Origin: an uncultured Opitutia bacterium
GTDB taxonomy: Bacteria; Verrucomicrobiota; Verrucomicrobiia; Opitutales; Puniceicoccaceae
Direction: 5' to 3'
Length of the DNA: 64,000 bases
NCBI GenBank assembly: GCA_913056175.1
Contig: CAJXLM010000005.1
Span: 1 to 64,000 of the forward strand
Part shown: positions 1-64,000 of the stretch, one piece after another
Layout of the letters: each line of letters opens with the position of its first letter
Position numbering within the stretch: the first letter of the stretch is position 1
Made by a program: the position numbers and the translations under genes
Notes under the pieces: generated by a model
The model's input: only the letters and a program-made list of their open reading frames with translations
Database searches by the model: none
What the model was told of the DNA's origin: nothing

Positions 1-104
1 ATCAAAAACTCCCGCTCCTCCGCCCCCAACCGAAACTCCCCCAACAACTCCCCCCGCAAATAGTAGTACCCCTCCCCTCTCAACTTGTAGCGCCGCCGTC
101 GCAT
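1..104 (-). CDS. Y1/REP-associated tyrosine transposase-like protein, N-terminal fragment
   Basis: A reading frame starts with ATG at 104 on the minus strand and runs off the left edge after 34 codons. It begins MRRRRYKLRGEGYYYL and ends EEREFL. A short basic start, a GEGYYY segment and an EERE segment about ten residues later match the usual N-terminus of Y1 (IS200-like / RAYT) transposases, which bind palindromic REP hairpins. The catalytic HUH motif and tyrosine would lie outside the window, so intactness cannot be judged. A purine-rich GGTGTGGGGGT stretch precedes the start. The palindromic repeats at 425-840 and the hairpins near 1030 and 1070 fit this family. Identification rests on 34 residues only. 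Confidence 0.5.
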   Translation of the reverse strand, partial: MRRRRYKLRGEGYYYLRGELLGEFRLGAEEREFL

Positions 105-186
105 ACCCCCACACCAATACCATGCACCTTCAAAGTCAAGCGTGTGTAAAGCCTGTCATTATTTTCCAGCAAGCTGGATTGGAGAA

Positions 187-220
187 GGGGTGTGGGGAGG
201 TGGGGGCTTGTTGGGTGGGG
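187..220 (+). other. G-rich tract with G-quadruplex pattern
   Basis: The plus strand carries G4-TGT-G4-AGGT-G5-CTTGTT-G3-T-G4, which satisfies the standard four-run quadruplex pattern with loops of 3 to 6 bases. A second G-dense stretch lies at 278-299. The whole stretch from about 180 to 330 is strongly G-skewed on this strand and holds no convincing gene. It separates the transposase-like start from the tandem array. Confidence 0.6.
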
Positions 221-424
221 TCTTTCAGAAAGGGAGGGGAAGGAGTGTTGAGGGGTTGAGGAGTTCGGCGGTTTTTCGGGGGGTTGGGGGAGGTGGGGGT
301 AATTTGTTTTGGGAGGCAACCTTTCGTGTTTTGGGGGCAGTTGACCCTTGAAGGGGGTTTTTCCCGGGCCTTGGGAGAGGACAAGGAGTGGGCCGATCCT
401 GTGGTTTGCGGCGTCCACTCGCTT

Positions 425-840
425 TCCTTTCCGGAAAGCCTTTCCCGGAGGCATATTCCTTTCCGGACAATCGTTTCCGGGAGACCTTTCCTTTCCGGAA
501 AGACTTTCCCGGAGGCGCTTTGCCTCCTGGACGGTCGTTTCCGGGAAACCTTTCTTTTCCGGAAAGCCTTTTCCGGAGGCACTTTCCTTTCCGGACAGTC
601 GTTTCCGGGAGAAGTTTCCTTTCCGGAAAGGTTTTCCCGGGAGCTCTTTCCTTCTTGGAATGCTTTTCCCCGGAGCCCTTTGCTTTCCGGAGGGCTGTCT
701 GGAGGGATCCTTCCTTCCCCGACAGCGGTTTCCGGGAACGCTTCCTTTGCGGACGCATGTTTCTGGGGACGCTTCCTTGGCGGGCGGCCGTTTTTGGGAG
801 TGCATTCCTTTCCGGCCGGTCTTTTCCGGGGATACGGGAG
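425..840. repeat. 32-bp tandem repeat array, about 13 units, with internal CCGG palindromes
   Basis: Units start at about 425, 457, 489, 521, 553, 585, 617, 649, 681, 712 and onward, nearly always 32 bp apart. A unit reads roughly TCCTTTCCGGAAAG, a short linker, TTTCCCGGAGGC and four variable bases, so each has two CCGG-centred halves. Alternate units resemble each other most (AAAG..AGGC against ACAG..GAGA), giving a weak 64-bp super-period. The first seven units are well kept; later ones decay and one is a base short. CTTTCCGGAAAG is a perfect 12-bp palindrome. Since 32 is not a multiple of three, the open frames across it are not credible proteins. Confidence 0.85.
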
Positions 841-1023
841 CGAGCACTTATCCGGAGAGGGCGAGGAACGGGGAAAGAGCAGTGCGCGGCGCGTGGCTTC
901 CCGGGATTCGAGCGCGGCGGGCGTGGGGGGTGGTGGGCTTTTTGAGACTTTGGTTCCCGACCCCAAGATCCCTCCGCTGGAACCGCGGTCACCGTGCGAG
1001 CGCGACCGTGCAAGCGCGGTGCT

Positions 1024-1080
1024 GCAATCCTCACGGATTGCGCTCCGCATCCAACTGTGCACCGGTTCGTTGCCGAACCG
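1024..1080. repeat. pair of REP-like hairpins
   Basis: Two perfect 7-bp stems sit close together: GCAATCC/GGATTGC at 1024-1041 with a 4-base loop, and CGGTTCG/CGAACCG at 1063-1080 with a TTGC loop. Neither has a following T run. The stretch 841-1362 shows no supportable gene. Similar CCGAACCGG-type sequences recur at 7384 and 7495. They could be targets of a RAYT-like transposase or simply structured spacer. Confidence 0.5.
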
Positions 1081-1277
1081 CCGGAATCAGGATCCCTGGA
1101 GAGGGTGTCTTGGAGTCGGACCTTCGGGGACGAAGGGCCTGCGGGCTGTGCAAGCACCTGTCAGGCCACCTCCCCGGCCCTGTTGCCGGGAGGACGTAGA
1201 CCGAAGGAGGCGGAGGAACGGATTCCCGCGGGGGGTTCGCTCGCCGGATCGCGAAGGAGGCGACGCCGGTGTGGCCC

Positions 1278-1323
1278 GTACCACCCCCCGGTTCGCGGCA
1301 GGCGAGACCGGCCCTGGTGGTAC
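1278..1323 (-). terminator. candidate terminator downstream of ahcY
   Basis: GTACCACC (1278-1285) and GGTGGTAC (1316-1323) form an 8-bp inverted repeat about 40 bases beyond the ahcY stop. The loop is itself GC-rich. No T tract follows, so intrinsic termination is not assured. Confidence 0.35.
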
Positions 1324-1362
1324 CCGGGAAACCTCGCAGCCTCCCCCACCCTTCTCGGGGGC

Positions 1363-2787
1363 TCAGTATTTATAGTGCTCCGGCTTGTAGGGCCCTTCCA
1401 CCGGCACGCCGATGTAGTCGGCCTGTTCCGGGCGCAAGGCGGTGAGTCGGGCTCCGATCTTCTCGAGGTGCAGCCGGGCGACTTCCTCATCGATCCGCTT
1501 GGGCAGAATGTAGACCCCGGGCCGGTACTTCTCGAGGTTCTTCCACAGCTCGACCTGGGCGAGGACCTGGTTGCAGAAGGAGTTGCTCATCACGAACGAA
1601 GGGTGCCCGGTGGCACAGCCCAGATTGACGAGCCGGCCCTCGGCGAGCACGTAAATCGCGTGCCCGTCGGGGAAGGTCCACTGGTCGACCTGGGGCTTCA
1701 CCTCGACCCGGCGCAGGTCCGGGGCCGCCTCGAGGCGTTCGATCTGGATCTCGTTGTCGAAGTGGCCGATGTTGCAGACGATGGACTGGTCCTTCATCCG
1801 CTCCATGTGCTCGAGGGTGATGATGTCGCGGTTTCCGGTGGTGGTCACGTAGATGTCCCCGATGGGGAGGGCGTCCTCCACCGTCATCACCCGGAAGCCC
1901 TCCATGGCCGCCTGCAGGGCGCAGATCGGGTCGACCTCGGTGACCACCACCTGAGCCCCCATTCCGCGGAGGGCCTGGGCGCAGCCCTTGCCGACATCGC
2001 CATAGCCACAGACGACCCCCACCTTGCCCGAGATCATGACATCCGTGGCCCGCTTGATGCCGTCGATCAGGGACTCCCGGCACCCGTAGAGATTGTCGAA
2101 CTTCGACTTGGTGACGGAGTCATTCACATTGATCGCCGGGACGAGGAGGCGCTCCTCCTCGTGCATACGGTAGAGACGGTGCACGCCGGTGGTGGTCTCC
2201 TCGGAGACCCCCCTCCACTCCTCGACCACCTTGTGCCAGTGGAGCGGATCCTCGGAGCGAACCGCGCGGAGCTGGGCCTTGAAGGCCTCTTCCTCCCGGC
2301 TTTCCGGCGGCGCGTCCACCCAGTCGTCGCCGTCCTCCATTTCGTAGCCCTTATGGATCATGAGGGTCGCATCGCCGCCATCGTCGACGATGAGGTTGGG
2401 GCCCTTGCCATCCGGCCAGGTGAGGGCCTGGTACGTGCACCACCAGTACTCTTCGAGAGTCTCCCCCTTCCAGGCGAAGACGGGCACGCCGGAGGCGGCC
2501 ACGGCCGCGGCCGCCGGGTCCTGGGTGGAAAAGATGTTGCAGCTGGCCCAGCGCACATCGGCGCCGAGGGCCACGAGGGTGTCGATGAGCACGGCCGTCT
2601 GCACGGTCATGTGCAAGGATCCGCTGATGCGGACCCCGGCGAGGGGCTGTTCCCCGGCGTGCTTCTCCTTCACGGCCATGAGGCCGGGCATCTCTTTCTC
2701 GGCGATCCCGATCTCGATGCGGCCAGCGCCGGCCTGGGAAATGTCGGCGACCTTGTAGTCGGTGGTGGTGGGGGTCTCTACGGGCAT
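1363..2787 (-). CDS. ahcY: adenosylhomocysteinase
   Basis: This cytosolic NAD-dependent enzyme of 474 residues hydrolyses S-adenosylhomocysteine to adenosine and homocysteine, removing the product that inhibits methyltransferases. The family start is present ([14 protein letters not shown]), followed by the substrate-binding [13 protein letters not shown], the [11 protein letters not shown] segment, the Rossmann motif [11 protein letters not shown] and the C-terminal end [10 protein letters not shown]...[10 protein letters not shown]. Its length fits the long bacterial form with an extra insertion in the catalytic domain. It lies just downstream of metK on the same strand with a 62-base gap, so the two probably form a methyl-cycle operon. 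The ATG at 2787 fits the usual family N-terminus. Confidence 0.97.
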
Positions 2788-2849
2788 AAAATCCAGAGTG
2801 GGCGGGGAGGAAGATTCGTTGACTCGGAGCGTTCGGTTCTCGGGGAGGT

Positions 2850-4022
2850 TCAGAGCGCGTTGGTGAGGGCATCCACCCGGTTGGGGCGTTCCCAGGGGAG
2901 GCCGGCCTTCCCGAAGTGGCCGTAGTGGGTGGTGCTGCGGAAGATGGGATCGCGCAGGTCGAGGGCCTCGATGATGCCCGCGGGAGTCAGGTCAAAGGAT
3001 GCGCGGACCGCCCGGGAGAGCTCGAGCTCCGGTACCCGGCCGGTTCCGAAGGTCTGCACGAGCACACTCGTCGGCTCCGGGTACCCGATCGCGTAAGCCA
3101 GCTGGACCTCCGCCTCGTCGGCGAGCCCGGCCGCCACCAGGTTGAGGGCAATCCAGCGGGCCATGTAGGCGGCGGAGCGGTCCACCTTGGTGGCATCCTT
3201 TCCGGAGAAGGCCCCCCCGCCGTGGCGGGACCAGCCGCCGTAGGTATCCACGATGATCTTGCGCCCGGTCAGGCCCGCGTCCGCGTAGGGCCCTCCGGCC
3301 ACGAAACGCCCGGTCGGGTTGGCGAGGAAGCGGGTCTCGGGGAGGAGGAGGTCCTCCGGAAGCACCGCGCGGAGCAGCTCCTCCTCGAGGTGGTGGCGCA
3401 GGTCGGCTTCGCCAATGGCCTCGGTATGCTGGGTGGAGACAACCACATTCTCGAGGCCGATCGGCCGACCGCCCTCGTAGTGCACCGCCACCTGCGCCTT
3501 GCAATCCGGCCGCAGCTCGCGCGTCCAGCCCTCCCCGGAGCGGCGCATCTCCGCGAGCCGGCGGAGGAGGCGGTGGGCGAGCATGACGGGCAAGGGCATG
3601 AATTCCTCGGTCGCCCGGGTGGCGTAGCCGAACATGATCCCCTGGTCGCCGGCTCCCTGCCGGGCCCCCTCCTTGCCCTCGGCCGCCCGCGCGTCCACCC
3701 CCTGCCCGATGTCCCGCGATTGGCGGGTGATCGCGTTGGTCAGGAAAACCTTGTCCGCGTGGAAGATGTCGTCCTCGTGATCGTAGCCGATCCCCCGCAG
3801 GGTATCCCGGACGAGGCAATGGTAGTCGAGGCAAGCCTCCGTGGTGATCTCCCCGGCGAGGAAAACCAGGTTGCTCTTCACGAGCGTCTCGCAAGCCACC
3901 CGGCTCCCCGGATCCCCGGCGAGGCAGGCATCGAGGATCGCGTCGGAGATCGCATCCGCCACCTTGTCGGGGTGGCCCTCGCCCACGGATTCGGAGGAAA
4001 AGGTAAAGCTGTCCTTGCCCAT
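2850..4022 (-). CDS. metK: S-adenosylmethionine synthetase
   Basis: The 390-residue product makes S-adenosylmethionine from methionine and ATP in the cytosol. It opens with the family signature [16 protein letters not shown] and contains the signatures [12 protein letters not shown] and GGGAFSGKD. Length is normal. It is the first gene of the metK-ahcY pair, joining synthesis of the methyl donor to clearance of its by-product. The spacer upstream (4023-4192) is short. On the minus strand a TATGAT-like -10 is visible near 4046-4051, but the -35 match is weak. I found no SAM-riboswitch-like fold there by eye. Confidence 0.97.
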
Positions 4023-4192
4023 CCGGTCACCAAGACAACCCCCTCACGGGAGTGCAAGAGAATCCATCATAACATCAAAATTCGTTGATCAATCCTATCG
4101 CAACCCGATGGACCGGCCCCTTGGCCGTCGCGCGTCCCGTTCCTTCCCCGAGAAACCTTGTCCCGGTCCCGACCCCCGCCCATCGTCCTTCC

Positions 4193-4567
4193 ATGGACAA
4201 GCTCGAGGAAATTTTTGCCCTGCAGGAGCAGCTGAACGAGCGCATCGGGGTGCACCTGCGCGACCTGGAGCCCGCGGAGCGCCCCGAGTGGGTGCTCAAC
4301 TACGCCCGCGCCCTCCAGCAGGAGACCGCCGAGCTGGTAGACTCCGTGCCGTGGAAGTGGTGGGCGAAGTACCAGGAATTCGACGAGCAGAACGCCCGGG
4401 TCGAGGTCGTCGACCTCTTCCACTTTCTCGTCTCTGCCGCGCAGGCCCTCGGAATGACCGCTGACGATGTGCACCGGGCCTACCTCGCCAAGAACCGAGT
4501 GAACCACGCCCGGCAGGAGAGCGGGTACACCGCCAAGGACGCGGACGACTCCCGCCACATTCGCTGA
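4193..4567 (+). CDS. dimeric dUTPase-like (all-alpha NTP pyrophosphohydrolase) protein
   Basis: A 124-residue, mostly helical protein beginning MDKLEEIFALQEQLNERIG. It carries an E-rich pair of helices, QQETAELVDSVPWKWW and VEVVDLFHFLVSAAQ, matching the metal-binding ExxE...ExxD pattern of dimeric dUTPases and MazG-like pyrophosphatases. The likely reaction is dUTP to dUMP plus pyrophosphate, keeping uracil out of DNA. The WKWWAK segment followed by DLFHF resembles the dUTPase_2 group more than MazG. I chose the ATG at 4193 because the open frame upstream is proline-rich and lacks family character. It is divergent from metK. Confidence 0.75.
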   Translation: MDKLEEIFALQEQLNERIGVHLRDLEPAERPEWVLNYARALQQETAELVDSVPWKWWAKYQEFDEQNARVEVVDLFHFLVSAAQALGMTADDVHRAYLAKNRVNHARQESGYTAKDADDSRHIR

Positions 4568-4680
4568 CCGGGATCGCCCGGGTATCCCCCTCGGGCGGGA
4601 AAGACCCACGCGCGCCCCGCGTTTTCCACGGGCCCCTTTTTCTTTCCCTCTCCCGCATTCCCTCCCTTCCCCTCGTTCCC

Positions 4681-5496
4681 GTGCGCGCCGATCACCACAT
4701 GCACACCCCCCTCTGCGGACACGCCCTTGGCGAGCCCGAGGAGTACGTAGAGGTGGCCGCGCAGCGCGGGCTCGACCGCATCATCTTCACCTGCCACATC
4801 CCGCTCGAGCCCGACGAGGTCTTCGGGGGCCCGGGCATCCGCATGCGGCGCTCGCAGTTGCCGGAGTACCGCGCGGCAGTGGAGCGGGCTCGCCGGCGGG
4901 GCGAGGCACTCGGGGTGGAAGTTCTCCGCGGGATCGAGGCGGAAATCTTTCCGGACACCGATGCCCTCCAGCGCATGGACGAGGTGCTCGCGGCGGAGGA
5001 ATTCGACTTCGTCCTCGGCTCCCAGCACCACCAGCTCGACGGTTATCGCCACTACCTGCAGGCAGCCGGACTCCACGAGGACCCCGCCATCATCCGTTTC
5101 TATTTTGCCGAACTCGCCGAGGCCGCCCGCTCCGGACGCTACGACTCCCTCGCCCACCCGGATGTCATCCAGATCTACGGCACGGTGGAGCCCTTCCACC
5201 CGGAGGACTATCGCCACGAGATTCTCACCTTCCTCGACACGTGCGCGGAGCTCGGCCAACCGCTCGAGGTGAACACTTCCGGCTGGAACAAAGGCATCCA
5301 CCAGGTCCATCCCCATCCGGTCGTCCTTTCGTGGGCCGCCGAGCGCGGCATCCCCCTCACCCTCGGCTCCGACGCCCACGCGCCCGGCCAGGTCGCCCAG
5401 CATTTCCCGCGGGCTCGCGCCCTCCTCCGCTCCCTCGGGGTCGAGGAGGTGCTCACCTTCCGCCGGCGGCAGCCGGAACGTGTACCGTTGGACTGA
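4681..5496 (+). CDS. PHP-domain phosphatase, histidinol-phosphatase (HisJ) family
   Basis: A 271-residue PHP protein beginning at GTG 4681 with the metal-binding motif DHHMHTPLCGHA. Further metal ligands appear in FTCHIPL, GIEAEIF, LGSQHHQ, LAHPDVIQ and near the end GSDAHAPGQVA. The set fits the trinuclear site of HisJ/HisK-type phosphatases, which remove phosphate from L-histidinol phosphate in histidine synthesis. No other his gene is nearby, so the exact substrate stays open, as PHP phosphatases are often misassigned by similarity. It follows the dUTPase-like gene by 113 bases on the same strand. Confidence 0.8.
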   Translation: MRADHHMHTPLCGHALGEPEEYVEVAAQRGLDRIIFTCHIPLEPDEVFGGPGIRMRRSQLPEYRAAVERARRRGEALGVEVLRGIEAEIFPDTDALQRMDEVLAAEEFDFVLGSQHHQLDGYRHYLQAAGLHEDPAIIRFYFAELAEAARSGRYDSLAHPDVIQIYGTVEPFHPEDYRHEILTFLDTCAELGQPLEVNTSGWNKGIHQVHPHPVVLSWAAERGIPLTLGSDAHAPGQVAQHFPRARALLRSLGVEEVLTFRRRQPERVPLD

Positions 5497-5979
5497 GATT
5501 CGGCCGGTGGCAGAGAGAAGCGGACACTCCCGGCGGATCCGTGGCGACCATGACCATGGCTTGTCCCCCCCCTCCTCGCGTCCCGGCTGTGCGGCCCGGG
5601 CAAGTGGACGAGGAGGAACACACCCAAGCGTACGCCCGGTCCGCCGACCCTTCCCCCGCAACCGCATTCTCGCCCGGCCGCACCCTGCCCACCGCGGCTC
5701 CCGGAAGCCGAGAAAACCGCGACTCCGGAGAGCGGTTGCCCCGCCCGGAGCTGGAGCGCCAGTCATGTCCCACCCGGGAATCCCGCGGGCGCCGGAGGGA
5801 ACCCAAGGTTGAGCGCAATCGGCGCGCCGGCCGGGAACCCCTCCGCATTCCCGCACTCCCGCCGCTCCCCTTCCCCGGACGGAGCGATCGGTCCTCGCCC
5901 ACCGTTTCCCTTTGTTGCCAATCGTTTTTGCCTTTGACCTCTCCGCGCGGCGGCGGCCTGCTCCCCCGGGGAGGTCGGG
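5497..5979. other. spacer without supportable gene
   Basis: This 483-base GC-rich stretch between the PHP gene and the MFS gene contains open frames on both strands, but their composition (Arg/Pro/Gly-rich, no recognisable family) is that of chance GC-rich frames. A slightly AT-richer patch near 5910-5940 could hold the promoter of the following gene. I see no clear -10/-35 pair. Confidence 0.5.
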
Positions 5980-7221
5980 GTGCCGAATCCTTGTCCCGAG
6001 ACTGGGAGCCTCCGAATGGGCGTACCGATGATGAGCAGGACCGAGGCAATGCCAGGGCACGGCCTGCTGCTCTGGTGGCTCAGCCTCCTTTTCGTGGCCT
6101 GGATGATTTGGGCGGAGACCAGCTTCCAGTACTACGACACCAGCCTCGGGGCTGATCTCGACCTCTCCCCCGCCCAACTGGCGATGATTGGGGGCGCCTT
6201 CCTGCTGACCTACAGTCTCGTGCAGGTTCCCGTGGGCTGGCTGCTGGACCGTTGGCCGGCCGAACGGATGCTCCTTGCGGGGGTCGCGGTGGCCATCCTC
6301 TGCAGCCTCGGTTTCGGCCGCGCTCATCACTTTGAGGATTTGCTTTTCCTTCGGCTCGGACTCGGGCTCGCCTGTGCGGTGGCCTTTCCCGCATCCGGGC
6401 TTTTGGCGCGCCGAAGTTTGCCTCCCCACAGGTTCTCCCTCGCCATGGGAGCGACCGAAAGCCTGCTGGGATTCGGGGCCGCCCTCGCCGCGGTGATCCC
6501 GATCCTGATCGGGACCTCGGGCTGGCGACTCCAGGTGATCGTGCAAGCCATCGCTCTGCTGATCCTCGTCGCGATCCCACTCTTGCTCCTGCAACGGAGG
6601 CGGTTCCCCACCTCGCCGTCCCCTGACGGGGCGCCGGCGGCCGCTCCTCCCGCGCGCTGGTCCGCGCGAGCCTGCCGGTCCGTGCTGCACGCCTCGGGGA
6701 TTTATGCGTGCGCTGGTGGCCTCCTCTTTGGCCTTGGGCAGTACAACCTGCTGTCCCAGTCGCAGCACTGGAGCGATGGACTCCGGCTGAGCGTGACTTT
6801 GGTGCTTTCCCTGGCGCTGGCCGGCGGGATGCTTCTGGCCGGTCGCCTCGGCAGCCTTCCGCGCCGCCGCCGACCCCTGCTCCTCGGTGGATTCCTGCTG
6901 ACGCTCGCGGCCCTCGTGGTGCTGGTTGGGCCGGCGGATTCCGCCTGGCTGCGAATGGTCGCAGGCGGTGCCTTTGGCCTCGGTCTCGGGCCCTGTGTGC
7001 TCGCCTTCCCGATCGCGGTGGTGGCGGCGCCGCCGGACCGCACCGCCTTCGTCGTGGCAATCGTGAACACCGCGGGCACTCTCGCCGGGGCGCTGTTCAC
7101 CATCGTGTCGGGGTGGCTCCTCCAGCGGGCGGCTGCGGACGAGTCCGACCCCGTCCTCCTCGTCTACGGCCCCTTGGCCCTCGCCGGAATTCTCCTGGCC
7201 CTTCGCACTCCCCAAAGGTGA
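5980..7221 (+). CDS. MFS transporter
   Basis: An integral membrane protein of up to 413 residues with about twelve hydrophobic segments. It starts with a helix around LLLWWLSLLFVAWMIWAET and has the cytoplasmic loop GWLLDRWPAERM, a variant of the MFS loop-2/3 signature. The middle loop is rich in Arg, Pro and Ala (about residues 205-230), separating two six-helix halves. Substrate is unknown. Start choice is uncertain: GTG 5980 has a GGGGAGG sequence upstream, but ATG 6016 or ATG 6049 would give a more typical short N-terminus. It faces the next transporter tail to tail. Confidence 0.85.
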   Translation: MPNPCPETGSLRMGVPMMSRTEAMPGHGLLLWWLSLLFVAWMIWAETSFQYYDTSLGADLDLSPAQLAMIGGAFLLTYSLVQVPVGWLLDRWPAERMLLAGVAVAILCSLGFGRAHHFEDLLFLRLGLGLACAVAFPASGLLARRSLPPHRFSLAMGATESLLGFGAALAAVIPILIGTSGWRLQVIVQAIALLILVAIPLLLLQRRRFPTSPSPDGAPAAAPPARWSARACRSVLHASGIYACAGGLLFGLGQYNLLSQSQHWSDGLRLSVTLVLSLALAGGMLLAGRLGSLPRRRRPLLLGGFLLTLAALVVLVGPADSAWLRMVAGGAFGLGLGPCVLAFPIAVVAAPPDRTAFVVAIVNTAGTLAGALFTIVSGWLLQRAAADESDPVLLVYGPLALAGILLALRTPQR

Positions 7222-7661
7222 AGGGTGACCGCGGCCGACCTTTCCTCCGGAGCGGGAGTGGCACGTCCGTCCCGGTCCCGCAGAATTCTCCCCCTCGGTA
7301 CACCCGGCCAGCGGTCGGGAAAGGGTTCCGGGACCACCCTGCCGGTTGCGAGAGGAGGAAAGGTGGAAGGAGCGTTCGCGTGGGCCGAACCGGTTCCCGA
7401 GGGGAGGAAGGCCCCGTTTTTTTAAGGACCTTCCGCGCGAGGGGAGGACCGCATTGGAATCGCAGTGCCTTGATCCGCGTTCCTCCCGAGCGCGACCGGT
7501 TCGGCATGGCGCAGGACGACCCATTCGCGGGCCGCGCCCAGGTTAGCAACGGTCCCTCCCGGGTTCGCCTCCGGTTCGCTCCGGCGGACCACGGCAATGG
7601 CGTCCACCCTCCCCTGCCCGCCGTCCGCCGGGCCAAAGGCCCACCCCGTTCCCCCTTTTGC
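7222..7661. other. convergent spacer with weak terminator and long-range inverted repeat
   Basis: No convincing gene lies in these 440 bases. A short GGGG/CCCC stem at 7401-7415 is followed by seven T residues (7417-7423), a weak intrinsic terminator for the upstream MFS gene. An 11-bp perfect inverted repeat, GCCGAACCGGT at 7384-7394 and ACCGGTTCGGC at 7495-7505, encloses it. The same CCGAACCGG core occurs in the hairpin at 1063-1080. Confidence 0.5.
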
Positions 7662-9038
7662 CTACCGATTTTTGTCCGGCGCCTTCTCCCGGCCGGGCAT
7701 CCCGGTTCCCCGCAGGGAACAGCCCGCGGTTTCCACCACGAACCAGAGCGCCACCATCCCGACCACGGAGGAGGCGATGAGGAGGAAGGCGGGGATGAGG
7801 TCGGTTCCGGTGAGATCGATCAGCCAGGAATTCAAGGCGGGGGCGGTGCCGCCGAAGAGGGAGGTGGACACGTTGTAGGAGATGGCGAATCCGGCAAAGC
7901 GCACTTGCGTGGGAAACATCGCCGGGAACGTGGCCGAGATGGTACTGAGCTGGGGGGCGTAGAGCAGGCCGAGCAAGGCGAAACCGATGAAAGCCCCGGC
8001 GATGCCCGTGCGCATGAGCAGGTAGAGGGGCACCGCGGCCACCACCAGTCCGATCAGCGAGAACCACCACATCGGTTTCCGGCCGATCCGGTCGGAGAGG
8101 GCCCCGAAGAACGGCAAGAGGACCATCATGAAGAGCATCCCGAGGACCGGAACGATCAGCGAAGTGTCCACGGACAGGCCGAGGTGGCGCTCGAAGTAGG
8201 TCGGCATGTAGCTGAGGATCGTGTAGTTGGCCACATTGAGGGCGACGACCAGCCCGCCAAGGGTGAGCAGCTGCGGCCAATAGATCCGGAACAGGTCGCG
8301 CAATTCCGTTTTCGGGGCCGCCTCTTCCTCCCCGGCGGCCTCCAGTTCCTGGAAGACCGGCGTGTCCTCCATCTTCTTCCGCAGGTAGACGCCGAGAAGG
8401 CCGAGGGGTGCCGCCACGAAGAAGGGGATCCGCCAGCCGAACTCGGCCATCCGCTCCTCTCCGAGCAGCACCGAGAAGAGCAGCATGAGAATCGCACCGA
8501 AAGAAAAGCCCGCGAGGGTGCCGAACTCCAGGAAGCTCCCGAGAAAGCCGCGCTTCGCGTCCGGGGCGTATTCCGCCATGAAGGTGGCGGCTCCCCCGTA
8601 CTCCCCACCCGTCGAGAAGCCCTGCAGCAGGCGCAGCATCACCAGGATCGCGGGTGCCCAGAACCCAATGGACTCGTAGGAGGGGACGAGGCCCACCGCG
8701 AAAGTCGCACTCGCCATCAGCCCGATTGTCAGCGCCAGCACGGCCTTTCGCCCGAGACGGTCCCCCAGCGGACCCCAGAACAGTCCGCCGAGCGGGCGCA
8801 CCAGGAAGGAGATCGCGAAGGTGGCCAGCGCAAAGAGGGTCGCCTCTCCGGCGGCACCGGGAAAGAGAGCCTTGGAAAGATAGACGACCCCGTAGGCGTA
8901 CATCCCGTAGTCGAACCACTCCGTGGCATTCCCCAGTGCGGAAGCTGCCACCGCCCGGCGGATCGTCTTCCGGTCGACTTCCGTGCCGCTTCCCGCGGAA
9001 GTGGCACCATCCGGTAGCGTCGGAGGGGTTGGGGGCAT
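7662..9038 (-). CDS. MFS transporter, metabolite:H+ symporter (MHS/ProP-like) family
   Basis: A 458-residue membrane protein. After a short N-terminus it shows the MHS hallmark NATEWFDYGMYAYGVVYLSK, then GPLGDRLGRKAVL (the MFS loop signature), LRLLQGFSTGGEYGGAATF and, in the second half, GALSDRIGRKPMW. Family members import organic acids or compatible solutes such as proline and betaine together with protons. The substrate here cannot be told from sequence. I chose the ATG at 9038; the frame stays open far upstream, but that part has low-complexity composition. The C-terminal tail is basic. Confidence 0.9.
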   Translation of the reverse strand: MPPTPPTLPDGATSAGSGTEVDRKTIRRAVAASALGNATEWFDYGMYAYGVVYLSKALFPGAAGEATLFALATFAISFLVRPLGGLFWGPLGDRLGRKAVLALTIGLMASATFAVGLVPSYESIGFWAPAILVMLRLLQGFSTGGEYGGAATFMAEYAPDAKRGFLGSFLEFGTLAGFSFGAILMLLFSVLLGEERMAEFGWRIPFFVAAPLGLLGVYLRKKMEDTPVFQELEAAGEEEAAPKTELRDLFRIYWPQLLTLGGLVVALNVANYTILSYMPTYFERHLGLSVDTSLIVPVLGMLFMMVLLPFFGALSDRIGRKPMWWFSLIGLVVAAVPLYLLMRTGIAGAFIGFALLGLLYAPQLSTISATFPAMFPTQVRFAGFAISYNVSTSLFGGTAPALNSWLIDLTGTDLIPAFLLIASSVVGMVALWFVVETAGCSLRGTGMPGREKAPDKNR

Positions 9039-9382
9039 GGGGAAAGAGAGGGTGGAGGGGAAGAGGACCGGGAAGAGCCGTGGGACGTGGTGGAGAAACG
9101 CCCGTGATGCACTGTCCGTGCCAGAATGAGACCTCATTCCCAATCCGGACGCAAGCCCCGAAAAAACCGGGAAAACCGGGGATGCCCGCAAATCCCGCCC
9201 CTTTCCGCAACCCCCGGGATGCGCTCCTCTCTCTTCGGTTCTCCTGCCCTGTCGCGACCAGAGCGGTCCGCCGCCCTCTCCCGGAAAGCGCCCGTCCACC
9301 CCCGGACCTCCCGACGGAGAGTGTTCCCCGGCCGTGGCCCGCCCCTCGATCGATGGCCCTTCCCCGCTCCCGCCCCCGCGCC
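9039..9382. other. spacer between two leftward genes
   Basis: This 344-base stretch holds no supportable gene. CCCCG (9156-9160) and CGGGG (9177-9181) flank an A-rich loop and might end the transcript of the sugar dehydrogenase gene upstream. Promoter elements for the MHS transporter are not obvious. Confidence 0.4.
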
Positions 9383-10552
9383 CTACTCGGCCGCCGGCAC
9401 CAGGCGCAGGATTCGCCCGTTCGCCGAGTCGGTGAGGACGTAGAGAAAACCGTCGGGCCCCGCCCGCACATCGCGGATCCGGGCCTGCAACCCTCCCAGC
9501 AATTCCTCCTCGCCGACCACCGCGTCGCCCTCCAGCTCCAACCGGCGCAAGTGCCGATGGGCGAGCGCCCCCAGGAAAAGGTCCCCCTGCCACTGCGGGA
9601 ACGGATCGCCCGCGTAAAAGGTCATACCGCTGGGCGCGATCGAAGGGTCCCAGTAGACCACTGGCTGTTCCATGCCGGGCGCCGCCGTCCGATCGGAGAT
9701 GATCGCGCCGGAGTAGTCGATGCCATAGGTGATGGCAGGCCAACCGTAGTTGGCCCCGGGTTGGAGGAGGTTCAGCTCGTCGCCACCGCGCGGGCCGTGC
9801 TCGTGCGCCCAGATCTTCGAGGTGCCCGGCCGGAGGGCGATGCCCTGCACGTTGCGGTTGCCATAGGTAAAGATTTCCGGGCGGGCCGTGTCCGAGCCGA
9901 CGAATGGGTTGTCTTCCGGCACGCTGCCATCCGGAAGGATCCGGACGATCGTCCCGAGGTGATTCGCGGTGTTCTGAGCTTCGTCGCGGTAGCGATAGCG
10001 GTCACCCAGCGTGAGGAGGAGCGTCCCGTCTGGATGGAACTGCAACCGCCCGCCAAAGTGCGCGGCACCCCGCGTCTTCGGTTCCGCCGCGAAAATCGTC
10101 TCGACGTCGTCCAGCGCGAGAGACTGCAAATCGAGCCGTCCCCGCGCCACCTCGGTATTCGTGTTGCCGGCACGCCCGGCGGTGTAGGCGAGGTAGATCC
10201 AGCCGTTTTCCCCGTAGTCGGGATCGAGGGCGACATCGAGCAGGCCCCCCTGGCCGCCGGCCCGGAGGGGCGGCAGTCCCGCGACTGGCTCCGGCACAAG
10301 CTCATCGTCGCGCACCAGGCGCAGCTGGCCGCTGCGCTCCGTCACAAGAATCTCACCGCCGGGCAGGAAGGCCATGCCCCAGGGGTGCATCAGCCCCCGC
10401 GCGACCGTCTCCACGCGATAGTCCGCCTGCTCGGACTCGTACACCTCCGCGGCCGCGGACGCGCCGAGGACGAACCCGGCCATCCCCGCCATCGCTGCCC
10501 TCCTCCTCGCCCTCCACCGGCGATGCGACCCTGCTCTCCCCAACCGTTCCAC
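9383..10552 (-). CDS. PQQ-dependent sugar dehydrogenase, soluble aldose type (YliI-like)
   Basis: An exported 389-residue protein with an Arg-rich N-terminus and a hydrophobic segment MAGMAGFVLGASAAAE, consistent with a signal peptide. The mature part is a six-bladed beta-propeller of the glucose/sorbosone dehydrogenase family: GLMHPWGMAFLP, GEILVTERSG, GGQGGLLDVALDPDY, HFGGRLQFHPDG, GNRNVQGIALRPG, HEHGPRGGDELN and YGWPAITYG are typical conserved stretches. Members oxidise aldoses in the periplasm using pyrroloquinoline quinone. The start is GTG 10552; an internal ATG at 10492 would leave a short signal. No PQQ synthesis genes occur in the window. Confidence 0.9.
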   Translation of the reverse strand: MERLGRAGSHRRWRARRRAAMAGMAGFVLGASAAAEVYESEQADYRVETVARGLMHPWGMAFLPGGEILVTERSGQLRLVRDDELVPEPVAGLPPLRAGGQGGLLDVALDPDYGENGWIYLAYTAGRAGNTNTEVARGRLDLQSLALDDVETIFAAEPKTRGAAHFGGRLQFHPDGTLLLTLGDRYRYRDEAQNTANHLGTIVRILPDGSVPEDNPFVGSDTARPEIFTYGNRNVQGIALRPGTSKIWAHEHGPRGGDELNLLQPGANYGWPAITYGIDYSGAIISDRTAAPGMEQPVVYWDPSIAPSGMTFYAGDPFPQWQGDLFLGALAHRHLRRLELEGDAVVGEEELLGGLQARIRDVRAGPDGFLYVLTDSANGRILRLVPAAE

Positions 10553-10984
10553 AATAATTTTTCGATTGCGCCTTTACCTTACTGAAAGGAAAGGCGCGCG
10601 GGCGCTCGGGTCCAGCCGCGCCGACCGATTTTCCCATCGCGTTCATCACCGTTGCGGGCAGCCATTCCAGAGGTTTCGTCCGGGTCGGAGGGAAGAGATT
10701 CCGTGGCGGTTGAGGGGGAAGAGCGAAGCACGCCAACCATGGGAGTCCCTGCCGAGCCTCGCGATTTTCGGCGGGCCCCCGCGGGCCGGGGTGGACCCTG
10801 CGTCCTTTCGCCCACGAGAAAGCCCACGAACGGAATTTCTTGGGGAAGCCGTAGCGGACACCCAGAAAGAGAGTCCGATCGGAGAATAAAATGCCGGGCG
10901 AAGTCTCCTACCATTGTGCAATCTCCCCCGCGAGCGTACGGCGGATTCCCCCAGCGCTCCCCGAACCTCAGAATCCCTCCTCTC
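10553..10984. other. divergent spacer upstream of sugar dehydrogenase and Nif11 peptide gene
   Basis: About 430 bases between two divergent genes. An AT-rich patch at 10553-10585 probably carries the leftward promoter. A TAAAAT hexamer near 10886 could be a -10 for the rightward peptide gene, but no good -35 precedes it. The frames here look like chance open frames. Confidence 0.4.
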
Positions 10985-11293
10985 ATGAGCCAGCAAGAAC
11001 TTACCCAATTCCTTGAAGCCGTCCGCCAGGACTCTCGCCTGCAGGAGAAGCTGCGCGAGGGGAACGCCGATCCCGTGGCCATCGCCCGGGAGGCGGGATT
11101 CACGATCACCCTCTCCGAGTTCACCGGGGCAGGGGATGCGCTCTCCGACGAAGACCTCGAGGGTCTCGCGGGCGGCCAGAACTCCATTCCCGGAGGAAAC
11201 CCTGAAGCGTGCGGCCCCCCACCCGAAACCAACGGGATGGGCAGCTGCGGGGACCAGAATTCCCAGCTCAGCGGTGGCTGGGGCGGACTCTGA
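10985..11293 (+). CDS. Nif11-type leader RiPP precursor peptide
   Basis: A 102-residue peptide. Residues 1-64 match a Nif11-like leader: MSQQELTQFLEAVRQDSRLQ, then EKLREGNADPVAIAREAGF and the end LSDEDLEGLAGG, a classic double-glycine cleavage site. Residues 65-102 form a Gly/Pro/Asn/Ser-rich putative core with two cysteines, at 76 and 88. Such precursors are cut after GG by peptidase-containing ABC exporters, often after lanthionine, radical-SAM or cyclodehydratase modification. No such enzyme or exporter lies within this window, so it is an orphan here. The ATG at 10985 is fixed by the conserved leader start; no clear Shine-Dalgarno sequence precedes it. Confidence 0.88.
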   Translation: MSQQELTQFLEAVRQDSRLQEKLREGNADPVAIAREAGFTITLSEFTGAGDALSDEDLEGLAGGQNSIPGGNPEACGPPPETNGMGSCGDQNSQLSGGWGGL

Positions 11294-11557
11294 AGCCCCA
11301 CCGCTCCCCCGCGAGAACTCATTGAACGCGTCCCCGGGGGGATCCCCTCAGGTTGGACTCGCGTACCAGTTGGGACTCCTCGTTGGCAAACGGTGCGTCG
11401 CTGTCACTCCGTCTGCCCTTTTCCTCCCTCCGCGAGGCGGTTCCGCCGGCGAGGTCTGCCGGCTCGCGGACCCGGTCGGCCCGGTGACCACGCCCCCAAC
11501 AACCTGACACCGTGCCGGCAACCCGGACCGAACCTGCGAGGGGAGCCGTTCCCGACC

Positions 11558-12121
11558 ATGGCTGGTGACCCCCAACCCCGCCTCTTCTTCGCCCTTTGGC
11601 CCTCGACCGAAGTGCGCGCGGGTATTCTCCGAGCCTTCCGGCCCATCCGCGCATCGACGTTTGGCGGCCGCCCCGTCCACCCGCAGCACCTCCACCTCAC
11701 TCTCTCCTTCCTGGGGGAACTCCCGCAGGAGCAACGGGCCTGCCTCCAGCGGCAGGCGCGGAAGCTCCGGGTTGCCGCCTTCACCCTGTGCCTCGACCGG
11801 TGGGGTCATTTCGACCGAGCGCGGGTGTTCTGGCTGGGATGCAAGGAGTGTCCCGATGCCCTGGGCGAGCTGCAGAACGGCCTCCGCCAGGCCCTCCCGC
11901 GCTGTGGCCTTCCCGCGGAGGAGCGCCCTTTCACTCCCCACGTCACCCTCGTGCGCAAAGTCCCTCGCCCGCGTGGGAACGGGGAGCCAATCCCGATCGA
12001 ATGGCCCGTGCGCTCGTTTGTCCTCGCGGAATCGGTGGCCACGCCCATGGGACGGGTCTATCAGGTGGTGGAGCGGTATGGCCTCGCCGACGACTCCCGT
12101 TCGGGCCCGGAGAGCGCCTGA
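11558..12121 (+). CDS. thpR: RNA 2',3'-cyclic phosphodiesterase (2H/LigT family)
   Basis: A 187-residue 2H phosphoesterase. It begins MAGDPQPRLFFALWPSTEV, a standard family opening, and holds the two catalytic motifs HLTLSFLG (about residue 46) and HVTLVRK (about residue 129). ThpR proteins open 2',3'-cyclic phosphates on RNA to 2'-phosphates. Length is normal. The ATG at 11558 has GAGGGGAG about 13 bases upstream. It stands alone on the plus strand between the Nif11 peptide gene and an exported hydrolase gene. Confidence 0.92.
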   Translation: MAGDPQPRLFFALWPSTEVRAGILRAFRPIRASTFGGRPVHPQHLHLTLSFLGELPQEQRACLQRQARKLRVAAFTLCLDRWGHFDRARVFWLGCKECPDALGELQNGLRQALPRCGLPAEERPFTPHVTLVRKVPRPRGNGEPIPIEWPVRSFVLAESVATPMGRVYQVVERYGLADDSRSGPESA

Positions 12122-12401
12122 GTCGGCGGGCGCTACCGATCCTCCCCGGAATTGGAAGGACGGACCCTTTTTGTCGTCGCCTCCCTCTCTCCCCCTTCGC
12201 CCCCCGTTCCCCTGCCCGGTCCGCTCCCGCTGGCACCTGGAGGTGAGGAGAGTGGACCCGGAACGCGGAATCCCCCCCGGTTTCCGCCCCTTCCGCTCCC
12301 GGATCCCGACCTTTGCCTCACACGGCCGGGCCGATCCCACCCGGGGAGAGCTTGGCGCCGATTCCCCGCGTCTCCCCCGGTCCGCAACGCCGACGGGAAG
12401 C

Positions 12402-14114
12402 ATGTCGGGACCGGGGTGCCGGATTGGATCATTGCGGTCGGGCCCACGATGGGATGGACTCCCGGGTGTGAAACCCGCAGCCCACTCCCGTTTCACTGGC
12501 AAAGGGAAAAATCTCTGCCGGGGGAGAGAGGTTCGAGCGGGGAAGGCTCGCCCACGGAACCCGTCCCTGCCGAGGACTCGGCTTGCCCTTCTCGCGGTCT
12601 CGCTCCTCCTGCCACCAGCCCTCACCGGAGCCACGGAGAAGCCCGCCGACGGATTGCCCTTTGTCCCCGAGGTCGCCCTTGAGGAAGTCCCCTGCCCCTT
12701 CCCCGCCCCGCTCGGGGAACGGCCCGTTTGCCTGCTCGCGGAGCTGCCCATGGATCATGGAGAGGTGCGCGCGGACGGGAGCCTGCCGGAAGACGCCCGC
12801 ACCGTGCAGGTCCACCTGACCCACCTTCCCCGTCTTTCCTCGAGCGAGGACCCCAACCCCATTCTCTTCCTGAGCGGAGGCCCTGGGCAGGCCGGCTCCG
12901 AGGCCATTGTTCAACTGGGCAACGCCGTGGAATTGCGACAGGACCGGGGCATTCTCCTCGTCGACCAGCGCGGCACTGGTCTCTCCCGCCCGGCCCTGAA
13001 CTGCCCGGAGGTGGCGGGGACGGAGCTCGACCGGAACCGCTTCAACGATCCCGACCTTGATCCTGACGAGGCGGTGGTGCGGCGCATGTCCGCCTGCCAT
13101 GACCACTGGGTGGCGGAGGAAGTGGATCTCTCGCGCTTCGGCACGCGGTCGGCAGCGCTCGATTTGCGGGCGATCCGCCGGGCCCTCGACCTGCGCCGCT
13201 GGAACCCCCTCGCCACCTCCTACGGGGCCCGCCTCGCCCTCGACCTGCTGCGCGTCGATCCCGGCGGGGTGCGGGCGGCCGTTCTCAACTCGCCCCTGGT
13301 GCTCGCACCGGCGACCACACCCGAATTGCTCGCCGAGCGACCCCGGATCTTTGAGAAGCTTTTCGCCGCATGCGCCGCCGATCCCGCCTGCGCGGAGGCG
13401 CACGGGGACCTCGAACGGAAATTCCGGGAGATTGCCGGGCACTTCCAGGAGGAGTCGGTGCGGCTGCAGTTCCGCGACCCGCAGACCGGCCGGCGGATCC
13501 GCCGGGAAGTGGCCTGGCCGGATGTGGTCGAGGCGCTCTACGAGCAACTCGCCTTCAGCCCGAGCGCCGTGGAGGTACCCCGCCGGATCGCCGAGCTGCA
13601 CGCGATGACCGAGGGACGCCTTTCTCTCGGCGACGAGGAGGTCGCGGCGATCCTCTCGAGCAGCGTCCAATCCATCAGCGCGGAGCTGGCCCTCGGGCAG
13701 CACTTCTCCGTGAAATGCCGGGAGGACTTGCCGGCAGACGATCCCGGCGCGCTCCAGGCGGTCGTCGACGAGCACCCCCTCTATTTCCCCATGGGGGATG
13801 GGATGGACCGGTACCGGAGGATTTGCACGCTGTGGTCGTCCGGCGAGGCCGACCCCAGCTTCCTCCGCCCCACCACCACCGACCGCCCCGTCCTCGTTCT
13901 CAGCGGGGACGCCGACACCCTCGTACCCCATGCGGTCGCCCGGCGGCTCGCCGAACGGCTCCCGCACGGCCAGTTCGTGGCCTTTCCCGGATTCGGTCAC
14001 GATCCTCACGGGATCCTCCTCTGCGCCCGCAGCATTACCGCCCACTTCCTGGACCGTCCCGACCAACCGGTGGATACGACCTGCACGGAAGACCTGCCTC
14101 CCCTTCTGCGGTGA
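12402..14114 (+). CDS. exported alpha/beta hydrolase, S33 peptidase-like
   Basis: A secreted or periplasmic alpha/beta hydrolase of about 500 mature residues. A basic stretch followed by LALLAVSLLLPPALTGA is a good signal peptide. The core has the oxyanion segment LFLSGGPGQAGSEA, DQRGTGLS, the nucleophile region TSYGARLALDLL (Ser in TSYGA), the acid region VLVLSGDADTLVP and the histidine region FPGFGHDPHG. This arrangement matches tripeptidyl/prolyl aminopeptidases and related esterases of family S33. The start is unclear: ATG 12402 and GTG 12468 are both in frame, and both leave a long N-terminal extension before the signal peptide. The upstream spacer (12122-12401) holds nothing I can support. 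Confidence 0.8.
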   Translation: MSGPGCRIGSLRSGPRWDGLPGVKPAAHSRFTGKGKNLCRGREVRAGKARPRNPSLPRTRLALLAVSLLLPPALTGATEKPADGLPFVPEVALEEVPCPFPAPLGERPVCLLAELPMDHGEVRADGSLPEDARTVQVHLTHLPRLSSSEDPNPILFLSGGPGQAGSEAIVQLGNAVELRQDRGILLVDQRGTGLSRPALNCPEVAGTELDRNRFNDPDLDPDEAVVRRMSACHDHWVAEEVDLSRFGTRSAALDLRAIRRALDLRRWNPLATSYGARLALDLLRVDPGGVRAAVLNSPLVLAPATTPELLAERPRIFEKLFAACAADPACAEAHGDLERKFREIAGHFQEESVRLQFRDPQTGRRIRREVAWPDVVEALYEQLAFSPSAVEVPRRIAELHAMTEGRLSLGDEEVAAILSSSVQSISAELALGQHFSVKCREDLPADDPGALQAVVDEHPLYFPMGDGMDRYRRICTLWSSGEADPSFLRPTTTDRPVLVLSGDADTLVPHAVARRLAERLPHGQFVAFPGFGHDPHGILLCARSITAHFLDRPDQPVDTTCTEDLPPLLR

Positions 14115-14234
14115 AGGGGCGCTCCCGGAAGTGCCGCGAGCGGGTTGGTGCGACTTGGCCGGCCGCGTTCGCCCACCGAGCCCGTACCCGCCCGGTGGCC
14201 CCGGGAAGGACTCCCGGACCCAGCGCCCTTCCCG

Positions 14235-14283
14235 CCGGCGAGGTCGGCTCCGAAGGAACCCCGCTCCCAGCCGACCTCGCCGG
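14235..14283. terminator. perfect 15-bp hairpin between convergent genes
   Basis: CCGGCGAGGTCGGCT (14235-14249) and its exact reverse complement (14269-14283) are separated by 19 bases, about 120 bases past the S33-like gene and 150 bases past the opposing esterase gene. No T tract is present. A two-way terminator or REP-like element is most likely. The rest of 14115-14432 shows no gene. Confidence 0.55.
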
Positions 14284-14432
14284 GGGGAGCTGCCGAGCCG
14301 GGCAAGGAAACCGATCGCGGACGAGGAAAGGGGGGCTGCGGCAATCCCTCACCGCCCATCTCCGGAAGCGACAGGCGGCCTTGCCTCCCGGTATGGACTC
14401 CCGGCGCCCGGCGCCCGGCGAGCGGCCCGCCT

Positions 14433-15215
14433 TCAGGATTTCGCCGACCGCCCGAACCAGTCGATGATCCCGTCGGCGATCCCCTCGCGCTCGGGACCGT
14501 TCACCATGACGTGAGGACTGTTTCGCAGGTGGACCTTTTCCCTTTCCGGGGAAGCGATGCCGTTGAGGATGAGGTCGGCGGCCTCCGGGGGAACGCTCTC
14601 GTCGGCGTCGGAGACATAGACCAGCGTGGCCGAGCGCACCCCGGGCAGTTCCCGGCGGGCCCGCACCTGCAGCTTGCGCAGGGAATCGGCCTGGGCCGGC
14701 CAGTCGTAGGACCCGTATTCGCGGGCGATCGTGCGCAGGTCGGGATCCTCGGGGAGTTCCCCTTCCCCTCGGTTCATCCGCCGGAAGAGGAGCCGAAGGA
14801 GCGGGGCCAACACGATCGCCCGCCGGCGGTTGACCACCGCCGGAGCCATCAGGGCGATCCGGGGAATGTCGAAATGGGCGGCCAGCAGGAGCGCGATCAC
14901 CCCTCCCATGGACAGTCCGGCCACATGGACGGTCCGGTACTCCGCCCGGAGATCGAGATAGGCGTCCGTGAAACGCCGCAACCAATCCCGCCAACCCGTC
15001 TGCAGGAAATCGTCGCCGCGGGTCCCGTGCCCGGGCAGGCGGGGCACCGAGACCGTGAATCCGGCCCCGTGCAAGCGATCCGCGAGGTAGGTGAATTCTC
15101 CCGGATACCCGGTGAACCCGTGCAGGACGAGCACGGCCTCGTCCCCGCCCGGGAGGAAGCGCGGCCGGGCTGCGCCGACTACCCGGGTATCCGCGGGAAT
15201 CGATTTCAGTTCCAT
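14433..15215 (-). CDS. alpha/beta hydrolase, carboxylesterase/monoacylglycerol lipase type
   Basis: A 260-residue cytosolic alpha/beta hydrolase without signal peptide. It shows VLVLHGFTGYPGEF (oxyanion HG), PRLPGHGTRGDDFL, the nucleophile elbow GLSMGGVIAL (Ser in GLSMG), the acid in YVSDADESVP and the histidine in NSPHVMVNG. This pattern is that of Est30-like carboxylesterases acting on short acyl esters or monoglycerides. The ATG at 15215 is chosen because the family alignment starts soon after. It lies 110 bases downstream of the oxidoreductase gene on the same strand and may share its transcript. Confidence 0.88.
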   Translation of the reverse strand: MELKSIPADTRVVGAARPRFLPGGDEAVLVLHGFTGYPGEFTYLADRLHGAGFTVSVPRLPGHGTRGDDFLQTGWRDWLRRFTDAYLDLRAEYRTVHVAGLSMGGVIALLLAAHFDIPRIALMAPAVVNRRRAIVLAPLLRLLFRRMNRGEGELPEDPDLRTIAREYGSYDWPAQADSLRKLQVRARRELPGVRSATLVYVSDADESVPPEAADLILNGIASPEREKVHLRNSPHVMVNGPEREGIADGIIDWFGRSAKS

Positions 15216-15325
15216 GCGGACACTTTTTGGAATGGGCGTCTGCGTGCCAAGGGAAACGGGCACCCCGGCCCGGGAAAGAGTGGATCGCCAGCCCCTCGCC
15301 GGCCCCGGACCCACCCGACGCCCGT

Positions 15326-16909
15326 TCAGGTCTTGCGCCGTCCCCGTTTGAGGAGGACCTGGGCGGTGTTGTGCCCGGAGGCTCCCCAGACCCCACCGCC
15401 CGGGTGGGTGGACGCCCCCGTCAGGTAGAGGCCCTCCACCGCGGGCACCCGGTAGCGGGAGAGTTCGGGCAGCGGCCGGAAGAAGAACATCTGGTCGAGG
15501 CTCATCTCGAGGTGCATGACATTCCCGCGGTGGTGGCCGTGCAGTCGCTCGATATCGAGGGGCGTCTGGATGAAGCGATCCTCGACGAGGTCGCTGGTGC
15601 CCGGGGCGAAGCGATCCACCGCGGCGAGCAGCTTGTCCGCCTCCCGCTCGCGGATCTCGTCCCAGTGCTCCCCGTTGCGCAACTCGTAGGGATGGTACTG
15701 CCCCCAGATGAAGAGGGTGTGCCGGTCCGGCGGGGCCAGGGAGGGGTCGAGGGCGGAAAAGGTCATGGCCAGCGGGACCGGCTGTTCCGGCGGCCGCCCG
15801 CGCAGGTAATCCGCATAGGCGTCGTCGATCTCCCGCCGGCTCGCGGCGAGCAGCTGCAGCCCGTGGTGGCAACTGCCCACACCCCGCTCGTCGAATGCCT
15901 CCCCGCGGTAGGGGGGCAGGCCGCGCATTGCGCAGCGCACGATCATGCCGAAGCCGTTGCCGATGCGCAGCTGGTTCACCCGCTCGCGCAGGCGGCCCGG
16001 GAGGGCCGACTCGGAGAGCAAGGTGTCCACGGTGGTCTTGATATGGCAGGCCGCCACCACCCGCCGGGCCGCCACCCGCTCCCCGTCCTCCAGCTCCACC
16101 CCGGTGATGCGGAGACTGGCGGGATCCGTGAGGATCTGGCGGACGGGAGCGTCCGTGCGTACGGTTCCGCCGTCCGCTTCGATGCGGTTGCGGAGGGCCC
16201 GGGTGAGGGCCCCGCTCCCGCCTTTCGCGCGCTTCATGCCACTCTGGTGGTACATCACGTGCCAGCCCGCGAAGTTCGCCGTGCCCACCTCCGAGGGAGG
16301 CGGGCCGGACTGGGCGGCCAGCCAGAGGATGGCCGTGCGCAGCTGCTCATTCCCGAAGCTCTCCTCCAGCATCTGGCCGTAGGGGCTGAAGATCTTCCGC
16401 AGCATCTCCAGGCGGGAACAGCCCGGGATGGACTTCCCGAAGAAGGCCCGGATCAGCTTGGGCGGGGTCGGCTCGCCGAGGAAGGCCCGCAGGGCTCCCT
16501 CCCCGATTCCCGTCCAGGCCCGCGCAAACTCCCGGTACCGCTCGGCGTCCTCCGGACTGACCGCGGCGATGCTCTCCACCGTCCGGTCGAGATCCCGGTA
16601 GAAGCGGATGGCTGGCCCGCCCTCGACGGAAGGCGCGTAGCCCCACGGGTCCATCTCGAGGTACTCCAGCCCGTGCCCGCCGAGGTCGAGGTCGCGGAAG
16701 ACGGGCGTCTGGTGGATCATGATGTGGGCGGAGCTCCCCGTGTCGATCCGGTAGCCCGGGAGCACTTGGGTGTCCGTAGCCACGGCTCCTCCGATGTCCG
16801 GGCGCCGTTCGAGGACCAGCACCTTCCACCCGTTCTTGGCGAGGTAGGCCGCGGTGATCAGCCCGTTGTGCCCCCCGCCGACCACGACTGCGTCCCAGGT
16901 TTCCGCCAT
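15326..16909 (-). CDS. FAD-dependent oxidoreductase, phytoene desaturase/PYROXD2-like
   Basis: A 527-residue flavoprotein. The N-terminal dinucleotide-binding motif VVVGGGHNGLITAAYLAKNG is followed by LERRPDIGGA, as in CrtI and PYROXD2 proteins. The C-terminal FAD-contact region is GLYLTGASTHPGGGVWGASG. The length fits the family. CrtI proteins desaturate carotenoids, while PYROXD2-type members are uncharacterised; no other carotenoid gene is present, so PYROXD2-like is the safer label. It lies ten bases downstream of the acyltransferase/GT9 gene on the same strand, so the two are probably co-transcribed. Confidence 0.88.
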   Translation of the reverse strand: MAETWDAVVVGGGHNGLITAAYLAKNGWKVLVLERRPDIGGAVATDTQVLPGYRIDTGSSAHIMIHQTPVFRDLDLGGHGLEYLEMDPWGYAPSVEGGPAIRFYRDLDRTVESIAAVSPEDAERYREFARAWTGIGEGALRAFLGEPTPPKLIRAFFGKSIPGCSRLEMLRKIFSPYGQMLEESFGNEQLRTAILWLAAQSGPPPSEVGTANFAGWHVMYHQSGMKRAKGGSGALTRALRNRIEADGGTVRTDAPVRQILTDPASLRITGVELEDGERVAARRVVAACHIKTTVDTLLSESALPGRLRERVNQLRIGNGFGMIVRCAMRGLPPYRGEAFDERGVGSCHHGLQLLAASRREIDDAYADYLRGRPPEQPVPLAMTFSALDPSLAPPDRHTLFIWGQYHPYELRNGEHWDEIREREADKLLAAVDRFAPGTSDLVEDRFIQTPLDIERLHGHHRGNVMHLEMSLDQMFFFRPLPELSRYRVPAVEGLYLTGASTHPGGGVWGASGHNTAQVLLKRGRRKT

Positions 16910-16918
16910 CGTGTACGC

Positions 16919-18655
16919 CTACGCGGATGGGGGCCCGCTGTCAAAAGAGCCCGTCGTCGGCACCAGCGCTCCGGCGGCCTTCCCAAGGCCCGCGGCGTCC
17001 TCCCCCACCGTGGCGGTAGGTCCCGCAAAGGGAAAGTCGCTGCCCTCCCCCACACGCACGACCGGAACCCCGAGGGCATTCGCCAGCAAGAGCACCGGGC
17101 CCTCCCGGCCGACCACCAGCCGGACGGATTGGAGGATCTCCAGGCCCCGACCGATTCCCTCCGCGAAACAGACCTCGCCCCGGCGGGCGAGAAGCGGAGC
17201 CTCCGGGAACCGGTCCCGGAGCTCCCCCTCCCATGTCCGGGCGAGGTCCGTGGCCTCCTCGGCGAGAAGCAGGACCGGTCCCTCCGCGGCCGTCGGGGAG
17301 CGCCCGGGCAGGACCTCCCGCGAGGGCTCCTCCTCGAGCCCGTGCCCCCGGAGGAAGGCCACCACTTCCTCCAGCGAAAACCCGTCCCTTCCCCGCTCCC
17401 GCCGGAACTGTTGGCCCGCCCCCGTCCAGCGCATCTCGCGGGCGATCTCCGGCCGTTCCCCGAGATCGAAGGCGGCATCCGCGTAGAGCGCACGCAGGTC
17501 GCGCAGGGCCAACCGCCGCCGCCCGACATGTTCCTCCAGCGGAAAGAACCGGTCCACCGGGAGGGCCAGCGCGTGCACCAGGGAGCCGAGCGCCGCCGGA
17601 TAGAGTCCCCACAGCTGCACCTCCGGCCGCCCCCGTCGCACCGCCCGCAGCCACGGCAGCAGACGCAGCAGGTGGAGCGGGCTCTCCGGGAGGAAAAGCA
17701 GGAAGCGGTCGGCCCGGGGGCGGCCCGGCTCCGGATAGAGGCGGGGCTCCCGACCCGGCCGCTGCTTCGGCGGGCGCACCCGGAGGATCCGGTCGGGCTG
17801 GAGCTGCGCCTTCCAGAAACGGTGCATCCAGAGCCAGTCGGTCTCCCAGTCGGGATCGGTGCGAACGCGCTCGTCGAAAAAGGTGAGGAAGCGGTCGACC
17901 ACCGTCCCTTCCGCCGCGCTCCCGCCCAGCTCCCGCAGGTGCAGACGGCCCCGGAGAAAGCCCGTGCGCTCGATCCAGGCGACCGCCACCCGGTCCGCCG
18001 GCACCGATCGCGCCAGCACATCGGGCAGGGCGGAGACCGCCGCCGTGCGCCCCGCCGCCGTGGCAAGGATTCCCCGGCGGCCGGCGCTCTGGTCGGCCAG
18101 CACCACCAGCGTGCCCCCCTCCCCGAGGAAAGTGCGCACGGCGGCGAGGGGCTCCCGCCGCGAGAAGAGGCGCATTCCCCAGCGCGCCCGGCTCTCCCGC
18201 AGCCAGCGGTCCAGACCGGGCGAGCCGAGGGGACGGTAGAGGGAGCCGAGAGGGCTGAGGTCGGCTCCGGCAGCCACCGGGGCAGCGGTGGCCATCTCCA
18301 TGAGGGCGGTGTGCGGGAGGAGGACAAGGGCCCCCTGCTCGCGGCGGAACCAGGCCCGCCAGAAATCGTCCAGGGCGGATCCGTCGATGAATTCCCCCAA
18401 TCGGGAGGGATCGAGCCGGGTCATCCGCAGCGACCAGAGGCCCCACTCGACGATGCGGCGGCCCTGCGTCCGGGCGAGTCGACGGATCTCCCGCGGCGAT
18501 TTTTCCGGGTAGGCGTGGCTCAGGTTGTTGCGGACTGCCCAGCGGCGGCCGGGCAGGAGCAGCACGACTGGCCCGAGCAGGAAGGGCAGCCGCCGGAGGA
18601 CCGCCTCCGGGAGCAGGCCCACGAGCCCGGCGAGCAGGCGGGCAAGCGCGCTCAA
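16919..18655 (-). CDS. LpxL-type lysophospholipid acyltransferase fused to GT9-like domain
   Basis: A 578-residue protein with two parts. Residues 1 to about 290 resemble lipid A late acyltransferases: a hydrophobic N-terminus (LLPEAVLRRLPFLLGPVVLL), RNNLSHAYPEKSPREIRRLA and the HX4E catalytic motif in LPHTALMEMA (His115, Glu120), then LADQSAGRRG. From about 320 onward, FLLFLPESPLHLLRLLPWL and a Rossmann-like half ending VVGREGPVLLLANALGVPVV resemble family 9 glycosyltransferases (heptosyltransferases). A membrane-associated role in acylating and perhaps glycosylating the lipid A region is inferred. The fusion is unusual; the C-terminal assignment is the weaker one. It is followed by the oxidoreductase gene. 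Confidence 0.75.
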   Translation of the reverse strand: MSALARLLAGLVGLLPEAVLRRLPFLLGPVVLLLPGRRWAVRNNLSHAYPEKSPREIRRLARTQGRRIVEWGLWSLRMTRLDPSRLGEFIDGSALDDFWRAWFRREQGALVLLPHTALMEMATAAPVAAGADLSPLGSLYRPLGSPGLDRWLRESRARWGMRLFSRREPLAAVRTFLGEGGTLVVLADQSAGRRGILATAAGRTAAVSALPDVLARSVPADRVAVAWIERTGFLRGRLHLRELGGSAAEGTVVDRFLTFFDERVRTDPDWETDWLWMHRFWKAQLQPDRILRVRPPKQRPGREPRLYPEPGRPRADRFLLFLPESPLHLLRLLPWLRAVRRGRPEVQLWGLYPAALGSLVHALALPVDRFFPLEEHVGRRRLALRDLRALYADAAFDLGERPEIAREMRWTGAGQQFRRERGRDGFSLEEVVAFLRGHGLEEEPSREVLPGRSPTAAEGPVLLLAEEATDLARTWEGELRDRFPEAPLLARRGEVCFAEGIGRGLEILQSVRLVVGREGPVLLLANALGVPVVRVGEGSDFPFAGPTATVGEDAAGLGKAAGALVPTTGSFDSGPPSA

Positions 18656-18695
18656 CGCCCCCTCCTTCTCCCGGCCCCCGCGTCCTCTCCCCTCC

Positions 18696-19670
18696 TCAGA
18701 TCCATCCCTTCTTGCGGAAGAACCAGTAGGGCAGGACCGCGCTGGCCAGCATCAGCACGAGGGAGAGCGGAAATCCCAGCGGGGTCTCCAGGCCTGGCAT
18801 GAACTTGAAATTCATCCCGTACATGCTCGCCACCACCGTCGGCGGCAGGAAGATGACGGCGGCGATCGAGAAGATCTTGATGATCTGGTTCTGCTCGATG
18901 CTGATCAGCCCGAGGATCGCATCGAGATAGAAAGCGATCTTCCCGTCGAGGAAGTGGGCGTGGTCGGTGAGCGCCTGCACGTCCCGGCCGATCCCCTTCA
19001 TGTGGGTGGTCAGGCTGTTCTTCCCGATCCGGCGGATCGGCTCCAGCGAGTAGACGTGCAGGCGGTTCAGCGAGACCAGGCTCTCCCGGATCTTGTTGAG
19101 GATCTCGCTGTTCTGCCCCGTCCGCCGGAGCAGTTCCCGCAGGAGGGTGGTCTGCCGGTCCGCCCGGCGGTCCGCGCTCTCGGCCTGGAAAATTTCCGCG
19201 GAGAGCCGGTCGCAGTTCAGGCCCACCCGCTCGAGGATGTCCGCGAGGCGGTCGACGATCGCGTCGAGGAGGGCACTGAAGACATGGGCCGGCTTCGCCT
19301 CCGCCGGAAACCGACCCTCCAGACGCGAGCGGAACAGGCGGAAGGACTGGTTGTCGATGTAGCGGAGGGTGACGAGGAAACGCGGCGTCAGCACGAAGCT
19401 GACCGGTCCGGTGGTCACCGCGTCGGCCTGGTCCGCGTTGGCCAGCACGGTCGCCGTCACGAAAATGGCATCCTTTTCCACGTACAGCCGACTCGTCGGC
19501 TCAATTTCCTCCATCTCCGGACGCGTCGGGAGTTCGAGCCCGAGCCGCCGGTTGCTCACTGCGATCTCCTCCTCGGTGGGATGGAGGAGGTCCACCCAGT
19601 AGAGCCCGGCCGGATCGATGTCCTCGGCCGCCACGGCCCGGCCGCTCGGTATTGCATAGACGGTCACCAT
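18696..19670 (-). CDS. corA: CorA-family magnesium/divalent cation transporter
   Basis: A 324-residue inner-membrane channel protein. A long cytoplasmic alpha/beta domain is followed by two C-terminal transmembrane helices, with the signature YGMNF at the end of the first ([15 protein letters not shown]) and the basic tail [11 protein letters not shown]. This is the standard CorA layout, pentameric in known members, carrying Mg2+ or other divalent ions inward. Length is normal. It is divergent from menB with a 62-base gap, so their promoters must share that short region. Confidence 0.93.
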
Positions 19671-19732
19671 CCCTCCCGAGGGAAATCGTTCCCCGGCTTG
19701 GCAACCAGCCTAAAAGCGGGCAGGCTGCCGCC

Positions 19733-20560
19733 ATGGACTGGCACTCCGCAGGCACCTACTCCGACATCCTCTACGACAAGGCCGAGGGCATTGCCCGGGT
19801 CACCATCAACCGCCCGGAGCGCCGCAACGCCTTCCGGCCGGAGACCGTCAACCAGATGATCGCCGCCTTCACCGACGCCCGCGAGGACCCGGAAATCGGC
19901 GTGGTCCTCCTGACCGGAGCGGGCCCCCACACCGACGGGAAGTACGCCTTCTGCTCCGGGGGCGACCAGAAGATTCGCGGGGAGGCCGGCTATGTCGACG
20001 AGGGCGGGGTTCCCCGCCTCAATGTACTCGACCTCCAGCGGCTCATCCGCTCGATGCCGAAGGTGGTCATCGCCCTCGTCGCCGGCTACGCGATCGGGGG
20101 TGGCCACGTGCTCCATGTGGTCTGCGACCTGACCCTCGCCGCCGACAACGCCATCTTCGGCCAGACCGGGCCCAAGGTGGGCAGTTTCGATGGTGGATTC
20201 GGGGCCAGCACTCTCGCCCGCAGCGTCGGCCAGAAGAAGGCCCGGGAAATCTGGTACCTCTGCCGCCAGTACGACGCCGGAGAGGCCCTCCAGATGGGCC
20301 TCGTCAACAAGGTCGTCCCCGTGGACCAGCTGGAGGCGGAGGGCGTCCAATGGGCCCGGGAAATCCTTGCGAAGAGCCCCCTCGCCATCCGCTCCCTCAA
20401 GTCCGCCTTCAATGCCGACCTCGACGGCCAGGCCGGAATCCAGGAACTCTCCGGCAACGCCACCCTCCTCTACTACCTCAGCGAGGAAGGCTCGGAGGGG
20501 AAGCGCGCCTTCCTCGAGAAACGGGCCCCCGATTTCCGGCAGTACCCGTGGTTGCCCTGA
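19733..20560 (+). CDS. menB: 1,4-dihydroxy-2-naphthoyl-CoA synthase
   Basis: A 275-residue crotonase-family enzyme that closes the second ring in menaquinone synthesis. MenB features are present: [16 protein letters not shown], the oxyanion segment [48 protein letters not shown], and the C-terminal [18 protein letters not shown], which is specific to MenB rather than to enoyl-CoA hydratases. The ATG at 19733 fits. No other menaquinone gene is in the window. A hairpin at 20598-20614 follows the gene. Confidence 0.93.
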
Positions 20561-20597
20561 GAGCGCGGTAGGGGGGATTCGCGGGCCCAACCGGGCC

Positions 20598-20614
20598 GCG
20601 GCGGTGAGCGCCGC
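20598..20614. terminator. short GC hairpin between convergent menB and Dabb genes
   Basis: GCGGCG (20598-20603) and CGCCGC (20609-20614) enclose a GTGAG loop, midway between the two stop codons. No T tract follows on either strand. Confidence 0.4.
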
Positions 20615-20632
20615 TCGGGCGGACTGTCGGCG

Positions 20633-20935
20633 TTAACAATAGTAATCAACCACCGCGGCCTCCGGACCGACCGCGGCCACCAGCTGCTTCGAGGGAATGT
20701 GCTCCGGATGGGCCTGGTAAGCCTCGAGATCCTCCCGCGAGGCAAAGGTGGTCACGAGGACGAGGTCGTAGGCGGCCGCCGAGCGATTGAAGTCCCGCCC
20801 GACCTCGAGGGAGAGAATCTGCGGGATCCTCCCCACCATGTCGTGCAGGGAACGCTCCACCCGGTCGAGGTTCTCCTCGCGCGTGTGGCCGTCCGACTCC
20901 TCGGGAAACCGCCAGAACACAATGTGCTTTACCAT
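20633..20935 (-). CDS. Dabb (stress-responsive A/B barrel) domain protein
   Basis: A 100-residue protein that starts MVKHIVFWRFPEE, the usual Dabb opening with a conserved His in strand 1. It continues with a helix (VERSLHDMVGRIP), LSLEVGRDFNRSAAAYDLVLVTTFASREDL and AYQAHPEHIP. These are the ferredoxin-like strands and the YQxHPxH motif typical of the family. Dabb proteins are dimeric and often of unknown role; some are linked to stress or catalysis in secondary metabolism. The ATG at 20935 is set by the conserved first strand. Confidence 0.88.
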   Translation of the reverse strand: MVKHIVFWRFPEESDGHTREENLDRVERSLHDMVGRIPQILSLEVGRDFNRSAAAYDLVLVTTFASREDLEAYQAHPEHIPSKQLVAAVGPEAAVVDYYC

Positions 20936-21106
20936 GGGGCGGACGCTGACCCCAAAGCCGCCCCAAGTCCATCCCCAAGGCGGGGGCCGGCGGTAGCTGC
21001 CGGGCTTTCGCGGGCACCGCAGGAGCCGGCGAAGGCCCCGGCGGCCCCTGCCCGCACCGGGAGGAAAAGCTTGCTCCCCCCGGGGGATCGCCCACCTTGC
21101 TTTCCC

Positions 21107-21661
21107 ATGAAGATCGGTGAACGACTTCGCGAATGCCGGAAGCGGCGGGGCTTGTCCCTGCGGGCGCTGGCCCAGGCATCGGGGGTGACCGTGGGAGCCC
21201 TCTCCCAGATCGAGAACGACCACTCCTCTCCCTCGGTGAGCACCCTCAAGCGCGTCCTCAATCCCCTCGGCCTCTCCATGGCCGACTTCTTCGGGGAGGT
21301 GGAGCCCCGTCGCCGGGACTGCAACTTCCTCTTCCGGCGCGACGATCTCGTCGACCTGTCCCCGACTGAGGGCCTCCAGCTGCTCAGCCTCCCCCTCGAG
21401 CCGGGTGCGGAGCGGAAAATGCAGGTCCTCGAGGAGACTTACTCCCCAGGAGTCAACACGGGGGAAAAGGCCTACTCGCACAAGGGGGAGGAATGCGGGA
21501 TCTGCCTGGAGGGGTCCGTCGAGCTGACCGTGGATTCCGAGACCGCCATCCTCCGCCCGGGGGATGTCTACTACTTCAACTCGGAGTCCCCCCACCGCTT
21601 CCACAACCCGAACAGCCACCCCGCCCGGCTGATCTCCGTCTGCCTCGCCCACACCTTCTGA
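21107..21661 (+). CDS. XRE-family transcriptional regulator with C-terminal cupin (PuuR-like)
   Basis: A 184-residue DNA-binding protein. Residues 1-62 form a helix-turn-helix: GERLRECRKRRGLSLRALAQ, SGVTVGALSQIEN, SPSVSTLKRVL. Residues about 105-180 form a small cupin: EECGICLEGSVELTVD, LRPGDVYYFNSESPHRFHN. This matches PuuR/SutR-like regulators that sense small amines, amino acids or related ligands through the cupin. It lies directly upstream of a GABA-type aminotransferase gene whose promoter region carries a perfect GTTCAA/TTGAAC palindrome, a plausible operator. The same half-site occurs before both ABC operons further right. Confidence 0.9.
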   Translation: MKIGERLRECRKRRGLSLRALAQASGVTVGALSQIENDHSSPSVSTLKRVLNPLGLSMADFFGEVEPRRRDCNFLFRRDDLVDLSPTEGLQLLSLPLEPGAERKMQVLEETYSPGVNTGEKAYSHKGEECGICLEGSVELTVDSETAILRPGDVYYFNSESPHRFHNPNSHPARLISVCLAHTF

Positions 21662-21760
21662 GCGCGGACCGCGCGCCGGTCCGGGCGGGGGCCCGAGGAG
21701 CGTGGGAGTGGTGGGGGGGGAACCGGGAGGGACCGTTTTTCCAAAAAACGAAACGCGGAC

Positions 21761-21796
21761 TTGTCATGCCACCGCCCCATGTTCAATGTTTTGAAC
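21761..21796 (+). promoter_or_regulatory. candidate promoter and operator of the aminotransferase gene
   Basis: TTGTCA (21761-21766) is followed after 17 bases by CAATGT (21784-21789), a weak -35/-10 pair. The -10 lies inside the perfect palindrome GTTCAATGTTTTGAAC (21781-21796), which ends two bases before the chosen ATG. A second inverted repeat, CGTTTTT/AAAAACG, lies at 21734-21750. A repressor bound here would block transcription. The mRNA would have almost no leader. Confidence 0.5.
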
Positions 21797-21798
21797 AC

Positions 21799-23205
21799 AT
21801 GACCTCCCCAACCTCCGCCCCCACGACCCCATCCCCCTCCATCCAGCTCCGTACCGAGCTTCCCGGTCCCCGGAGCCGGGCGCTCATGGAGCGCCGCCAG
21901 GCGGCCGTCCCGCCCGGCCCCTTCCACGTCACCCCCTTCTTCGTGGCGAAGGCCGAGGGCGCCGTCGTGGAGGACGTCGACGGCAACCGGCTTCTCGACT
22001 TCACCAGCGGGATCGGCGTGACCAATGTGGGGCACGCGCCCGCCGCGGTGGTCGACGCGATCGCGGACCAGTCGGGCCGCTTCCTCCATTCCAGCTTTAA
22101 TGTGGCGCCCTATGAGGGCTACGTGGCGGTGGCCGAGCGGTTGAACGCCCTCGTCCCCAGCCCCGGCCCGAACAAGACCTTCCTCGCCAACTCCGGCTCG
22201 GAGGCCGTGGAAAACGCGATCAAGTTCGCGCGGGCCTACACGAAGCGGCAGGCGATTGTCTGTTTCGACCACGCCTACCACGGCCGCACCTACATGGCGA
22301 TGGCGCTGACCTCGAAGACGCGGCCCTACAAGTACGGGTTCGCCCCCTTCAACCCGGAGGTCTACCGGGCGCCGTTTCCCGACCTCTACCAGGTACCCGG
22401 GGGGCCCCCCACCCACTGTGGCGGCCGTCTTCCCTGTGCCGACGGCCAGCGGCGTTGCGTTTGCGGGGAGGCCCTGCACGCCTTCCGCGAGCTCGTCGAG
22501 GCCCAGATCGGGGAGGACCAGGTCGCGGCGGTGATCATCGAGCCGCAGACCGGGGAGGGTGGCTTCCAGCCGGTGCCGGCCCCCTTCCTGCGGGCTCTCC
22601 AGGACTACTGCCGCCAGCACGGCATTGTCTTCATCCTCGACGAGATCCAGACCGGCTTCGGGCGGACCGGGACCATGGTGGCGGCGGAGCACTCCGGGGT
22701 GGAGCCCGACCTGACCATTCTCGCGAAGGGCCTCGCCGCGGGTATGCCCCTCTCCGCGGTGACCGGCCGCGCGGACATCCTCGACGCCACGCCCGTGGGC
22801 GGAGCCGGGGGCACCTACAGCGGCAACCCGGTGGCCTGCGCGGCCGCCCTCGCCGTGCTCGACGAGTTTGCCGAGGGGAGGATCCTGCCCCACGCGCGCC
22901 GCCTCGGGGAGATCCTCGGGGAGCGCCTGCAGGCCTTCCGCGAGCGTTTTTCCTGCGTGGGCGACGTGCGCGGGCTCGGGCCGATGAAGGCCATGGAGAT
23001 CGTCGCCGACCCGAACACCCGCCAGCCGGACAAGGCCACCACCGGCCGGATCCTGCAGGAAGTGCACCGCCACGGCCTCCTCCTCATGGGGGCCGGCACC
23101 CACGGCAACGTCATCCGCTTCCTCTTTCCCCTCGTCACGACGGAAGCCCAGCTGCACGAGGGACTCGACCTCGTGGAGGCCGCCCTTCGCTCGGTTACCG
23201 ACTGA
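21799..23205 (+). CDS. gabT: class III aminotransferase, 4-aminobutyrate type
   Basis: A 468-residue pyridoxal-phosphate enzyme that moves the amino group of an omega-amino acid, probably GABA, to 2-oxoglutarate. Fold-type I landmarks are clear: NSGSEAVENAIKFAR, FDHAYHGRTYMA, EPQTGEGGF, ILDEIQTGFGRTGTM and the PLP lysine in ILAKGLAAGMPLSAV. I prefer ATG 21799; ATG 21766 is in frame but would place the palindromic operator inside the gene. The regulator gene upstream and the glutamate dehydrogenase gene 37 bases downstream fit a unit that degrades an amine and recycles glutamate. Exact substrate is inferred from family level. Confidence 0.85.
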   Translation: MTSPTSAPTTPSPSIQLRTELPGPRSRALMERRQAAVPPGPFHVTPFFVAKAEGAVVEDVDGNRLLDFTSGIGVTNVGHAPAAVVDAIADQSGRFLHSSFNVAPYEGYVAVAERLNALVPSPGPNKTFLANSGSEAVENAIKFARAYTKRQAIVCFDHAYHGRTYMAMALTSKTRPYKYGFAPFNPEVYRAPFPDLYQVPGGPPTHCGGRLPCADGQRRCVCGEALHAFRELVEAQIGEDQVAAVIIEPQTGEGGFQPVPAPFLRALQDYCRQHGIVFILDEIQTGFGRTGTMVAAEHSGVEPDLTILAKGLAAGMPLSAVTGRADILDATPVGGAGGTYSGNPVACAAALAVLDEFAEGRILPHARRLGEILGERLQAFRERFSCVGDVRGLGPMKAMEIVADPNTRQPDKATTGRILQEVHRHGLLLMGAGTHGNVIRFLFPLVTTEAQLHEGLDLVEAALRSVTD

Positions 23206-23242
23206 GGAAGCCACGCCCGGAACCGACGACTCCCATCCCCCG

Positions 23243-24550
23243 ATGACCGCGAGTCCCCTCCTCTCCCCCGGTCCCGCCACCCCCGGCGCGGATCCCTCCG
23301 GCCCCCTCTACGAATCGGCCGTCGCGCGAGTGCGTGCGGCCGCCGAGGAGGTCGGCAGCCTCCGCGAGGTCGCCCTCATCCTCAGCGAACCGAAGAACGA
23401 GATCGTCGTCCACTGCCCCGTCCGCCGCGACGATGGCCGCTGGGAACTGCTCGAGGGCTACCGTGTCCAGCACAACAACATCCTCGGCCCCTACAAGGGC
23501 GGCATCCGCTACCACCCGGAGGTCAGCCTCGGGGACGTGAAGACCCTGGCCCTGCTCATGACCCTGAAGTGCGCCCTCTACCAACTCCCCTTCGGCGGGG
23601 CGAAGGGCGGGCTCAAGCTGGACCCGGCCGCGCGCAGCCCCTCCGAGCTCATGCGGGCGACCCGGCGGTTCACCTCGGCGCTCGGGGTGAACATCGGCCC
23701 GGACTACGACATCCCGGCCCCCGACATGGGAACCAACGCCCAGGTCATGGCCTGGATGGCGGACACTTACATCAACTTTGCCGAGATCAGCCAGAAGGTG
23801 AGCGCCCGCGGGGTGGTCACCGGCAAGCCGCTCTCCTTCGGGGGCTGTGCCGGCCGGGAGTCGGCCACCGGCCAGGGCGTCGTCAACGTTCTCCGGGTCC
23901 TCCTGCCCGGCCGCGGCGAGAGCCTCCGCGGGCAGACCGCGGCCCTCCTCGGCTTCGGGAATGTCGGCTCCTGGACCGCCCGCCTCCTCGAGGCGGAGGG
24001 CGCCCGGGTGGTCGCCGTGCTCGACCATACCGGCGGGGTCCGGCGGGCCGAGGGCCTCGATTGCGCGGCCCTCGCCCGGTACGCCGCCGAGCACCGCGGC
24101 GTGGCCGGCTTCTCCGGGGGCGAGCCCCTCGCGGAAGAGGCCTTCTACCGCACGCCGGTCGACCTGATGATCCCGGCCGCCCTCGAACAGATGATCGACG
24201 CCGAGCGGGCCGACTGGCTCGCCTGTCGTTATCTCGTGGAGGCCGCCAACGCCCCGACGACCCCCGCGGCGGAGGATCTCCTCCAGCAGCGCGGCGTGGA
24301 AATCCTCCCGGCCATCCTCTGCAACGCCGGCGGAGTCGTAGTGAGCTACCTCGAGTGGCGGCAGAACCGCGAGGCGGAGACCTGGGAGGAGGCCACCGTC
24401 CAGCGCCACCTTTGGACCCGCGTCGAGCGTACCGCCGACCGGGTGCTCCAACGCTCCTCCCGTACCGGCCAGTCCCTCCGCACGGCTGCCTACGCGGAAG
24501 CCCTCGAGCACCTCAGCGAGGTCTACCAGGCCCGCAGCGTGTTTCCCTGA
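23243..24550 (+). CDS. gdhA: glutamate dehydrogenase (Glu/Leu/Phe/Val dehydrogenase family)
   Basis: A 435-residue cytosolic enzyme converting glutamate reversibly to 2-oxoglutarate and ammonium with NAD(P). It holds GYRVQHNNILGPYKGGIRYH, the catalytic lysine motif LPFGGAKGG, PAPDMGTNAQVMAWM, the Rossmann motif GFGNVGSWTA and VEAANAPTTPAA. Size fits the hexameric class of about 420-450 residues. It follows the aminotransferase gene at a 37-base gap in the same direction, so glutamate formed by transamination could be returned to 2-oxoglutarate. Cofactor preference cannot be fixed by eye. Confidence 0.93.
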   Translation: MTASPLLSPGPATPGADPSGPLYESAVARVRAAAEEVGSLREVALILSEPKNEIVVHCPVRRDDGRWELLEGYRVQHNNILGPYKGGIRYHPEVSLGDVKTLALLMTLKCALYQLPFGGAKGGLKLDPAARSPSELMRATRRFTSALGVNIGPDYDIPAPDMGTNAQVMAWMADTYINFAEISQKVSARGVVTGKPLSFGGCAGRESATGQGVVNVLRVLLPGRGESLRGQTAALLGFGNVGSWTARLLEAEGARVVAVLDHTGGVRRAEGLDCAALARYAAEHRGVAGFSGGEPLAEEAFYRTPVDLMIPAALEQMIDAERADWLACRYLVEAANAPTTPAAEDLLQQRGVEILPAILCNAGGVVVSYLEWRQNREAETWEEATVQRHLWTRVERTADRVLQRSSRTGQSLRTAAYAEALEHLSEVYQARSVFP

Positions 24551-24642
24551 GGGAGGCACGGACCACCGCAGGCGGTGGGAATACCGAGTTCGGCCGATGC
24601 GGGCTCCCTCGCCTCTGCCATCACTTCGGACTCTTTCTGGCT

Positions 24643-24660
24643 CCCGGTGGAGCCACCGGG
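24643..24660. terminator. 18-bp palindrome downstream of gdhA
   Basis: CCCGGTGGAGCCACCGGG is a near-continuous palindrome with 8-bp arms around AG, some 90 bases after the gdhA stop. It can fold as a tight hairpin or serve as a protein site. It lies in a 390-base spacer (24551-24940) that otherwise contains only the promoter region of the next operon. Confidence 0.35.
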
Positions 24661-24904
24661 GGACCGGAAAGTGCCGGGAACGGTTTCGCCCCCTCGGATT
24701 CTCCGCTGTCTCCACCAAAACCGCAGGGAACCCCCCCGGGGCCGTGCGGGTGCGTACCCTCCCCTGCGAGGACTCGTCCGATCCGCGCAGGGAGCCCGGC
24801 AGGACGGCCCTTTCGTTTAATTTTTTCGCATGTTCCCCGCCGGGTTCCTTCTCCGTATCGGGTTTTGCGGCCCAAAAAAGCCGCGTTTTTGGAAAAAAAC
24901 TGGC

Positions 24905-24940
24905 TTGACCCACCCCGCAACGTTCAAAATAAATAACACC
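24905..24940 (+). promoter_or_regulatory. leader/promoter of the amino-acid ABC operon, shared with the TorT-like operon
   Basis: TTGACC (24905-24910) lies 12 bases before GTTCAAAA (24922-24929), which starts 19 bases before ATG 24941. The same elements at the same distances precede the gene at 42182 on the other strand. An AT-rich AATAAA 17 bases after TTGACC may be the -10. No Shine-Dalgarno sequence is present. An inverted repeat CCAAAAA/TTTTTGG lies upstream at 24872-24892. Confidence 0.6.
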
Positions 24941-25750
24941 ATGACTACGCAACTACCCCCCCCAAACAGGATCCTCACCACCCTCAAGCACGCAGCCCTC
25001 TCCGGCGCAGTCTTCGTCTTGTCCGGACTCGCCGCCGGCAACGTGGCCGCCGCTGATGAACTGGAAACCATCGAGGAGCGCGGCGTGATTCGTATCGCCA
25101 TGAGCGGCGCCTACCCACCGTTCAACTTTGTCAACGAGCAGAACGAGGTCGTCGGTTTCGATCCCGCGATTGGCGAAGCGATTGCCGAGCGCCTCGGGGT
25201 CGAGGCGGAAATCGTGACCACCGCTTGGGACGGCATCATCGCCGGCCTTCTCGCCCGCAAGTACGATGCGATTGTTGGCTCGATGACGATCACGGATGAG
25301 CGCGAGGAGGTCGTCGACTTCGTGGGCCCGTACTACACTTCCAAGCGCGCCGTGTTCACTCGGCCGGACAGCGGCATCACCAGTGTTTCCCAACTGGACG
25401 ATGCCAAAGTGGGAGCAACCTTGGGCGAGACCCACGAGAAATGGGCGCGCGATCAGGGCTACACCGTGCGCACCTACAAGGGAATGCCGGAACTCTTGCT
25501 CGAATTGCAGAATGGCCGGATCGATGTTCTCGTCGCCGATTCCATCGCCGTAATTCTCGCCATGAAGCAGAGTGGCTATGAATTCGAGATGGTGGACGAC
25601 CTGGAAACGGAGACCACCGAGATCGGGATTGCCCTCCGTAAAGGGAATCCGGAGCTGGCGCGAGCCATGCAGGAGGCCCTCGATTCTGTGATGGCCGACG
25701 GCACCTATCTGACCATCGCCGAGGAATGGGTCGGCGGTGACATTCGCTGA
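24941..25750 (+). CDS. polar amino-acid ABC transporter substrate-binding protein
   Basis: A 269-residue exported solute-binding protein of family 3. The N-terminus has a signal peptide (ALSGAVFVLSGLAAGNVAAA). The mature part has RIAMSGAYPPFNFV, VGFDPAIGEAIAERLGV, WDGIIAGLLARKYDAIVGSM, FVGPYYTSK and a C-terminal IAEEWVGGDIR, as in glutamine/cystine/arginine-binding proteins. The ligand is probably a small polar amino-acid-like molecule. It opens the operon that continues to the thiolase. Its first residues MTTQLPP resemble those of the unrelated binding protein at 42182 (MRTQLPP), part of the shared leader described under findings. Confidence 0.93.
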   Translation: MTTQLPPPNRILTTLKHAALSGAVFVLSGLAAGNVAAADELETIEERGVIRIAMSGAYPPFNFVNEQNEVVGFDPAIGEAIAERLGVEAEIVTTAWDGIIAGLLARKYDAIVGSMTITDEREEVVDFVGPYYTSKRAVFTRPDSGITSVSQLDDAKVGATLGETHEKWARDQGYTVRTYKGMPELLLELQNGRIDVLVADSIAVILAMKQSGYEFEMVDDLETETTEIGIALRKGNPELARAMQEALDSVMADGTYLTIAEEWVGGDIR

Positions 25751-25812
25751 TCCCTCCCAAGCCTTACCGGGGTGCGCCCGCGCGGCGCACCCCGGTCTTC
25801 TCCCGTCGCCCG

Positions 25813-26604
25813 ATGACGACTGAGTATGCCCAGCTGACCTGGGAGGAGGTGCGCGCCGCGGACAAGGACCGCGTGATCCTTCTCAATGTATCGGCCACGG
25901 AGGACCACGGTCCCCATCTCCCCCTCGACACGGATGCAGTGATTGGGCAGGCCATTCTCGAGGGGGTCGCCGAACGTGCTCCCGAGGAGGTCTTTCTCGT
26001 CCCGCCCCTTCCGTACGGACTCAACGAGCACCACAAGGATTTTCCGGGAGTGATCTGGATCCAGCCGGAGACCCTTCTCGCCTTCCTCACCGACATCACC
26101 CACTCCCTCGCCCACCACGGATTCCGGAGGATCCTGCTGCTCAATTCCCATGGCTCCAACCACCCGGTGCTCGATCTGGCCGCCCGGAAAACGGTCATCG
26201 AGAGCGAGGTGATCTGTGTGGCGGCCTCGTACTGGAACCTCTGCAAGGACCGCCTCCGTTCGCTGCGCCGTTCCTCTCCCGGGGGCATCGCCCATGCCGG
26301 AGAAATGGAAACCGCCCTCTACGCGCACCTCCACCCCGACCGTGTGCACTGGGAACGGGCCGTCGACCGCAACCTGCACCGACCCGCCAGCCGTTTCTTT
26401 CACTTGGACCTCACCGAGGGCGGCGGGCGGGCAATGCTGATGCGCTGGTGGTCGGAGGAGTCACCGGATGGCACCATGGGGGAACCGACCCAAGCCGATC
26501 CCGCGACCGGACAACAGTTCCTCGAGGCTGCGGTGGAGGCTACCACGGCCCTTGTGCGGGAGATCCGGGCCCTGCCGATCCTTCCCCGCCGGGACCATCA
26601 CTGA
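25813..26604 (+). CDS. creatininase-family amidohydrolase
   Basis: A 263-residue metal-dependent hydrolase. The family's metal ligands are visible: Glu, His and Asp in TEDHGPHLPLDTDAVIG, His in LLNSHGSNHPVL and HAGEMET near residue 160. Relatives open cyclic amides (creatinine) or remove formyl groups from amides in cofactor synthesis. It lies between the binding-protein gene and the permease genes of an ABC transporter, so it probably acts on the imported compound or an early product by breaking an amide or lactam bond. True creatininase is possible, but creatinase or sarcosine oxidase genes are absent. The ATG at 25813 is 62 bases after the binding-protein gene. Confidence 0.85.
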   Translation: MTTEYAQLTWEEVRAADKDRVILLNVSATEDHGPHLPLDTDAVIGQAILEGVAERAPEEVFLVPPLPYGLNEHHKDFPGVIWIQPETLLAFLTDITHSLAHHGFRRILLLNSHGSNHPVLDLAARKTVIESEVICVAASYWNLCKDRLRSLRRSSPGGIAHAGEMETALYAHLHPDRVHWERAVDRNLHRPASRFFHLDLTEGGGRAMLMRWWSEESPDGTMGEPTQADPATGQQFLEAAVEATTALVREIRALPILPRRDHH

Positions 26605-26614
26605 AGGGGCGATC

Positions 26615-27262
26615 ATGGACACGGAACTTCTCCTGCGGGTCTATCCCTTCTTTCTCGAAGCCGCCTGGGTGACGATTCTCCTGTCGCTCTACACGACCCT
26701 CCTCGGTCTCTTCTGCGGCTCTCTCGGAGCCGCCTGTCGGCTTTCCCGGCTACGGTTCCTCCGCACCCTCGGAGTCGCCTATGTCAGTTTCTTCCGGGGC
26801 ACCCCGGCGATTATCCAGCTGTTCCTGCTTTACTTTGGGGGGCCCCAGGTCGGGATCCAGCTCGATGCTTTCGAGGCCGGAGTGATTGGCCTCGGAGTGA
26901 ACATTGGCGCGTACATGACCGAGACCATCCGCGGGGCGATCATTTCCGTGGACAAGGGCCAAGCCGAGGCAGCCCGCACCCTGGGGATGAGCCGGATCCA
27001 GTCCTTTCGCAAGGTCGTCCTCCCGCAGGCCCTCCGGCTGATGATCCGTCCCCTTGGGGTCAACATCAACGCACTCATCAAGGGTACCGCCCTCGTCGCC
27101 ACGATCTCGGTCGTCGAACTCACCTACACGGCCCAGCGCTTCATCGGCTCCACCTACCGCCCCTTTGAAATGTTCCTCCTCGCCGGGGTTCTCTACATGA
27201 TCATCATTTACCTGACGGGGCGCGGGATCGCCTGGCTCGACCGACGGGCCCGGATCGTCTGA
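26615..27262 (+). CDS. polar amino-acid ABC transporter permease (first)
   Basis: A 215-residue inner-membrane permease of the HisM/GlnP type. Hydrophobic segments flank the conserved cytoplasmic loop EAARTLGMSRIQSFRKVVLPQ, here in the form EAARTLGMSRIQ, followed by ALRLMIRPLGVNINALIK. The start SFFRGTPAIIQLFLLYFG carries the RGTP motif of amino-acid permeases. A strong AAGGGG ribosome site precedes ATG 26615. It pairs with the next permease 22 bases downstream to make a heterodimeric channel. Confidence 0.93.
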   Translation: MDTELLLRVYPFFLEAAWVTILLSLYTTLLGLFCGSLGAACRLSRLRFLRTLGVAYVSFFRGTPAIIQLFLLYFGGPQVGIQLDAFEAGVIGLGVNIGAYMTETIRGAIISVDKGQAEAARTLGMSRIQSFRKVVLPQALRLMIRPLGVNINALIKGTALVATISVVELTYTAQRFIGSTYRPFEMFLLAGVLYMIIIYLTGRGIAWLDRRARIV

Positions 27263-27284
27263 GCGTCCGCTCAAGGAGCAAGCC

Positions 27285-27941
27285 ATGGGTCTCGATTTCA
27301 GTGTGGTCCCTCCCTACCTCGACATCATCCTTATCGGGGCGCTCTGGACCGTCGCGCTCACCGTGGGGGCCGGTCTTCTCAGTTTCTTCGGGGGCATTTT
27401 CTTTGCCCTGATTGCGCTCTACACACCCGCGATCCTTCGCCTTCCCTTCCGGGCCTTTGAGTGGCTGTTCATGGGCACTCCGCTGCTCCTCCAGCTCTTC
27501 CTGATCTACTTTGGCCTCGTCCAGATGGGGGTCGATCTTCCCGCTTTCGTGGCGGGCCTCATCGGCCTCGGACTCCACTTCGCCGTCTACAACTCGGAAA
27601 TTATCCAGGCGAGCATCCTTGCCGTCGACAAGGGCCAGATGGAGGCGGCCCGCACCCTTGGCTTCAGCCGTGCACAGGCACTGCGCAAGGTGGTCGTTCC
27701 ACAGGCGGTCCGCGAGGTGGTCCCCCCCATCGGCAACAACATGATCGCCCTCCTCAAGGACTCCGCCCTCGTCTCGGTGATCGGGGTAGGCGAGCTCACG
27801 CTCTCGGCCCAGCTCGCCATCGGGAGGACCTACCGGCCCTTCGAGTTCTATTTGGTCGCCGCCATTCTCTACTACATCGTCAACCTCGGCATGGAGGCCG
27901 TCCTCCGCCGGCTGGAGCGACGCATCCGGCTCGCCCGCTGA
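27285..27941 (+). CDS. polar amino-acid ABC transporter permease (second)
   Basis: A 218-residue permease of the same family as its upstream neighbour. It shows [20 protein letters not shown], where the usual RGTP is MGTP, and the EAA loop [21 protein letters not shown], quoted here in part as [16 protein letters not shown]. Conserved [17 protein letters not shown] follows. The Shine-Dalgarno sequence AAGGAG lies seven bases before ATG 27285. Two distinct permeases in one operon are normal for this importer class. Confidence 0.93.
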
Positions 27942-27961
27942 GCGGGAAACCCCTTCCCAAT

Positions 27962-28729
27962 ATGGAGAAAAACCAACCATTCGTGGAAATCCGCCACGCG
28001 CGGAAGTGCTACGGCGATCTCGAGGTGCTCAAGGACATCAGCCTGACCGTCGACCGGGGCGAGATTGTCGCGATCATCGGACCCTCGGGGTCGGGAAAGA
28101 GCACCCTCCTCCGAGCGATCAACGATCTCGATCCACTCACCTCGGGTGAGGTCTGGCTGGAAGGCACCCTCGTCAACCAGGTCCTTCCCCACCACCGGTA
28201 CGAAAAGCACATCAACCAGGTGCGGCAGGACATCGGCATGGTGTTCCAGCACTTCAATCTCTTCCCGCACCTGACCGTGCGGGGAAACATCACTCTCGCC
28301 CCCCGGATGTTGAAGGGCCTCTCATCCGAGGAGGCCGATCAGCTCGCGGTGGACCAGCTCGAGCGGGTGGGCCTGCTCGACCGCATCGATTTCTATCCCT
28401 CCCGACTGTCCGGCGGACAAAAGCAACGGGTAGCGATCGCCCGCGCCCTCGCCATGAAGCCTAAGGTCATGCTGTTTGACGAGGCCACCTCGGCTCTCGA
28501 TCCCGAGCTCGTCGAGGAAGTGAACCTCGTCATGAAACGGCTCGCCGAGGAACACATGACCATGATCATCGTGACCCACGAGATGGCCTTTGCTGCCTCC
28601 GTGTGCGACCGCGTGATCTTTATGGACCACGGGGTGGCCATCGAATCGGGCCCCCCCGACCGGATCTTCCAGAATCCCACCGAGGAACGGACGCGCGCCT
28701 TCCTCAGCCGCCACCTCCGCAATTCCTGA
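27962..28729 (+). CDS. polar amino-acid ABC transporter ATP-binding protein
   Basis: A 255-residue ATPase that drives the importer. Walker [17 protein letters not shown]-loop [13 protein letters not shown], signature [16 protein letters not shown], Walker [14 protein letters not shown] and the H-loop IIVTHEM are all intact. The Q-loop and the insert after it are typical of GlnQ/HisP-type subunits. The gene starts 20 bases after the second permease gene and ends two bases before the aminotransferase ATG, so translation of the whole block is tightly linked. Confidence 0.95.
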
Positions 28730-28731
28730 AC

Positions 28732-30090
28732 ATGGACCCTCCCTCGCACCTCTTCTACCAGACCCGACAGCCACGACCCTTCCTCGACCGGGCAGAGGGC
28801 ATCTACCTGTGGGACACCACGGGGAAGCGCTATCTCGACGGTTCCTCGGGGGCGATCATCTCCAACCTCGGCCATTCCAACCGTGCCGTTCTTGCCAAGA
28901 TGAAAGCCCAGATGGACCGGGCCACCTTTGGCTATCGGCTGCATTTCCGCACGGAAATCTCGGAACGGCTCGCCGACAAACTCGCCAGCCTCATGCCCCC
29001 CGGGCTGGATCGGATCTTTTTTGTCTCCAGTGGATCCGAGGCGGTAGAGACTGCCGAGAAACTGGCACGACAGTTCGTCTGGGCAAGCGGCCAGGAAAAC
29101 CGCTGGAAGATCATTGCGCGGGCTCCGGCCTACCACGGGGCCACCCTCGGTGCTCTCGCCCTCACCGGCGGGCGCAAATTTGCCGAACCGTTCGCACCGC
29201 TCTTCCAGGAGATGCCCCACATCCCCGCGCCCACCTGCTACCTCGACCGTGACTCCCTCTCCACGGAGGAGCGAGGCCTTCGGTACGCGGAAATGCTGCG
29301 GGAACGAATCGAGGAGGAAGGTCCGGAAACGGTCCTTGCCTTCATCATGGAGCCGGTCGGCGGTGCTTCCACCGGAGCCCTCGTCGCCCCGGACAGCTAC
29401 TACCGCCGCATCCGTGAGATCTGTGATGAGTACGGGGTACTGCTCATCTACGACGAGGTGATGTCCGGCGCCGGCCGGACCGGCCGTTTCCTCGCTTGCG
29501 AACACTGGGAGGCCGTCCCGGACCTCATCATCATGTCGAAGGGACTGGGGGCGGGCTACGCTCCCCTCGGGGCGGTGGCGGCTCGCACCGACCTTGTCGG
29601 CACCGTCCTCGACAGCGGAGGCTTTCTCCACGGATTCACCTCCGCGGGCAACCCGCTCTCCTGCGCGGCCGGGCTTGCCGTGATCGAGGAAATGGAGGAA
29701 CACGACATCATTGGCAACGCCGCGGTCATGGGTGCTCTTCTCAAGAAACGATTGAGTGCCCTGCGGGAGCGTTTTCCCTTTATTGGGGATGTCCGCGGGA
29801 AGGGCCTGCTCCTTGCCTTTGAGCTGGTCTCGGACCCCGAATCGCTCACCCCTCTTCCCAAGGAATGGAACGCCTTCACTGAACTGGTGGAGATCGCCTA
29901 TGAACGCGGACTTATCCTCTATGCGCGCCGCACCCGGGGAGGAACCGAGGGCGACCACTTCCTCGTCTGCCCACCGCTGATCATCACCGCCGTGCAGATG
30001 GAAGAGCTGCTCGCCCTGCTCACGGAAAGCCTCGAGATCTTCGCCTCGCGGCACGGACTTCCCGTCTTCCACGATGCCGCTGCCGGATAA
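28732..30090 (+). CDS. class III aminotransferase of the amide-catabolic operon
   Basis: A 452-residue PLP enzyme with SSGSEAVETAEKLARQF, APAYHGATLGALALTGG, EPVGGASTGAL, LIYDEVMSGAGRTGRF and the PLP lysine in IIMSKGLGAGYAPLGAV. The pattern is closer to omega-amino-acid:pyruvate or beta-amino-acid aminotransferases than to GabT. The product would be an oxoacid or semialdehyde. Since the next genes encode a CoA-transferase and a thiolase, a 3-oxoacid produced from a beta-amino acid is an attractive reading, but it is inference. It overlaps the next gene by 17 bases. Confidence 0.88.
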   Translation: MDPPSHLFYQTRQPRPFLDRAEGIYLWDTTGKRYLDGSSGAIISNLGHSNRAVLAKMKAQMDRATFGYRLHFRTEISERLADKLASLMPPGLDRIFFVSSGSEAVETAEKLARQFVWASGQENRWKIIARAPAYHGATLGALALTGGRKFAEPFAPLFQEMPHIPAPTCYLDRDSLSTEERGLRYAEMLRERIEEEGPETVLAFIMEPVGGASTGALVAPDSYYRRIREICDEYGVLLIYDEVMSGAGRTGRFLACEHWEAVPDLIIMSKGLGAGYAPLGAVAARTDLVGTVLDSGGFLHGFTSAGNPLSCAAGLAVIEEMEEHDIIGNAAVMGALLKKRLSALRERFPFIGDVRGKGLLLAFELVSDPESLTPLPKEWNAFTELVEIAYERGLILYARRTRGGTEGDHFLVCPPLIITAVQMEELLALLTESLEIFASRHGLPVFHDAAAG

Positions 30091-30766
30091 GCTCGAAGGG
30101 CTGGAGAGTGCCGTCGCGCGAATTCCGGATGGGGCGGTCCTCCTTGTCGGAGGCTTTGGGGTGCCGGGTACACCCTTCACGCTGTTGCGCGAGCTCGAGC
30201 GGCAGGGACAGCAACAGCTCACCCTCATCAGGAATGACGCCAACGAACCCGGCACCGGGATCGATCGCCTGCTGCGGTCCGGGCAGGTGCGCCGACTGGT
30301 CACCAGTCACATCGGCCTGAATGCGCACGCGATCGAGCGGATGAATGAGGGCAGCCTCGATGTGGAGTTCTGTGCCCAGGGAATTCTCGCCGAGCGTATC
30401 CGGGCCGGAGGCGCGGGGATTCCCGCGATCCTCACCGATGTCGGCCTCGGAACAGAGCTGGCCGCGGGAAAAACCATCGTGGAAGTGGAAGGCCGCCCCC
30501 TCGTCCTCGAGATGGCCCTCCGGGCGGATGTCGCACTCGTCCATGCCGCCACCGCCGACCCTTTTGGGAACCTTACCTACGCTGCCACCGCCCGCAACTT
30601 CAACCCTCCCATGGCGATGGCGGCGGATCGGGTCGTCGCGGAAACCGAGTCACTCGTCGCGCTCGGTGACCTCTCCGCCGAAAATGTGGAAACACCGGGT
30701 AGCTTCGTGGATGCTGTCGTCCCCCTTTCCGCCCTGACCGAAGACTATGGGATCGTCTGCCGCTAG
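30074..30766 (+). CDS. CoA-transferase subunit A (3-oxoacid/acetate type)
   Basis: A 230-residue alpha subunit of a family I CoA-transferase. The CoA-binding motif appears as LLVGGFGVPGTPFTLL, followed by RRLVTSHIGLNAHAIERMNE, GAGIPAILTDVGLGTELAAG and ADVALVHAATADPFGNLTYA. Together with the next gene's product it should move CoA from a donor such as succinyl-CoA or acetyl-CoA to a carboxylic acid. It overlaps the aminotransferase gene by 17 bases and the B-subunit gene by 20, so the three are translationally coupled. Confidence 0.92.
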   Translation: MPLPDKLEGLESAVARIPDGAVLLVGGFGVPGTPFTLLRELERQGQQQLTLIRNDANEPGTGIDRLLRSGQVRRLVTSHIGLNAHAIERMNEGSLDVEFCAQGILAERIRAGGAGIPAILTDVGLGTELAAGKTIVEVEGRPLVLEMALRADVALVHAATADPFGNLTYAATARNFNPPMAMAADRVVAETESLVALGDLSAENVETPGSFVDAVVPLSALTEDYGIVCR

Positions 30767-31421
30767 CCTTGGAAACGCGCGCGAGCGCCTCGTCCGGCGA
30801 GCCGCCCGGGACATCGTGCCGGGATCGGTCGTGAATCTTGGGATCGGCTTGCCCAGCAAGGTCGCGGAATTCCTGCCCGCGGACTTCCCGGTCTGCCTGC
30901 ACACGGAGAACGGATTGACCGGACTCGGACCGGCCGTCCCCCTGGAGGAGGCCGACCGCAACCTCATCGACGCCGGCGGTGCCTATGTAGGAACGGTTGC
31001 GGGCGCGGCGTTCTTCGACAGTGTCACCAGCTTCTCACTCGTCCGGTCCGGGCGGCTGGACCTCTCGATTCTCGGGGCCTTCGAGGTGGCTGCCAACGGG
31101 GACCTCGCCAACTGGAAGATCCCCGGCAAGTTCTCTCCGGGTCCCGGAGGAGCCATCGAGCTCGCCCAGAAAGCGAAGAAGGTGTGCATCGTGACCACCC
31201 ATACGGATCGCCACGGGAATCCCAAACTCCTCCGGCAGTGTACCCTGCCCCGGACGGGAACAGCCTGCGTTGCGCGGGTCTATACGGATCTCGCGGTGAT
31301 TGATGTGACCCCGGCGGGCTTTCTCCTCCGGGAGCGGGCGGAGGGGCGGACGGTGGAGGAAATTCGTGCCGCTACCGGAGCCCCCCTGCAAGTGGCCAAG
31401 GGTCCCCTTCCGGTTTTTTGA
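30747..31421 (+). CDS. CoA-transferase subunit B (3-oxoacid/acetate type)
   Basis: The 224-residue beta subunit carries the catalytic glutamate in CLHTENGLTGLGP, the ENG motif of family I CoA-transferases, after VVNLGIGLPSKVAEFLP. Further along, FFDSVTSFSLVRSGRLDLSILGAFEVAANGDLANW is quoted in part as LSILGAFEVAANGDLANW, a conserved block. It forms an A2B2-type enzyme with the preceding subunit. Substrate cannot be told from sequence; the neighbouring thiolase suggests a 3-oxoacid. Confidence 0.92.
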   Translation: MGSSAASLGNARERLVRRAARDIVPGSVVNLGIGLPSKVAEFLPADFPVCLHTENGLTGLGPAVPLEEADRNLIDAGGAYVGTVAGAAFFDSVTSFSLVRSGRLDLSILGAFEVAANGDLANWKIPGKFSPGPGGAIELAQKAKKVCIVTTHTDRHGNPKLLRQCTLPRTGTACVARVYTDLAVIDVTPAGFLLRERAEGRTVEEIRAATGAPLQVAKGPLPVF

Positions 31422-31427
31422 TCCGCC

Positions 31428-32750
31428 ATGACCGGCCCCCCCCTCGATTCCACCCTTGTCCGCCGCATCCAGCGTGCTGTGGACACCCTTTTCGAGCGCG
31501 AGATTGGCTTCCTCCGCGAGCTGGTTGCCCACCCCTCCACCCGGGGCAGGGAACAGGGAGCCCAGCAATTCATGGCCGAGGCCTTGTCCTCCCGCGGCCT
31601 CGTCGTGGACACCTGGGATCTCGATCTCGCTGAACTCCGCTCCCTTCCCGGCTTTTCCCCGGTGCTGACCGACTACGAAAACGCGCGCAATGTCGTCGGC
31701 ATCCACCACAGCCGAAAGCGGTCGGGACGATCCCTCCTTCTCAACGGCCATGTTGACGTAGTCCCAACCGGACCCGTTTCCATGTGGGACTCCCCCCCCT
31801 TCGAGCCTACGCTCCGCGATGGGTGGTTGTACGGCCGGGGGGCTGGTGACATGAAGGCGGGCCTTGCCTCCAACCTCTTCGCCCTCGACGCGCTCCGCGC
31901 GATCGGTGCCCGGCCTGCGGCCGACCTGTACTACCAGTCCGTGGTCGAGGAAGAGTGCACCGGCAACGGCGCGCTCGCCTGTCTCGCCCGTGGTTACCGG
32001 GCCGATGCAGTCCTCATCCCGGAACCCTTTGGCGAACGCCTTGTACGCGCCCAGCCGGGAGTGCTCTGGTTCCGTATCCATGTCCGGGGGCGGCCGACCC
32101 ATGTGGCGTACGCCGATGCTGGTGCCAACGCCATCGAGGCAATCTTCCCGTTGGTCGAGGCCCTTCACGCACTCGAAGCACGGTGGAACCAACCCGAGCG
32201 CCGCCACCCGGAATACCACGACCAGGACCATCCCCTCCACTTGAACATCGGTACTGTGAAGGGTGGCGACTGGACAAGTATGGTACCGGCCTGGTGCGTC
32301 CTCGAGGCCCGCATGGGTCTCTTTCCGGGGCAGGATCTTCGGGCGGCCCGAGCGGAGATTGAGGAGACCGTCCTAGCTGCCTCCCGGGAAAACTCCTTCC
32401 TGCAGGACAACCCTCCGGAAATCGTGGACCACGGCTTCCATGCCGAGGGCTACGCGCTCGGGGAGGACCAGCGGCCCCTCACCCGGGAGGCCATCAGGAT
32501 TCTCGGCGAGGCCCACCGGGTGGCGAGCGGATCCCCCCTCGAACAGACGGCGATCACCGCGACCACGGACGCGCGGTTTTTTGGCCTCTACGGGGGAATG
32601 CCCACCCTTGTCTATGGGCCCAGGGCAGAAGACATCCACGGCTTCAACGAACGGGTGGAAGTGGAGAGCCTGCGCCGGGTCACCCAGTCGACGGCCCTCT
32701 TCATCGCGGGGTGGTGCGGGCTGGAGGAAGCGGAGGTTCGCCATGCGTGA
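31428..32750 (+). CDS. M20-family metallo-deacylase/peptidase (ArgE/DapE type)
   Basis: A 440-residue zinc hydrolase. Metal-site motifs are LLNGHVDVVPTGP (His and Asp), GRGAGDMKAGLA and SVVEEECTGNG (Glu-Glu), with later ligands near TTDARFFGLYG. The dimerisation domain lies in between. Relatives such as ArgE and DapE remove acyl groups from N-acyl amino acids. In this operon it may free an amino group before transamination or cleave an amide released by the creatininase-like enzyme. It starts six bases after the CoA-transferase B gene and overlaps the thiolase gene by eight bases. Confidence 0.9.
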   Translation: MTGPPLDSTLVRRIQRAVDTLFEREIGFLRELVAHPSTRGREQGAQQFMAEALSSRGLVVDTWDLDLAELRSLPGFSPVLTDYENARNVVGIHHSRKRSGRSLLLNGHVDVVPTGPVSMWDSPPFEPTLRDGWLYGRGAGDMKAGLASNLFALDALRAIGARPAADLYYQSVVEEECTGNGALACLARGYRADAVLIPEPFGERLVRAQPGVLWFRIHVRGRPTHVAYADAGANAIEAIFPLVEALHALEARWNQPERRHPEYHDQDHPLHLNIGTVKGGDWTSMVPAWCVLEARMGLFPGQDLRAARAEIEETVLAASRENSFLQDNPPEIVDHGFHAEGYALGEDQRPLTREAIRILGEAHRVASGSPLEQTAITATTDARFFGLYGGMPTLVYGPRAEDIHGFNERVEVESLRRVTQSTALFIAGWCGLEEAEVRHA

Positions 32751-33918
32751 GGCCGTCATTGTCTCAACGGCCCGCACGCCCATCGGCAAGGCCTACCGTG
32801 GCGCCTTCAACAATATCGAGGTTCCCTTGCTCGGGGCTCAAGCTCTGCGGGAAACCCTGCGGCGCGCGGGGCTGGAAGGCCCGGAAGTCGAAGAAGTCGT
32901 CCTCGGCTCCGCCCTCACCCAGGGCTCCGCGGGGGTCAATCTGGCCCGCCACACGGTGCTCGCCGCTGGACTCCCGGAAACGGTCGCCGCAGCGACCGTT
33001 GACCGCCAGTGCGCCTCTGGATTGGACGCCATCGCAATCGCGGCCCAGCGCATTGTCAGCGGAGGGGTCGAGGTGGCCGTGGCCGGCGGTCTCGACAGCA
33101 TTTCCCTCGTCCAGAACGACCGGTGGAATGACTTTCGCTACCGCACTCCCGGGGTCCCCGAAGACTACTACCTCTCCATGATCGAAACAGCCGAACGGGT
33201 GGCCGCTCGGTATGGGGTGACCCGTGACGCCCAGGATGACTACGCCCTGCAGAGTCAGGCAAGAACGGCCAACGCACAACAGAGGGGACTCCTCGACGAG
33301 GAAATCGTACCGGTGGAAACCGTGCAAATCGTCCTCGACAGGGAAACGGGCCAACGGTCGGAGATGCACCGCCGAGTGGAAAGGGACGAGTGCAACCGAC
33401 CGTCGACGACCGCCGAGGCCCTTGCCGCCCTCCTGCCGGTACAGGGACCCGGGCACACCGTGACCGCGGGCAATGCCTCGCAGCTCTCCGACGGGGCCGC
33501 CGCCTGCGTGCTCCTCTCCGCGGAGGAAGCTCGACGGCGCAGCCTGCAGCCCCTCGGAGCCTTCCGAGGTCTCGCGGTTGTCGGGGTGCCGGCTGCGGAA
33601 ATGGGGATCGGTCCGCTCTACGCAATCCCTCGCCTTCTTGAGCGAACAGGACTCACCCGGGAGCAGATTGGCCTCTGGGAAATCAACGAGGCCTTTGCCG
33701 CACAGCTGTTGCCTTGCCGGGACCAACTCGGCCTCCCTCCCGACCGGCTCAACGTCCTTGGGGGGGCCATTGCATTGGGGCATCCCTACGGAATGAGCGG
33801 CGCGCGCATGGTGGGAACGCTCCTGCGGGAGGGACGACGACGCGGGATTCGCTACGGGGTCGCTTCGCTCTGTGTGGGAGGGGGGCAGGGAGCCGCGGGT
33901 CTCTTCGAAATTTTCTGA
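32743..33918 (+). CDS. thiolase (acetyl-CoA acetyltransferase family)
   Basis: A 391-residue thiolase. The nucleophilic cysteine is in DRQCASGLDAIA, the NEAFA motif in WEINEAFAAQLLP, the GHP histidine in LGGAIALGHPYGMSGARM and the C-terminal cysteine in SLCVGGGQGAAG. The enzyme cleaves a 3-oxoacyl-CoA with CoA to acetyl-CoA and a shortened acyl-CoA, or the reverse. As last gene of the operon it gives the logical end point after CoA activation. The following spacer holds a strong hairpin facing the convergent operon. Confidence 0.92.
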   Translation: MREAVIVSTARTPIGKAYRGAFNNIEVPLLGAQALRETLRRAGLEGPEVEEVVLGSALTQGSAGVNLARHTVLAAGLPETVAAATVDRQCASGLDAIAIAAQRIVSGGVEVAVAGGLDSISLVQNDRWNDFRYRTPGVPEDYYLSMIETAERVAARYGVTRDAQDDYALQSQARTANAQQRGLLDEEIVPVETVQIVLDRETGQRSEMHRRVERDECNRPSTTAEALAALLPVQGPGHTVTAGNASQLSDGAAACVLLSAEEARRRSLQPLGAFRGLAVVGVPAAEMGIGPLYAIPRLLERTGLTREQIGLWEINEAFAAQLLPCRDQLGLPPDRLNVLGGAIALGHPYGMSGARMVGTLLREGRRRGIRYGVASLCVGGGQGAAGLFEIF

Positions 33919-34020
33919 GGACGGGGGCCCGAACCGCCCAGGAATCGGCCGGAGAGTGTCCGTGCCACTCCCGCTTTTTCCGGGATCCCGCTCTCCAAAG
34001 ACTCCGGGAAGACCTCTCCC

Positions 34021-34063
34021 CCGCCGCCGCCCGGGCGGAAGCGATCCCCCCGGGCAGCGGCGG
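34021..34063. terminator. GC-rich hairpin between the two convergent operons
   Basis: CCGCCGCCGCCCGGG (34021-34035) pairs with CCCGGGCAGCGGCGG (34049-34063) with one mismatch and a 13-base loop. It sits in the 165-base gap between the thiolase stop and the PxpC-like stop. No T tract is present on either side, so Rho or another factor may help. Confidence 0.55.
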
Positions 34064-34083
34064 CGAATCCTCGGGGACGAGGA

Positions 34084-35058
34084 CTAGGCGAGGGACTCGC
34101 GGATCCGGGCCAGTTGTGCGCGGCGTTCCTTCCGGGCGGCGAGGGCCTCTTCCATGGTGACGGAGACGAAGCGGACTTCGGCGTTGGGCTGGAGCTGGCC
34201 GATCAGGTCCATGTCCGCGGAGATGACCGCGCCGAGGGTGAAGTAGCCCCCGCCGGAGACGGCATCGCGGTGCAGGACAATCGGCTCGGTCCCGCCCGGG
34301 ACCTGGATGGACCCGTAGGGATAGCAGCCGTCGACGATGTTGGAGGGATCGGAACCGGCCCCGAAGGGTTGTTCCCGCGGCTCGAAGGCGAGCGGCCGGC
34401 CCCCGCGGAAACGGTAGCCCATGCGGTCGGCCTCCGGGGCGACCTTCCAGGTGTCCTCGAAGAAGGAGCGGCCGGCGCCCTCCGTGAGAAGGCGCCAGTA
34501 GAGGCCGGGGAGGACGCGCAACTCCGTGTGGGTGCCGGGCACCCGGCGGAGCTCCTCGGGCAGGTGGCGGCCCTCGGCGGGAGGGTTCGCCCCGGAGGCG
34601 GCCGGGAGCATGTCCCCCGCGGCGAGGGGCCGCCCCTCGATCCCGCCCTGCGCCCCGATCACGTAGGTGCTGCGGCTGCCGAGGTACTGGGGCGTGCGGA
34701 TGCCTCCGGAGACCGCCAGGTACGCCCGGGCCCCCTCCTGGAGGTAGCCGAAGGAGAGGGTCTGGCCGGCCTTCACCCGGAAGGCAGTCCAGCACTCCCG
34801 CTCCTCCCCGTCCACCCGTGGCGGCAGGGTCGCCCCGGTCACGGCGACGGTGGCGTCCGCCTCGAACTCGAGCTGCGGGCCGAGGAAGACGGACTCGAGG
34901 ACCGCCTCGCTTTCCTCGTTGCCGACGAGAAGGTTGGCCGCCCGCGCCGCCATCCGGTCCATGGCCCCGGAAATGGGGATGCCGAGGTGGAAGTACCCCG
35001 GGCGTCCGAGGTCCTGGATGGTGGTGAGCAGTCCGGGATGATTGACCTTAATTCCCAT
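34084..35058 (-). CDS. pxpC: carboxyltransferase-domain protein, PxpC/AHS2 (KipA-like)
   Basis: A 324-residue protein starting MGIKVNHPGLLTTIQDLGRP, the hallmark opening of AHS2/PxpC proteins. It continues with GIPISGAMDRMAARAANLLVGN, LAVSGGI, YVIGAQGG and later GYRFRGGRP, PFGAGSDPSNIVDGCYPYGSIQ (quoted as SNIVDGCYPYGSIQVPGG) and HRDAVSGGGY. In Escherichia-type systems it forms ATP-dependent 5-oxoprolinase with PxpA and PxpB; the same fold is the second half of the urea carboxylase carboxyltransferase domain. It is the last gene of the leftward operon and overlaps the PxpB-like gene by 11 bases. Confidence 0.88.
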   Translation of the reverse strand: MGIKVNHPGLLTTIQDLGRPGYFHLGIPISGAMDRMAARAANLLVGNEESEAVLESVFLGPQLEFEADATVAVTGATLPPRVDGEERECWTAFRVKAGQTLSFGYLQEGARAYLAVSGGIRTPQYLGSRSTYVIGAQGGIEGRPLAAGDMLPAASGANPPAEGRHLPEELRRVPGTHTELRVLPGLYWRLLTEGAGRSFFEDTWKVAPEADRMGYRFRGGRPLAFEPREQPFGAGSDPSNIVDGCYPYGSIQVPGGTEPIVLHRDAVSGGGYFTLGAVISADMDLIGQLQPNAEVRFVSVTMEEALAARKERRAQLARIRESLA

Positions 35059-35923
35059 AGAGGGCCTCCAGCAGTTGGGCGTTGTAGGCATCCGGGCCGG
35101 CCTTGAAGGCCTCGAGGTCGAAACCGACCTCCCGGATGCGCGGTTCGAATTCGTTCTTCTCGACGAGCGCGCGGGTCGCATCGTACTCCGCGCGGTCGAT
35201 GGGGCGGTACTTGACGATGTCGCCGGGCTTGAAGAAGACCATGAAGTCGCGGAGGTAGGAGACCTCCTCGAGCGGGTCGTAGATCGGCATGGGGGTGATC
35301 CCGAACATCTGGTAGCCCCCGGCCCCCCGCACGGAATAGGTGCAGGAGAAGCAGCCGCCGTAGCCGACCGTCAATTTCGGCGTGTCCGTGCGCGGGCGGA
35401 GGTACTTGGGGACCTGCAGCTGGCGGGAGCGCTCGACGAGCTGGTACTTGAAGGGCAGCCCGGAGACGAAGCCGACCATGGAGACGAACCAGGGCGCGGA
35501 ATGGTGGGCCTCGATGAAGGCCTCCACCGAGCCGAAGCCGTTGATGCGGGCGGCGTACTCGAGGTCGGTCCCCTCGGGATCCTGGTGCCGCTCCCGGAAG
35601 CGCATGAGGGTCTCGTGGGTCCACGGGTCCTGGTAGTAGACGGGCATCTCGATGATGCGGGTCCGCAAGCGCTTCTCGGCCGACTCGGTCTGCGCCTCGA
35701 GGCTCTTCATGCGCGCGAGCATCTCCTCCGGATGGATGACATCCGGGTCGAAGCGGACCTGCATGCTGGCGTTGGCCGGGCAGATCTCGGTGACCCCTTC
35801 GATCTCCGCCTCGCGGATCAGGTTGGTCAGGGAGAGCCCCTTGAAGAAGGCGTCGAGCGACATCTCGTCGTCCATCTCCACGAAGATGTGCTCGTCGCCC
35901 CCGAATGTGTAGCGTGTGTTCAT
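35048..35923 (-). CDS. pxpB: carboxyltransferase-domain protein, PxpB/AHS1 (KipI-like), extended
   Basis: A 291-residue protein of the AHS1/KipI family. The core motifs are YTFGGDEHIFVEMDDEM at the start, a central block with FVSMVGFVSGLPFKYQL, then VPKYLRPRTDTPKLTVGYGG and the C-terminal YSVRGAGGYQMFGITPMPIY plus FFKPGDIVKYRPI. It is longer than the usual PxpB of about 220 residues, with additions at both ends, as seen in versions encoded beside biotin carboxylase genes. Its ATG shares an ATGA overlap with the end of the biotin carboxylase gene. Confidence 0.85.
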   Translation of the reverse strand: MNTRYTFGGDEHIFVEMDDEMSLDAFFKGLSLTNLIREAEIEGVTEICPANASMQVRFDPDVIHPEEMLARMKSLEAQTESAEKRLRTRIIEMPVYYQDPWTHETLMRFRERHQDPEGTDLEYAARINGFGSVEAFIEAHHSAPWFVSMVGFVSGLPFKYQLVERSRQLQVPKYLRPRTDTPKLTVGYGGCFSCTYSVRGAGGYQMFGITPMPIYDPLEEVSYLRDFMVFFKPGDIVKYRPIDRAEYDATRALVEKNEFEPRIREVGFDLEAFKAGPDAYNAQLLEALYGN

Positions 35924-37311
35924 CGCGTTGTCGTCTCCGTTGGGGCCGCTCCGGCCTCCTCGAGGAGTCCGGGCAGCCGTTGTTCCAGCCATTGGGTATC
36001 GAAGCGGAGGGCCCGCACGTCGGGATCCTCCACGAGGAGGGAAAAGAGTCCGGCAGTGGTCACCACGGGCGCCGTGTCCAGCTCCCCGAGGGCCGCCCGC
36101 AACCGCCCGAGGGCGTGCTCCCGGTCGAGGTCGTGGACAATCAACTTGCCGAGGAGGGAGTCGTAGAAGGGCGGAATGTCGTAGCCCGGGTAGAGGAGGG
36201 TGTCGAAGCGCACCCCCGGCCCGCCCGGCAGCCGGAGGTGGTCCACCCGGCCGAGGGAGGGGAAGAACTGGTTCCGGTAGTCCTCCGCGTTGATGCGCAC
36301 CTCGATGGAGTGGCCGCGCAGGACGACCTCCTCCTGGCGCAGCTGGAGTCCCTCGCCGCCCGCGATGCCGAGCATCGCCCGGACGAGGTCGACCCCGGTG
36401 ACCATCTCGGTGGTGGGGTGCTCCACCTGCAGCCGCGTGTTCATCTCGAGGAAGAAGAAATCCCCGGTGCGGTCGTCGTAGATGAACTCCACGGTGCCCG
36501 CCCCGGAGTAGCCGATTCCCTCGGCGAGGCGGGCGGCCGCCGCGCAGAGTTCCTCCCGCTTTTCCGGGGTCAGCGAGGCCGAGGGCGCCTCTTCCCAGAC
36601 CTTCTGGTGGCGGCGCTGCAGGGTACACTCCCTTTCGAAGAGGTGGATCGCCCGCTCGCCGTCGCCGAGCACCTGCACCTCGATGTGCCGGGCCCGCTCG
36701 ATGTATTTCTCGAGGTAGATCCCCCGGTCGCCGAAGGCGGCCTCTGCCTCGGCCTGGGCCCGCAGGGCCTGATCGCGCAGTTCGGCGGCGTCGTGGACCA
36801 CGCGGATGCCGCGCCCTCCGCCGCCGGCGGCGGCCTTGATCATGAGGGGGTAGCCGATCTCCCCGGCGAGGCGGGCGGCCTCCTCCGGGTCCTCCACCCG
36901 GCCCTCACTGCCGGGCACGACCGGGACCCCGGCCTCCGCGGCGGTGCGCCGGGCGGCGGCCTTGTCCCCCATCCGGCGAATGGTGTCGCCGGTGGGCCCG
37001 ACGAAGACGAGGCCGGCCTCCCGCACCTCGTCGGCGAAGGCGGCGTTCTCGGACAGGAAACCGTAGCCGGGATGGAGGGCATCCGCCCCAGAGCGCTCCG
37101 CGGCCGCAAGGATTGCGGCGGGGTCGAGGTAGGATTTCCGGACGGGCGGCGGACCGATGATCTCCACCTCGTCGGCGAGGCCGGCGGCGAGGCTGTCCCG
37201 GTCGGCCTCGCTGGCCGCGAGCACGGTGGCCAGCCCGCGCTCCCGGGCAGCCCGGAGGAGGCGGACGGCGATCTCGCCGCGGTTGGCGATGAGCAACTTG
37301 CGCAGGGGCAT
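35920..37311 (-). CDS. accC: biotin carboxylase
   Basis: A 463-residue ATP-grasp enzyme that carboxylates biotin on a carrier protein using bicarbonate and ATP. It begins LRKLLIANRGEIAVRLLRAA and has PGYGFLSENAAFADEV, KAAAGGGGRGIRVVHD, EYIERARHIEVQVLGDG-like text (here EKYIERARHIEVQVLGDG) and FLEMNTRLQVEHPTTEMVTG. The operon context links it to the neighbouring carrier and to PxpB/PxpC-like carboxyltransferase halves rather than to fatty-acid synthesis, and no accD/accA is present. The set copies the domain content of urea carboxylase in separate genes. Confidence 0.9.
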   Translation of the reverse strand: MPLRKLLIANRGEIAVRLLRAARERGLATVLAASEADRDSLAAGLADEVEIIGPPPVRKSYLDPAAILAAAERSGADALHPGYGFLSENAAFADEVREAGLVFVGPTGDTIRRMGDKAAARRTAAEAGVPVVPGSEGRVEDPEEAARLAGEIGYPLMIKAAAGGGGRGIRVVHDAAELRDQALRAQAEAEAAFGDRGIYLEKYIERARHIEVQVLGDGERAIHLFERECTLQRRHQKVWEEAPSASLTPEKREELCAAAARLAEGIGYSGAGTVEFIYDDRTGDFFFLEMNTRLQVEHPTTEMVTGVDLVRAMLGIAGGEGLQLRQEEVVLRGHSIEVRINAEDYRNQFFPSLGRVDHLRLPGGPGVRFDTLLYPGYDIPPFYDSLLGKLIVHDLDREHALGRLRAALGELDTAPVVTTAGLFSLLVEDPDVRALRFDTQWLEQRLPGLLEEAGAAPTETTTR

Positions 37312-37339
37312 GGGGAAGCGGGGCGCGGGGAAATCGCCG

Positions 37340-37585
37340 TCAGGCCGAGGTGAGGGATGCGAGGACCTGCCCGGCGGTGACCGCGCCCTCGTTCTCCACG
37401 AGAAACTCGGTGATGGTGCCGGCCTGCTCGGCCTTCACCTCGTAGAAGGTCTTCATGACCTCGACGAGGCCGATGACCTCCCCGACGGCGACGCTGTCGC
37501 CCGCCTCCTTGAAGGGGGGCTGGTCGGGGGCGGGCCGGCGGTAGAAGACGCCAGGGACGGGGGCTTGGATGGATGCGTTCGACAT
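37340..37585 (-). CDS. biotin carboxyl carrier protein-like small protein
   Basis: An 81-residue biotinyl/lipoyl domain. It starts MSNASIQAPVPGVFYRRPAP, then SVAVGEVIGLVEVMKTFYEV with the attachment lysine at residue 45, 36 residues from the C-terminus, the normal distance for biotin domains. The usual AMKM is EVMKTF here, as in carriers encoded beside YcsF/LamB genes. It lacks the long N-terminal region of AccB, so it is a dedicated carrier. It lies 28 bases upstream of the biotin carboxylase gene in the operon. Confidence 0.88.
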   Translation of the reverse strand: MSNASIQAPVPGVFYRRPAPDQPPFKEAGDSVAVGEVIGLVEVMKTFYEVKAEQAGTITEFLVENEGAVTAGQVLASLTSA

Positions 37586-37679
37586 AAGAGCGGTTCCTCG
37601 GAGGGGTTGTTGATCGATCGGGGTTGGTTGGGGATGAAAACTTCGACGAGCCCAGTCGGTGGGAGAAGAGACCTTCCGC

Positions 37680-38399
37680 TCAGTCGGAGGCGACGATCCC
37701 GTGGATGGTCCAGGCGACCTCGACGGCCCCGGGCGTGTCGCTGTGCACGCAGATCGCCTCCGGGCGGACGGGGACATCCCGGCCGCTGGCCGACCGAGTG
37801 AGGCCCTCGTCGAGGGCCCGCTGGACCCGCTCGGCCGCCCACTGCGGATCGACCGCGTCGTGCTTGCGGGTGATGATGACCTTGCCCTCGTCGTCGTACT
37901 CGAGGTCGGCGTAGAACTCGGCCACGAAGGGGATCCCGCGGGCGGTGTACACGGTCTCGTGCAAGGTGTGGGGCATCCCGTAGAGGGGCACGCCGTAGAC
38001 CTCGGCCGCGTCACAGATGGCATGGGCTACCGCTTCCTCCCGGGCGGCCATCCCGTAGAGGGCACCGTGCGGCTTGATGTGGTTCAGGGGGAGGCCCTGC
38101 TCCCGGAGGAAGGCGGAGAGGGCCCCCACTTGGTAGAGCACCAGGGCGGTGATCTCTTCGGGCTGCATCTGCAGGGGGCGCCGCCCGAAGCCCTGCAGGT
38201 CGGGCAGTCCGGGATGGGCCCCCACCTTCACTCCGTGCTGCCGGGCGAGGGCCACGGTGTTCCGCAGGACGACGGGATCCCCGCCGTGGAATCCGCAGGC
38301 GGCGTTCGCCACCGTGATCCACGGCATGATTTCCTCGTCCGCCCCGAAGGAGTAGAGCCCGAAGCTCTCTCCCATGTCGCAATTGATCTCGGCTTTCAT
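37680..38399 (-). CDS. pxpA: LamB/YcsF-family protein, 5-oxoprolinase subunit A (PxpA)
   Basis: A 239-residue TIM-barrel-like protein. Family hallmarks: MKAEINCDMGESFGLYSFG, ANAACGFHGGDPVV, GVKVGAHPGLPDLQGFGRR, HIKPHGALYGMA and CVHSDTPGAVE. PxpA is the subunit thought to act on the activated lactam in ATP-dependent hydrolysis of 5-oxoproline to glutamate. Here it precedes a biotin carrier and biotin carboxylase, so a carboxylation step may be part of the chemistry. The ATG at 38399 is fixed by the conserved N-terminus; 68 bases separate it from the permease gene. Confidence 0.92.
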   Translation of the reverse strand: MKAEINCDMGESFGLYSFGADEEIMPWITVANAACGFHGGDPVVLRNTVALARQHGVKVGAHPGLPDLQGFGRRPLQMQPEEITALVLYQVGALSAFLREQGLPLNHIKPHGALYGMAAREEAVAHAICDAAEVYGVPLYGMPHTLHETVYTARGIPFVAEFYADLEYDDEGKVIITRKHDAVDPQWAAERVQRALDEGLTRSASGRDVPVRPEAICVHSDTPGAVEVAWTIHGIVASD

Positions 38400-38467
38400 C
38401 GTTTCTCTTGGGGGGTTCAGGGGGTCCAAAGGTCCGGAAAAGGGTTCGCGGGGGTGCAAAGCAGCCG

Positions 38468-39505
38468 TCAGGCCCGGTCGGCGGCCATCAGGCGGAGGCG
38501 GTACTGGTCGGCGATGACGGCGACGATGAGGAGGACGCCCACCACGACCGTCTGCAGGTAGGACTGGATCTGGGCGAGGTTCATGCCGTTGCTGAGCAGC
38601 CCGATGAAGAGGGCACCGAGCACGACATTCTCGAGCCGGCCGACCCCACCCCGCAGGCTGACCCCGGCGATCACGCAGGCGGCGATCGACTCGAGGGCGA
38701 GCGAGGAACCGATGTTGGCTTCCCCGGTCTCCAGCCGGGCGGTCAGGAGCATCCCGGCGATCGCCGCAATGAGCCCGCAGAAGAGATAGGCGAGGAAGAG
38801 GATCCTCCGGGAGGGGACCCCGGAAAGTTCGGCCGCCTGGATATTGGCCCCGACGGCGTAGAAGTAGCGTCCGGTGGCGGTGCGCGAGACAAGGAAATAG
38901 AGGAAGACGATGAGCAGGATGGCGACGAAGACCGGAGAGGGGATGCCGAGGAGGCTCCCGAAACCGAAAGCGTCGCTGAAGGCGAAGGGCATCCCGTAGA
39001 CGGGCACGCCCCCGGTCAGGAAGAGGGCGATCCCAAAGCCGACCGAGGCCATCCCGAGGGTCATCATGAAGGGGGAGACCCGGAAGAGGGCCACCCCCAG
39101 CCCGTTGATGGCCCCGATGAGGCCCCCGGCAGCAATCCCGGCGAGACAGCCGAGGGTGATGACGAGGAAGGTCGCCTCCGGCAGGGCGGCGTGCAGGGCC
39201 GCCATGGCGAGGGCCCCGACCACCGAGGTCACCGCGACAATCGTACCGACGGAGAGGTCGAAGCCGCCGGTCAGGAGGGCGAACATCTGGCCGACGGAGA
39301 CGAGGACGAGGTAGCTCGACTGGCGGACCACATTCAGGAGGTTCCGCTGGGTGAGGAAGTTCTCGGAGAGCCAGGTGAAGATGACGAGCGCCCCGATGAG
39401 GAAGAGGGGGAGCACGCCCAGCCGCAGGAAGACCTGCTTGGCCCAATGACCCGGACCCCTCCGGCTCTCCTCTTCCCTACCCTCTCGCTGTGCGGAATCC
39501 GTCAT
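38468..39505 (-). CDS. sugar-type (RbsC-like) ABC transporter permease
   Basis: A 345-residue inner-membrane permease. A polar N-terminus is followed by eight or more hydrophobic segments, including VGQMFALLTGGFDLSVGTIV, the family signature of ribose/galactose-type permeases, and GANIQAAELSGVPSRRILFLAY, quoted here as ANIQAAELSGVPSRRILF. It works with the double-ATPase protein encoded four bases upstream. I chose ATG 39505; an earlier in-frame start would overlap the ATPase gene and add a low-quality extension. Confidence 0.92.
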   Translation of the reverse strand: MTDSAQREGREEESRRGPGHWAKQVFLRLGVLPLFLIGALVIFTWLSENFLTQRNLLNVVRQSSYLVLVSVGQMFALLTGGFDLSVGTIVAVTSVVGALAMAALHAALPEATFLVITLGCLAGIAAGGLIGAINGLGVALFRVSPFMMTLGMASVGFGIALFLTGGVPVYGMPFAFSDAFGFGSLLGIPSPVFVAILLIVFLYFLVSRTATGRYFYAVGANIQAAELSGVPSRRILFLAYLFCGLIAAIAGMLLTARLETGEANIGSSLALESIAACVIAGVSLRGGVGRLENVVLGALFIGLLSNGMNLAQIQSYLQTVVVGVLLIVAVIADQYRLRLMAADRA

Positions 39506-39509
39506 GATG

Positions 39510-41027
39510 CTAGGCAACCTCTCGCTCGAAAAAGTGCTGGAGAACGTTCTCCTGGGTGATTTCCTCGCCCACCAGGTGGGCCTTGATTTCCCCGCGGTAG
39601 AGGACATACGCCCTCCGGGAAAGGTGGAGAACCTCGGGAAGGTCCGAGGAAATCACGACCACCGCGGCGCCCTCCTCGCAGAGCTCGGCGAGAAAGCGGT
39701 AAATCTCCGTGCGGGTGCCCACGTCCACGCCCACGGTGGGCTCGTCGAAGACGAACAGGCGGAAGTCGCGGGTCAGGCTCTTCGCCAGCAGCACCTTCTG
39801 CTGGTTCCCCCCGGAAAACTGGGAGACCGGGCGTTCGATCCGCGGGGGCTGGAGCTGCAAGCGGGCGGCCAGCTCCGCCGCGGTGTCCCGCTCCTTGCCC
39901 GTGCGGAGGAACCCACCCCGTCGGTAGGCGGCGGTCCCGATCGCCGGGAGGAGGATATTCTCCCGCACGCTCCGGTTCATGAGGAGCCCCTCCGCGCGGC
40001 GGTCCGGCGGACCGTAGAAAAAGCCCCGCCGGATCATCCGCCGGGGCGACTGCCCGTTGACCTCCTCGCCGAGAAAGACCACCCGGCCGGAGGCGATCCC
40101 ATCGAGGCCGTAGCAGGCCCGCAGCAACTCCGACTTCCCGGAGCCGACGAGCCCGGCCAGCCCGACAATTTCCCCGGCGTGGACCTCCAGCGAGGCGTCC
40201 CGCACATGGCCACTCCGCGTGGTCAGGCCCTCCACGCGGAGGACCTCCGCGCCGGGCGAGAACTCGATGGACGGGAAGATCTGGTCAATGACGCGTCCGG
40301 TCATCAGGCGGACGAGCTCCTCCTCCGAGGTGGAACCCGCGTCCACGGTCTCGATTTTCCGGCCGTCCCGCAGCACGGTCACCCGGTCCCCGATCTCGCG
40401 GATCTCCGCCATCCGGTGGGTGATGTAGAGGATCCCCGCGCCCTTCGCCTGCAGCTTCCGCACGAGGGCGAAAAGGCTCTCCGTCTCCCGCTCGGTGAGG
40501 GAGGCGGTCGGCTCGTCGAGGATGAGTACGGAGACCCGGGAACGGAAACCCTTGGCGATCTCCACCATCTGCTTCTCCGCCCGGGTCAGGGTCTTCACCT
40601 TGCGCTCCGGCCGGAGGGGGAACTCGAGGCTCTCCAGCAATTCCCGGGCCCGCCGCCGGGCGGCCTTCCGGTCGAGGAAGGGTCCCCGCTTCAGCTCGTT
40701 CCCGAGGAAGAGATTCTCCTCGATGGTGAGCTCCTCCACGAGGGAGAATTCCTGGAAGACCGCACTGATCCCGTGCTCCCGGGCGTCGTGCACGCTGTGC
40801 AGGCGTACCTCCTCCCCCCGGAGCTCGATGCTCCCCTCGTCCGGAGCGTGCACGCCGGCGAGCGTGGCGATGAGGGTCGACTTGCCCGCGCCGTTCTCCC
40901 CGAAAAGCACGTGCACTTCACCGGCCCGGAGGTCGAGATCCACCCGGTCGAGCGCCCGGACGCCGGGGAAGGTACGGGTGAGGCCCCGAACCCGGAGGAT
41001 CGGGGCCTCTTCACCATTCCACACCAT
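39510..41027 (-). CDS. sugar-type ABC transporter ATP-binding protein (two ABC domains)
   Basis: A 505-residue protein with two nucleotide-binding domains. The first has Walker A FGENGAGKSTLIATLAG, signature LTRAEKQMVEIAKG and Walker B LILDEPTASLT. The second has a degenerate Walker A LAGLVGSGKSELLRACYG and signature QFSGGNQQKVLLAKSL with FVFDEPTVGVDVG. This is the RbsA/MglA arrangement. The gene follows the binding-protein gene by 69 bases and precedes the permease gene by four. The substrate is set by the TorT-like binding protein rather than by this subunit. Confidence 0.94.
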   Translation of the reverse strand: MVWNGEEAPILRVRGLTRTFPGVRALDRVDLDLRAGEVHVLFGENGAGKSTLIATLAGVHAPDEGSIELRGEEVRLHSVHDAREHGISAVFQEFSLVEELTIEENLFLGNELKRGPFLDRKAARRRARELLESLEFPLRPERKVKTLTRAEKQMVEIAKGFRSRVSVLILDEPTASLTERETESLFALVRKLQAKGAGILYITHRMAEIREIGDRVTVLRDGRKIETVDAGSTSEEELVRLMTGRVIDQIFPSIEFSPGAEVLRVEGLTTRSGHVRDASLEVHAGEIVGLAGLVGSGKSELLRACYGLDGIASGRVVFLGEEVNGQSPRRMIRRGFFYGPPDRRAEGLLMNRSVRENILLPAIGTAAYRRGGFLRTGKERDTAAELAARLQLQPPRIERPVSQFSGGNQQKVLLAKSLTRDFRLFVFDEPTVGVDVGTRTEIYRFLAELCEEGAAVVVISSDLPEVLHLSRRAYVLYRGEIKAHLVGEEITQENVLQHFFEREVA

Positions 41028-41096
41028 GCGGGTAGGCCGTTTGGCTCGCCTGCACTCGTCCGGAAGCGATGGGCTTTGCCCGCGGACCGTGCTTCC

Positions 41097-42182
41097 TCAG
41101 TCCGTGGAGAACTGGGGACGGAAGCCGTCCGGGGCGAGCGCCGCGTCCCGGTCAAAATTGCCAACGTTCTCGCTGTCCACGATGTAGAGCTGCGGGCCGA
41201 CATGCGGGAGAAACTCCTTCTCCTCGAGAATCCGCACGGCCTGGTCCACCGCGATGCGGCCCTGCAGGACGGTCGAGTCGGTCGGTGCCCCGAGGATCTG
41301 CCCGCGGCGAATCCCGCGGTACACTCCGGGCGTGAAGTAGTAGGACATGATGTCGATCTGCTCGTCCAGCCCCCGGGAACGGAGATAGCCGGTGGCGGCC
41401 TCCGCGGTCACGGCCGTTCCCACGATGTAGTCCACTTCCGGATTCGCCTCCACAGCATCCTCGACGAGACTCAGCTGGGCCTCCTTCCCGGTGTCCCCGT
41501 AGCGGGTGTCCACGATTTCGATCGCGCTGCCCTCGATGCCGTTCTGGAAACCGACATTGCCCGCTTCCACCCAGCCGGCGCCGGAGGGTCCGGGAAACCA
41601 GGCCACGCGGACGGTTTCCGATCCGGCCGGATGCTTCTCCGCGAGGTACTGTCCCGCCCGGAAGCCCATCTCCCCGAAGGAGACGAGGGACTTCGCGCTC
41701 AGCTCGGGGGAACTGATCCCGTTGATCACATCAATCACCGGAATGCCTTCCGCCCGGACTTCGCTGACGACATTGTTCAAGCCGTCGGCGGAAATCGCCC
41801 CGATGATGACCGCGTCGGCCCCGCCGGCTACGCAGTCCTCGATCTGTGAAATCTGGGTGTTCAGCTCAGTGTAGCCGCCCGCTTCCACGATCCGGGCGTT
41901 CACCCCGAGACGCTCCGCCTCGGCAATGACCCCGTAGTTCACCGCCAGCCAGTAGGCGTCCTTCATGTGCGGGAAGGAGACGCAGAGATCCCAGGCCTGT
42001 TCCGCCGACTCCAGCGGGGCGTAGTCCACCTGCGTGCGCGGACTGTTCATGTCGAAGGCCGGCTCCCAGACATCCACGGTGACGGGATACCACGAGGCGG
42101 TCGCGGCCGAGGCGCTGAGCGCGAGCGCACCGGCAAGGAGACCGGCCCGCGCGAGGGGGGTGGGGGGTAGTTGGGTTCGCAT
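41097..42182 (-). CDS. TorT-like periplasmic binding protein of the leftward ABC operon
   Basis: A 361-residue exported protein with a signal peptide (ARAGLLAGALALSASAATA). The mature part starts SWYPVTVDVWEPAFDMNS and has VSFPHMKDAYWLAVNYGVIA, GGYTELNTQISQIEDCVAGG and ADAVIIGAISADGLNN, a type I periplasmic-binding fold close to TorT, the ligand sensor of the TMAO system. No torS, torR or torA gene is nearby and an RbsA/RbsC-type transporter follows, so it is probably the transport receptor. The start at 42182 gives MRTQLPP, like the unrelated binding protein at 24941. Confidence 0.85.
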   Translation of the reverse strand: MRTQLPPTPLARAGLLAGALALSASAATASWYPVTVDVWEPAFDMNSPRTQVDYAPLESAEQAWDLCVSFPHMKDAYWLAVNYGVIAEAERLGVNARIVEAGGYTELNTQISQIEDCVAGGADAVIIGAISADGLNNVVSEVRAEGIPVIDVINGISSPELSAKSLVSFGEMGFRAGQYLAEKHPAGSETVRVAWFPGPSGAGWVEAGNVGFQNGIEGSAIEIVDTRYGDTGKEAQLSLVEDAVEANPEVDYIVGTAVTAEAATGYLRSRGLDEQIDIMSYYFTPGVYRGIRRGQILGAPTDSTVLQGRIAVDQAVRILEEKEFLPHVGPQLYIVDSENVGNFDRDAALAPDGFRPQFSTD

Positions 42183-42218
42183 GGTGATAACTTTTTTGAA
42201 CATACAAGGAGAGGTCAA
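42183..42218 (-). promoter_or_regulatory. leader/promoter of the TorT-like/PxpABC operon, shared with the amino-acid ABC operon
   Basis: On the minus strand TTGACC (42218-42213) precedes GTTCAAAA (42201-42194) by 12 bases, and ATG 42182 follows 19 bases after the start of GTTCAAAA. All spacings equal those before ATG 24941. There is no Shine-Dalgarno sequence. An inverted repeat TTTGGG/CCCAAA lies upstream at 42229-42252. The remaining spacer to 42537 has a T-rich patch and no gene. Confidence 0.6.
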
Positions 42219-42537
42219 GGCCGATTTCTTTGGGTTCCACAGTAAGCCCAAAAAAACGCTTTCGCGCTTCCCTAAGCCACTGTACGGCGGTCCAAGGGAG
42301 CAAATGCGATGCCATTATTATGAACGGTTTCCTTCTTTTTCTAAAACCCCACCACTCCCCGCCCGCAGCGGCATCGCTTCCCCCTCTCGATCCGGCCTTG
42401 CGCCGGTGGTGGCCGGCGCGCTCCCCGAGTGTTGCCGGCGTTCGCCCTCCCCCACCCTCGCGTCGCCGGCCCTGCCTCCGCCCCCGGAGGAGGAGGGCGC
42501 GGGCTGAGCCCCGCGCCCTCCGGCCCGCGTGCGGGGA

Positions 42538-43122
42538 CTACCGGAGGACCTCCCCGGTACGGGCATCGAGGTAGGCCTCGACCTCGAAGCCGTCCTCGTT
42601 GCGCATCTCGAGTTCGTAGACCCCCCGGTAGCGTTCGATTTCGAGGACCCGGTAGCCCCGGCTCTCCATGTCGGCGAGGATTGCCGAGGCGGGGAGGCCG
42701 GCGGCACGGGGTCCCTCGTGGCGGGAGGGTCCACCTCGTTGGTCCCCGTTCCCGCGCCCCGGGCGGTCGTCCCGGTCCCGATCCCCGCGCTCGTAGCGCT
42801 CGTCCCGGTCCCGATCCTTGCGCTCGTAGCGGTCGTCCCGGTCCTGGTCGAGGATCTCGCCGGTGCGCGGATCGAGCTCCATCTCCCAGAGCTGGCCTTC
42901 CCGGTCGAGGACTTCGACCTCGTAGCGCCGATCGTCCGGTTCGATAGCGAGCACGCGGTAGTCGTCCGCTTCCAGCTGTGCGGCAATCTCCCCGAGGGGG
43001 AGCGCATCCGCCGGCAGGCGGCCGTCCCCGTCGCGGTCGTCGGAGGAGGCAAAGGCAAGGCCGGTGGCGAGGAGGGACCCTCCGGCGAGGAGGGAGAGGA
43101 GCGTACGGTGGGTTGTTTTCAT
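42538..43122 (-). CDS. exported protein with two PepSY-like domains joined by an Asp/Arg repeat linker
   Basis: A 194-residue protein with signal peptide MKTTHRTLLSLLAGGSLLAT, cleaved near AFASS. Two PepSY-like units follow: residues about 35-90 (PLGEIAAQLEADDYRVLAIE, then YEVEVLDREGQLWEMELDPR) and about 145-194 (ASAILADMESRGYRVLEIER, then YELEMRNEDGFEVEAYLDAR). Between them is a charged linker with repeats of the type DRDDRYERKD, DRDERYERGD and DRDDRPGRGN. PepSY domains are thought to bind or inhibit envelope proteins. It is divergent from a PepSY/two-component operon. Confidence 0.8.
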   Translation of the reverse strand: MKTTHRTLLSLLAGGSLLATGLAFASSDDRDGDGRLPADALPLGEIAAQLEADDYRVLAIEPDDRRYEVEVLDREGQLWEMELDPRTGEILDQDRDDRYERKDRDRDERYERGDRDRDDRPGRGNGDQRGGPSRHEGPRAAGLPASAILADMESRGYRVLEIERYRGVYELEMRNEDGFEVEAYLDARTGEVLR

Positions 43123-43248
43123 GGGTATTCCTTGGTTGGAGGTTGGTTGATGGACTGCGAAGGCGGAGGTTGTAGCACAGAACCACTGACGGCAGGCTGA
43201 CGCGGCGTGTCAGCCTCCTGTCAGGAAGAATCCCCTATCCTCGGCGCC

Positions 43249-43896
43249 GTGAAGCGCTGCCTCCGCCTCCTCCTCCTCGCGCTCTTCGTGGTCGGCCCGT
43301 CCTTGCTCGGCGATGGGGACGAAGACGGGGACGAGGATTGGGAGGACGACGGACGCCGGGACCACGAGCGGGCCCGGCGGGCCTTGGAGGAGGCGGACCT
43401 CCGGCCTCTCGCGGAGATCCTCGCCGCCGTGGAGAAGGACGGGGACGCCCGGGTGATCGAGGTGGAGCTGGAGAGGGAGCGAGGTCGTTTCCTCTACGAG
43501 CTGAAGGTCCTCACGGGCAAGGGGCGGCTCGTCGAGCTGGAAATCGATGCTTCCAGCGGGGCCATCCTCGAGCGGGAGAGGGCCGACGAGGACGAGGACG
43601 GCTGGACCTCCGCGCGAAGGGAAAGGGAATGGGAGGAACGCGAGCGCGCCAAGGAAAAGGAAAAGCGCTCGGGCCGTCCGCGGGGACGGGAGCGTCAGCT
43701 TCGGGAGGACGGGGCCGGAAAATCCCGGCGCGGGGGCGAGGGGACGGCTCCGCCCGGGCCGGGGTCCGCCCGCGGGAAGGACTCCGGGACCACTGATCGT
43801 CCGGGCGAGGACGCCGCCGGGTCGGCCTCGCCGGAGCACGCGGAGGGGGCGGCCAGCGATTCCGCCCCTACCGGGGAGGAGGGAAACGACGAATGA
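43249..43896 (+). CDS. PepSY-like envelope protein with long charged tail
   Basis: A 215-residue protein (GTG 43249; a GTG at 43207 is also in frame). A short basic start and LLLLALFVVGPSLLGDG form a signal peptide. An acidic stretch (DEDGDEDWEDDGRR) leads into a PepSY-like unit: PLAEILAAVEKDGDARVIEV, FLYELKVLTGKGRLVELEID, ASSGAILERERA. The last 90 residues are charged and probably disordered, rich in Glu, Arg, Gly and Pro. It overlaps the response-regulator gene by four bases, so it is part of the signalling operon and may tune the kinase. Confidence 0.75.
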   Translation: MKRCLRLLLLALFVVGPSLLGDGDEDGDEDWEDDGRRDHERARRALEEADLRPLAEILAAVEKDGDARVIEVELERERGRFLYELKVLTGKGRLVELEIDASSGAILERERADEDEDGWTSARREREWEERERAKEKEKRSGRPRGRERQLREDGAGKSRRGGEGTAPPGPGSARGKDSGTTDRPGEDAAGSASPEHAEGAASDSAPTGEEGNDE

Positions 43897-44564
43897 GGAC
43901 GCTGGTCGTCGAGGATGATCCGGCCATCGCGGCGGACCTCTGTCACGCGCTGGAGAAGGCGGGCTTCCGCACGGAGGCGTGCGCCGACGGGGAAGAAGCC
44001 TGGTTCCTCGGGGACACCGAGGACTTTGACCTCGTCGTCCTCGACCTGGGCCTGCCCCAGCTCGACGGGCTGACCGTCCTGAAACGCTGGCGGGCCAACG
44101 AGCGCACCCTGCCGGTCCTCATCCTGACGGCCCGCGGGGCCTGGACGGAACGGGTCGAGGGAATCGAGGCGGGGGCGGACGACTATCTCCCCAAGCCCTT
44201 CCGCATGGAGGAGCTGGTCGCCCGGGCGCGGGCCCTCGTCCGACGGGCCGCCGGCCACGGCGCCTCCCAACAGGTGCACGGGAGACTCCGGCTGGACACC
44301 AATCTCATGACCGTGACCGTCGACGGCGTGCCCCGGGAGGTCACCTCCCTCGAATACCGCCTGCTCGCCTACCTGATGCTCCACCGCGACCGGGTGGTGC
44401 CCGCCGCGGAGCTGCTCGAGCATCTTTACGGGGACAGCGACGGCCGCCAGGGCAACGCCCTCGAGGCCCTGCTGTCCCGCCTCCGGCGCAAGCTCGGCCC
44501 CGGGATTGTGGCGACCCGGCGGGGTTTTGGCTACGGACTCGGACCCCCCGCCGACCCGGCATGA
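43893..44564 (+). CDS. OmpR-family response regulator
   Basis: A 223-residue two-component regulator. The receiver has the acidic pocket VVEDDPA, the phospho-acceptor Asp51 in LVVLDLGLPQLDGL, Thr in LILTARG and Lys in DDYLPKPF. The C-terminal winged helix shows LEYRLLAYLMLHRDRVVPAA, ELLEHLYG and NALEALLSRLRRKLGPGIVA, ending in the usual RRGFGYGL. It resembles PmrA/QseB-type regulators. Start and stop overlap both neighbours by four bases (ATGA), showing tight coupling with the PepSY protein and the kinase. Confidence 0.95.
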   Translation: MRTLVVEDDPAIAADLCHALEKAGFRTEACADGEEAWFLGDTEDFDLVVLDLGLPQLDGLTVLKRWRANERTLPVLILTARGAWTERVEGIEAGADDYLPKPFRMEELVARARALVRRAAGHGASQQVHGRLRLDTNLMTVTVDGVPREVTSLEYRLLAYLMLHRDRVVPAAELLEHLYGDSDGRQGNALEALLSRLRRKLGPGIVATRRGFGYGLGPPADPA

Positions 44565-45904
44565 GCTCCTCCCTCCGCCTCCGTCTCGGCCTCGCCGGGA
44601 GCGCGGCCGTGCTCCTGGCCCTCGCCCTCGCCGGGATCGGACTCACCGTACTCTTTGGGGCCCATGTCGAGCGGCAGGCTCTTGCAGAAATGTCCGTGCA
44701 CCTCGATCAGGTGCTCGCCGGACTGGAGCGACAGCCCTCGGGCGAGCTCGATGAGGTGGACCCTCCCGCCGATCCCCGCTTTGCCCAGCCCCTGAGCGGG
44801 TTGTACTGGCAAGTCGACCTTCCCGAACGGATCCTCCGCTCCCGTTCCCTCTGGGATTTCGTGCTGGTCACGCCCCCGGAACCGGATCGCCCGGGAGCCC
44901 GCGCCCGGGCGGTTCTCCCGGGCCCCGGGGAGGAGGAGCTCCTCGTGCTCCACCAAACCCTCCGCCTCCCGGAAAGACTCGGCAGCGTCGAGGTCACCGC
45001 AGCCGTCGCCCGGGACCGCGCGGCCCTCCTCGCCGCCCGGCGGGGATTCGCCCGGGAAATGCTGCCCTACCTGCTGGTGCTGGCCCTCTTCCTCATCGGG
45101 GCGGGCTGGCTGCAGCTGGCGGTCGGCCTCCGCCCGCTGCGCCGGCTCGGGGAACGCGTCGCCGCCATCCGCTCGGGAGAGCGGGACCGGCTCGGCTCCG
45201 GTGATCCCCGGGAGGTCCGCCCGCTCACCGAGGAATTCGACGCCCTTCTCGCCGCCCGCGAGGAGGAGGTCGAGCGCGCCCGCCGCCGGGCAGCCGAACT
45301 CGCCCACGGCCTGAAGACCCCCTTGCAGGCCCTTCTCGGCGAGGCCGACCGCATCCGCCGGGCGGGGCAACCGGAAAGCGCCGCCCACCTCGAGCGGATC
45401 GTGGGCTCGCTCCGCCGCCAGGTGGACCGCGAGCTCGCCCGCACCCGCGTGCGGGGCAGGCCGGCGGGGAGCGGACGCGAGCCGGCCCGGGTCCTGCGCG
45501 GCGTGGTCGACGTACTCCGGCGCACGCCGGAGGGGGCGGGCCTGGAGTGGGCAGTCGGCGGGGACGAGCTTTCCTCGTTTCCCCTGCCCGCGGAGGATCT
45601 CGCCGAGGGGGTCGGGGCACTCGCCGAGAACGCCGCCCGGCATGCCCACTCCCGGGTGGAGATCCACTTGGCCTCTCCCTGCGAAGGCTGGCGGGAGGTC
45701 CGGATCGAGGACGACGGGCCCGGAATTCCCCCGGCGCGGCGGGCGAGTCTCCTCCTCGGTAAGAACGAACCGGGCACCGAGGATTCCCCAGGGCTGGGGC
45801 TGGCCATCGCGAGGACCATCGCCGAGGAGGCGGGAGGGCAGCTGGTGCTGGAGGACTCCCCCCTCGGCGGCCTCTCCGCCCGCCTGCAGCTACCGCTGGC
45901 CTGA
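44561..45904 (+). CDS. sensor histidine kinase
   Basis: A 447-residue membrane kinase. The first transmembrane helix (AAVLLALALAGIGLTVLFG) and the second (LPYLLVLALFLIGAGWL) enclose a periplasmic sensor of about 120 residues. A HAMP-like segment follows (GLRPLRRLGERVAAIRSGE), then the H-box AAELAHGLKTPLQALLGEAD with phospho-acceptor His near 248, N-box GALAENAARHA, and G-boxes EDDGPGIP and GLGLAIARTIA. It is the partner of the preceding regulator. Its stop codon lies in an 8-bp inverted repeat shared with the opposing SDR gene. Confidence 0.94.
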   Translation: MSSSLRLRLGLAGSAAVLLALALAGIGLTVLFGAHVERQALAEMSVHLDQVLAGLERQPSGELDEVDPPADPRFAQPLSGLYWQVDLPERILRSRSLWDFVLVTPPEPDRPGARARAVLPGPGEEELLVLHQTLRLPERLGSVEVTAAVARDRAALLAARRGFAREMLPYLLVLALFLIGAGWLQLAVGLRPLRRLGERVAAIRSGERDRLGSGDPREVRPLTEEFDALLAAREEEVERARRRAAELAHGLKTPLQALLGEADRIRRAGQPESAAHLERIVGSLRRQVDRELARTRVRGRPAGSGREPARVLRGVVDVLRRTPEGAGLEWAVGGDELSSFPLPAEDLAEGVGALAENAARHAHSRVEIHLASPCEGWREVRIEDDGPGIPPARRASLLLGKNEPGTEDSPGLGLAIARTIAEEAGGQLVLEDSPLGGLSARLQLPLA

Positions 45905-45951
45905 GGGGCCGCGCGGGCAACTGGCCCGGCGGGCTCGGACGAACTCAGGCC
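45898..45951. terminator. inverted repeat spanning the two convergent stop codons
   Basis: GGCCTGAG (45898-45905) and CTCAGGCC (45944-45951) are exact reverse complements. Each arm contains one gene's TGA stop: the kinase stop at 45902-45904 and the SDR stop at 45945-45947. A smaller CGGGC/GCCCG stem lies inside. This could act as a two-way terminator, without T tracts. Confidence 0.5.
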
Positions 45952-46697
45952 TTGGGCCGCTGACGCAGGGCCGCCATGCCACCATCCGCCGACCAGACCT
46001 GGCCGGTCACCCATTCGGCCTCGGGTCCGCTCAGCCAGAACAGCAGGGAGGCGATGTCCTCGGGTCGGCCGATCCGCCCCAGCGGGTGCATGCCCGCGGA
46101 AACCTGCCGGGCCTGCTCGCTGCCGAGAAGAGGGGCCGCCATCGGGGAGTCCACCATGCCGGGGGCCACGGCGTTTACCCGGACCCCCCGCGGGGCGTAG
46201 GTCGCCGCTGCCGAGCGGACAAGGCCGTTGATCCCGGCTTTGGCGGCCGCGATCGCCTCGTGGTTGGGGAGGCCGGCCATGGCGGCCACCGTACTGACGA
46301 GGGCAATGGAGCCCCCACCCGCCTTCATCATCGGACGGACCGCCGCCCGCAGGCCATAGAAGGCCGAGTCGAGGTTGAGACGGAGAGTCTCCGACCACTC
46401 CTCGTCAGTGGTGCTGTGGGCGGGCTTGAGGAGAATCGATCCCACGCAGTGGACGTAGGCGTCGAGCCGACCGGTCCTCTCGAGGATTTTCGCGGCCACC
46501 GCATCCACCTGGGACGAGACGCGCGCGTCCGCCGCATAGCTGATCCAGGAGGGCTGGTCCGCCACGAGCCGGGAGAGCTTCTCCTCGCTCCGGCTGTAAC
46601 CGGCCACCTGCCAACCAGCCTTCGCGAAGAGCTGGGCCGCCGCGTTGCCAATGCCCCCGGTGATCCCGGCGATGAGTACGGTGGGTTGGTCCGCCAT
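45945..46697 (-). CDS. SDR-family protein lacking the catalytic tyrosine
   Basis: A 250-residue Rossmann-fold protein. The cofactor motif VLIAGITGGIGNAAA, AGYSRSEEKL, YVHCVGSI (in place of NNAG) and LVSTVAAMAG are present, as is the C-terminal RIGRPEDIASLLFWL. The YxxxK motif reads IAAAK in NHEAIAAAKAGINGL, so the tyrosine is isoleucine while the lysine stays. The usual oxidoreductase chemistry is doubtful; it may bind cofactor or ligand in another role, or use another residue. I chose ATG 46697. It faces the kinase gene tail to tail. Confidence 0.88.
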   Translation of the reverse strand: MADQPTVLIAGITGGIGNAAAQLFAKAGWQVAGYSRSEEKLSRLVADQPSWISYAADARVSSQVDAVAAKILERTGRLDAYVHCVGSILLKPAHSTTDEEWSETLRLNLDSAFYGLRAAVRPMMKAGGGSIALVSTVAAMAGLPNHEAIAAAKAGINGLVRSAAATYAPRGVRVNAVAPGMVDSPMAAPLLGSEQARQVSAGMHPLGRIGRPEDIASLLFWLSGPEAEWVTGQVWSADGGMAALRQRPKA

Positions 46698-47342
46698 AAG
46701 GCAGAGGAGGAACCGGGACCCTGCAAAGCGCAAGCAGGGAGACGGGAATTGCCGAGGCCCTGGATCCCTCGATCCAACCTAGCTGGCTCGGATCACCGGT
46801 TCGTTCGAATCGCTGGAGCTTGGACCAAGTTCCGCAGTGATTCGGGCTGCCTTATTGGCAATCAGTGCCCTCTGGTAAAATCCAGCATCCATACTCATGC
46901 ATTCGAGAAAGACTTGGAGCCCACGGAGCAATCGCAGTCGATAGGAATCAAAAAGACGGGGACAAGGTCACCGGGTCAGGGCACGATGCGCAGGTCGAGG
47001 GGGCCGAAGACTGAACCGCCCTGGGTGACCTGCACCGGCCCCGATCACTCCTTTTCCGGCCAGCCTCCCGACCCATTTCCGTTACCGTTCAATCCCGATG
47101 AGCAAAGGCCACTGTTCGAAGAAGGCCGAACAATGATTCTGCGAGCGCCGTTGTCAGGTCCTGGATCGGAGTGACTGGTCTGAAACCCTTCGTAGAAACA
47201 GGGTTGGAGGCAAAGCAACTGCTGGATGAATGAACTTCAATCCCGTCCTGGCACCTACAATTTTTAGAGTTGCCAGAATGAGTTTCGTCACCGATTCCCT
47301 CGGGTGCATCCTTCTAGCTGACCCCTTCCCCCTCCACGCACT
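46698..47342. other. gene-poor stretch with possible relics
   Basis: This 645-base stretch is less GC-rich than its surroundings, especially 46830-46960, and has no credible gene. GGGGACAAGGTCACC near 46959-46973 loosely mirrors GGTGACCTGCACCGG-CCCC near 47028-47046, which could be the ends of a decayed small element. On the minus strand 46976-47047 spells a short tail, GPLDLRIVP, after a stop, reminiscent of a broken gene end. These are weak hints. Confidence 0.35.
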
Positions 47343-47498
47343 ATGGCCGCTCTTATCTTCCTTCTCCTCCTCGCAACCCTGTTTGCGGCGACCCGTTCGG
47401 ACCGTGGGTGGACCACGGTGCTTTTCCTGGTGACCTTCGTAGCGATGTTCTTCCTGTTCCTCCACCACGCGACAGACAAGCTCAACATCAATCTTTGA
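47343..47498 (+). CDS. small DUF5993-like membrane protein next to dsbB
   Basis: A 51-residue protein with two hydrophobic helices: MAALIFLLLLATLFAATRSD, then WTTVLFLVTFVAMFFLFLHH, ending ATDKLNINL. The length, two-helix hairpin and closing HHATDKLNINL fit the DUF5993 family, whose genes are often found directly before dsbB. It ends 14 bases before the dsbB start, so the two are surely co-transcribed. Its role is unknown; it may assist the DsbB-like oxidase in the inner membrane. No strong Shine-Dalgarno sequence precedes ATG 47343. Confidence 0.8.
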   Translation: MAALIFLLLLATLFAATRSDRGWTTVLFLVTFVAMFFLFLHHATDKLNINL

Positions 47499-47512
47499 AG
47501 AAGGACGAAACC

Positions 47513-48061
47513 ATGGCTGTCGCCCGCACCACCTACTTTCTCGCCCACATCTACTTGCTCGCCCTTCTGGGCGTACTCCTCGGAGCCTTCGGCGTTCAAT
47601 TCGGATTCGGGGAGCTTCCCTGTCCCCTTTGCTACCTGCAGCGTATGGGCATGGCCCTCGCGGCCATCGGTCCCGCGCTCGTCATTCTGCACGGGGTCAA
47701 AGTACGCTTTTTCGGCATGACCATTGTCGCCGCGGCCCTCGGGGGATCCGTCTCCGTGCGCCAGATTTTACTGCACATTTGCAGCAGCACGGATCCGGGC
47801 TACGGCACCCCGGTGCTCGGCTTTCACCTTTACACTTGGGCCTTCATCGTTTTCGTCGTGATGACCGTCGTGAGTGCGATTCACCTGTGGATCCATGAAG
47901 AAGGAACGACCTACCGGCCTGAAAAGCTCGGTGGATTTTCCAAGTTTTGCCTCTGGCTCTTTGCAGCGGTCCTCGCAGCGAACGCCGTGATCGCATTCCT
48001 CGAAGCTGGGTTTCACTGGTACCTGCCGGGCAATCCGGAAGAATATCGGATTTTCCAGTGA
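47513..48061 (+). CDS. dsbB: DsbB-like disulfide bond formation protein
   Basis: A 182-residue inner-membrane protein with four or more helices. The quinone-side redox motif is LPCPLCYLQRMGMALA (CPLC). Classical DsbB has a second cysteine pair in the next periplasmic loop; here that loop (ILLHICSSTDPGYGTPVLGF) has only one cysteine, as in divergent DsbB/DsbI relatives. A final extension after the fourth helix includes another hydrophobic segment (LWLFAAVLAANAVIAFLEAG). GAAGGA lies before ATG 47513. No DsbA-like gene is in the window. Confidence 0.88.
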   Translation: MAVARTTYFLAHIYLLALLGVLLGAFGVQFGFGELPCPLCYLQRMGMALAAIGPALVILHGVKVRFFGMTIVAAALGGSVSVRQILLHICSSTDPGYGTPVLGFHLYTWAFIVFVVMTVVSAIHLWIHEEGTTYRPEKLGGFSKFCLWLFAAVLAANAVIAFLEAGFHWYLPGNPEEYRIFQ

Positions 48062-48212
48062 GGCGAAGCTCGAGTTACACCATCTCACCCTCCGACAAGC
48101 CGACTGCCGACGGAGTCAGCGGCCAGGACAATTTGCAGCCTTCACCAAAGGGTGGCGGGGCTGGGCCACGACTGGTGCCTGACGCAGAATTGTCGCGGAG
48201 CCGTCCTGCAGG

Positions 48213-48785
48213 TCAGCCGTCGACAGGTTCGCCGGTCGCCTTCTCGTAACGGTCCGGCCAGGCACCCTCACCCTCCAGGACCGCCTCGAGCTCGGCGGCG
48301 AGGTCCGGGTCGAGCTCACGCAGCTTGGCGAGGTCCGCCTCCGCCTTGGCCGGCTCCCCCATTTGCACGAACAATTCGCCGCGGTACTCGAGGGCGATCC
48401 CGAGCTCGGGATCGAGTTCGAGGGCCCGGTTGTAGTGCTCGAGCGCCTTCGCAAAGTTTTCCTCCCCCTGCATCCGAAGGACGTAGGCGAGGTTGCTGTG
48501 CGCCTGCGGGAAGCGCTCGTCGAGGCCGAGGGCCAGCACGAAGCGCGCCTCTGCCTCTTGCCACTCGGCCTCCTGCATAAGGGCCCAGCCCTGGTTGTAG
48601 ATCCGCTCGGCGGGGGTCAGGCCGTCCGCTCCGGAGGACTTGCGCTCGGGGGAGCCCACGGACTCTTCCGCGGGTTCGGACGATTCCTCCTCGTCGCCGC
48701 TCGAGATGGGCGGGCCGCCTCCCCCGAAGAGGAGAGCAGGAAGGAGGAGGGCGGACAGGAGGGGGAGCAAGCGACGCAGTTTCAT
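48213..48785 (-). CDS. exported TPR-repeat protein
   Basis: A 190-residue protein with signal peptide MKLRRLLPLLSALLLPALLF. An acidic Ser/Glu linker (about residues 30-55) leads to three TPR-like helical pairs: AERIYNQGWALMQEAEWQEA, QAHSNLAYVLRMQGEENFAK and ALEYRGELFVQMGEPAKAEA. TPR domains mediate protein contacts, here in the periplasm or outer membrane. Nothing in the neighbourhood fixes the partner. It is convergent with dsbB and lies downstream of the carbonic anhydrase gene on the same strand. Confidence 0.85.
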   Translation of the reverse strand: MKLRRLLPLLSALLLPALLFGGGGPPISSGDEEESSEPAEESVGSPERKSSGADGLTPAERIYNQGWALMQEAEWQEAEARFVLALGLDERFPQAHSNLAYVLRMQGEENFAKALEHYNRALELDPELGIALEYRGELFVQMGEPAKAEADLAKLRELDPDLAAELEAVLEGEGAWPDRYEKATGEPVDG

Positions 48786-48880
48786 ACCCGCACCCGAGTC
48801 AGATGGGCCGGGAACGCAAGAAGCCGCACCGGAAAGGCGGGCGACCGCCCCGCCCCAACCGACCCGCTGCCTCGCAGCCC

Positions 48881-49435
48881 CTACTCGACCTCCTCGAGCC
48901 GACCGGTCCGCACGTCGTAGATGAAGCCGGTCACCGTAATGTCGCCTGGTACGAGGGGATGGGACCGGATGCGGGCAACATCCTCGCGCACGCTTTCCGC
49001 AAGGTCGGTGAAGGCCAGCCAGTCAATCCGGCGACCTTCCGGCGAACCGGGACCGGCCCCGACATCCCGCCAGCCCTCCGGACGGAGTTCAGCGGTGTCG
49101 AGACTCGCCTCGAGGAGGTCGCCCATTTGCTCGTTGGTAAAGGTCAGCATGCCACAGTCGGTGTGATGGATGACGTACCAGTCGTTCGTCCCGAGCAGCT
49201 TGTGCGAAATGACCAGCGAGCGGATCGCGTCGTCGCTGGCCCGGCCCCCGGCATTGCGGATGACATGCGCCTCGCCTTCCGCCAGGCCGGCAAAGGCCGC
49301 CGGATCCAGCCGTGCGTCCATGCAGGTCAGGATCGCCATCTGTCGGGACGGGGGAATCGTCAACTCTCCCTTCGTTCCAAACGCCCGGGCGTAGCTCTCA
49401 TTGGCTTCGAGAATGCGCAGTTTTTCGCGTCCCAT
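48881..49435 (-). CDS. beta-class carbonic anhydrase
   Basis: A 184-residue zinc enzyme for CO2/bicarbonate interconversion. Zinc ligands and the catalytic dyad are in [12 protein letters not shown] (Cys, Asp-Arg) and [19 protein letters not shown] (His and Cys), with [20 protein letters not shown] between them. Length and motif spacing fit the small beta-CA group. A link to the bicarbonate needed by the biotin carboxylase at 35920 is possible but unproven. The ATG at 49435 is 197 bases from the divergent protease gene. Confidence 0.93.
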
Positions 49436-49632
49436 GAAGCCAGTTTTTCGTTGTCCCGGGCGATCAACGCAAATCTTCCCACGGTCATGAGCGGCAAGCT
49501 GCCCGGGAATCCGGGGAGCTCTGCCGGTAGGGGGATCGTTGCTGAGCCATCGGCGGTGGCTCGAAGCAAAATCTGTGCAAGGGTATCATAAGCGGGGGTT
49601 GCCAATGCGTCCTTCCCAAGACAGCCTTATGT

Positions 49633-52600
49633 ATGCGTTGGTCGTGGCTCAGATGGGGCGGGCCCGGATTCCTCGTGCTGGCCGCAGCGATTCTCTGGCG
49701 GGTCGGGGCACCCGTCAGCAGTCCACCGACCCCCCCTCGGGGAGAGGATGCCCCGATGCCGGAGCGAACCGCCATCGAGCGCTTCCCGCACAGCGATCCC
49801 CCGAGCGCGCCCGCAACTCCCGCCCCAGCAGCGGCGCGGTCCTTCCCCGCGGCGGGTGGCACCCTCCCGGCGATTCCCCTACTGCCGCCGCCCGGGCCGA
49901 TGCAACCCCTGGCGAGCCCGGCCGAAGCCCCCCCTCCACTCGCCCTCCGGCGCGCCCCCTCCGCGGCCCACGCCGATCCCGCCCCGCCCGGTCTCGCGGG
50001 CGCGGCCGGTCCGCCGGACCCACTCGCGGATTATGAGATTCTCGAGGAGCGGGGGTTGCTCGACGCACCGCAGCGCCGCTACTTCCGGTTCCGCCTCCTC
50101 CGCGACCCGGAGGGTGGCACGGTGCGCACGGTCACCGCCTTCCTCAGAACGGACGGGGACCCGCCGGAGAGCACCTGGGAGAAGTCCGGCCAATCCGTGA
50201 TGAAGGCGGCCGAGGTGCTCGTGACCGTGGACAACGCGAGCGAGGCGTCCGCCCTGCGCGCCTGGGCCGCCGACCGCGGCGCCCGCGTCCGCGACCGCAA
50301 CCCCCGCAACCCCCTCCGCGAGGTTCTCCTTCCGGAACCGTCCCTCAATGCCGTCCCGGACGCCGTCGCCGCGCTCCGCGCGATCGTGCCCCTCGCCGAG
50401 CCCGACTACCTCTACTTTCCCCTCGCCCGGCAACCCGACGACCCGGACTACAGCGAGCAGTTCGCCTTCGCCCAGATCGGGGCGGAGGAGGCGTGGGAAC
50501 ACTCCACGGGGTCGGCCGACGCCATCATCGCGGTCATCGACTCGGGCATGGACCTCGACCACCCCGACCTCGCCCCGAATCTCTGGTCGATCCCCGGCGA
50601 GATCCCCGACAACGGGATCGACGACGACGGCAACGGATTCATCGACGACGTGCACGGGTATGACTTTGCCAGCGACGACACGGATCCCGACGACGAGACC
50701 GGCCACGGTACCCACGTGAGCGGGATCATCGGCGCGGTCGGGGACAACGCCCTCGGGGTCGCCGGGGTCAACTGGCAGGTGCGGCTGCTCCCGCTGCGCA
50801 CCGGCGATAATACCCTCAGCACCTCGGCGATCGTGGACGCCCTCGACTACGTGACCGCCCTCCGGGAGGATCACAACCACCCCATCATCGCCACCAATAA
50901 CTCCTACGGCGGTCCCGACCCGAGCGAGCTGGTCCGGCAGGCCATCGAGCGCCAGCGGGACGCCGGCATCCTGTTTGTGGCGGCCGCGGGCAACGAGGGC
51001 TTGAACAACGACGCGTTCCCCTCCTACCCCGCCAACCACCCCGTCGACAATGTTCTCTCCGTCGCCGCTACCGGCGCGGGGGGCGATTCCCTCGCCTACT
51101 ATTCGAACTTCGGCCCGGCCACCGTCGACCTTGCCGCGCCCGGCAGCACCATCCTGAGCACGGGACGCGGCGGGACCTACACCTATATGGATGGGACCTC
51201 CATGGCGGCCCCTTTCGTCGCCGGCGGCCTTGCCCTCCTCCACGCACTCGATTCCTCGCTCACCGCCCCCGAGCTGCGCGACACCCTCCTCGCTGGAGCG
51301 GACTCCCGGCCGGGGCTCTCTTCATGGGTGGCCGGCGGCCGATTCCTCGACCTCGGCGCGGCCGCCCTCGCCCTCGATCCCCAGCCCTATCTCGACCTCC
51401 CCCCGGCCCTCGGGGATCCCCTCTGGCTGGCCGGGCCAGCCGGCTTGCGCGTCCCCCTCACCCTGCGCCAGCCGGATGGCACCCTGGTCGCCGAACCCTA
51501 CGGCACCACGAGCTGGACGGTCGAACCGGCCGCGGGCTCGGAGCTGGTCGACTCGGAACGCTTGCTCGGTGAGTTTCTCCTCGAGGAGGAGGGCCTCTAC
51601 ACGGTCACCGCCCACTGGGAAGGGGGCGGGCCGGCGCGGTCCACGGTCGAGTTCGCGGTGGAGGTCCGTTCTCCCGAGACCAACGACGACGCCCTCTTTG
51701 CCGCCTGGGACTTCGAGGGGCTGCCGGGCACGACTACCGTGCTCGACTCCTCCGGCGAGGGCCACCACGGGATCCTCGTCGGAGCCCAGCGCGAGGATGG
51801 ACCCCGCGGGCAAGCCCTCCGCCTGGACGGGACCACCCTGCCCACCGAGGAACGGGTCACCGTCACCGAGCCGGAGTCCGGCGCGGTCACCTTCGCCGCC
51901 TGGGTCCGCTCGGACAGCCGGGGCGCTTCCATTTTTCCCCGTATCTTCGACGGACCCGAGTATCTTTTCTACTTCGGTCGGGGGCCGGAACCGCAGGATG
52001 CCTTTGCGGAGGGCAACCACGACACCCTCAAGTTCCTCGCCGCCCGCACGGGGGCCGACGGGGTGTGGTACAGCGGCGCGAGCACCGTAAGCGACGGTAC
52101 CTGGACGCACGTCGCAGTGACCTTTGACGGCACGGCCGCCGATCCACGCCCCACCTTCTACCTCGATGGGGAACGAACGGAGACCCTTGCCCAGGCCCTC
52201 CCCGAGGGTGGACGGGCACCCGGAGGGAGCGAGGCCACCCTGGGGAATCGGCGAGTCAACGGACTCTGGGACCGCCCCTGGGACGGCCTGCTCGACGAGG
52301 TCCGGATCTACGAAAGGGTCCTCAGCCGCCGCGAGATCGCCGCCCTCGCCGGGCACCCCGGAGCGTCCGCGCCCGATGGTCCCGGCCTGCCCGGTCCCGC
52401 CGATCCGGTGCGTCCCGCGGTTGCCGCCAGCACCCCCCTGAGCGTCCGGATGACGCCGGCGGGATGGGAGGGAACCTGGTCGGTCCTCGCCGGCCCCGCT
52501 ACGGCCAGCTTCGCCGACCCAACGGCCCCGGCCACCGACGCCACCTTTCCCGTAGAGGGTACCTACGAACTGGAGTGGGAGACCCCCCTCGAGGGCCTCT

Positions 52601-53091
52601 CCCTCTTCCGGTCCTTCCCGGTCACCGCCCGCGCCGACTCCTACGCGGATTGGCAGGCGAGCTTCCTTCCCGGTGATTCGATGAGCCTCGCCGAGGAATC
52701 CCCCTCCGCCGACCCGGATGGGGACGGCTTTTCCAACCTCTGGGAATACGCCACAGGTCACGATCCCCTCCGCGCCGAGGATCGGCCCGCCTCCCGGCAG
52801 GTCCTGTCCATTGCCGCGGACCCCGACGCCGCCCCACCCGACCACCTTGAGCTCCGCTTCCGGAAACCCGCCGGCCGCTCCGATCTCGCCTACCGCCTGG
52901 AATGGGCCGAGCACCCGGCCGGTCCCTGGGAAAATCTTTCGGGGTCCGCGCCAGCCCCCTTGGTGACCGAACTCCCCGCCAGTCGGGAGGAAGTACGGTA
53001 TACGGTCGCCCCCGACGAATTCTCGTCCGCCTCCGCCGTCTTCTTCCGCCTGGTCATGACCACCGCAGCCTCCACCTCGTCCCTTGACTGA
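49633..53091 (+). CDS. large secreted subtilisin-like (S8) protease with LamG domain
   Basis: A 1152-residue exported protein. An N-terminal membrane or signal segment (GFLVLAAAILWRVGA) is followed by a Pro/Ala-rich region to about 135 and a propeptide-like part. The S8 domain has Asp303 in IAVIDSGMDLDHPDL, His358 in GHGTHVSGIIG, Asn454 in AAAGNEG and Ser523 in DGTSMAAPFVAGG. A LamG/concanavalin-like domain covers about 690-890 (AWDFEGLPGTTTVLDSSGEG, DEVRIYERVLSRREIAAL). Near the end DPDGDGFSNLWEYATGHDP resembles calcium-binding thrombospondin type 3 segments. Probably degrades extracellular protein or processes the giant Ig protein encoded next. Confidence 0.9.
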   Translation: MRWSWLRWGGPGFLVLAAAILWRVGAPVSSPPTPPRGEDAPMPERTAIERFPHSDPPSAPATPAPAAARSFPAAGGTLPAIPLLPPPGPMQPLASPAEAPPPLALRRAPSAAHADPAPPGLAGAAGPPDPLADYEILEERGLLDAPQRRYFRFRLLRDPEGGTVRTVTAFLRTDGDPPESTWEKSGQSVMKAAEVLVTVDNASEASALRAWAADRGARVRDRNPRNPLREVLLPEPSLNAVPDAVAALRAIVPLAEPDYLYFPLARQPDDPDYSEQFAFAQIGAEEAWEHSTGSADAIIAVIDSGMDLDHPDLAPNLWSIPGEIPDNGIDDDGNGFIDDVHGYDFASDDTDPDDETGHGTHVSGIIGAVGDNALGVAGVNWQVRLLPLRTGDNTLSTSAIVDALDYVTALREDHNHPIIATNNSYGGPDPSELVRQAIERQRDAGILFVAAAGNEGLNNDAFPSYPANHPVDNVLSVAATGAGGDSLAYYSNFGPATVDLAAPGSTILSTGRGGTYTYMDGTSMAAPFVAGGLALLHALDSSLTAPELRDTLLAGADSRPGLSSWVAGGRFLDLGAAALALDPQPYLDLPPALGDPLWLAGPAGLRVPLTLRQPDGTLVAEPYGTTSWTVEPAAGSELVDSERLLGEFLLEEEGLYTVTAHWEGGGPARSTVEFAVEVRSPETNDDALFAAWDFEGLPGTTTVLDSSGEGHHGILVGAQREDGPRGQALRLDGTTLPTEERVTVTEPESGAVTFAAWVRSDSRGASIFPRIFDGPEYLFYFGRGPEPQDAFAEGNHDTLKFLAARTGADGVWYSGASTVSDGTWTHVAVTFDGTAADPRPTFYLDGERTETLAQALPEGGRAPGGSEATLGNRRVNGLWDRPWDGLLDEVRIYERVLSRREIAALAGHPGASAPDGPGLPGPADPVRPAVAASTPLSVRMTPAGWEGTWSVLAGPATASFADPTAPATDATFPVEGTYELEWETPLEGLSLFRSFPVTARADSYADWQASFLPGDSMSLAEESPSADPDGDGFSNLWEYATGHDPLRAEDRPASRQVLSIAADPDAAPPDHLELRFRKPAGRSDLAYRLEWAEHPAGPWENLSGSAPAPLVTELPASREEVRYTVAPDEFSSASAVFFRLVMTTAASTSSLD

Positions 53092-53399
53092 GCCGACCCC
53101 AGCGGACGTCGCCTCGGCTTTCGGGGCGCCCGGGAGCCCCGGAGGACACGGGCCCCGGCCCCCGCGGGCCACCACCGTCCGTGCACGCGGTGGATCCATC
53201 GTTCCTTGGATGGCCCGCGAGGAAAAGAATGCCCCGACCGGGGTGGCCCAAAAGCCCTCGAATCCGGAATTGACCCTTTACCGACCCGCCCGAAGTCTCT
53301 AACCGCGGTTTGTCTCCGAAGGTTTCCATTCTCGCCATCCCCGCTACACCCACCTCGAACGATTCCGACCCTGCCCATCGTTCTCTTCTCCAAGATCCC
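53092..53399. other. spacer between protease and Ig-repeat lipoprotein genes
   Basis: About 300 bases with GC-rich inverted stretches just after the protease stop (53110-53175), which may form a terminator, and an AT-richer part near 53270-53300 that may hold the next promoter. No gene is supported here. Confidence 0.4.
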
Positions 53400-56300
53400 A
53401 TGGCTATGAACCATCTTCCCCGCGTTCTCTCTTTCCGCCGGCCCGCGACCGCCCTCGCAGTCCCCGCCCTAGCCTTCCTTCTCATCCTTGCCGGATGCGG
53501 GAAACCCGAGGTGGGCACGATCGCCGTGAGCCCGGAGGAGGCGGTCGTAACGGTGGGAGGGGAAACCCGTTTTCAAGCGGAAGCCCAGTCCACCAAGGAT
53601 AAGCCGATGGATTCGGTCACCTTTGCGTGGTCGGTCGACGGGGACGCCGGGTCGATTGGGCCGGATGGCACTTTCGTCGCGGAGCGGCCGGGCCGTGCCA
53701 CGGTCGTGGCCGAGGGGGAGAGTGTGCAGGGGGAAGCGTCTGTAACCGTTCAGCCGGTCCCGGTCGCCTCCCTCCAGGCGACCCTACCGGAGGGTCCACT
53801 CCTCGCCGGGAGTGAGATCTCCGTGGAACTCGCCAGCCTCGACTCGGACGGTTCGCCCGCGGGCTACCACTCGGTGGCGCTGTCCTCGGAGGCAGCCGGC
53901 CTCGGTCTCCCCTCCTCCCCGATCGATCTCGGCGCGAACGGGACCGCCTCTGCCTCCCTCCGCCTGCCCTCCCAGCCCGGAAAGTACACGGTGGACCTGC
54001 AGTCGGGCGAGATTCAGCAGGAGGTCACCCTCGAGGTGGTCCCCCTCCCGATCGAGTCGCTGACCGTCACCCCGGAAAAGACCAGCGATCTGGTCGGCTC
54101 CACGGTCGCGGTCACCCTGCAGGCCACCGCCACAGGGGGGGATGCCGCAGGCTACAACCGCATCCAGCTTTCCAGCCCGACCGACGGGACGAGCCTCTCT
54201 ACCGACGCGGTCACCCTTGACGGGTCCGGGGAAGCCAGCTTCACCCTCGATCTCGCGGACCAACCGGGGGAGAACACCGTCCGCGCGGCGGGGGGCGGTA
54301 CGGAATCCTCGGCGACCGTCCAGGGCAATCCGCCCGTCCAAATTTCCGTCGAACCCCGGCAGACGGAGTTCATCCTCGGCGCGAGCGTGCCCCTCTCCGC
54401 CCGGGTGGCGGATGCCGACGGGAACTCCCGCCAAGTGGCTCCCGAGTGGAGCGTGGGAGGGTCCGTGGGCTCCATCGACGACGATACCCTCCAGCTCGAC
54501 CAGGTCGGGGAAGGCGTGCTCATCGCCCGCTTCGATTCTCTCCAGGCCAATCTTTCTTTCCGCGTCGTGCCCGGGGCACCCGCTTCCGTGAGCGTGACAC
54601 CGGACCAGGCCTCCCTGCGAGCCGGCGACAAGACCTCGTTCACCGCGCAGGTCCTCAATCCCGAGGGGAGGGTCCTCGCGGAACCGGTCGAGTGGTCGGC
54701 CCAGGGGGACATCGGTACGATTCAGGCGGACGGTACCTTCCAGGCGACCGGGGCGGGCGAGGGTTCGGTCGTCGCCACGGCCGGGGATGCCACCGGCTCG
54801 GTTCCCGTGACCGTCGCTCCGGGGGATCTCACCGCGATCCGCATCCAACTGGAGGATTCCACTTTCGCCGCCGGTGACGAAGTTCCCCTCGAGGCAGTCG
54901 GGTTGGACGCCTACGGCAATTCCTTCCCGATCACGCCGGAGTGGACGGTGAGTGCCGCGCTCGGCCCCATTGAGAGCGACCCGGCCCGCTTCCTGCCCCG
55001 CACGGTGGGTGCGGGCTTCCTGCTCGCCTCGGTGGATTCCGTCGCCGCAAGACAGGAGATCGAAGTGGTTCCGGGTACGCCCGCCGAGCTGGAGCTGGCA
55101 CCCGCCTCCGCCAACGTCGTCGCCGGAGAAACCCTGCCCTTCACCACCATCGTCCGCGACGCCTTCGGGAACCCAATCGAAGCGACCGCCTCCCTCTCCC
55201 TTGGCACCGATCTCGGCACGCTGGCCGAGGACGGTGTCTTTTCCGCCCGGAAGGCCGGCAACGGCGTTCTCCAGGCCTCCTTCGACGACTTGAGCGCGGA
55301 GAGCAATCTCACCGTGATTCCGGCTCGCATGGAGCGGGTTGAGATCCAGCCGAGTGCCACGATCGAGGCGACGGCGGGCGATGCCGTACCCCTCCGCCTC
55401 CTCGGTTTCGATTCCTTCGGCAATCCGGTGCGCGCCACCGTCTCCTGGACCCTCGAGCCGGCGCTCGGCCCCATCGACCCGGACCAGGTGTTCCTGCCGG
55501 AGAAAGCGGGAGTCGCCTCCCTGACGGGGAATATTGTTCAGGACCGCACCGGCCAGACCTTTTTGCGCACGGCGGAGGTCTCGGTGGTGCCGGGAGCGAC
55601 CACGCAGCTCTCCGTCCATCCGCCGGAGGTGACCACAACGGCCGGTGAGACGGTCGATTTCGAAGCCACTGGCACCGACGCGTTCGGCAACGAGACGGGT
55701 TCCGCCGTCGACTGGTCCCTCCAACCTGCCGGGGTCGGGACGATCGACGAAGCGGGACGACTCCAACCAAGGCGCGCCGTCGGAGAGGCTGAGGTGACCG
55801 CCCGAGTGGGCAATGTGGTCGGCACCGCCGCTCTCGAGGTGGATCCTGCCGAACCCAGTTTCCTCCGCATTTCCCCCGGGAGCCTCGAGATCACCGCAGG
55901 GCAGACCGCCACCGTGGAAAGCATCGTCGAGGACCGGTTCGGCAACCGCATCGATCAACCCGTGCGCTGGTCCCTCGCGAATTCAGCCGTCGGGGAAATG
56001 ACCGGGAATGAGTTCCATCCGAGGACCGCCGGGGAGAGCCATTTACGGGCGACCCTCGGCTCCCTCGCCGCAGAGATCCCGGTCACGGTCGAAACAGGAC
56101 CGGCCACCAACGTGCGGATCACTACCGAGGCCGACGAGCTCGCCGCCGGCACCAGCCTTCCCTTGCGGGCGGAGGTCACGGATGCCGGGGGGAATCCGGT
56201 CTCCGGCGAGGTCTCCTGGTCCCTCGAGGGCAATGGGGAAGGGAGCGGTACCATCGCGGACAATGACACCTTCACAGCGACCACCGCCGGACCGGTCACC

Positions 56301-58184
56301 CTCCTCGCGACCCTCCCGGACGGCGCCAGCGACCGCCACGCGCTCACCATTGTCCCCGGCGCGCCCGCCACGGTCAGCGTCGAACCCGCTTCCATCGAGG
56401 TGGTTGCGGGCAAGACCGAGCAATTCTCCGTCTCCGTCGAGGATGGAGAGGGAAACACGGTGAGCGATTTCGCGCCCGTGTGGTCCATCCCCGACGACCT
56501 CGGGAGCATCGGCGAGGACGAGGTCTTTCATGCCCGCATGGCCGGCACCGGCTCGCTCGAAGTGACGGTCGGCGAGGCCAGTACCTCCGTTGAGGCAACG
56601 GTCGTCCCGGGCCCGGTCGCCTCCGTACAGGTGGAGCCCGCCGAGGCCACCCTCGCCGCCGGGGAAACCCTCGCCCTGCAAGCGCAACCCTTCGACGCGG
56701 AGGGGAATCCGCTCGACATGGACGTCTCCTTCAGCGCGACCGGGGGAATCGGGAACATCGACGCGGACGGCACCTTCGCCGCCCGCACCGTCGGGCAGGG
56801 AAATCTCGTCGCACGGGCGGGACCCGTGGCCGAGGTCACGGCCACCACGGTGGTTCCCGGCCCGATCGACTCCGTCGAGGTGGTCCCCGGTGATGCGAGC
56901 GTGGTTGCCGGCGAAATTGTTTCCCTCGCCGCGACCGCCCGGGATGCCTTCGGCAACCGGGTCCCCCGCGATCTGTTCCAATGGCAACTGGGGCAGGGTG
57001 AATCGGCTCCGACGGTGGAGGCGGAGGAAGTGGAATTTTCCGACCGGGAGGTCGGGACGATCGCGGTGACCGCGCGGGCGAACGGAGTCGCCGGCAGCGC
57101 CCGCGTCGAGGTCGTCCCCGCCGCACTGGATCGTTTCACCGTCACACCCGGCTCGATCTCCGCCGCGTCCGGGGACTCCGTCCCACTCGCGATCGAGGGA
57201 TTGGACCGCTTCGGCAATACGGTTGAGATCAAGCCCTCCGTCACCACGGAACCGGAAGAACTGGGCACCCACGACCCGCAGGCCGGCCATTGGACGGCCG
57301 CCGCCGAGGGGGAGGGTTTCCTGCGGATTCAACAGGGCTCCACCGAATCGATGATTCCCCTCGCCGTGACGCCGGGGACCCCGGTCCGGCTGGAGATTCA
57401 AGGCCTCGAGGAATCCTATGTCGCCGGCCGGGACTATCCGCACGAATTGGTCGGCTTTGACGCGGGTGGAAACCGGGTGTCGGTCGAGGCCCGTTGGGCG
57501 GTGAGTCCTTCCATTGGATCGGTGGAAGCGGAGACCGGCCGATTGCTCGCCCGGACCCAGGGCGGTGGCGTCCTCGTGGGATTGACCGACGGGTTGACGG
57601 TCGCCGAATCGATCGAAGTCCGTCCGGGAGAGGTCCACACCTACTTTCTCGAACCGAGCCCGGTCACCCTGACCGCCGGTGCCGAGCAGGTGATCACCGT
57701 CGAAGCCTTCGACGCCCAGCAAAATCCCGTGCCCCTGACCGCGGATGCCCTCGAGTGGTCGATCGTCGGACCCATCGCCGAGGTGGTGCGACCCGGGGTG
57801 GTCCGGGGAACACGGGAGGGCACCGGCAAGGCCATTGCCCGCATGGGCGATCTCTACGGAGAAGCGATTCTTCGCGTCGAACCGGGTGCTCCTGACCTCG
57901 CCCAGAGTCGGCTCCGCACGGTCCATGCCACGGTCCCCGCGAATGGGGAGAGCGAGGCCGACCTCCTGATTGAGGTGCGCGACGCCTACCGGAACCCGGT
58001 GCCGGGCGTCTCCGTCACCCTGGTCTCGAGCCGGGCGGAGGACACCATCAGCCAGATCCCGCCGACGGATGCCGATGGAGAGACCGTTGCCCAGGTCCGT
58101 TCCTCGGTTCCCGGTGAATCGATCTACCGTCTCCTGATCGACGGGGAAGTTTCGGAGGATAGCGCGGAAGTCCAGTTCGAGTAG
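53400..58184 (+). CDS. giant Ig-like (BIG-type) repeat lipoprotein
   Basis: A 1594-residue surface protein. The signal ends in a lipobox (FLLILAGC) around residue 33, so it should be lipid-anchored. The rest is about 14-16 repeats of roughly 90-110 residues, each with a pattern like VxVxPxxxxxxAGxxxxxxAxxxDAFGN, then xWxxxxxxGxIxxDGxFxAxxxGxxxxxA and a V(V)PG boundary. These are bacterial Ig-like (Big2/Big1-like) folds found in adhesins. The last unit (ADLLIEVRDAYRNPVPGVSV) is Big1-like, as in invasins. The earlier in-frame start at 53310 lacks signal features; ATG 53400 gives a clean lipoprotein signal. Confidence 0.88.
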   Translation: MAMNHLPRVLSFRRPATALAVPALAFLLILAGCGKPEVGTIAVSPEEAVVTVGGETRFQAEAQSTKDKPMDSVTFAWSVDGDAGSIGPDGTFVAERPGRATVVAEGESVQGEASVTVQPVPVASLQATLPEGPLLAGSEISVELASLDSDGSPAGYHSVALSSEAAGLGLPSSPIDLGANGTASASLRLPSQPGKYTVDLQSGEIQQEVTLEVVPLPIESLTVTPEKTSDLVGSTVAVTLQATATGGDAAGYNRIQLSSPTDGTSLSTDAVTLDGSGEASFTLDLADQPGENTVRAAGGGTESSATVQGNPPVQISVEPRQTEFILGASVPLSARVADADGNSRQVAPEWSVGGSVGSIDDDTLQLDQVGEGVLIARFDSLQANLSFRVVPGAPASVSVTPDQASLRAGDKTSFTAQVLNPEGRVLAEPVEWSAQGDIGTIQADGTFQATGAGEGSVVATAGDATGSVPVTVAPGDLTAIRIQLEDSTFAAGDEVPLEAVGLDAYGNSFPITPEWTVSAALGPIESDPARFLPRTVGAGFLLASVDSVAARQEIEVVPGTPAELELAPASANVVAGETLPFTTIVRDAFGNPIEATASLSLGTDLGTLAEDGVFSARKAGNGVLQASFDDLSAESNLTVIPARMERVEIQPSATIEATAGDAVPLRLLGFDSFGNPVRATVSWTLEPALGPIDPDQVFLPEKAGVASLTGNIVQDRTGQTFLRTAEVSVVPGATTQLSVHPPEVTTTAGETVDFEATGTDAFGNETGSAVDWSLQPAGVGTIDEAGRLQPRRAVGEAEVTARVGNVVGTAALEVDPAEPSFLRISPGSLEITAGQTATVESIVEDRFGNRIDQPVRWSLANSAVGEMTGNEFHPRTAGESHLRATLGSLAAEIPVTVETGPATNVRITTEADELAAGTSLPLRAEVTDAGGNPVSGEVSWSLEGNGEGSGTIADNDTFTATTAGPVTLLATLPDGASDRHALTIVPGAPATVSVEPASIEVVAGKTEQFSVSVEDGEGNTVSDFAPVWSIPDDLGSIGEDEVFHARMAGTGSLEVTVGEASTSVEATVVPGPVASVQVEPAEATLAAGETLALQAQPFDAEGNPLDMDVSFSATGGIGNIDADGTFAARTVGQGNLVARAGPVAEVTATTVVPGPIDSVEVVPGDASVVAGEIVSLAATARDAFGNRVPRDLFQWQLGQGESAPTVEAEEVEFSDREVGTIAVTARANGVAGSARVEVVPAALDRFTVTPGSISAASGDSVPLAIEGLDRFGNTVEIKPSVTTEPEELGTHDPQAGHWTAAAEGEGFLRIQQGSTESMIPLAVTPGTPVRLEIQGLEESYVAGRDYPHELVGFDAGGNRVSVEARWAVSPSIGSVEAETGRLLARTQGGGVLVGLTDGLTVAESIEVRPGEVHTYFLEPSPVTLTAGAEQVITVEAFDAQQNPVPLTADALEWSIVGPIAEVVRPGVVRGTREGTGKAIARMGDLYGEAILRVEPGAPDLAQSRLRTVHATVPANGESEADLLIEVRDAYRNPVPGVSVTLVSSRAEDTISQIPPTDADGETVAQVRSSVPGESIYRLLIDGEVSEDSAEVQFE

Positions 58185-58224
58185 GCAGGGCCCAAGGGGG
58201 CCGCGATCGGCGGCACTCTTGCGG

Positions 58225-58297
<73 letters not shown>

Positions 58298-58416
58298 GGC
58301 GCAGCACCGAAACTGCCCGGCCGGCGTTCCGTGGGCAAGGGTCCATTTCTCTCCTCCGGGAACACGACCGCGGATTGACACCCGCGCCGTGCTCCGTTTG
58401 TCTCTCCGCTTCTCAC

Positions 58417-58494
58417 GGTGGTAGTAGCTCAGTAGGTTAGAGCACTGGATTGTGGTTCCAGGGGTCGCCGGTTCAAATCCGGTCTACCACCCCA
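58417..58494 (+). tRNA. tRNA-His (GTG)
   Basis: An 8-bp acceptor stem GGTGGTAG/CTACCACC includes the extra G-1:C73 pair specific to tRNA-His. D-arm AGCTCAGTAGGTTAGAGC, anticodon arm CTGGA-TTGTGGT-TCCAG with anticodon GTG, and T-arm GCCGGTTCAAATCCGGT are all present. CCA is encoded at 58492-58494. It lies about 120 bases from the opposite-strand tRNA-Ile2. Confidence 0.96.
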
Positions 58495-58543
58495 GTTGTA
58501 CCGGGTTGCTTCTCCCGCTGATTCTCGTCACCCCTCGTTCACC

Positions 58544-59917
58544 ATGAGTCCCCCCACCCACCAGGAGCTGCGGGAACAACTCGCCCGGTGCCCGGCTGCG
58601 GAGTTGGCCGATTTGCTGGTCCAGCTCGCCGACCAGAGCACGGAGGTGGAGAAGGCCGTCCAGACCTTTCTCCTCCGCGGGGATCCCAAGGCACTCGCCC
58701 GCTCCCTCCGCAGTCGCATTGCCAGCGTGAGCCGTGGCACGCGATTCTTCTTCCGCGCTGAGGTCCACGCGCTGGCCAGACGCCTCGAGGATCTTCTCTC
58801 CACGATCGAGAAAGATCTCCTCCCGGCCGATCCGCTCCTCGCCCTCCGCTGCCTCGGCGCCTTTCTCGCCAGCGACGAGAAGATCTATCCACGCGTCGAT
58901 GATTCCAGCGGGGTGATCGGCGATGCCTACCACGAGGCCTGTCGACTCCTCGGGAATGCCTCCACCGCGGCCAACCAGCCGCCGGAGGCGACCGAGCTCT
59001 TTCTGTCGCTCTCCTCCAAGAACCCCTACGGGACAAGGGATCGCCTCTTCGACGAGGCCGCCCGGATTGTCGCCCCGGACGATCTGCAGGCAATCGTCGA
59101 CGAGTGGTACGAGCGGTACCAGGAGGAACGCGGAGAGCCCCTCCCCGGCATCGGCGTTCAGCTCTCCGCGGTCGCCCGCAGTATGGGCCGTCTTTCCCTC
59201 TTCGAGGAAACCCTTCTCGGGGGTCGCTCCCTCGAGGACGTTCCCCTCTTCACCCCCCAGCTGGTCCGCGTCTACCTCGAGCATGGACAGCCGGAGACCG
59301 CCCTCGATCGCTTCCGGACCGGGACGAAGGACAAGCACCTCTTCGAGTACTCCGCGATGCTCCTCGAGCTGCACGCCGCCTTGCCCGCACACGACGAAAT
59401 CTCCCGGCGGCTCTGGGAAGCGTTCGCCGCCTCCGCCGACAGTTCGCTGGCGGATGCTTACCTCGAACGCCTCCCGGCAGGCGAGCGCGACTTCATCCGC
59501 GAACGCATGCGCCAGCATGTCCGCACCGCTGGTTTTTCCCTCCTTCAGCAGGCCGAATTCTTTCTCGCCATGGGCGAGACCGCCACGGCCGCCGCCCTCC
59601 TCGAGAACGGCTACAACTCCCTCACCGAGAGCGATTCCGAGTACTCCCTCGTCTCCCTCGCGAGAAGACTCGAAAACCCCGAGCCCCTCGCCGCCTCCCT
59701 CCTCTACCGCGCCGCCCTCGCCTCCCTTCTCCGGACGAGCAATTCGAGGTACTACTCCCGCGCCGTCCACTACGCGAAAACCCTCAAGAACCTCTCGGAA
59801 GAGATCACCGACTGGAAAGCCGCGCCCCCACCCGAACGCTTTTGGCAGCAAATCCGCGAAGATCACGGCCGCAAGCCGGCTTTCTGGAAAAAGCTCGCCC
59901 AAGCCTCCCTGCCCTGA
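58544..59917 (+). CDS. hypothetical alpha-helical protein, possibly DUF6880-like
   Basis: A 457-residue cytosolic protein without signal peptide or membrane helix. It is mostly alpha-helical and looks repeat-built: ELREQLARCPAAELADLLVQ, LARRLEDLLSTIEKDLLPAD, PEATELFLSLSSKNPYGTRD, AAFLENGYNSL-like segments near the end (AALLENGYNSLTESDSEYSL). The N-terminal part with LLVQLADQSTEVEKAVQTFL and a final YSRAVHYAKTLKNLS resembles DUF6880-type proteins, which I recall only in outline. No enzyme motif is visible. It follows the tRNA-His gene by 49 bases. Confidence 0.7.
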   Translation: MSPPTHQELREQLARCPAAELADLLVQLADQSTEVEKAVQTFLLRGDPKALARSLRSRIASVSRGTRFFFRAEVHALARRLEDLLSTIEKDLLPADPLLALRCLGAFLASDEKIYPRVDDSSGVIGDAYHEACRLLGNASTAANQPPEATELFLSLSSKNPYGTRDRLFDEAARIVAPDDLQAIVDEWYERYQEERGEPLPGIGVQLSAVARSMGRLSLFEETLLGGRSLEDVPLFTPQLVRVYLEHGQPETALDRFRTGTKDKHLFEYSAMLLELHAALPAHDEISRRLWEAFAASADSSLADAYLERLPAGERDFIRERMRQHVRTAGFSLLQQAEFFLAMGETATAAALLENGYNSLTESDSEYSLVSLARRLENPEPLAASLLYRAALASLLRTSNSRYYSRAVHYAKTLKNLSEEITDWKAAPPPERFWQQIREDHGRKPAFWKKLAQASLP

Positions 59918-60266
59918 ATCCGGCACCGGGGAACCGGGTCCGAGGCCCCTGAACCGCACTTAGCAACCACCCTCCTCCGCGGCGCGACCGGCGGGGGGAA
60001 CGACCTTGCCGACGCCCGGATGCTACAAGGGCTTCCCGCCCGCTTCCCCCTCGCCCCGCGCCTCCCAGCCATCGCCTTCCCCGCAAGCGGGCTGGGGAAG
60101 GTGTGACTCCGGTCCTTTCCTCCGGAACCATCGATTCGGAAAGCGGAGAGAGTGCGCGGTCCCGGAGATGCGGTGAGCGGGAAGGACCCACGGGGCGAAG
60201 ACCGGCGAACGCCCACGGCGACAAGGGAATCGTGGGAAGTTCTTCTCGCCACGCGTACGCTTGGAT
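59918..60266. other. convergent spacer with hairpin at 60075-60101
   Basis: No gene is supported in these 349 bases. CCTTCCCC (60075-60082) and GGGGAAGG (60094-60101) form an 8-bp stem with an 11-base loop, roughly midway between the hypothetical gene and the photolyase gene. Such stems resemble REP-type elements and may end both transcripts. Confidence 0.5.
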
Positions 60267-61868
60267 TCAGGGGGCATCCTTTGGGGTCGCCGCTTCCTGC
60301 CCACTGCCCTCGTCGAGAGCGAGGCCCAGCTGGGAGGAATCCCGGCGGGAGCGGCGGGGGCGACGACGATCCTCCGGGGAACGCCGGGAACCGTGCTGCT
60401 CGCGGACCCGGGCGGCTTCCGCCCAGTAGGCCTCGGAGCGCCGGAGCGCGGCGAATTTCGCCCGGGCACCCCGTACCGCCTCCTGGTGATCGACGACCGG
60501 TCGCGGGTAGTCCACCCCGGGCCGGAAACCGGCGTCTCGAGCCTCGGCCGCGGTCAGCGTCCACGGCTGCTGGAGACGCTCCTCCGGCAGTTTCCCCAGC
60601 TCCGGTACCCAGGCGCGCACGAAGCTGCCGGCCGGGTCGTGGTCGGCCGCCTGCTTGAGCGGGCTGTAGATGCGGAGGGTGTTGATCCCAGTCACCCCGC
60701 TCTGCATCTGGATCTGGGAGAGGTGGATGCCGGGCTCGTAATCGATGAACTGCCGGGCGAGGAAGGGGTGGAAGTGGCGCCAGTCCAACCAGAGGTCGTA
60801 GGCCGCGAAGGAGACCAGCATCGCCCGCATGCGGAAATTGATCCAGCCCCGCGCGCGCAGGGACCGCATGCAGGCATCGACGAAGGGATAGCCCGTCCGG
60901 CCCTCCTGCCAGGCAGCCAGTCGGGCTTCGTCGGGTGCGGCCGGGCGCAGGTCATCGCAGGACCGGTTGAAGCAGTGGAACTCGAGGGCCGGCTCGTTTT
61001 CCAGCTTCTGCATGAAATGGCAGTGCCACCGGCAGCGGGAAAGAAAGGAGGAGGCGTCTGTCTTCGGGAGGGAGGTGCCCCGGGCCGCCTCCACTACCGC
61101 TACGGCCCGCCGCAGCGAGAGGCAGCCCCAGCTCAGGTAGGGGCTGAGCCGGGAGCACTGTTCGTAGGCGGTGACAGGGCTACTCATGGCCCGGCGGTAG
61201 CCGCGCCCGCGGCCCTCGGCGAAGGAGTGCAGCACCCGGAGCCCTTCCTCTTCCCCGCCCACCAGGTCCGGCGCCCGTCCGGCCTGCCGACGGAGATCGA
61301 TCCCCCGGAAGGCCTGCCCCGGATCTTCCCCCCCCACGCTGATCCCAACCACCTCCCCCAGCAGCGCGGCTTCCTCGCGGTGCAGCGCCCGGTTCCACCG
61401 GCGCGCCCAGCCATCCCGGTCGCGGAGGCCGCGGACCACTCCTGCCTGTGGAAACTCGCGCCAGTCCACCCCCCTCTCCCGCGCCCAGGCCATCACCCGA
61501 CGGTCGCGGGAATAGGTGATCGCGTTTCCGGTCTCCTCGTGGGACCAGAGCCCGGAAAATCCGGTCTCCTCGCGCAACTCCTCCAACACGGCCACCGCCT
61601 CGCCCTGCCGCACCACGAGCTGGACTCCCCGCTCGCGCAAGGACGCAGCCAGCCCGACCAGCGACTCCCGCACGAAATCCGCGTGCAGGCCGTCCGCGTC
61701 GGATGCCGCCCACACCTCCGGCTCCACCAGGTAGACCGCGAGCAGGGGTCCCTCCGCGGCGGCCGCTACCAGCGGGGCGTGGTCGTGGACGCGGAGGTCC
61801 CGCTTGAACCACACACACTGCGGCGGGCGTAGCTGACCCCGTGGATCCATGCGGTCAGCCAACCCCAT
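60267..61868 (-). CDS. phr: cryptochrome/deoxyribodipyrimidine photolyase
   Basis: A 533-residue flavoprotein of the photolyase/cryptochrome family. The N-terminal Rossmann domain starts CVWFKRDLRVHDHAPL and includes LYSHEETGN-like text (GLWSHEETGNAITYSRDRRV). The FAD-binding helical domain shows SRLSPYLSWGCLSLRRAV, WQEGRTGYPFVDACMRSLRA, GWINFRMRAMLVSFAAYDLW and YEPGIHLSQIQMQSGVTGIN. It would repair UV-induced pyrimidine dimers with blue light or act as a light sensor. The exact subgroup cannot be told. The last 50 residues are basic and low-complexity. It lies 67 bases after rsmE. Confidence 0.92.
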   Translation of the reverse strand: MGLADRMDPRGQLRPPQCVWFKRDLRVHDHAPLVAAAAEGPLLAVYLVEPEVWAASDADGLHADFVRESLVGLAASLRERGVQLVVRQGEAVAVLEELREETGFSGLWSHEETGNAITYSRDRRVMAWARERGVDWREFPQAGVVRGLRDRDGWARRWNRALHREEAALLGEVVGISVGGEDPGQAFRGIDLRRQAGRAPDLVGGEEEGLRVLHSFAEGRGRGYRRAMSSPVTAYEQCSRLSPYLSWGCLSLRRAVAVVEAARGTSLPKTDASSFLSRCRWHCHFMQKLENEPALEFHCFNRSCDDLRPAAPDEARLAAWQEGRTGYPFVDACMRSLRARGWINFRMRAMLVSFAAYDLWLDWRHFHPFLARQFIDYEPGIHLSQIQMQSGVTGINTLRIYSPLKQAADHDPAGSFVRAWVPELGKLPEERLQQPWTLTAAEARDAGFRPGVDYPRPVVDHQEAVRGARAKFAALRRSEAYWAEAARVREQHGSRRSPEDRRRPRRSRRDSSQLGLALDEGSGQEAATPKDAP

Positions 61869-61935
61869 TCCGCCGCGAGGGCAACCCGCCCCGCCCGGAA
61901 CTCGCCCCGCGGGCCCGCGACCGGCAAGGGGTCCC

Positions 61936-62679
61936 CTAGAATTCGAGTTGCGCGGCGCGAGCTTGGTCCAGGTGGCCCCGGGCCCGCAGGGCGAGGGTGA
62001 GTCCGGAAACGACTGCGGCCTCGGACCGGAGAATGGCTCCCCCGAGGTGCCGCCAGGTCACGCCCGCGGCGGCCAGCTGCTCGAGTTCCCCCGGGGTCCA
62101 GCCCCGCTCGCCGCCGAAGAGCAGTTCCTTCCGGCCGGCCTCCCCCCTCTCCCCTTCCTCGCCGAGGAGCTTCTCCCCGCGGTAGGGATCCAGCCCGATC
62201 GCGCTGTCCGCGCGCCCGGCCACCGCGCACCACTCCCCGAGGTCCCACACCCCGAGGAACTCCGGCACCCGGGTGTGAAAGCCTTGTTCCGCACCCTCCC
62301 GGAGAAAAGTCGCTGCCTCCTCGAGGCTGCCACTGCGGGCGTAGCCCGGAGGCGTCCGCTCCAGCGAGAGGAACCCGACCCCCTCCACCCCGAACGATCC
62401 GGCGTGCCAGAGAATCCGGCGGGCCTCGGAGGGGCGGGGCAGGCCCACCCAGAGCCGGAACGGAACCGCCCGGGGAGCCCGGTTCTCCGGTTCCCAGCGA
62501 AGGTCCCCGAGGACGACCTCGTTCCCGCCGGAGGAGAGGAGACGGGCGATCCCCCGCGGCCCTCCCACCACCCCCACGCGGACCTCCTCGCCCCCCAACC
62601 GGCGGAGGAAGTCATGCTCGCGGGTACCCGCAGGCCAGCGGTACTCCCCTTGGATCTCGGGGACGAGGAGCAGGTTCAT
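61936..62679 (-). CDS. rsmE: 16S rRNA (uracil(1498)-N(3))-methyltransferase
   Basis: A 247-residue SPOUT-fold methyltransferase that modifies U1498 of 16S rRNA with S-adenosylmethionine. It starts MNLLLVPEIQGEYRWPAGTR with a PUA-like part including EHDFLRRLGGEEVRVGVVGG. The knotted C-terminal domain carries LLFGGERGWTPGELEQLAAA and LGGAILRSEAAVVSGL, the usual IGPEGG- and LG-ILR-ETA-type motifs. The central LWVGLPRPSEARRILWHAGS is also family-like. The ATG at 62679 is set by the N-terminus. It is 19 bases downstream of the ExoD-like gene, in one leftward operon. Confidence 0.88.
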   Translation of the reverse strand: MNLLLVPEIQGEYRWPAGTREHDFLRRLGGEEVRVGVVGGPRGIARLLSSGGNEVVLGDLRWEPENRAPRAVPFRLWVGLPRPSEARRILWHAGSFGVEGVGFLSLERTPPGYARSGSLEEAATFLREGAEQGFHTRVPEFLGVWDLGEWCAVAGRADSAIGLDPYRGEKLLGEEGERGEAGRKELLFGGERGWTPGELEQLAAAGVTWRHLGGAILRSEAAVVSGLTLALRARGHLDQARAAQLEF

Positions 62680-62698
62680 GGCCGCCGCATCTTCCCCC

Positions 62699-63337
62699 TC
62701 ACGCGCCTCCGGGGAGGATCCGGTCCACCCCGGCCTGCCCGAGGGTGAGCAGGAGATAGACGAGATAGCCGTAGAAAAGGGTGGCGACGAGGCCGAGGAC
62801 AAGCGCGCCGAGGGCCAGGGCACCATCCTCCTCACTGAGGGCCACCCCCAGCAGGAAGATCACTCCCGCCGGCAGGGTGTTCGTGAGGGGAATGGGGAGG
62901 ATCATGAGGAGGCTCATCAGGCAGACCGCCCCTCCGTAGAGGACCCGACCGGGCGCGCGGTGGATCCAGCGCATGCGGGGATGCACCAGCCTCTCCATCC
63001 AATCGAGGAAGCGGCCCGCTCCCCGGAACAATCGCTCGGCGGTGGCCGGACGGATCCGGGCCCGGTTCGCCCGCTCCGGGAGCCAGGGTCTCGTGCGGGC
63101 GGCGAGCAGTTGCACCCCGAGCAGCAGCAGGACAATCCCGAAGGGGGTGCTGTAGCCGGGGGCGGGCACGGGGAGGGCGCTGGGGAGGGACAGGACCGCG
63201 AGAAGGAGCCCGAAACCGCGATCCCCCACCTCTTCGGCCACCCGGCCGACGGTGAGATCGTCCTTCCGCTCGGAGAGCAGGTCGGCGAAGGTTGCGGACA
63301 GGGAACGCCGAGGCTCGGCAGCACGGGAATCACTCAC
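62699..63337 (-). CDS. ExoD-family membrane protein
   Basis: A 212-residue integral membrane protein with several hydrophobic helices. ExoD family features: a cytosolic N-terminus SATFADLLSERKDDLTVGRV, then VGDRGFGLLLAVLSLPSALP, VPAPGYSTPFGIVLLLLGVQ, RTRPWLPER and ILPIPLTNTLPAGVIFLLGV. The namesake affects exopolysaccharide output in rhizobia, but the molecular role is not known. It lies between rsmE and a DUF3253-like gene on the same strand; no polysaccharide cluster is present here. Confidence 0.9.
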   Translation of the reverse strand: MSDSRAAEPRRSLSATFADLLSERKDDLTVGRVAEEVGDRGFGLLLAVLSLPSALPVPAPGYSTPFGIVLLLLGVQLLAARTRPWLPERANRARIRPATAERLFRGAGRFLDWMERLVHPRMRWIHRAPGRVLYGGAVCLMSLLMILPIPLTNTLPAGVIFLLGVALSEEDGALALGALVLGLVATLFYGYLVYLLLTLGQAGVDRILPGGA

Positions 63338-63418
63338 GGGCGTGGAGGCTTGGTGGCCGGGCGGGAGGCTGCAAGCCGGGACCGAGGAGGGAAAGGGTCG
63401 CGGGGGATTCCCCGGAGG

Positions 63419-63697
63419 TCAGGCCCGCCCGTACCGGATCGGCCCCCGGGCGGTCTCCGGCGCCACGACTTGTCCGCGCTGGCGGGCGACGAGGATGCCG
63501 TCCTCGACCATCCCGTGCCCGACTTCCCGGACCACGCCCATCCGCCCGCGCCATTCCCCGGCCGGGAACACTCGCCGGGCGACCTCACTGGGGCAGAATG
63601 TTTTCCCCGGGGAACGCTCTGCCAGGAGATCGAGAAAGGCTTCCCGGACTCTCCGCCTCTCCTCCCGGTCTGTCCCCACGGAAGGGGCGTCCCTCAC
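63419..63697 (-). CDS. DUF3253-like small protein
   Basis: A 92-residue protein with LLAERSPGKTFCPSEVARRV, WRGRMGVVREVGHGMVEDG and a C-terminal VVAPETARGPIRYGRA. The CPSEVAR motif and the closing GPIRYGR are the hallmarks of DUF3253, a winged-helix-like family of unknown function. Its start overlaps the end of the preceding gene by four bases (ATGA), so the two are translationally coupled. Confidence 0.82.
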   Translation of the reverse strand: MRDAPSVGTDREERRRVREAFLDLLAERSPGKTFCPSEVARRVFPAGEWRGRMGVVREVGHGMVEDGILVARQRGQVVAPETARGPIRYGRA

Positions 63698-64000
63698 TTA
63701 CCACGCAGGGGCGTCGACTCCCGGCCCCGGCAGGTAAGGAACTGCCAGAGGGTCAGCCGAAAGCGCCCGCGGGACGCACCCGGGCGCAACTTCACCAGCG
63801 GTCTCCCCCCCACGTGCAAGAGGATCTCGGTGACACCGTCATCGGGCAGACGGAGGTGGGCCGGGACCGCTCCGGCCGCCCGGAGTTGCCCGAGAAACTG
63901 GCGCAAGACCCGCAGGTTCGGGAAGAAGAGCGAGGGCCTGCCCTCCCACTCCCCCACGGAGAACGTGCCCTCCGGCATCTCCACCGTGAGCCGACCCTGC
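63694..64000 (-). CDS. unrecognised protein, cut by the right edge
   Basis: The frame stays open to the window end. The visible part reads on from GRLTVEMPEGTFSVGEWEGR, through LFFPNLRVLRQFLGQLRAAG, to LLHVGGRPLVKLRPGASRGR and LTLWQFLTCRGRE. In-frame starts exist at GTG 63984 and ATG 63978, but the sequence before them already looks coding (GRLTVEMP), so the gene may continue outside. The pattern of beta strands with a single helix suggests a small alpha/beta protein. I do not recognise the family. It is coupled to the DUF3253-like gene. Confidence 0.55.
   Translation of the reverse strand, partial: QGRLTVEMPEGTFSVGEWEGRPSLFFPNLRVLRQFLGQLRAAGAVPAHLRLPDDGVTEILLHVGGRPLVKLRPGASRGRFRLTLWQFLTCRGRESTPLRGK

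Follow-up and report, generated by a model that had tools for sequence, protein, structure and literature searches.

Locus organization

The window, that is the whole stretch of 64,000 nucleotides that was analysed, opens contig C5 in a draft genome of 2.6 Mb in 84 contigs. The gene order is ahcY, tandem array, G-rich leader, conserved hairpin block and RAYT-like gene. RAYTs are REP-associated tyrosine transposases; the type compared here, also called TnpA-REP, is a class 2 Y1 HUH endonuclease. The features are as follows:

1–104, minus strand: N-terminus of a RAYT-like gene (34 codons, start ATG at 104–102), cut by the contig start and recognized by similarity to same-family RAYTs
105–178, no strand assigned: conserved 5′ block of the family, with GCCTGTCATTA (151–161) and the imperfectly kept hairpin TCCAGCAAGCTGGA (165–178)
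179–421, no strand assigned: G-rich leader with a G-quadruplex-type motif (G 0.48 and C 0.10 on the plus strand over ~190–390)
422–830, no strand assigned: degenerate tandem array of a 32-bp unit (64/128-bp higher order) with alternating A and B types and left-to-right decay
1363–2787, minus strand: ahcY, S-adenosylhomocysteine hydrolase (Pfam PF05221, E = 1e-146), on the opposite side of the array
2850–4022, minus strand: metK

The two genes to the right of the array, ahcY and metK, are ordinary. The distance from the array to the start codon of the RAYT-like gene is 318 bp, with the array on the upstream side. The gene runs off the contig: read on the reverse strand, positions 104 to 1 give MRRRRYKLRGEGYYYLRGELLGEFRLGAEEREFL, and there the contig ends. 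Searches of the 35-aa contig-end peptide against Pfam and NCBIfam gave no match and its identity is known only through its relatives, the N-termini of same-family RAYTs (MRRRRIKIDGKKAYYHLMSRTVNGEPLFG), which it resembles at 41–47% over 34–36 aa. Next to the array, where ahcY, metK and the RAYT-like gene lie, no partition, replication or cas genes were found, and the scan of relatives' contigs with one neighbouring gene returned an unrelated locus only.

Structure of the 32-bp array

A preliminary description of this DNA had reported about 13 units of a 32-bp tandem array with alternating A and B types, the fidelity of which falls from left to right, and the period, the alternation and the gradient are all borne out. 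Tandem Repeats Finder (TRF) gives a period of 32 at 423–691, of 64 at 422–753 (score 324) and of 128 (score 380). The autocorrelation peaks at 0.596 (lags 10 to 149) versus a maximum of 0.395 among 1000 dinucleotide shuffles, with a match fraction of 0.586 at lag 32 and 0.594 at lag 64. Units 1, 3 and 5 have a mutual identity of 0.88–0.94 and reach at most 0.66 to the B units (positions 2 and 4). Identity at lag 64 runs from left to right through 0.81, 0.80, 0.84, 0.77, 0.69, 0.58, 0.50, 0.39 and 0.27. The figure of 13 units is generous: about 12–13 degenerate repeats are present between 422 and ~830, full units beginning at 422, while past ~750 only scattered remnants occur, with weaker traces to ~830.

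The first three 64-bp blocks are 0.83–0.91 identical to one another, and the identity of block 1 is 0.91 to block 3, 0.48 to block five and 0.30 to block six. The closest pair is thus formed by blocks 1 and 3, which corresponds to a 128-bp step. Nested 32-64-128 duplications leave such a pattern, with their youngest products at the left.

The array contains 19 copies of CCGG (5.9 expected) and eight of TCCGGA (0.5 expected), and the complete palindrome pointed out earlier, CTTTCCGGAAAG, is indeed present in three copies and absent from the shuffles. That most units contain TCCGGA, as had been stated, is a fair description of the left half of the array and does not hold for the right half. Folding of the array is stronger than that of shuffles (z −5.3), and the plus strand of positions 1–1400 has ten terminator-like hairpins, eight of them inside the array, versus 3.9 expected. 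A genome search for the 32-bp unit, a check that the preliminary description had suggested, found the array confined to this one locus and absent from the rest of the genome; the 11-mer TTTCCGGAAAG has three sites elsewhere in the genome and no more. Rfam, PADLOC, plasmid and viral searches gave no match.

A multicopy family derived from RAYTs

Positions 1–190 of the window recur about 26 times genome-wide at 79–91% identity, nearly all at contig ends, and the order of leader, block and gene recurs in the ~26 copies. C-terminal halves with 3′ flanks lie at ~19 further contig ends, and the RAYT-like gene family is the cause of the assembly breaks. Complete members are found on C19 (24272–25165; L228/L080), C24 (3883–4770), C39, C40, C9, C1 and C55. 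Pairwise searches give clear homology of the family to RAYTs at 36–43% identity, while the profile scores stay below the cut-offs, with 16.3 bits for PF01797 (cut-off 23) and 22.2 bits, E = 1e-4, for NF047646 (cut-off 80). The PF01797 search of this genome returned no match because the motifs are lost, and solved structures gave no sequence match.

The HUH motif is lost in all complete members and in every examined multicopy half-gene that reaches the region: where relatives read NHFHLLV, the family reads TGIQLVV, REVQLLV, REVCLLV, RELLCLA or REIQLLV. Likewise the Y---N motif (the catalytic Tyr with an Asn four residues on), AAYIDLN in relatives, has become RAAVQVA and similar. HUH, the catalytic Tyr and the metal-ligand Asn are all lost wherever the family is readable. 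The catalytic region of the window's own copy lies beyond the contig end, and its motif state is presumably that of its siblings. In a first search of 100 genomes, the relatives from other genomes that cover the motifs keep HUH and Y---N, and in a class-wide search HUH was readable in 27 of 28 loci from other genomes, the remaining one being broken by a stop. One further locus (L280) has HUH and a Tyr region that the search pattern did not capture; with that qualification, all retrieved other-genome relatives with a readable core appear to keep HUH-Y. Among the paralogues in this genome, those on C7 and C8 keep both HUH and Tyr and that on C6 keeps HUH with Tyr absent. The motif-less proteins form one clade (support 0.99).

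All 26 N-termini are open, with a mean pS of 0.21, pN of 0.04 and pN/pS of 0.18, and full-length pairs have dN/dS of 0.27–0.77, which indicates that the motif-less family is still under purifying selection. As HUH and Y---N are lost but the frames are constrained, we regard these genes as a RAYT-derived family and not as working RAYTs; the family is apparently catalytically dead.

The conserved block and the G-rich leader

Each family copy has a conserved block of ~75 bp followed by a G-rich leader of ~200 bp. Column conservation of the aligned 5′ flanks is mostly 0.82–0.97 to ~175 (with dips to 0.71 at 141–150) and then ~0.5. Up to ~175 the flanks hold GCCTGTCATTATATTCC and a loosely kept hairpin; beyond, the similarity is at the level of composition. 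All 29 flanks are G-rich over ~200 bp of the plus strand (G 0.41–0.56, C 0.09–0.24), and in the window and all 28 other copies this richness is on the strand opposite to the RAYT-like gene. A G4-type motif occurs in 20 of 28 leaders versus 21% of noncoding 250-bp windows. The leader is common to C5 and C57 up to position 252 of C5, and C57 is without an array. Since the leader is in common and the array is in C5 only, the array arose locally, and the comparison suggests that it postdates, or is independent of, the event that duplicated the gene together with its leader.

Arrays beside other family copies

About one third of the family copies carry a short-period tandem array beyond the leader, a few hundred bp past the gene start, in most cases built of a unit that no other copy has. 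The periods are 32 bp in C5, 21 bp in C26, 27 bp in C73, 22/66 bp in C47, 41 bp in C4 and 29 bp in C2-right, and these arrays start ~305–510 from the common origin; longer units of 192–274 bp, starting at ~360–630, are found in C33, C36, C2-left and C56. BLAST between the 5′ arrays found no clear similarity except between C73 and C2-left, which have an array in common by descent, so not every array is independent. Several sister units are without a palindrome. In C5, C26 and C73 the units closest to the leader resemble one another most, whereas the best matches in C47 and C4 are between distal or central units; a general polarity of the arrays away from the gene is unsupported beyond three of about six arrays.

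The association was assessed on stretches totalling 1.15 Mb of the genome. Short arrays cover 7.0% of the noncoding bases up to 900 bp 5′ of family genes versus 0.64% elsewhere, and are present in 8 of 24 intergenic gaps of at least 300 bp 5′ of family genes versus 8 of 202 others (Fisher p = 3.7e-5). The gene caller was simple and crude and several of the eight other arrays are probably coding, so that the enrichment is understated. In G003, a genome of the same family, a tandem array within ~2.4 kb was found for 0 of 27 members of a related RAYT subfamily. Array formation beside RAYTs in general is therefore rejected, and the association belongs to this lineage; as the G003 RAYTs are live and without arrays, proximity to a RAYT alone is insufficient.

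Other repeats in this genome and its relatives

The 3′ flanks of family genes (L098 at C29:495–2000, L099, L100 and others) have in common a palindrome-rich, BIME-like element of ~280 bp in repeated copies, which was found at ~70 sites, almost all of them close to a contig end. A repeat family with the core GCAGACACCCAT lies in tandem pairs at C7:31287–67072, C8:44977–45567 and C4:88859–89016, and may be the REP family that belongs to an intact RAYT-like paralogue (C7:33.6 kb, C8:37.8 kb). On C10, a 224-bp × 2.7 array containing CTCTGTGTCCTCTGTGCCCTCTGTGGTG (13889–14482, L144) is located near the genes for ribosomal protein S2 and EF-Ts, and a 387-bp × 3.2 array with GGCGGTCTGTCCCCCATAATTTCCCCAGTTGGGGGAC (40371–41609, L146) resembles the CTGTC block upstream of RAYT-like genes but has none of these genes within 29 kb of it. 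In a same-family genome (L014, G001:C39), a Y1-transposase gene is placed between 110-bp tandem arrays of similar units (542–1110 and 1826–2476). In G018, another genome of the order, the hairpin CCGGGAAACCTTTCTTTTCCGGAAAAGAAAGG(T)TTTCCCGG is dispersed (L002–L006), often at gene ends, and is likely a dispersed terminator or REP-like element. Homology of the 32-bp array to these G018 repeats was considered and rejected, as they are dispersed single hairpins (CCGGGAAACCTTTCTTTTCCGGAAAAGAAAGG...) in another genome.

Origin of the array

The 32-bp array has head-to-tail degenerate units from local duplication, as a minisatellite does. We favour, with moderate confidence, the explanation that it is a bacterial minisatellite which expanded past the leader through local tandem duplication, 5′ of a single member of the multicopy, motif-less RAYT-derived family, and whose youngest units are proximal. 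DNA abutting the G-rich leader would have been duplicated in tandem locally, again and again, probably by polymerase slippage or by re-replication at a stalled fork, and the G-rich, hairpin-bearing leader could plausibly stall a replication fork. In C5, new duplications would have been mostly leader-proximal, leaving the distal units as the oldest and most decayed. The CCGG palindromes would then be part of the founding sequence of the C5 copy and not a conserved binding site. They are the source of the strong folding and the terminator-like hairpins of this array and may aid slippage, but sister arrays without palindromes exist, so they are not required for array formation. Local duplication is the most economical account of the locus-private units, the post-leader position, the nested 32/64/128 periods and the gradient in C5, C26 and C73, but alone it leaves unexplained C47 and C4, in which the freshest units are distal or central. 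Among the origins proposed in the preliminary description, repeated duplication near a transposase has gained support, as a RAYT-like gene adjoins the array and sister copies have arrays of their own, unrelated to this one, at the equivalent position.

The palindromic units and the adjoining RAYT-like gene would also suit a REP/BIME-type array, for which, as in REPtrons, a RAYT cleaved and rejoined single-stranded hairpins, and which is now a fossil with the transposase dead. The common ~280-bp palindrome-rich array in the 3′ flanks of family genes points the same way, as do the ordered REPIN clusters on record next to RAYTs in P. fluorescens (PMC3116915). However, a REP/BIME unit is a palindrome dispersed in intergenic space and cognate to a RAYT, while copies of the 32-bp unit are not scattered through the genome, the units of the sister 5′ arrays are unrelated and in many cases not palindromic, and the family has lost its catalytic residues, which together make this origin unlikely.

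The density of palindromes (19 CCGG), the eight terminator-like hairpins in the array and the folding z of −5.3 would fit a binding or cis-regulatory array too, with the hairpins bound by the RAYT-derived protein, the family of which is conserved, or serving as repeated terminators or mRNA structures. Such a role seems improbable when near-identical proteins stand beside arrays of unrelated sequence, most family copies are without any array and the distal half of this one is heavily decayed. The protein-binding array proposed earlier appears likewise unsupported for a single locus with unrelated sister units, several of them without a palindrome, and the same observations leave the proposed replication or segregation site unsupported. 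The outcome that had been set against those proposals is largely the one observed, the array being variable and locus-specific, with no conserved unit. A replication, segregation or CRISPR-like array, favoured by the regular period and the palindromes and by nothing more, is highly improbable, as the array is one among many unlike arrays in this genome, its flank is without partition, replication or cas genes, there is no Rfam match, and the spacers, whose absence had been noted correctly, are missing along with the rest of the CRISPR pattern of identical repeats with unique spacers and cas genes.

Known systems and what is new

RAYTs are regarded as single-copy domesticated transposases for which HUH-Y chemistry is required to keep REP sequences alive. 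RAYT-REP units have been named REPtrons, and the same work reports that the RAYTs in its alignment keep HUH and Tyr (PMC3733652). Class 2 genes are reported to occur in few copies that resemble one another little, and sequences without core motifs were set aside as probably non-functional (PMC6006769). The locus resembles REPtrons (PMC3116915, PMC3733652, PMC6006769) in having a RAYT homologue flanked by palindrome-rich arrays, but here HUH, Tyr and Asn are lost, there are ~26 close gene copies, and the 5′ units vary by copy and are undispersed, whereas REPtron units are a dispersed REP family. With bacterial minisatellites (VNTR loci, replication slippage) it shares intergenic head-to-tail units of 20–60 bp, higher-order duplication and decay of old units; the difference is that unrelated units recur at equivalent positions beside one gene family. 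The likeness to CRISPR arrays, with the freshest repeats near a leader, is one of superficial regularity, as here there are no spacers or cas genes and the units are internally variable.

The array alone is an ordinary minisatellite. New, in the open-access literature searched, are the roughly two dozen constrained, motif-less RAYT derivatives with private arrays, which are known from one draft genome. The many conserved yet apparently dead gene copies are a more surprising part of the finding than the array, and the multicopy motif-less family probably matters more than the array itself. It is conceivable, though doubtful, that the dead RAYT-derived proteins have been domesticated as a multicopy family that binds nucleic acids and is under purifying selection, in which every copy acts together with the arrays at its own flanks, and that arrays grow in a polarised way at the leader, much as CRISPR arrays expand leader-proximally but without spacers.

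The ~26 near-identical, constrained copies without HUH-Y imply either a catalysis-free binding role or spread in trans or by gene conversion. At the flanking arrays, tandem repeats have been born repeatedly beside a defined G-rich leader, and the flanks of this family thus offer natural replicate loci for the study of minisatellite birth.
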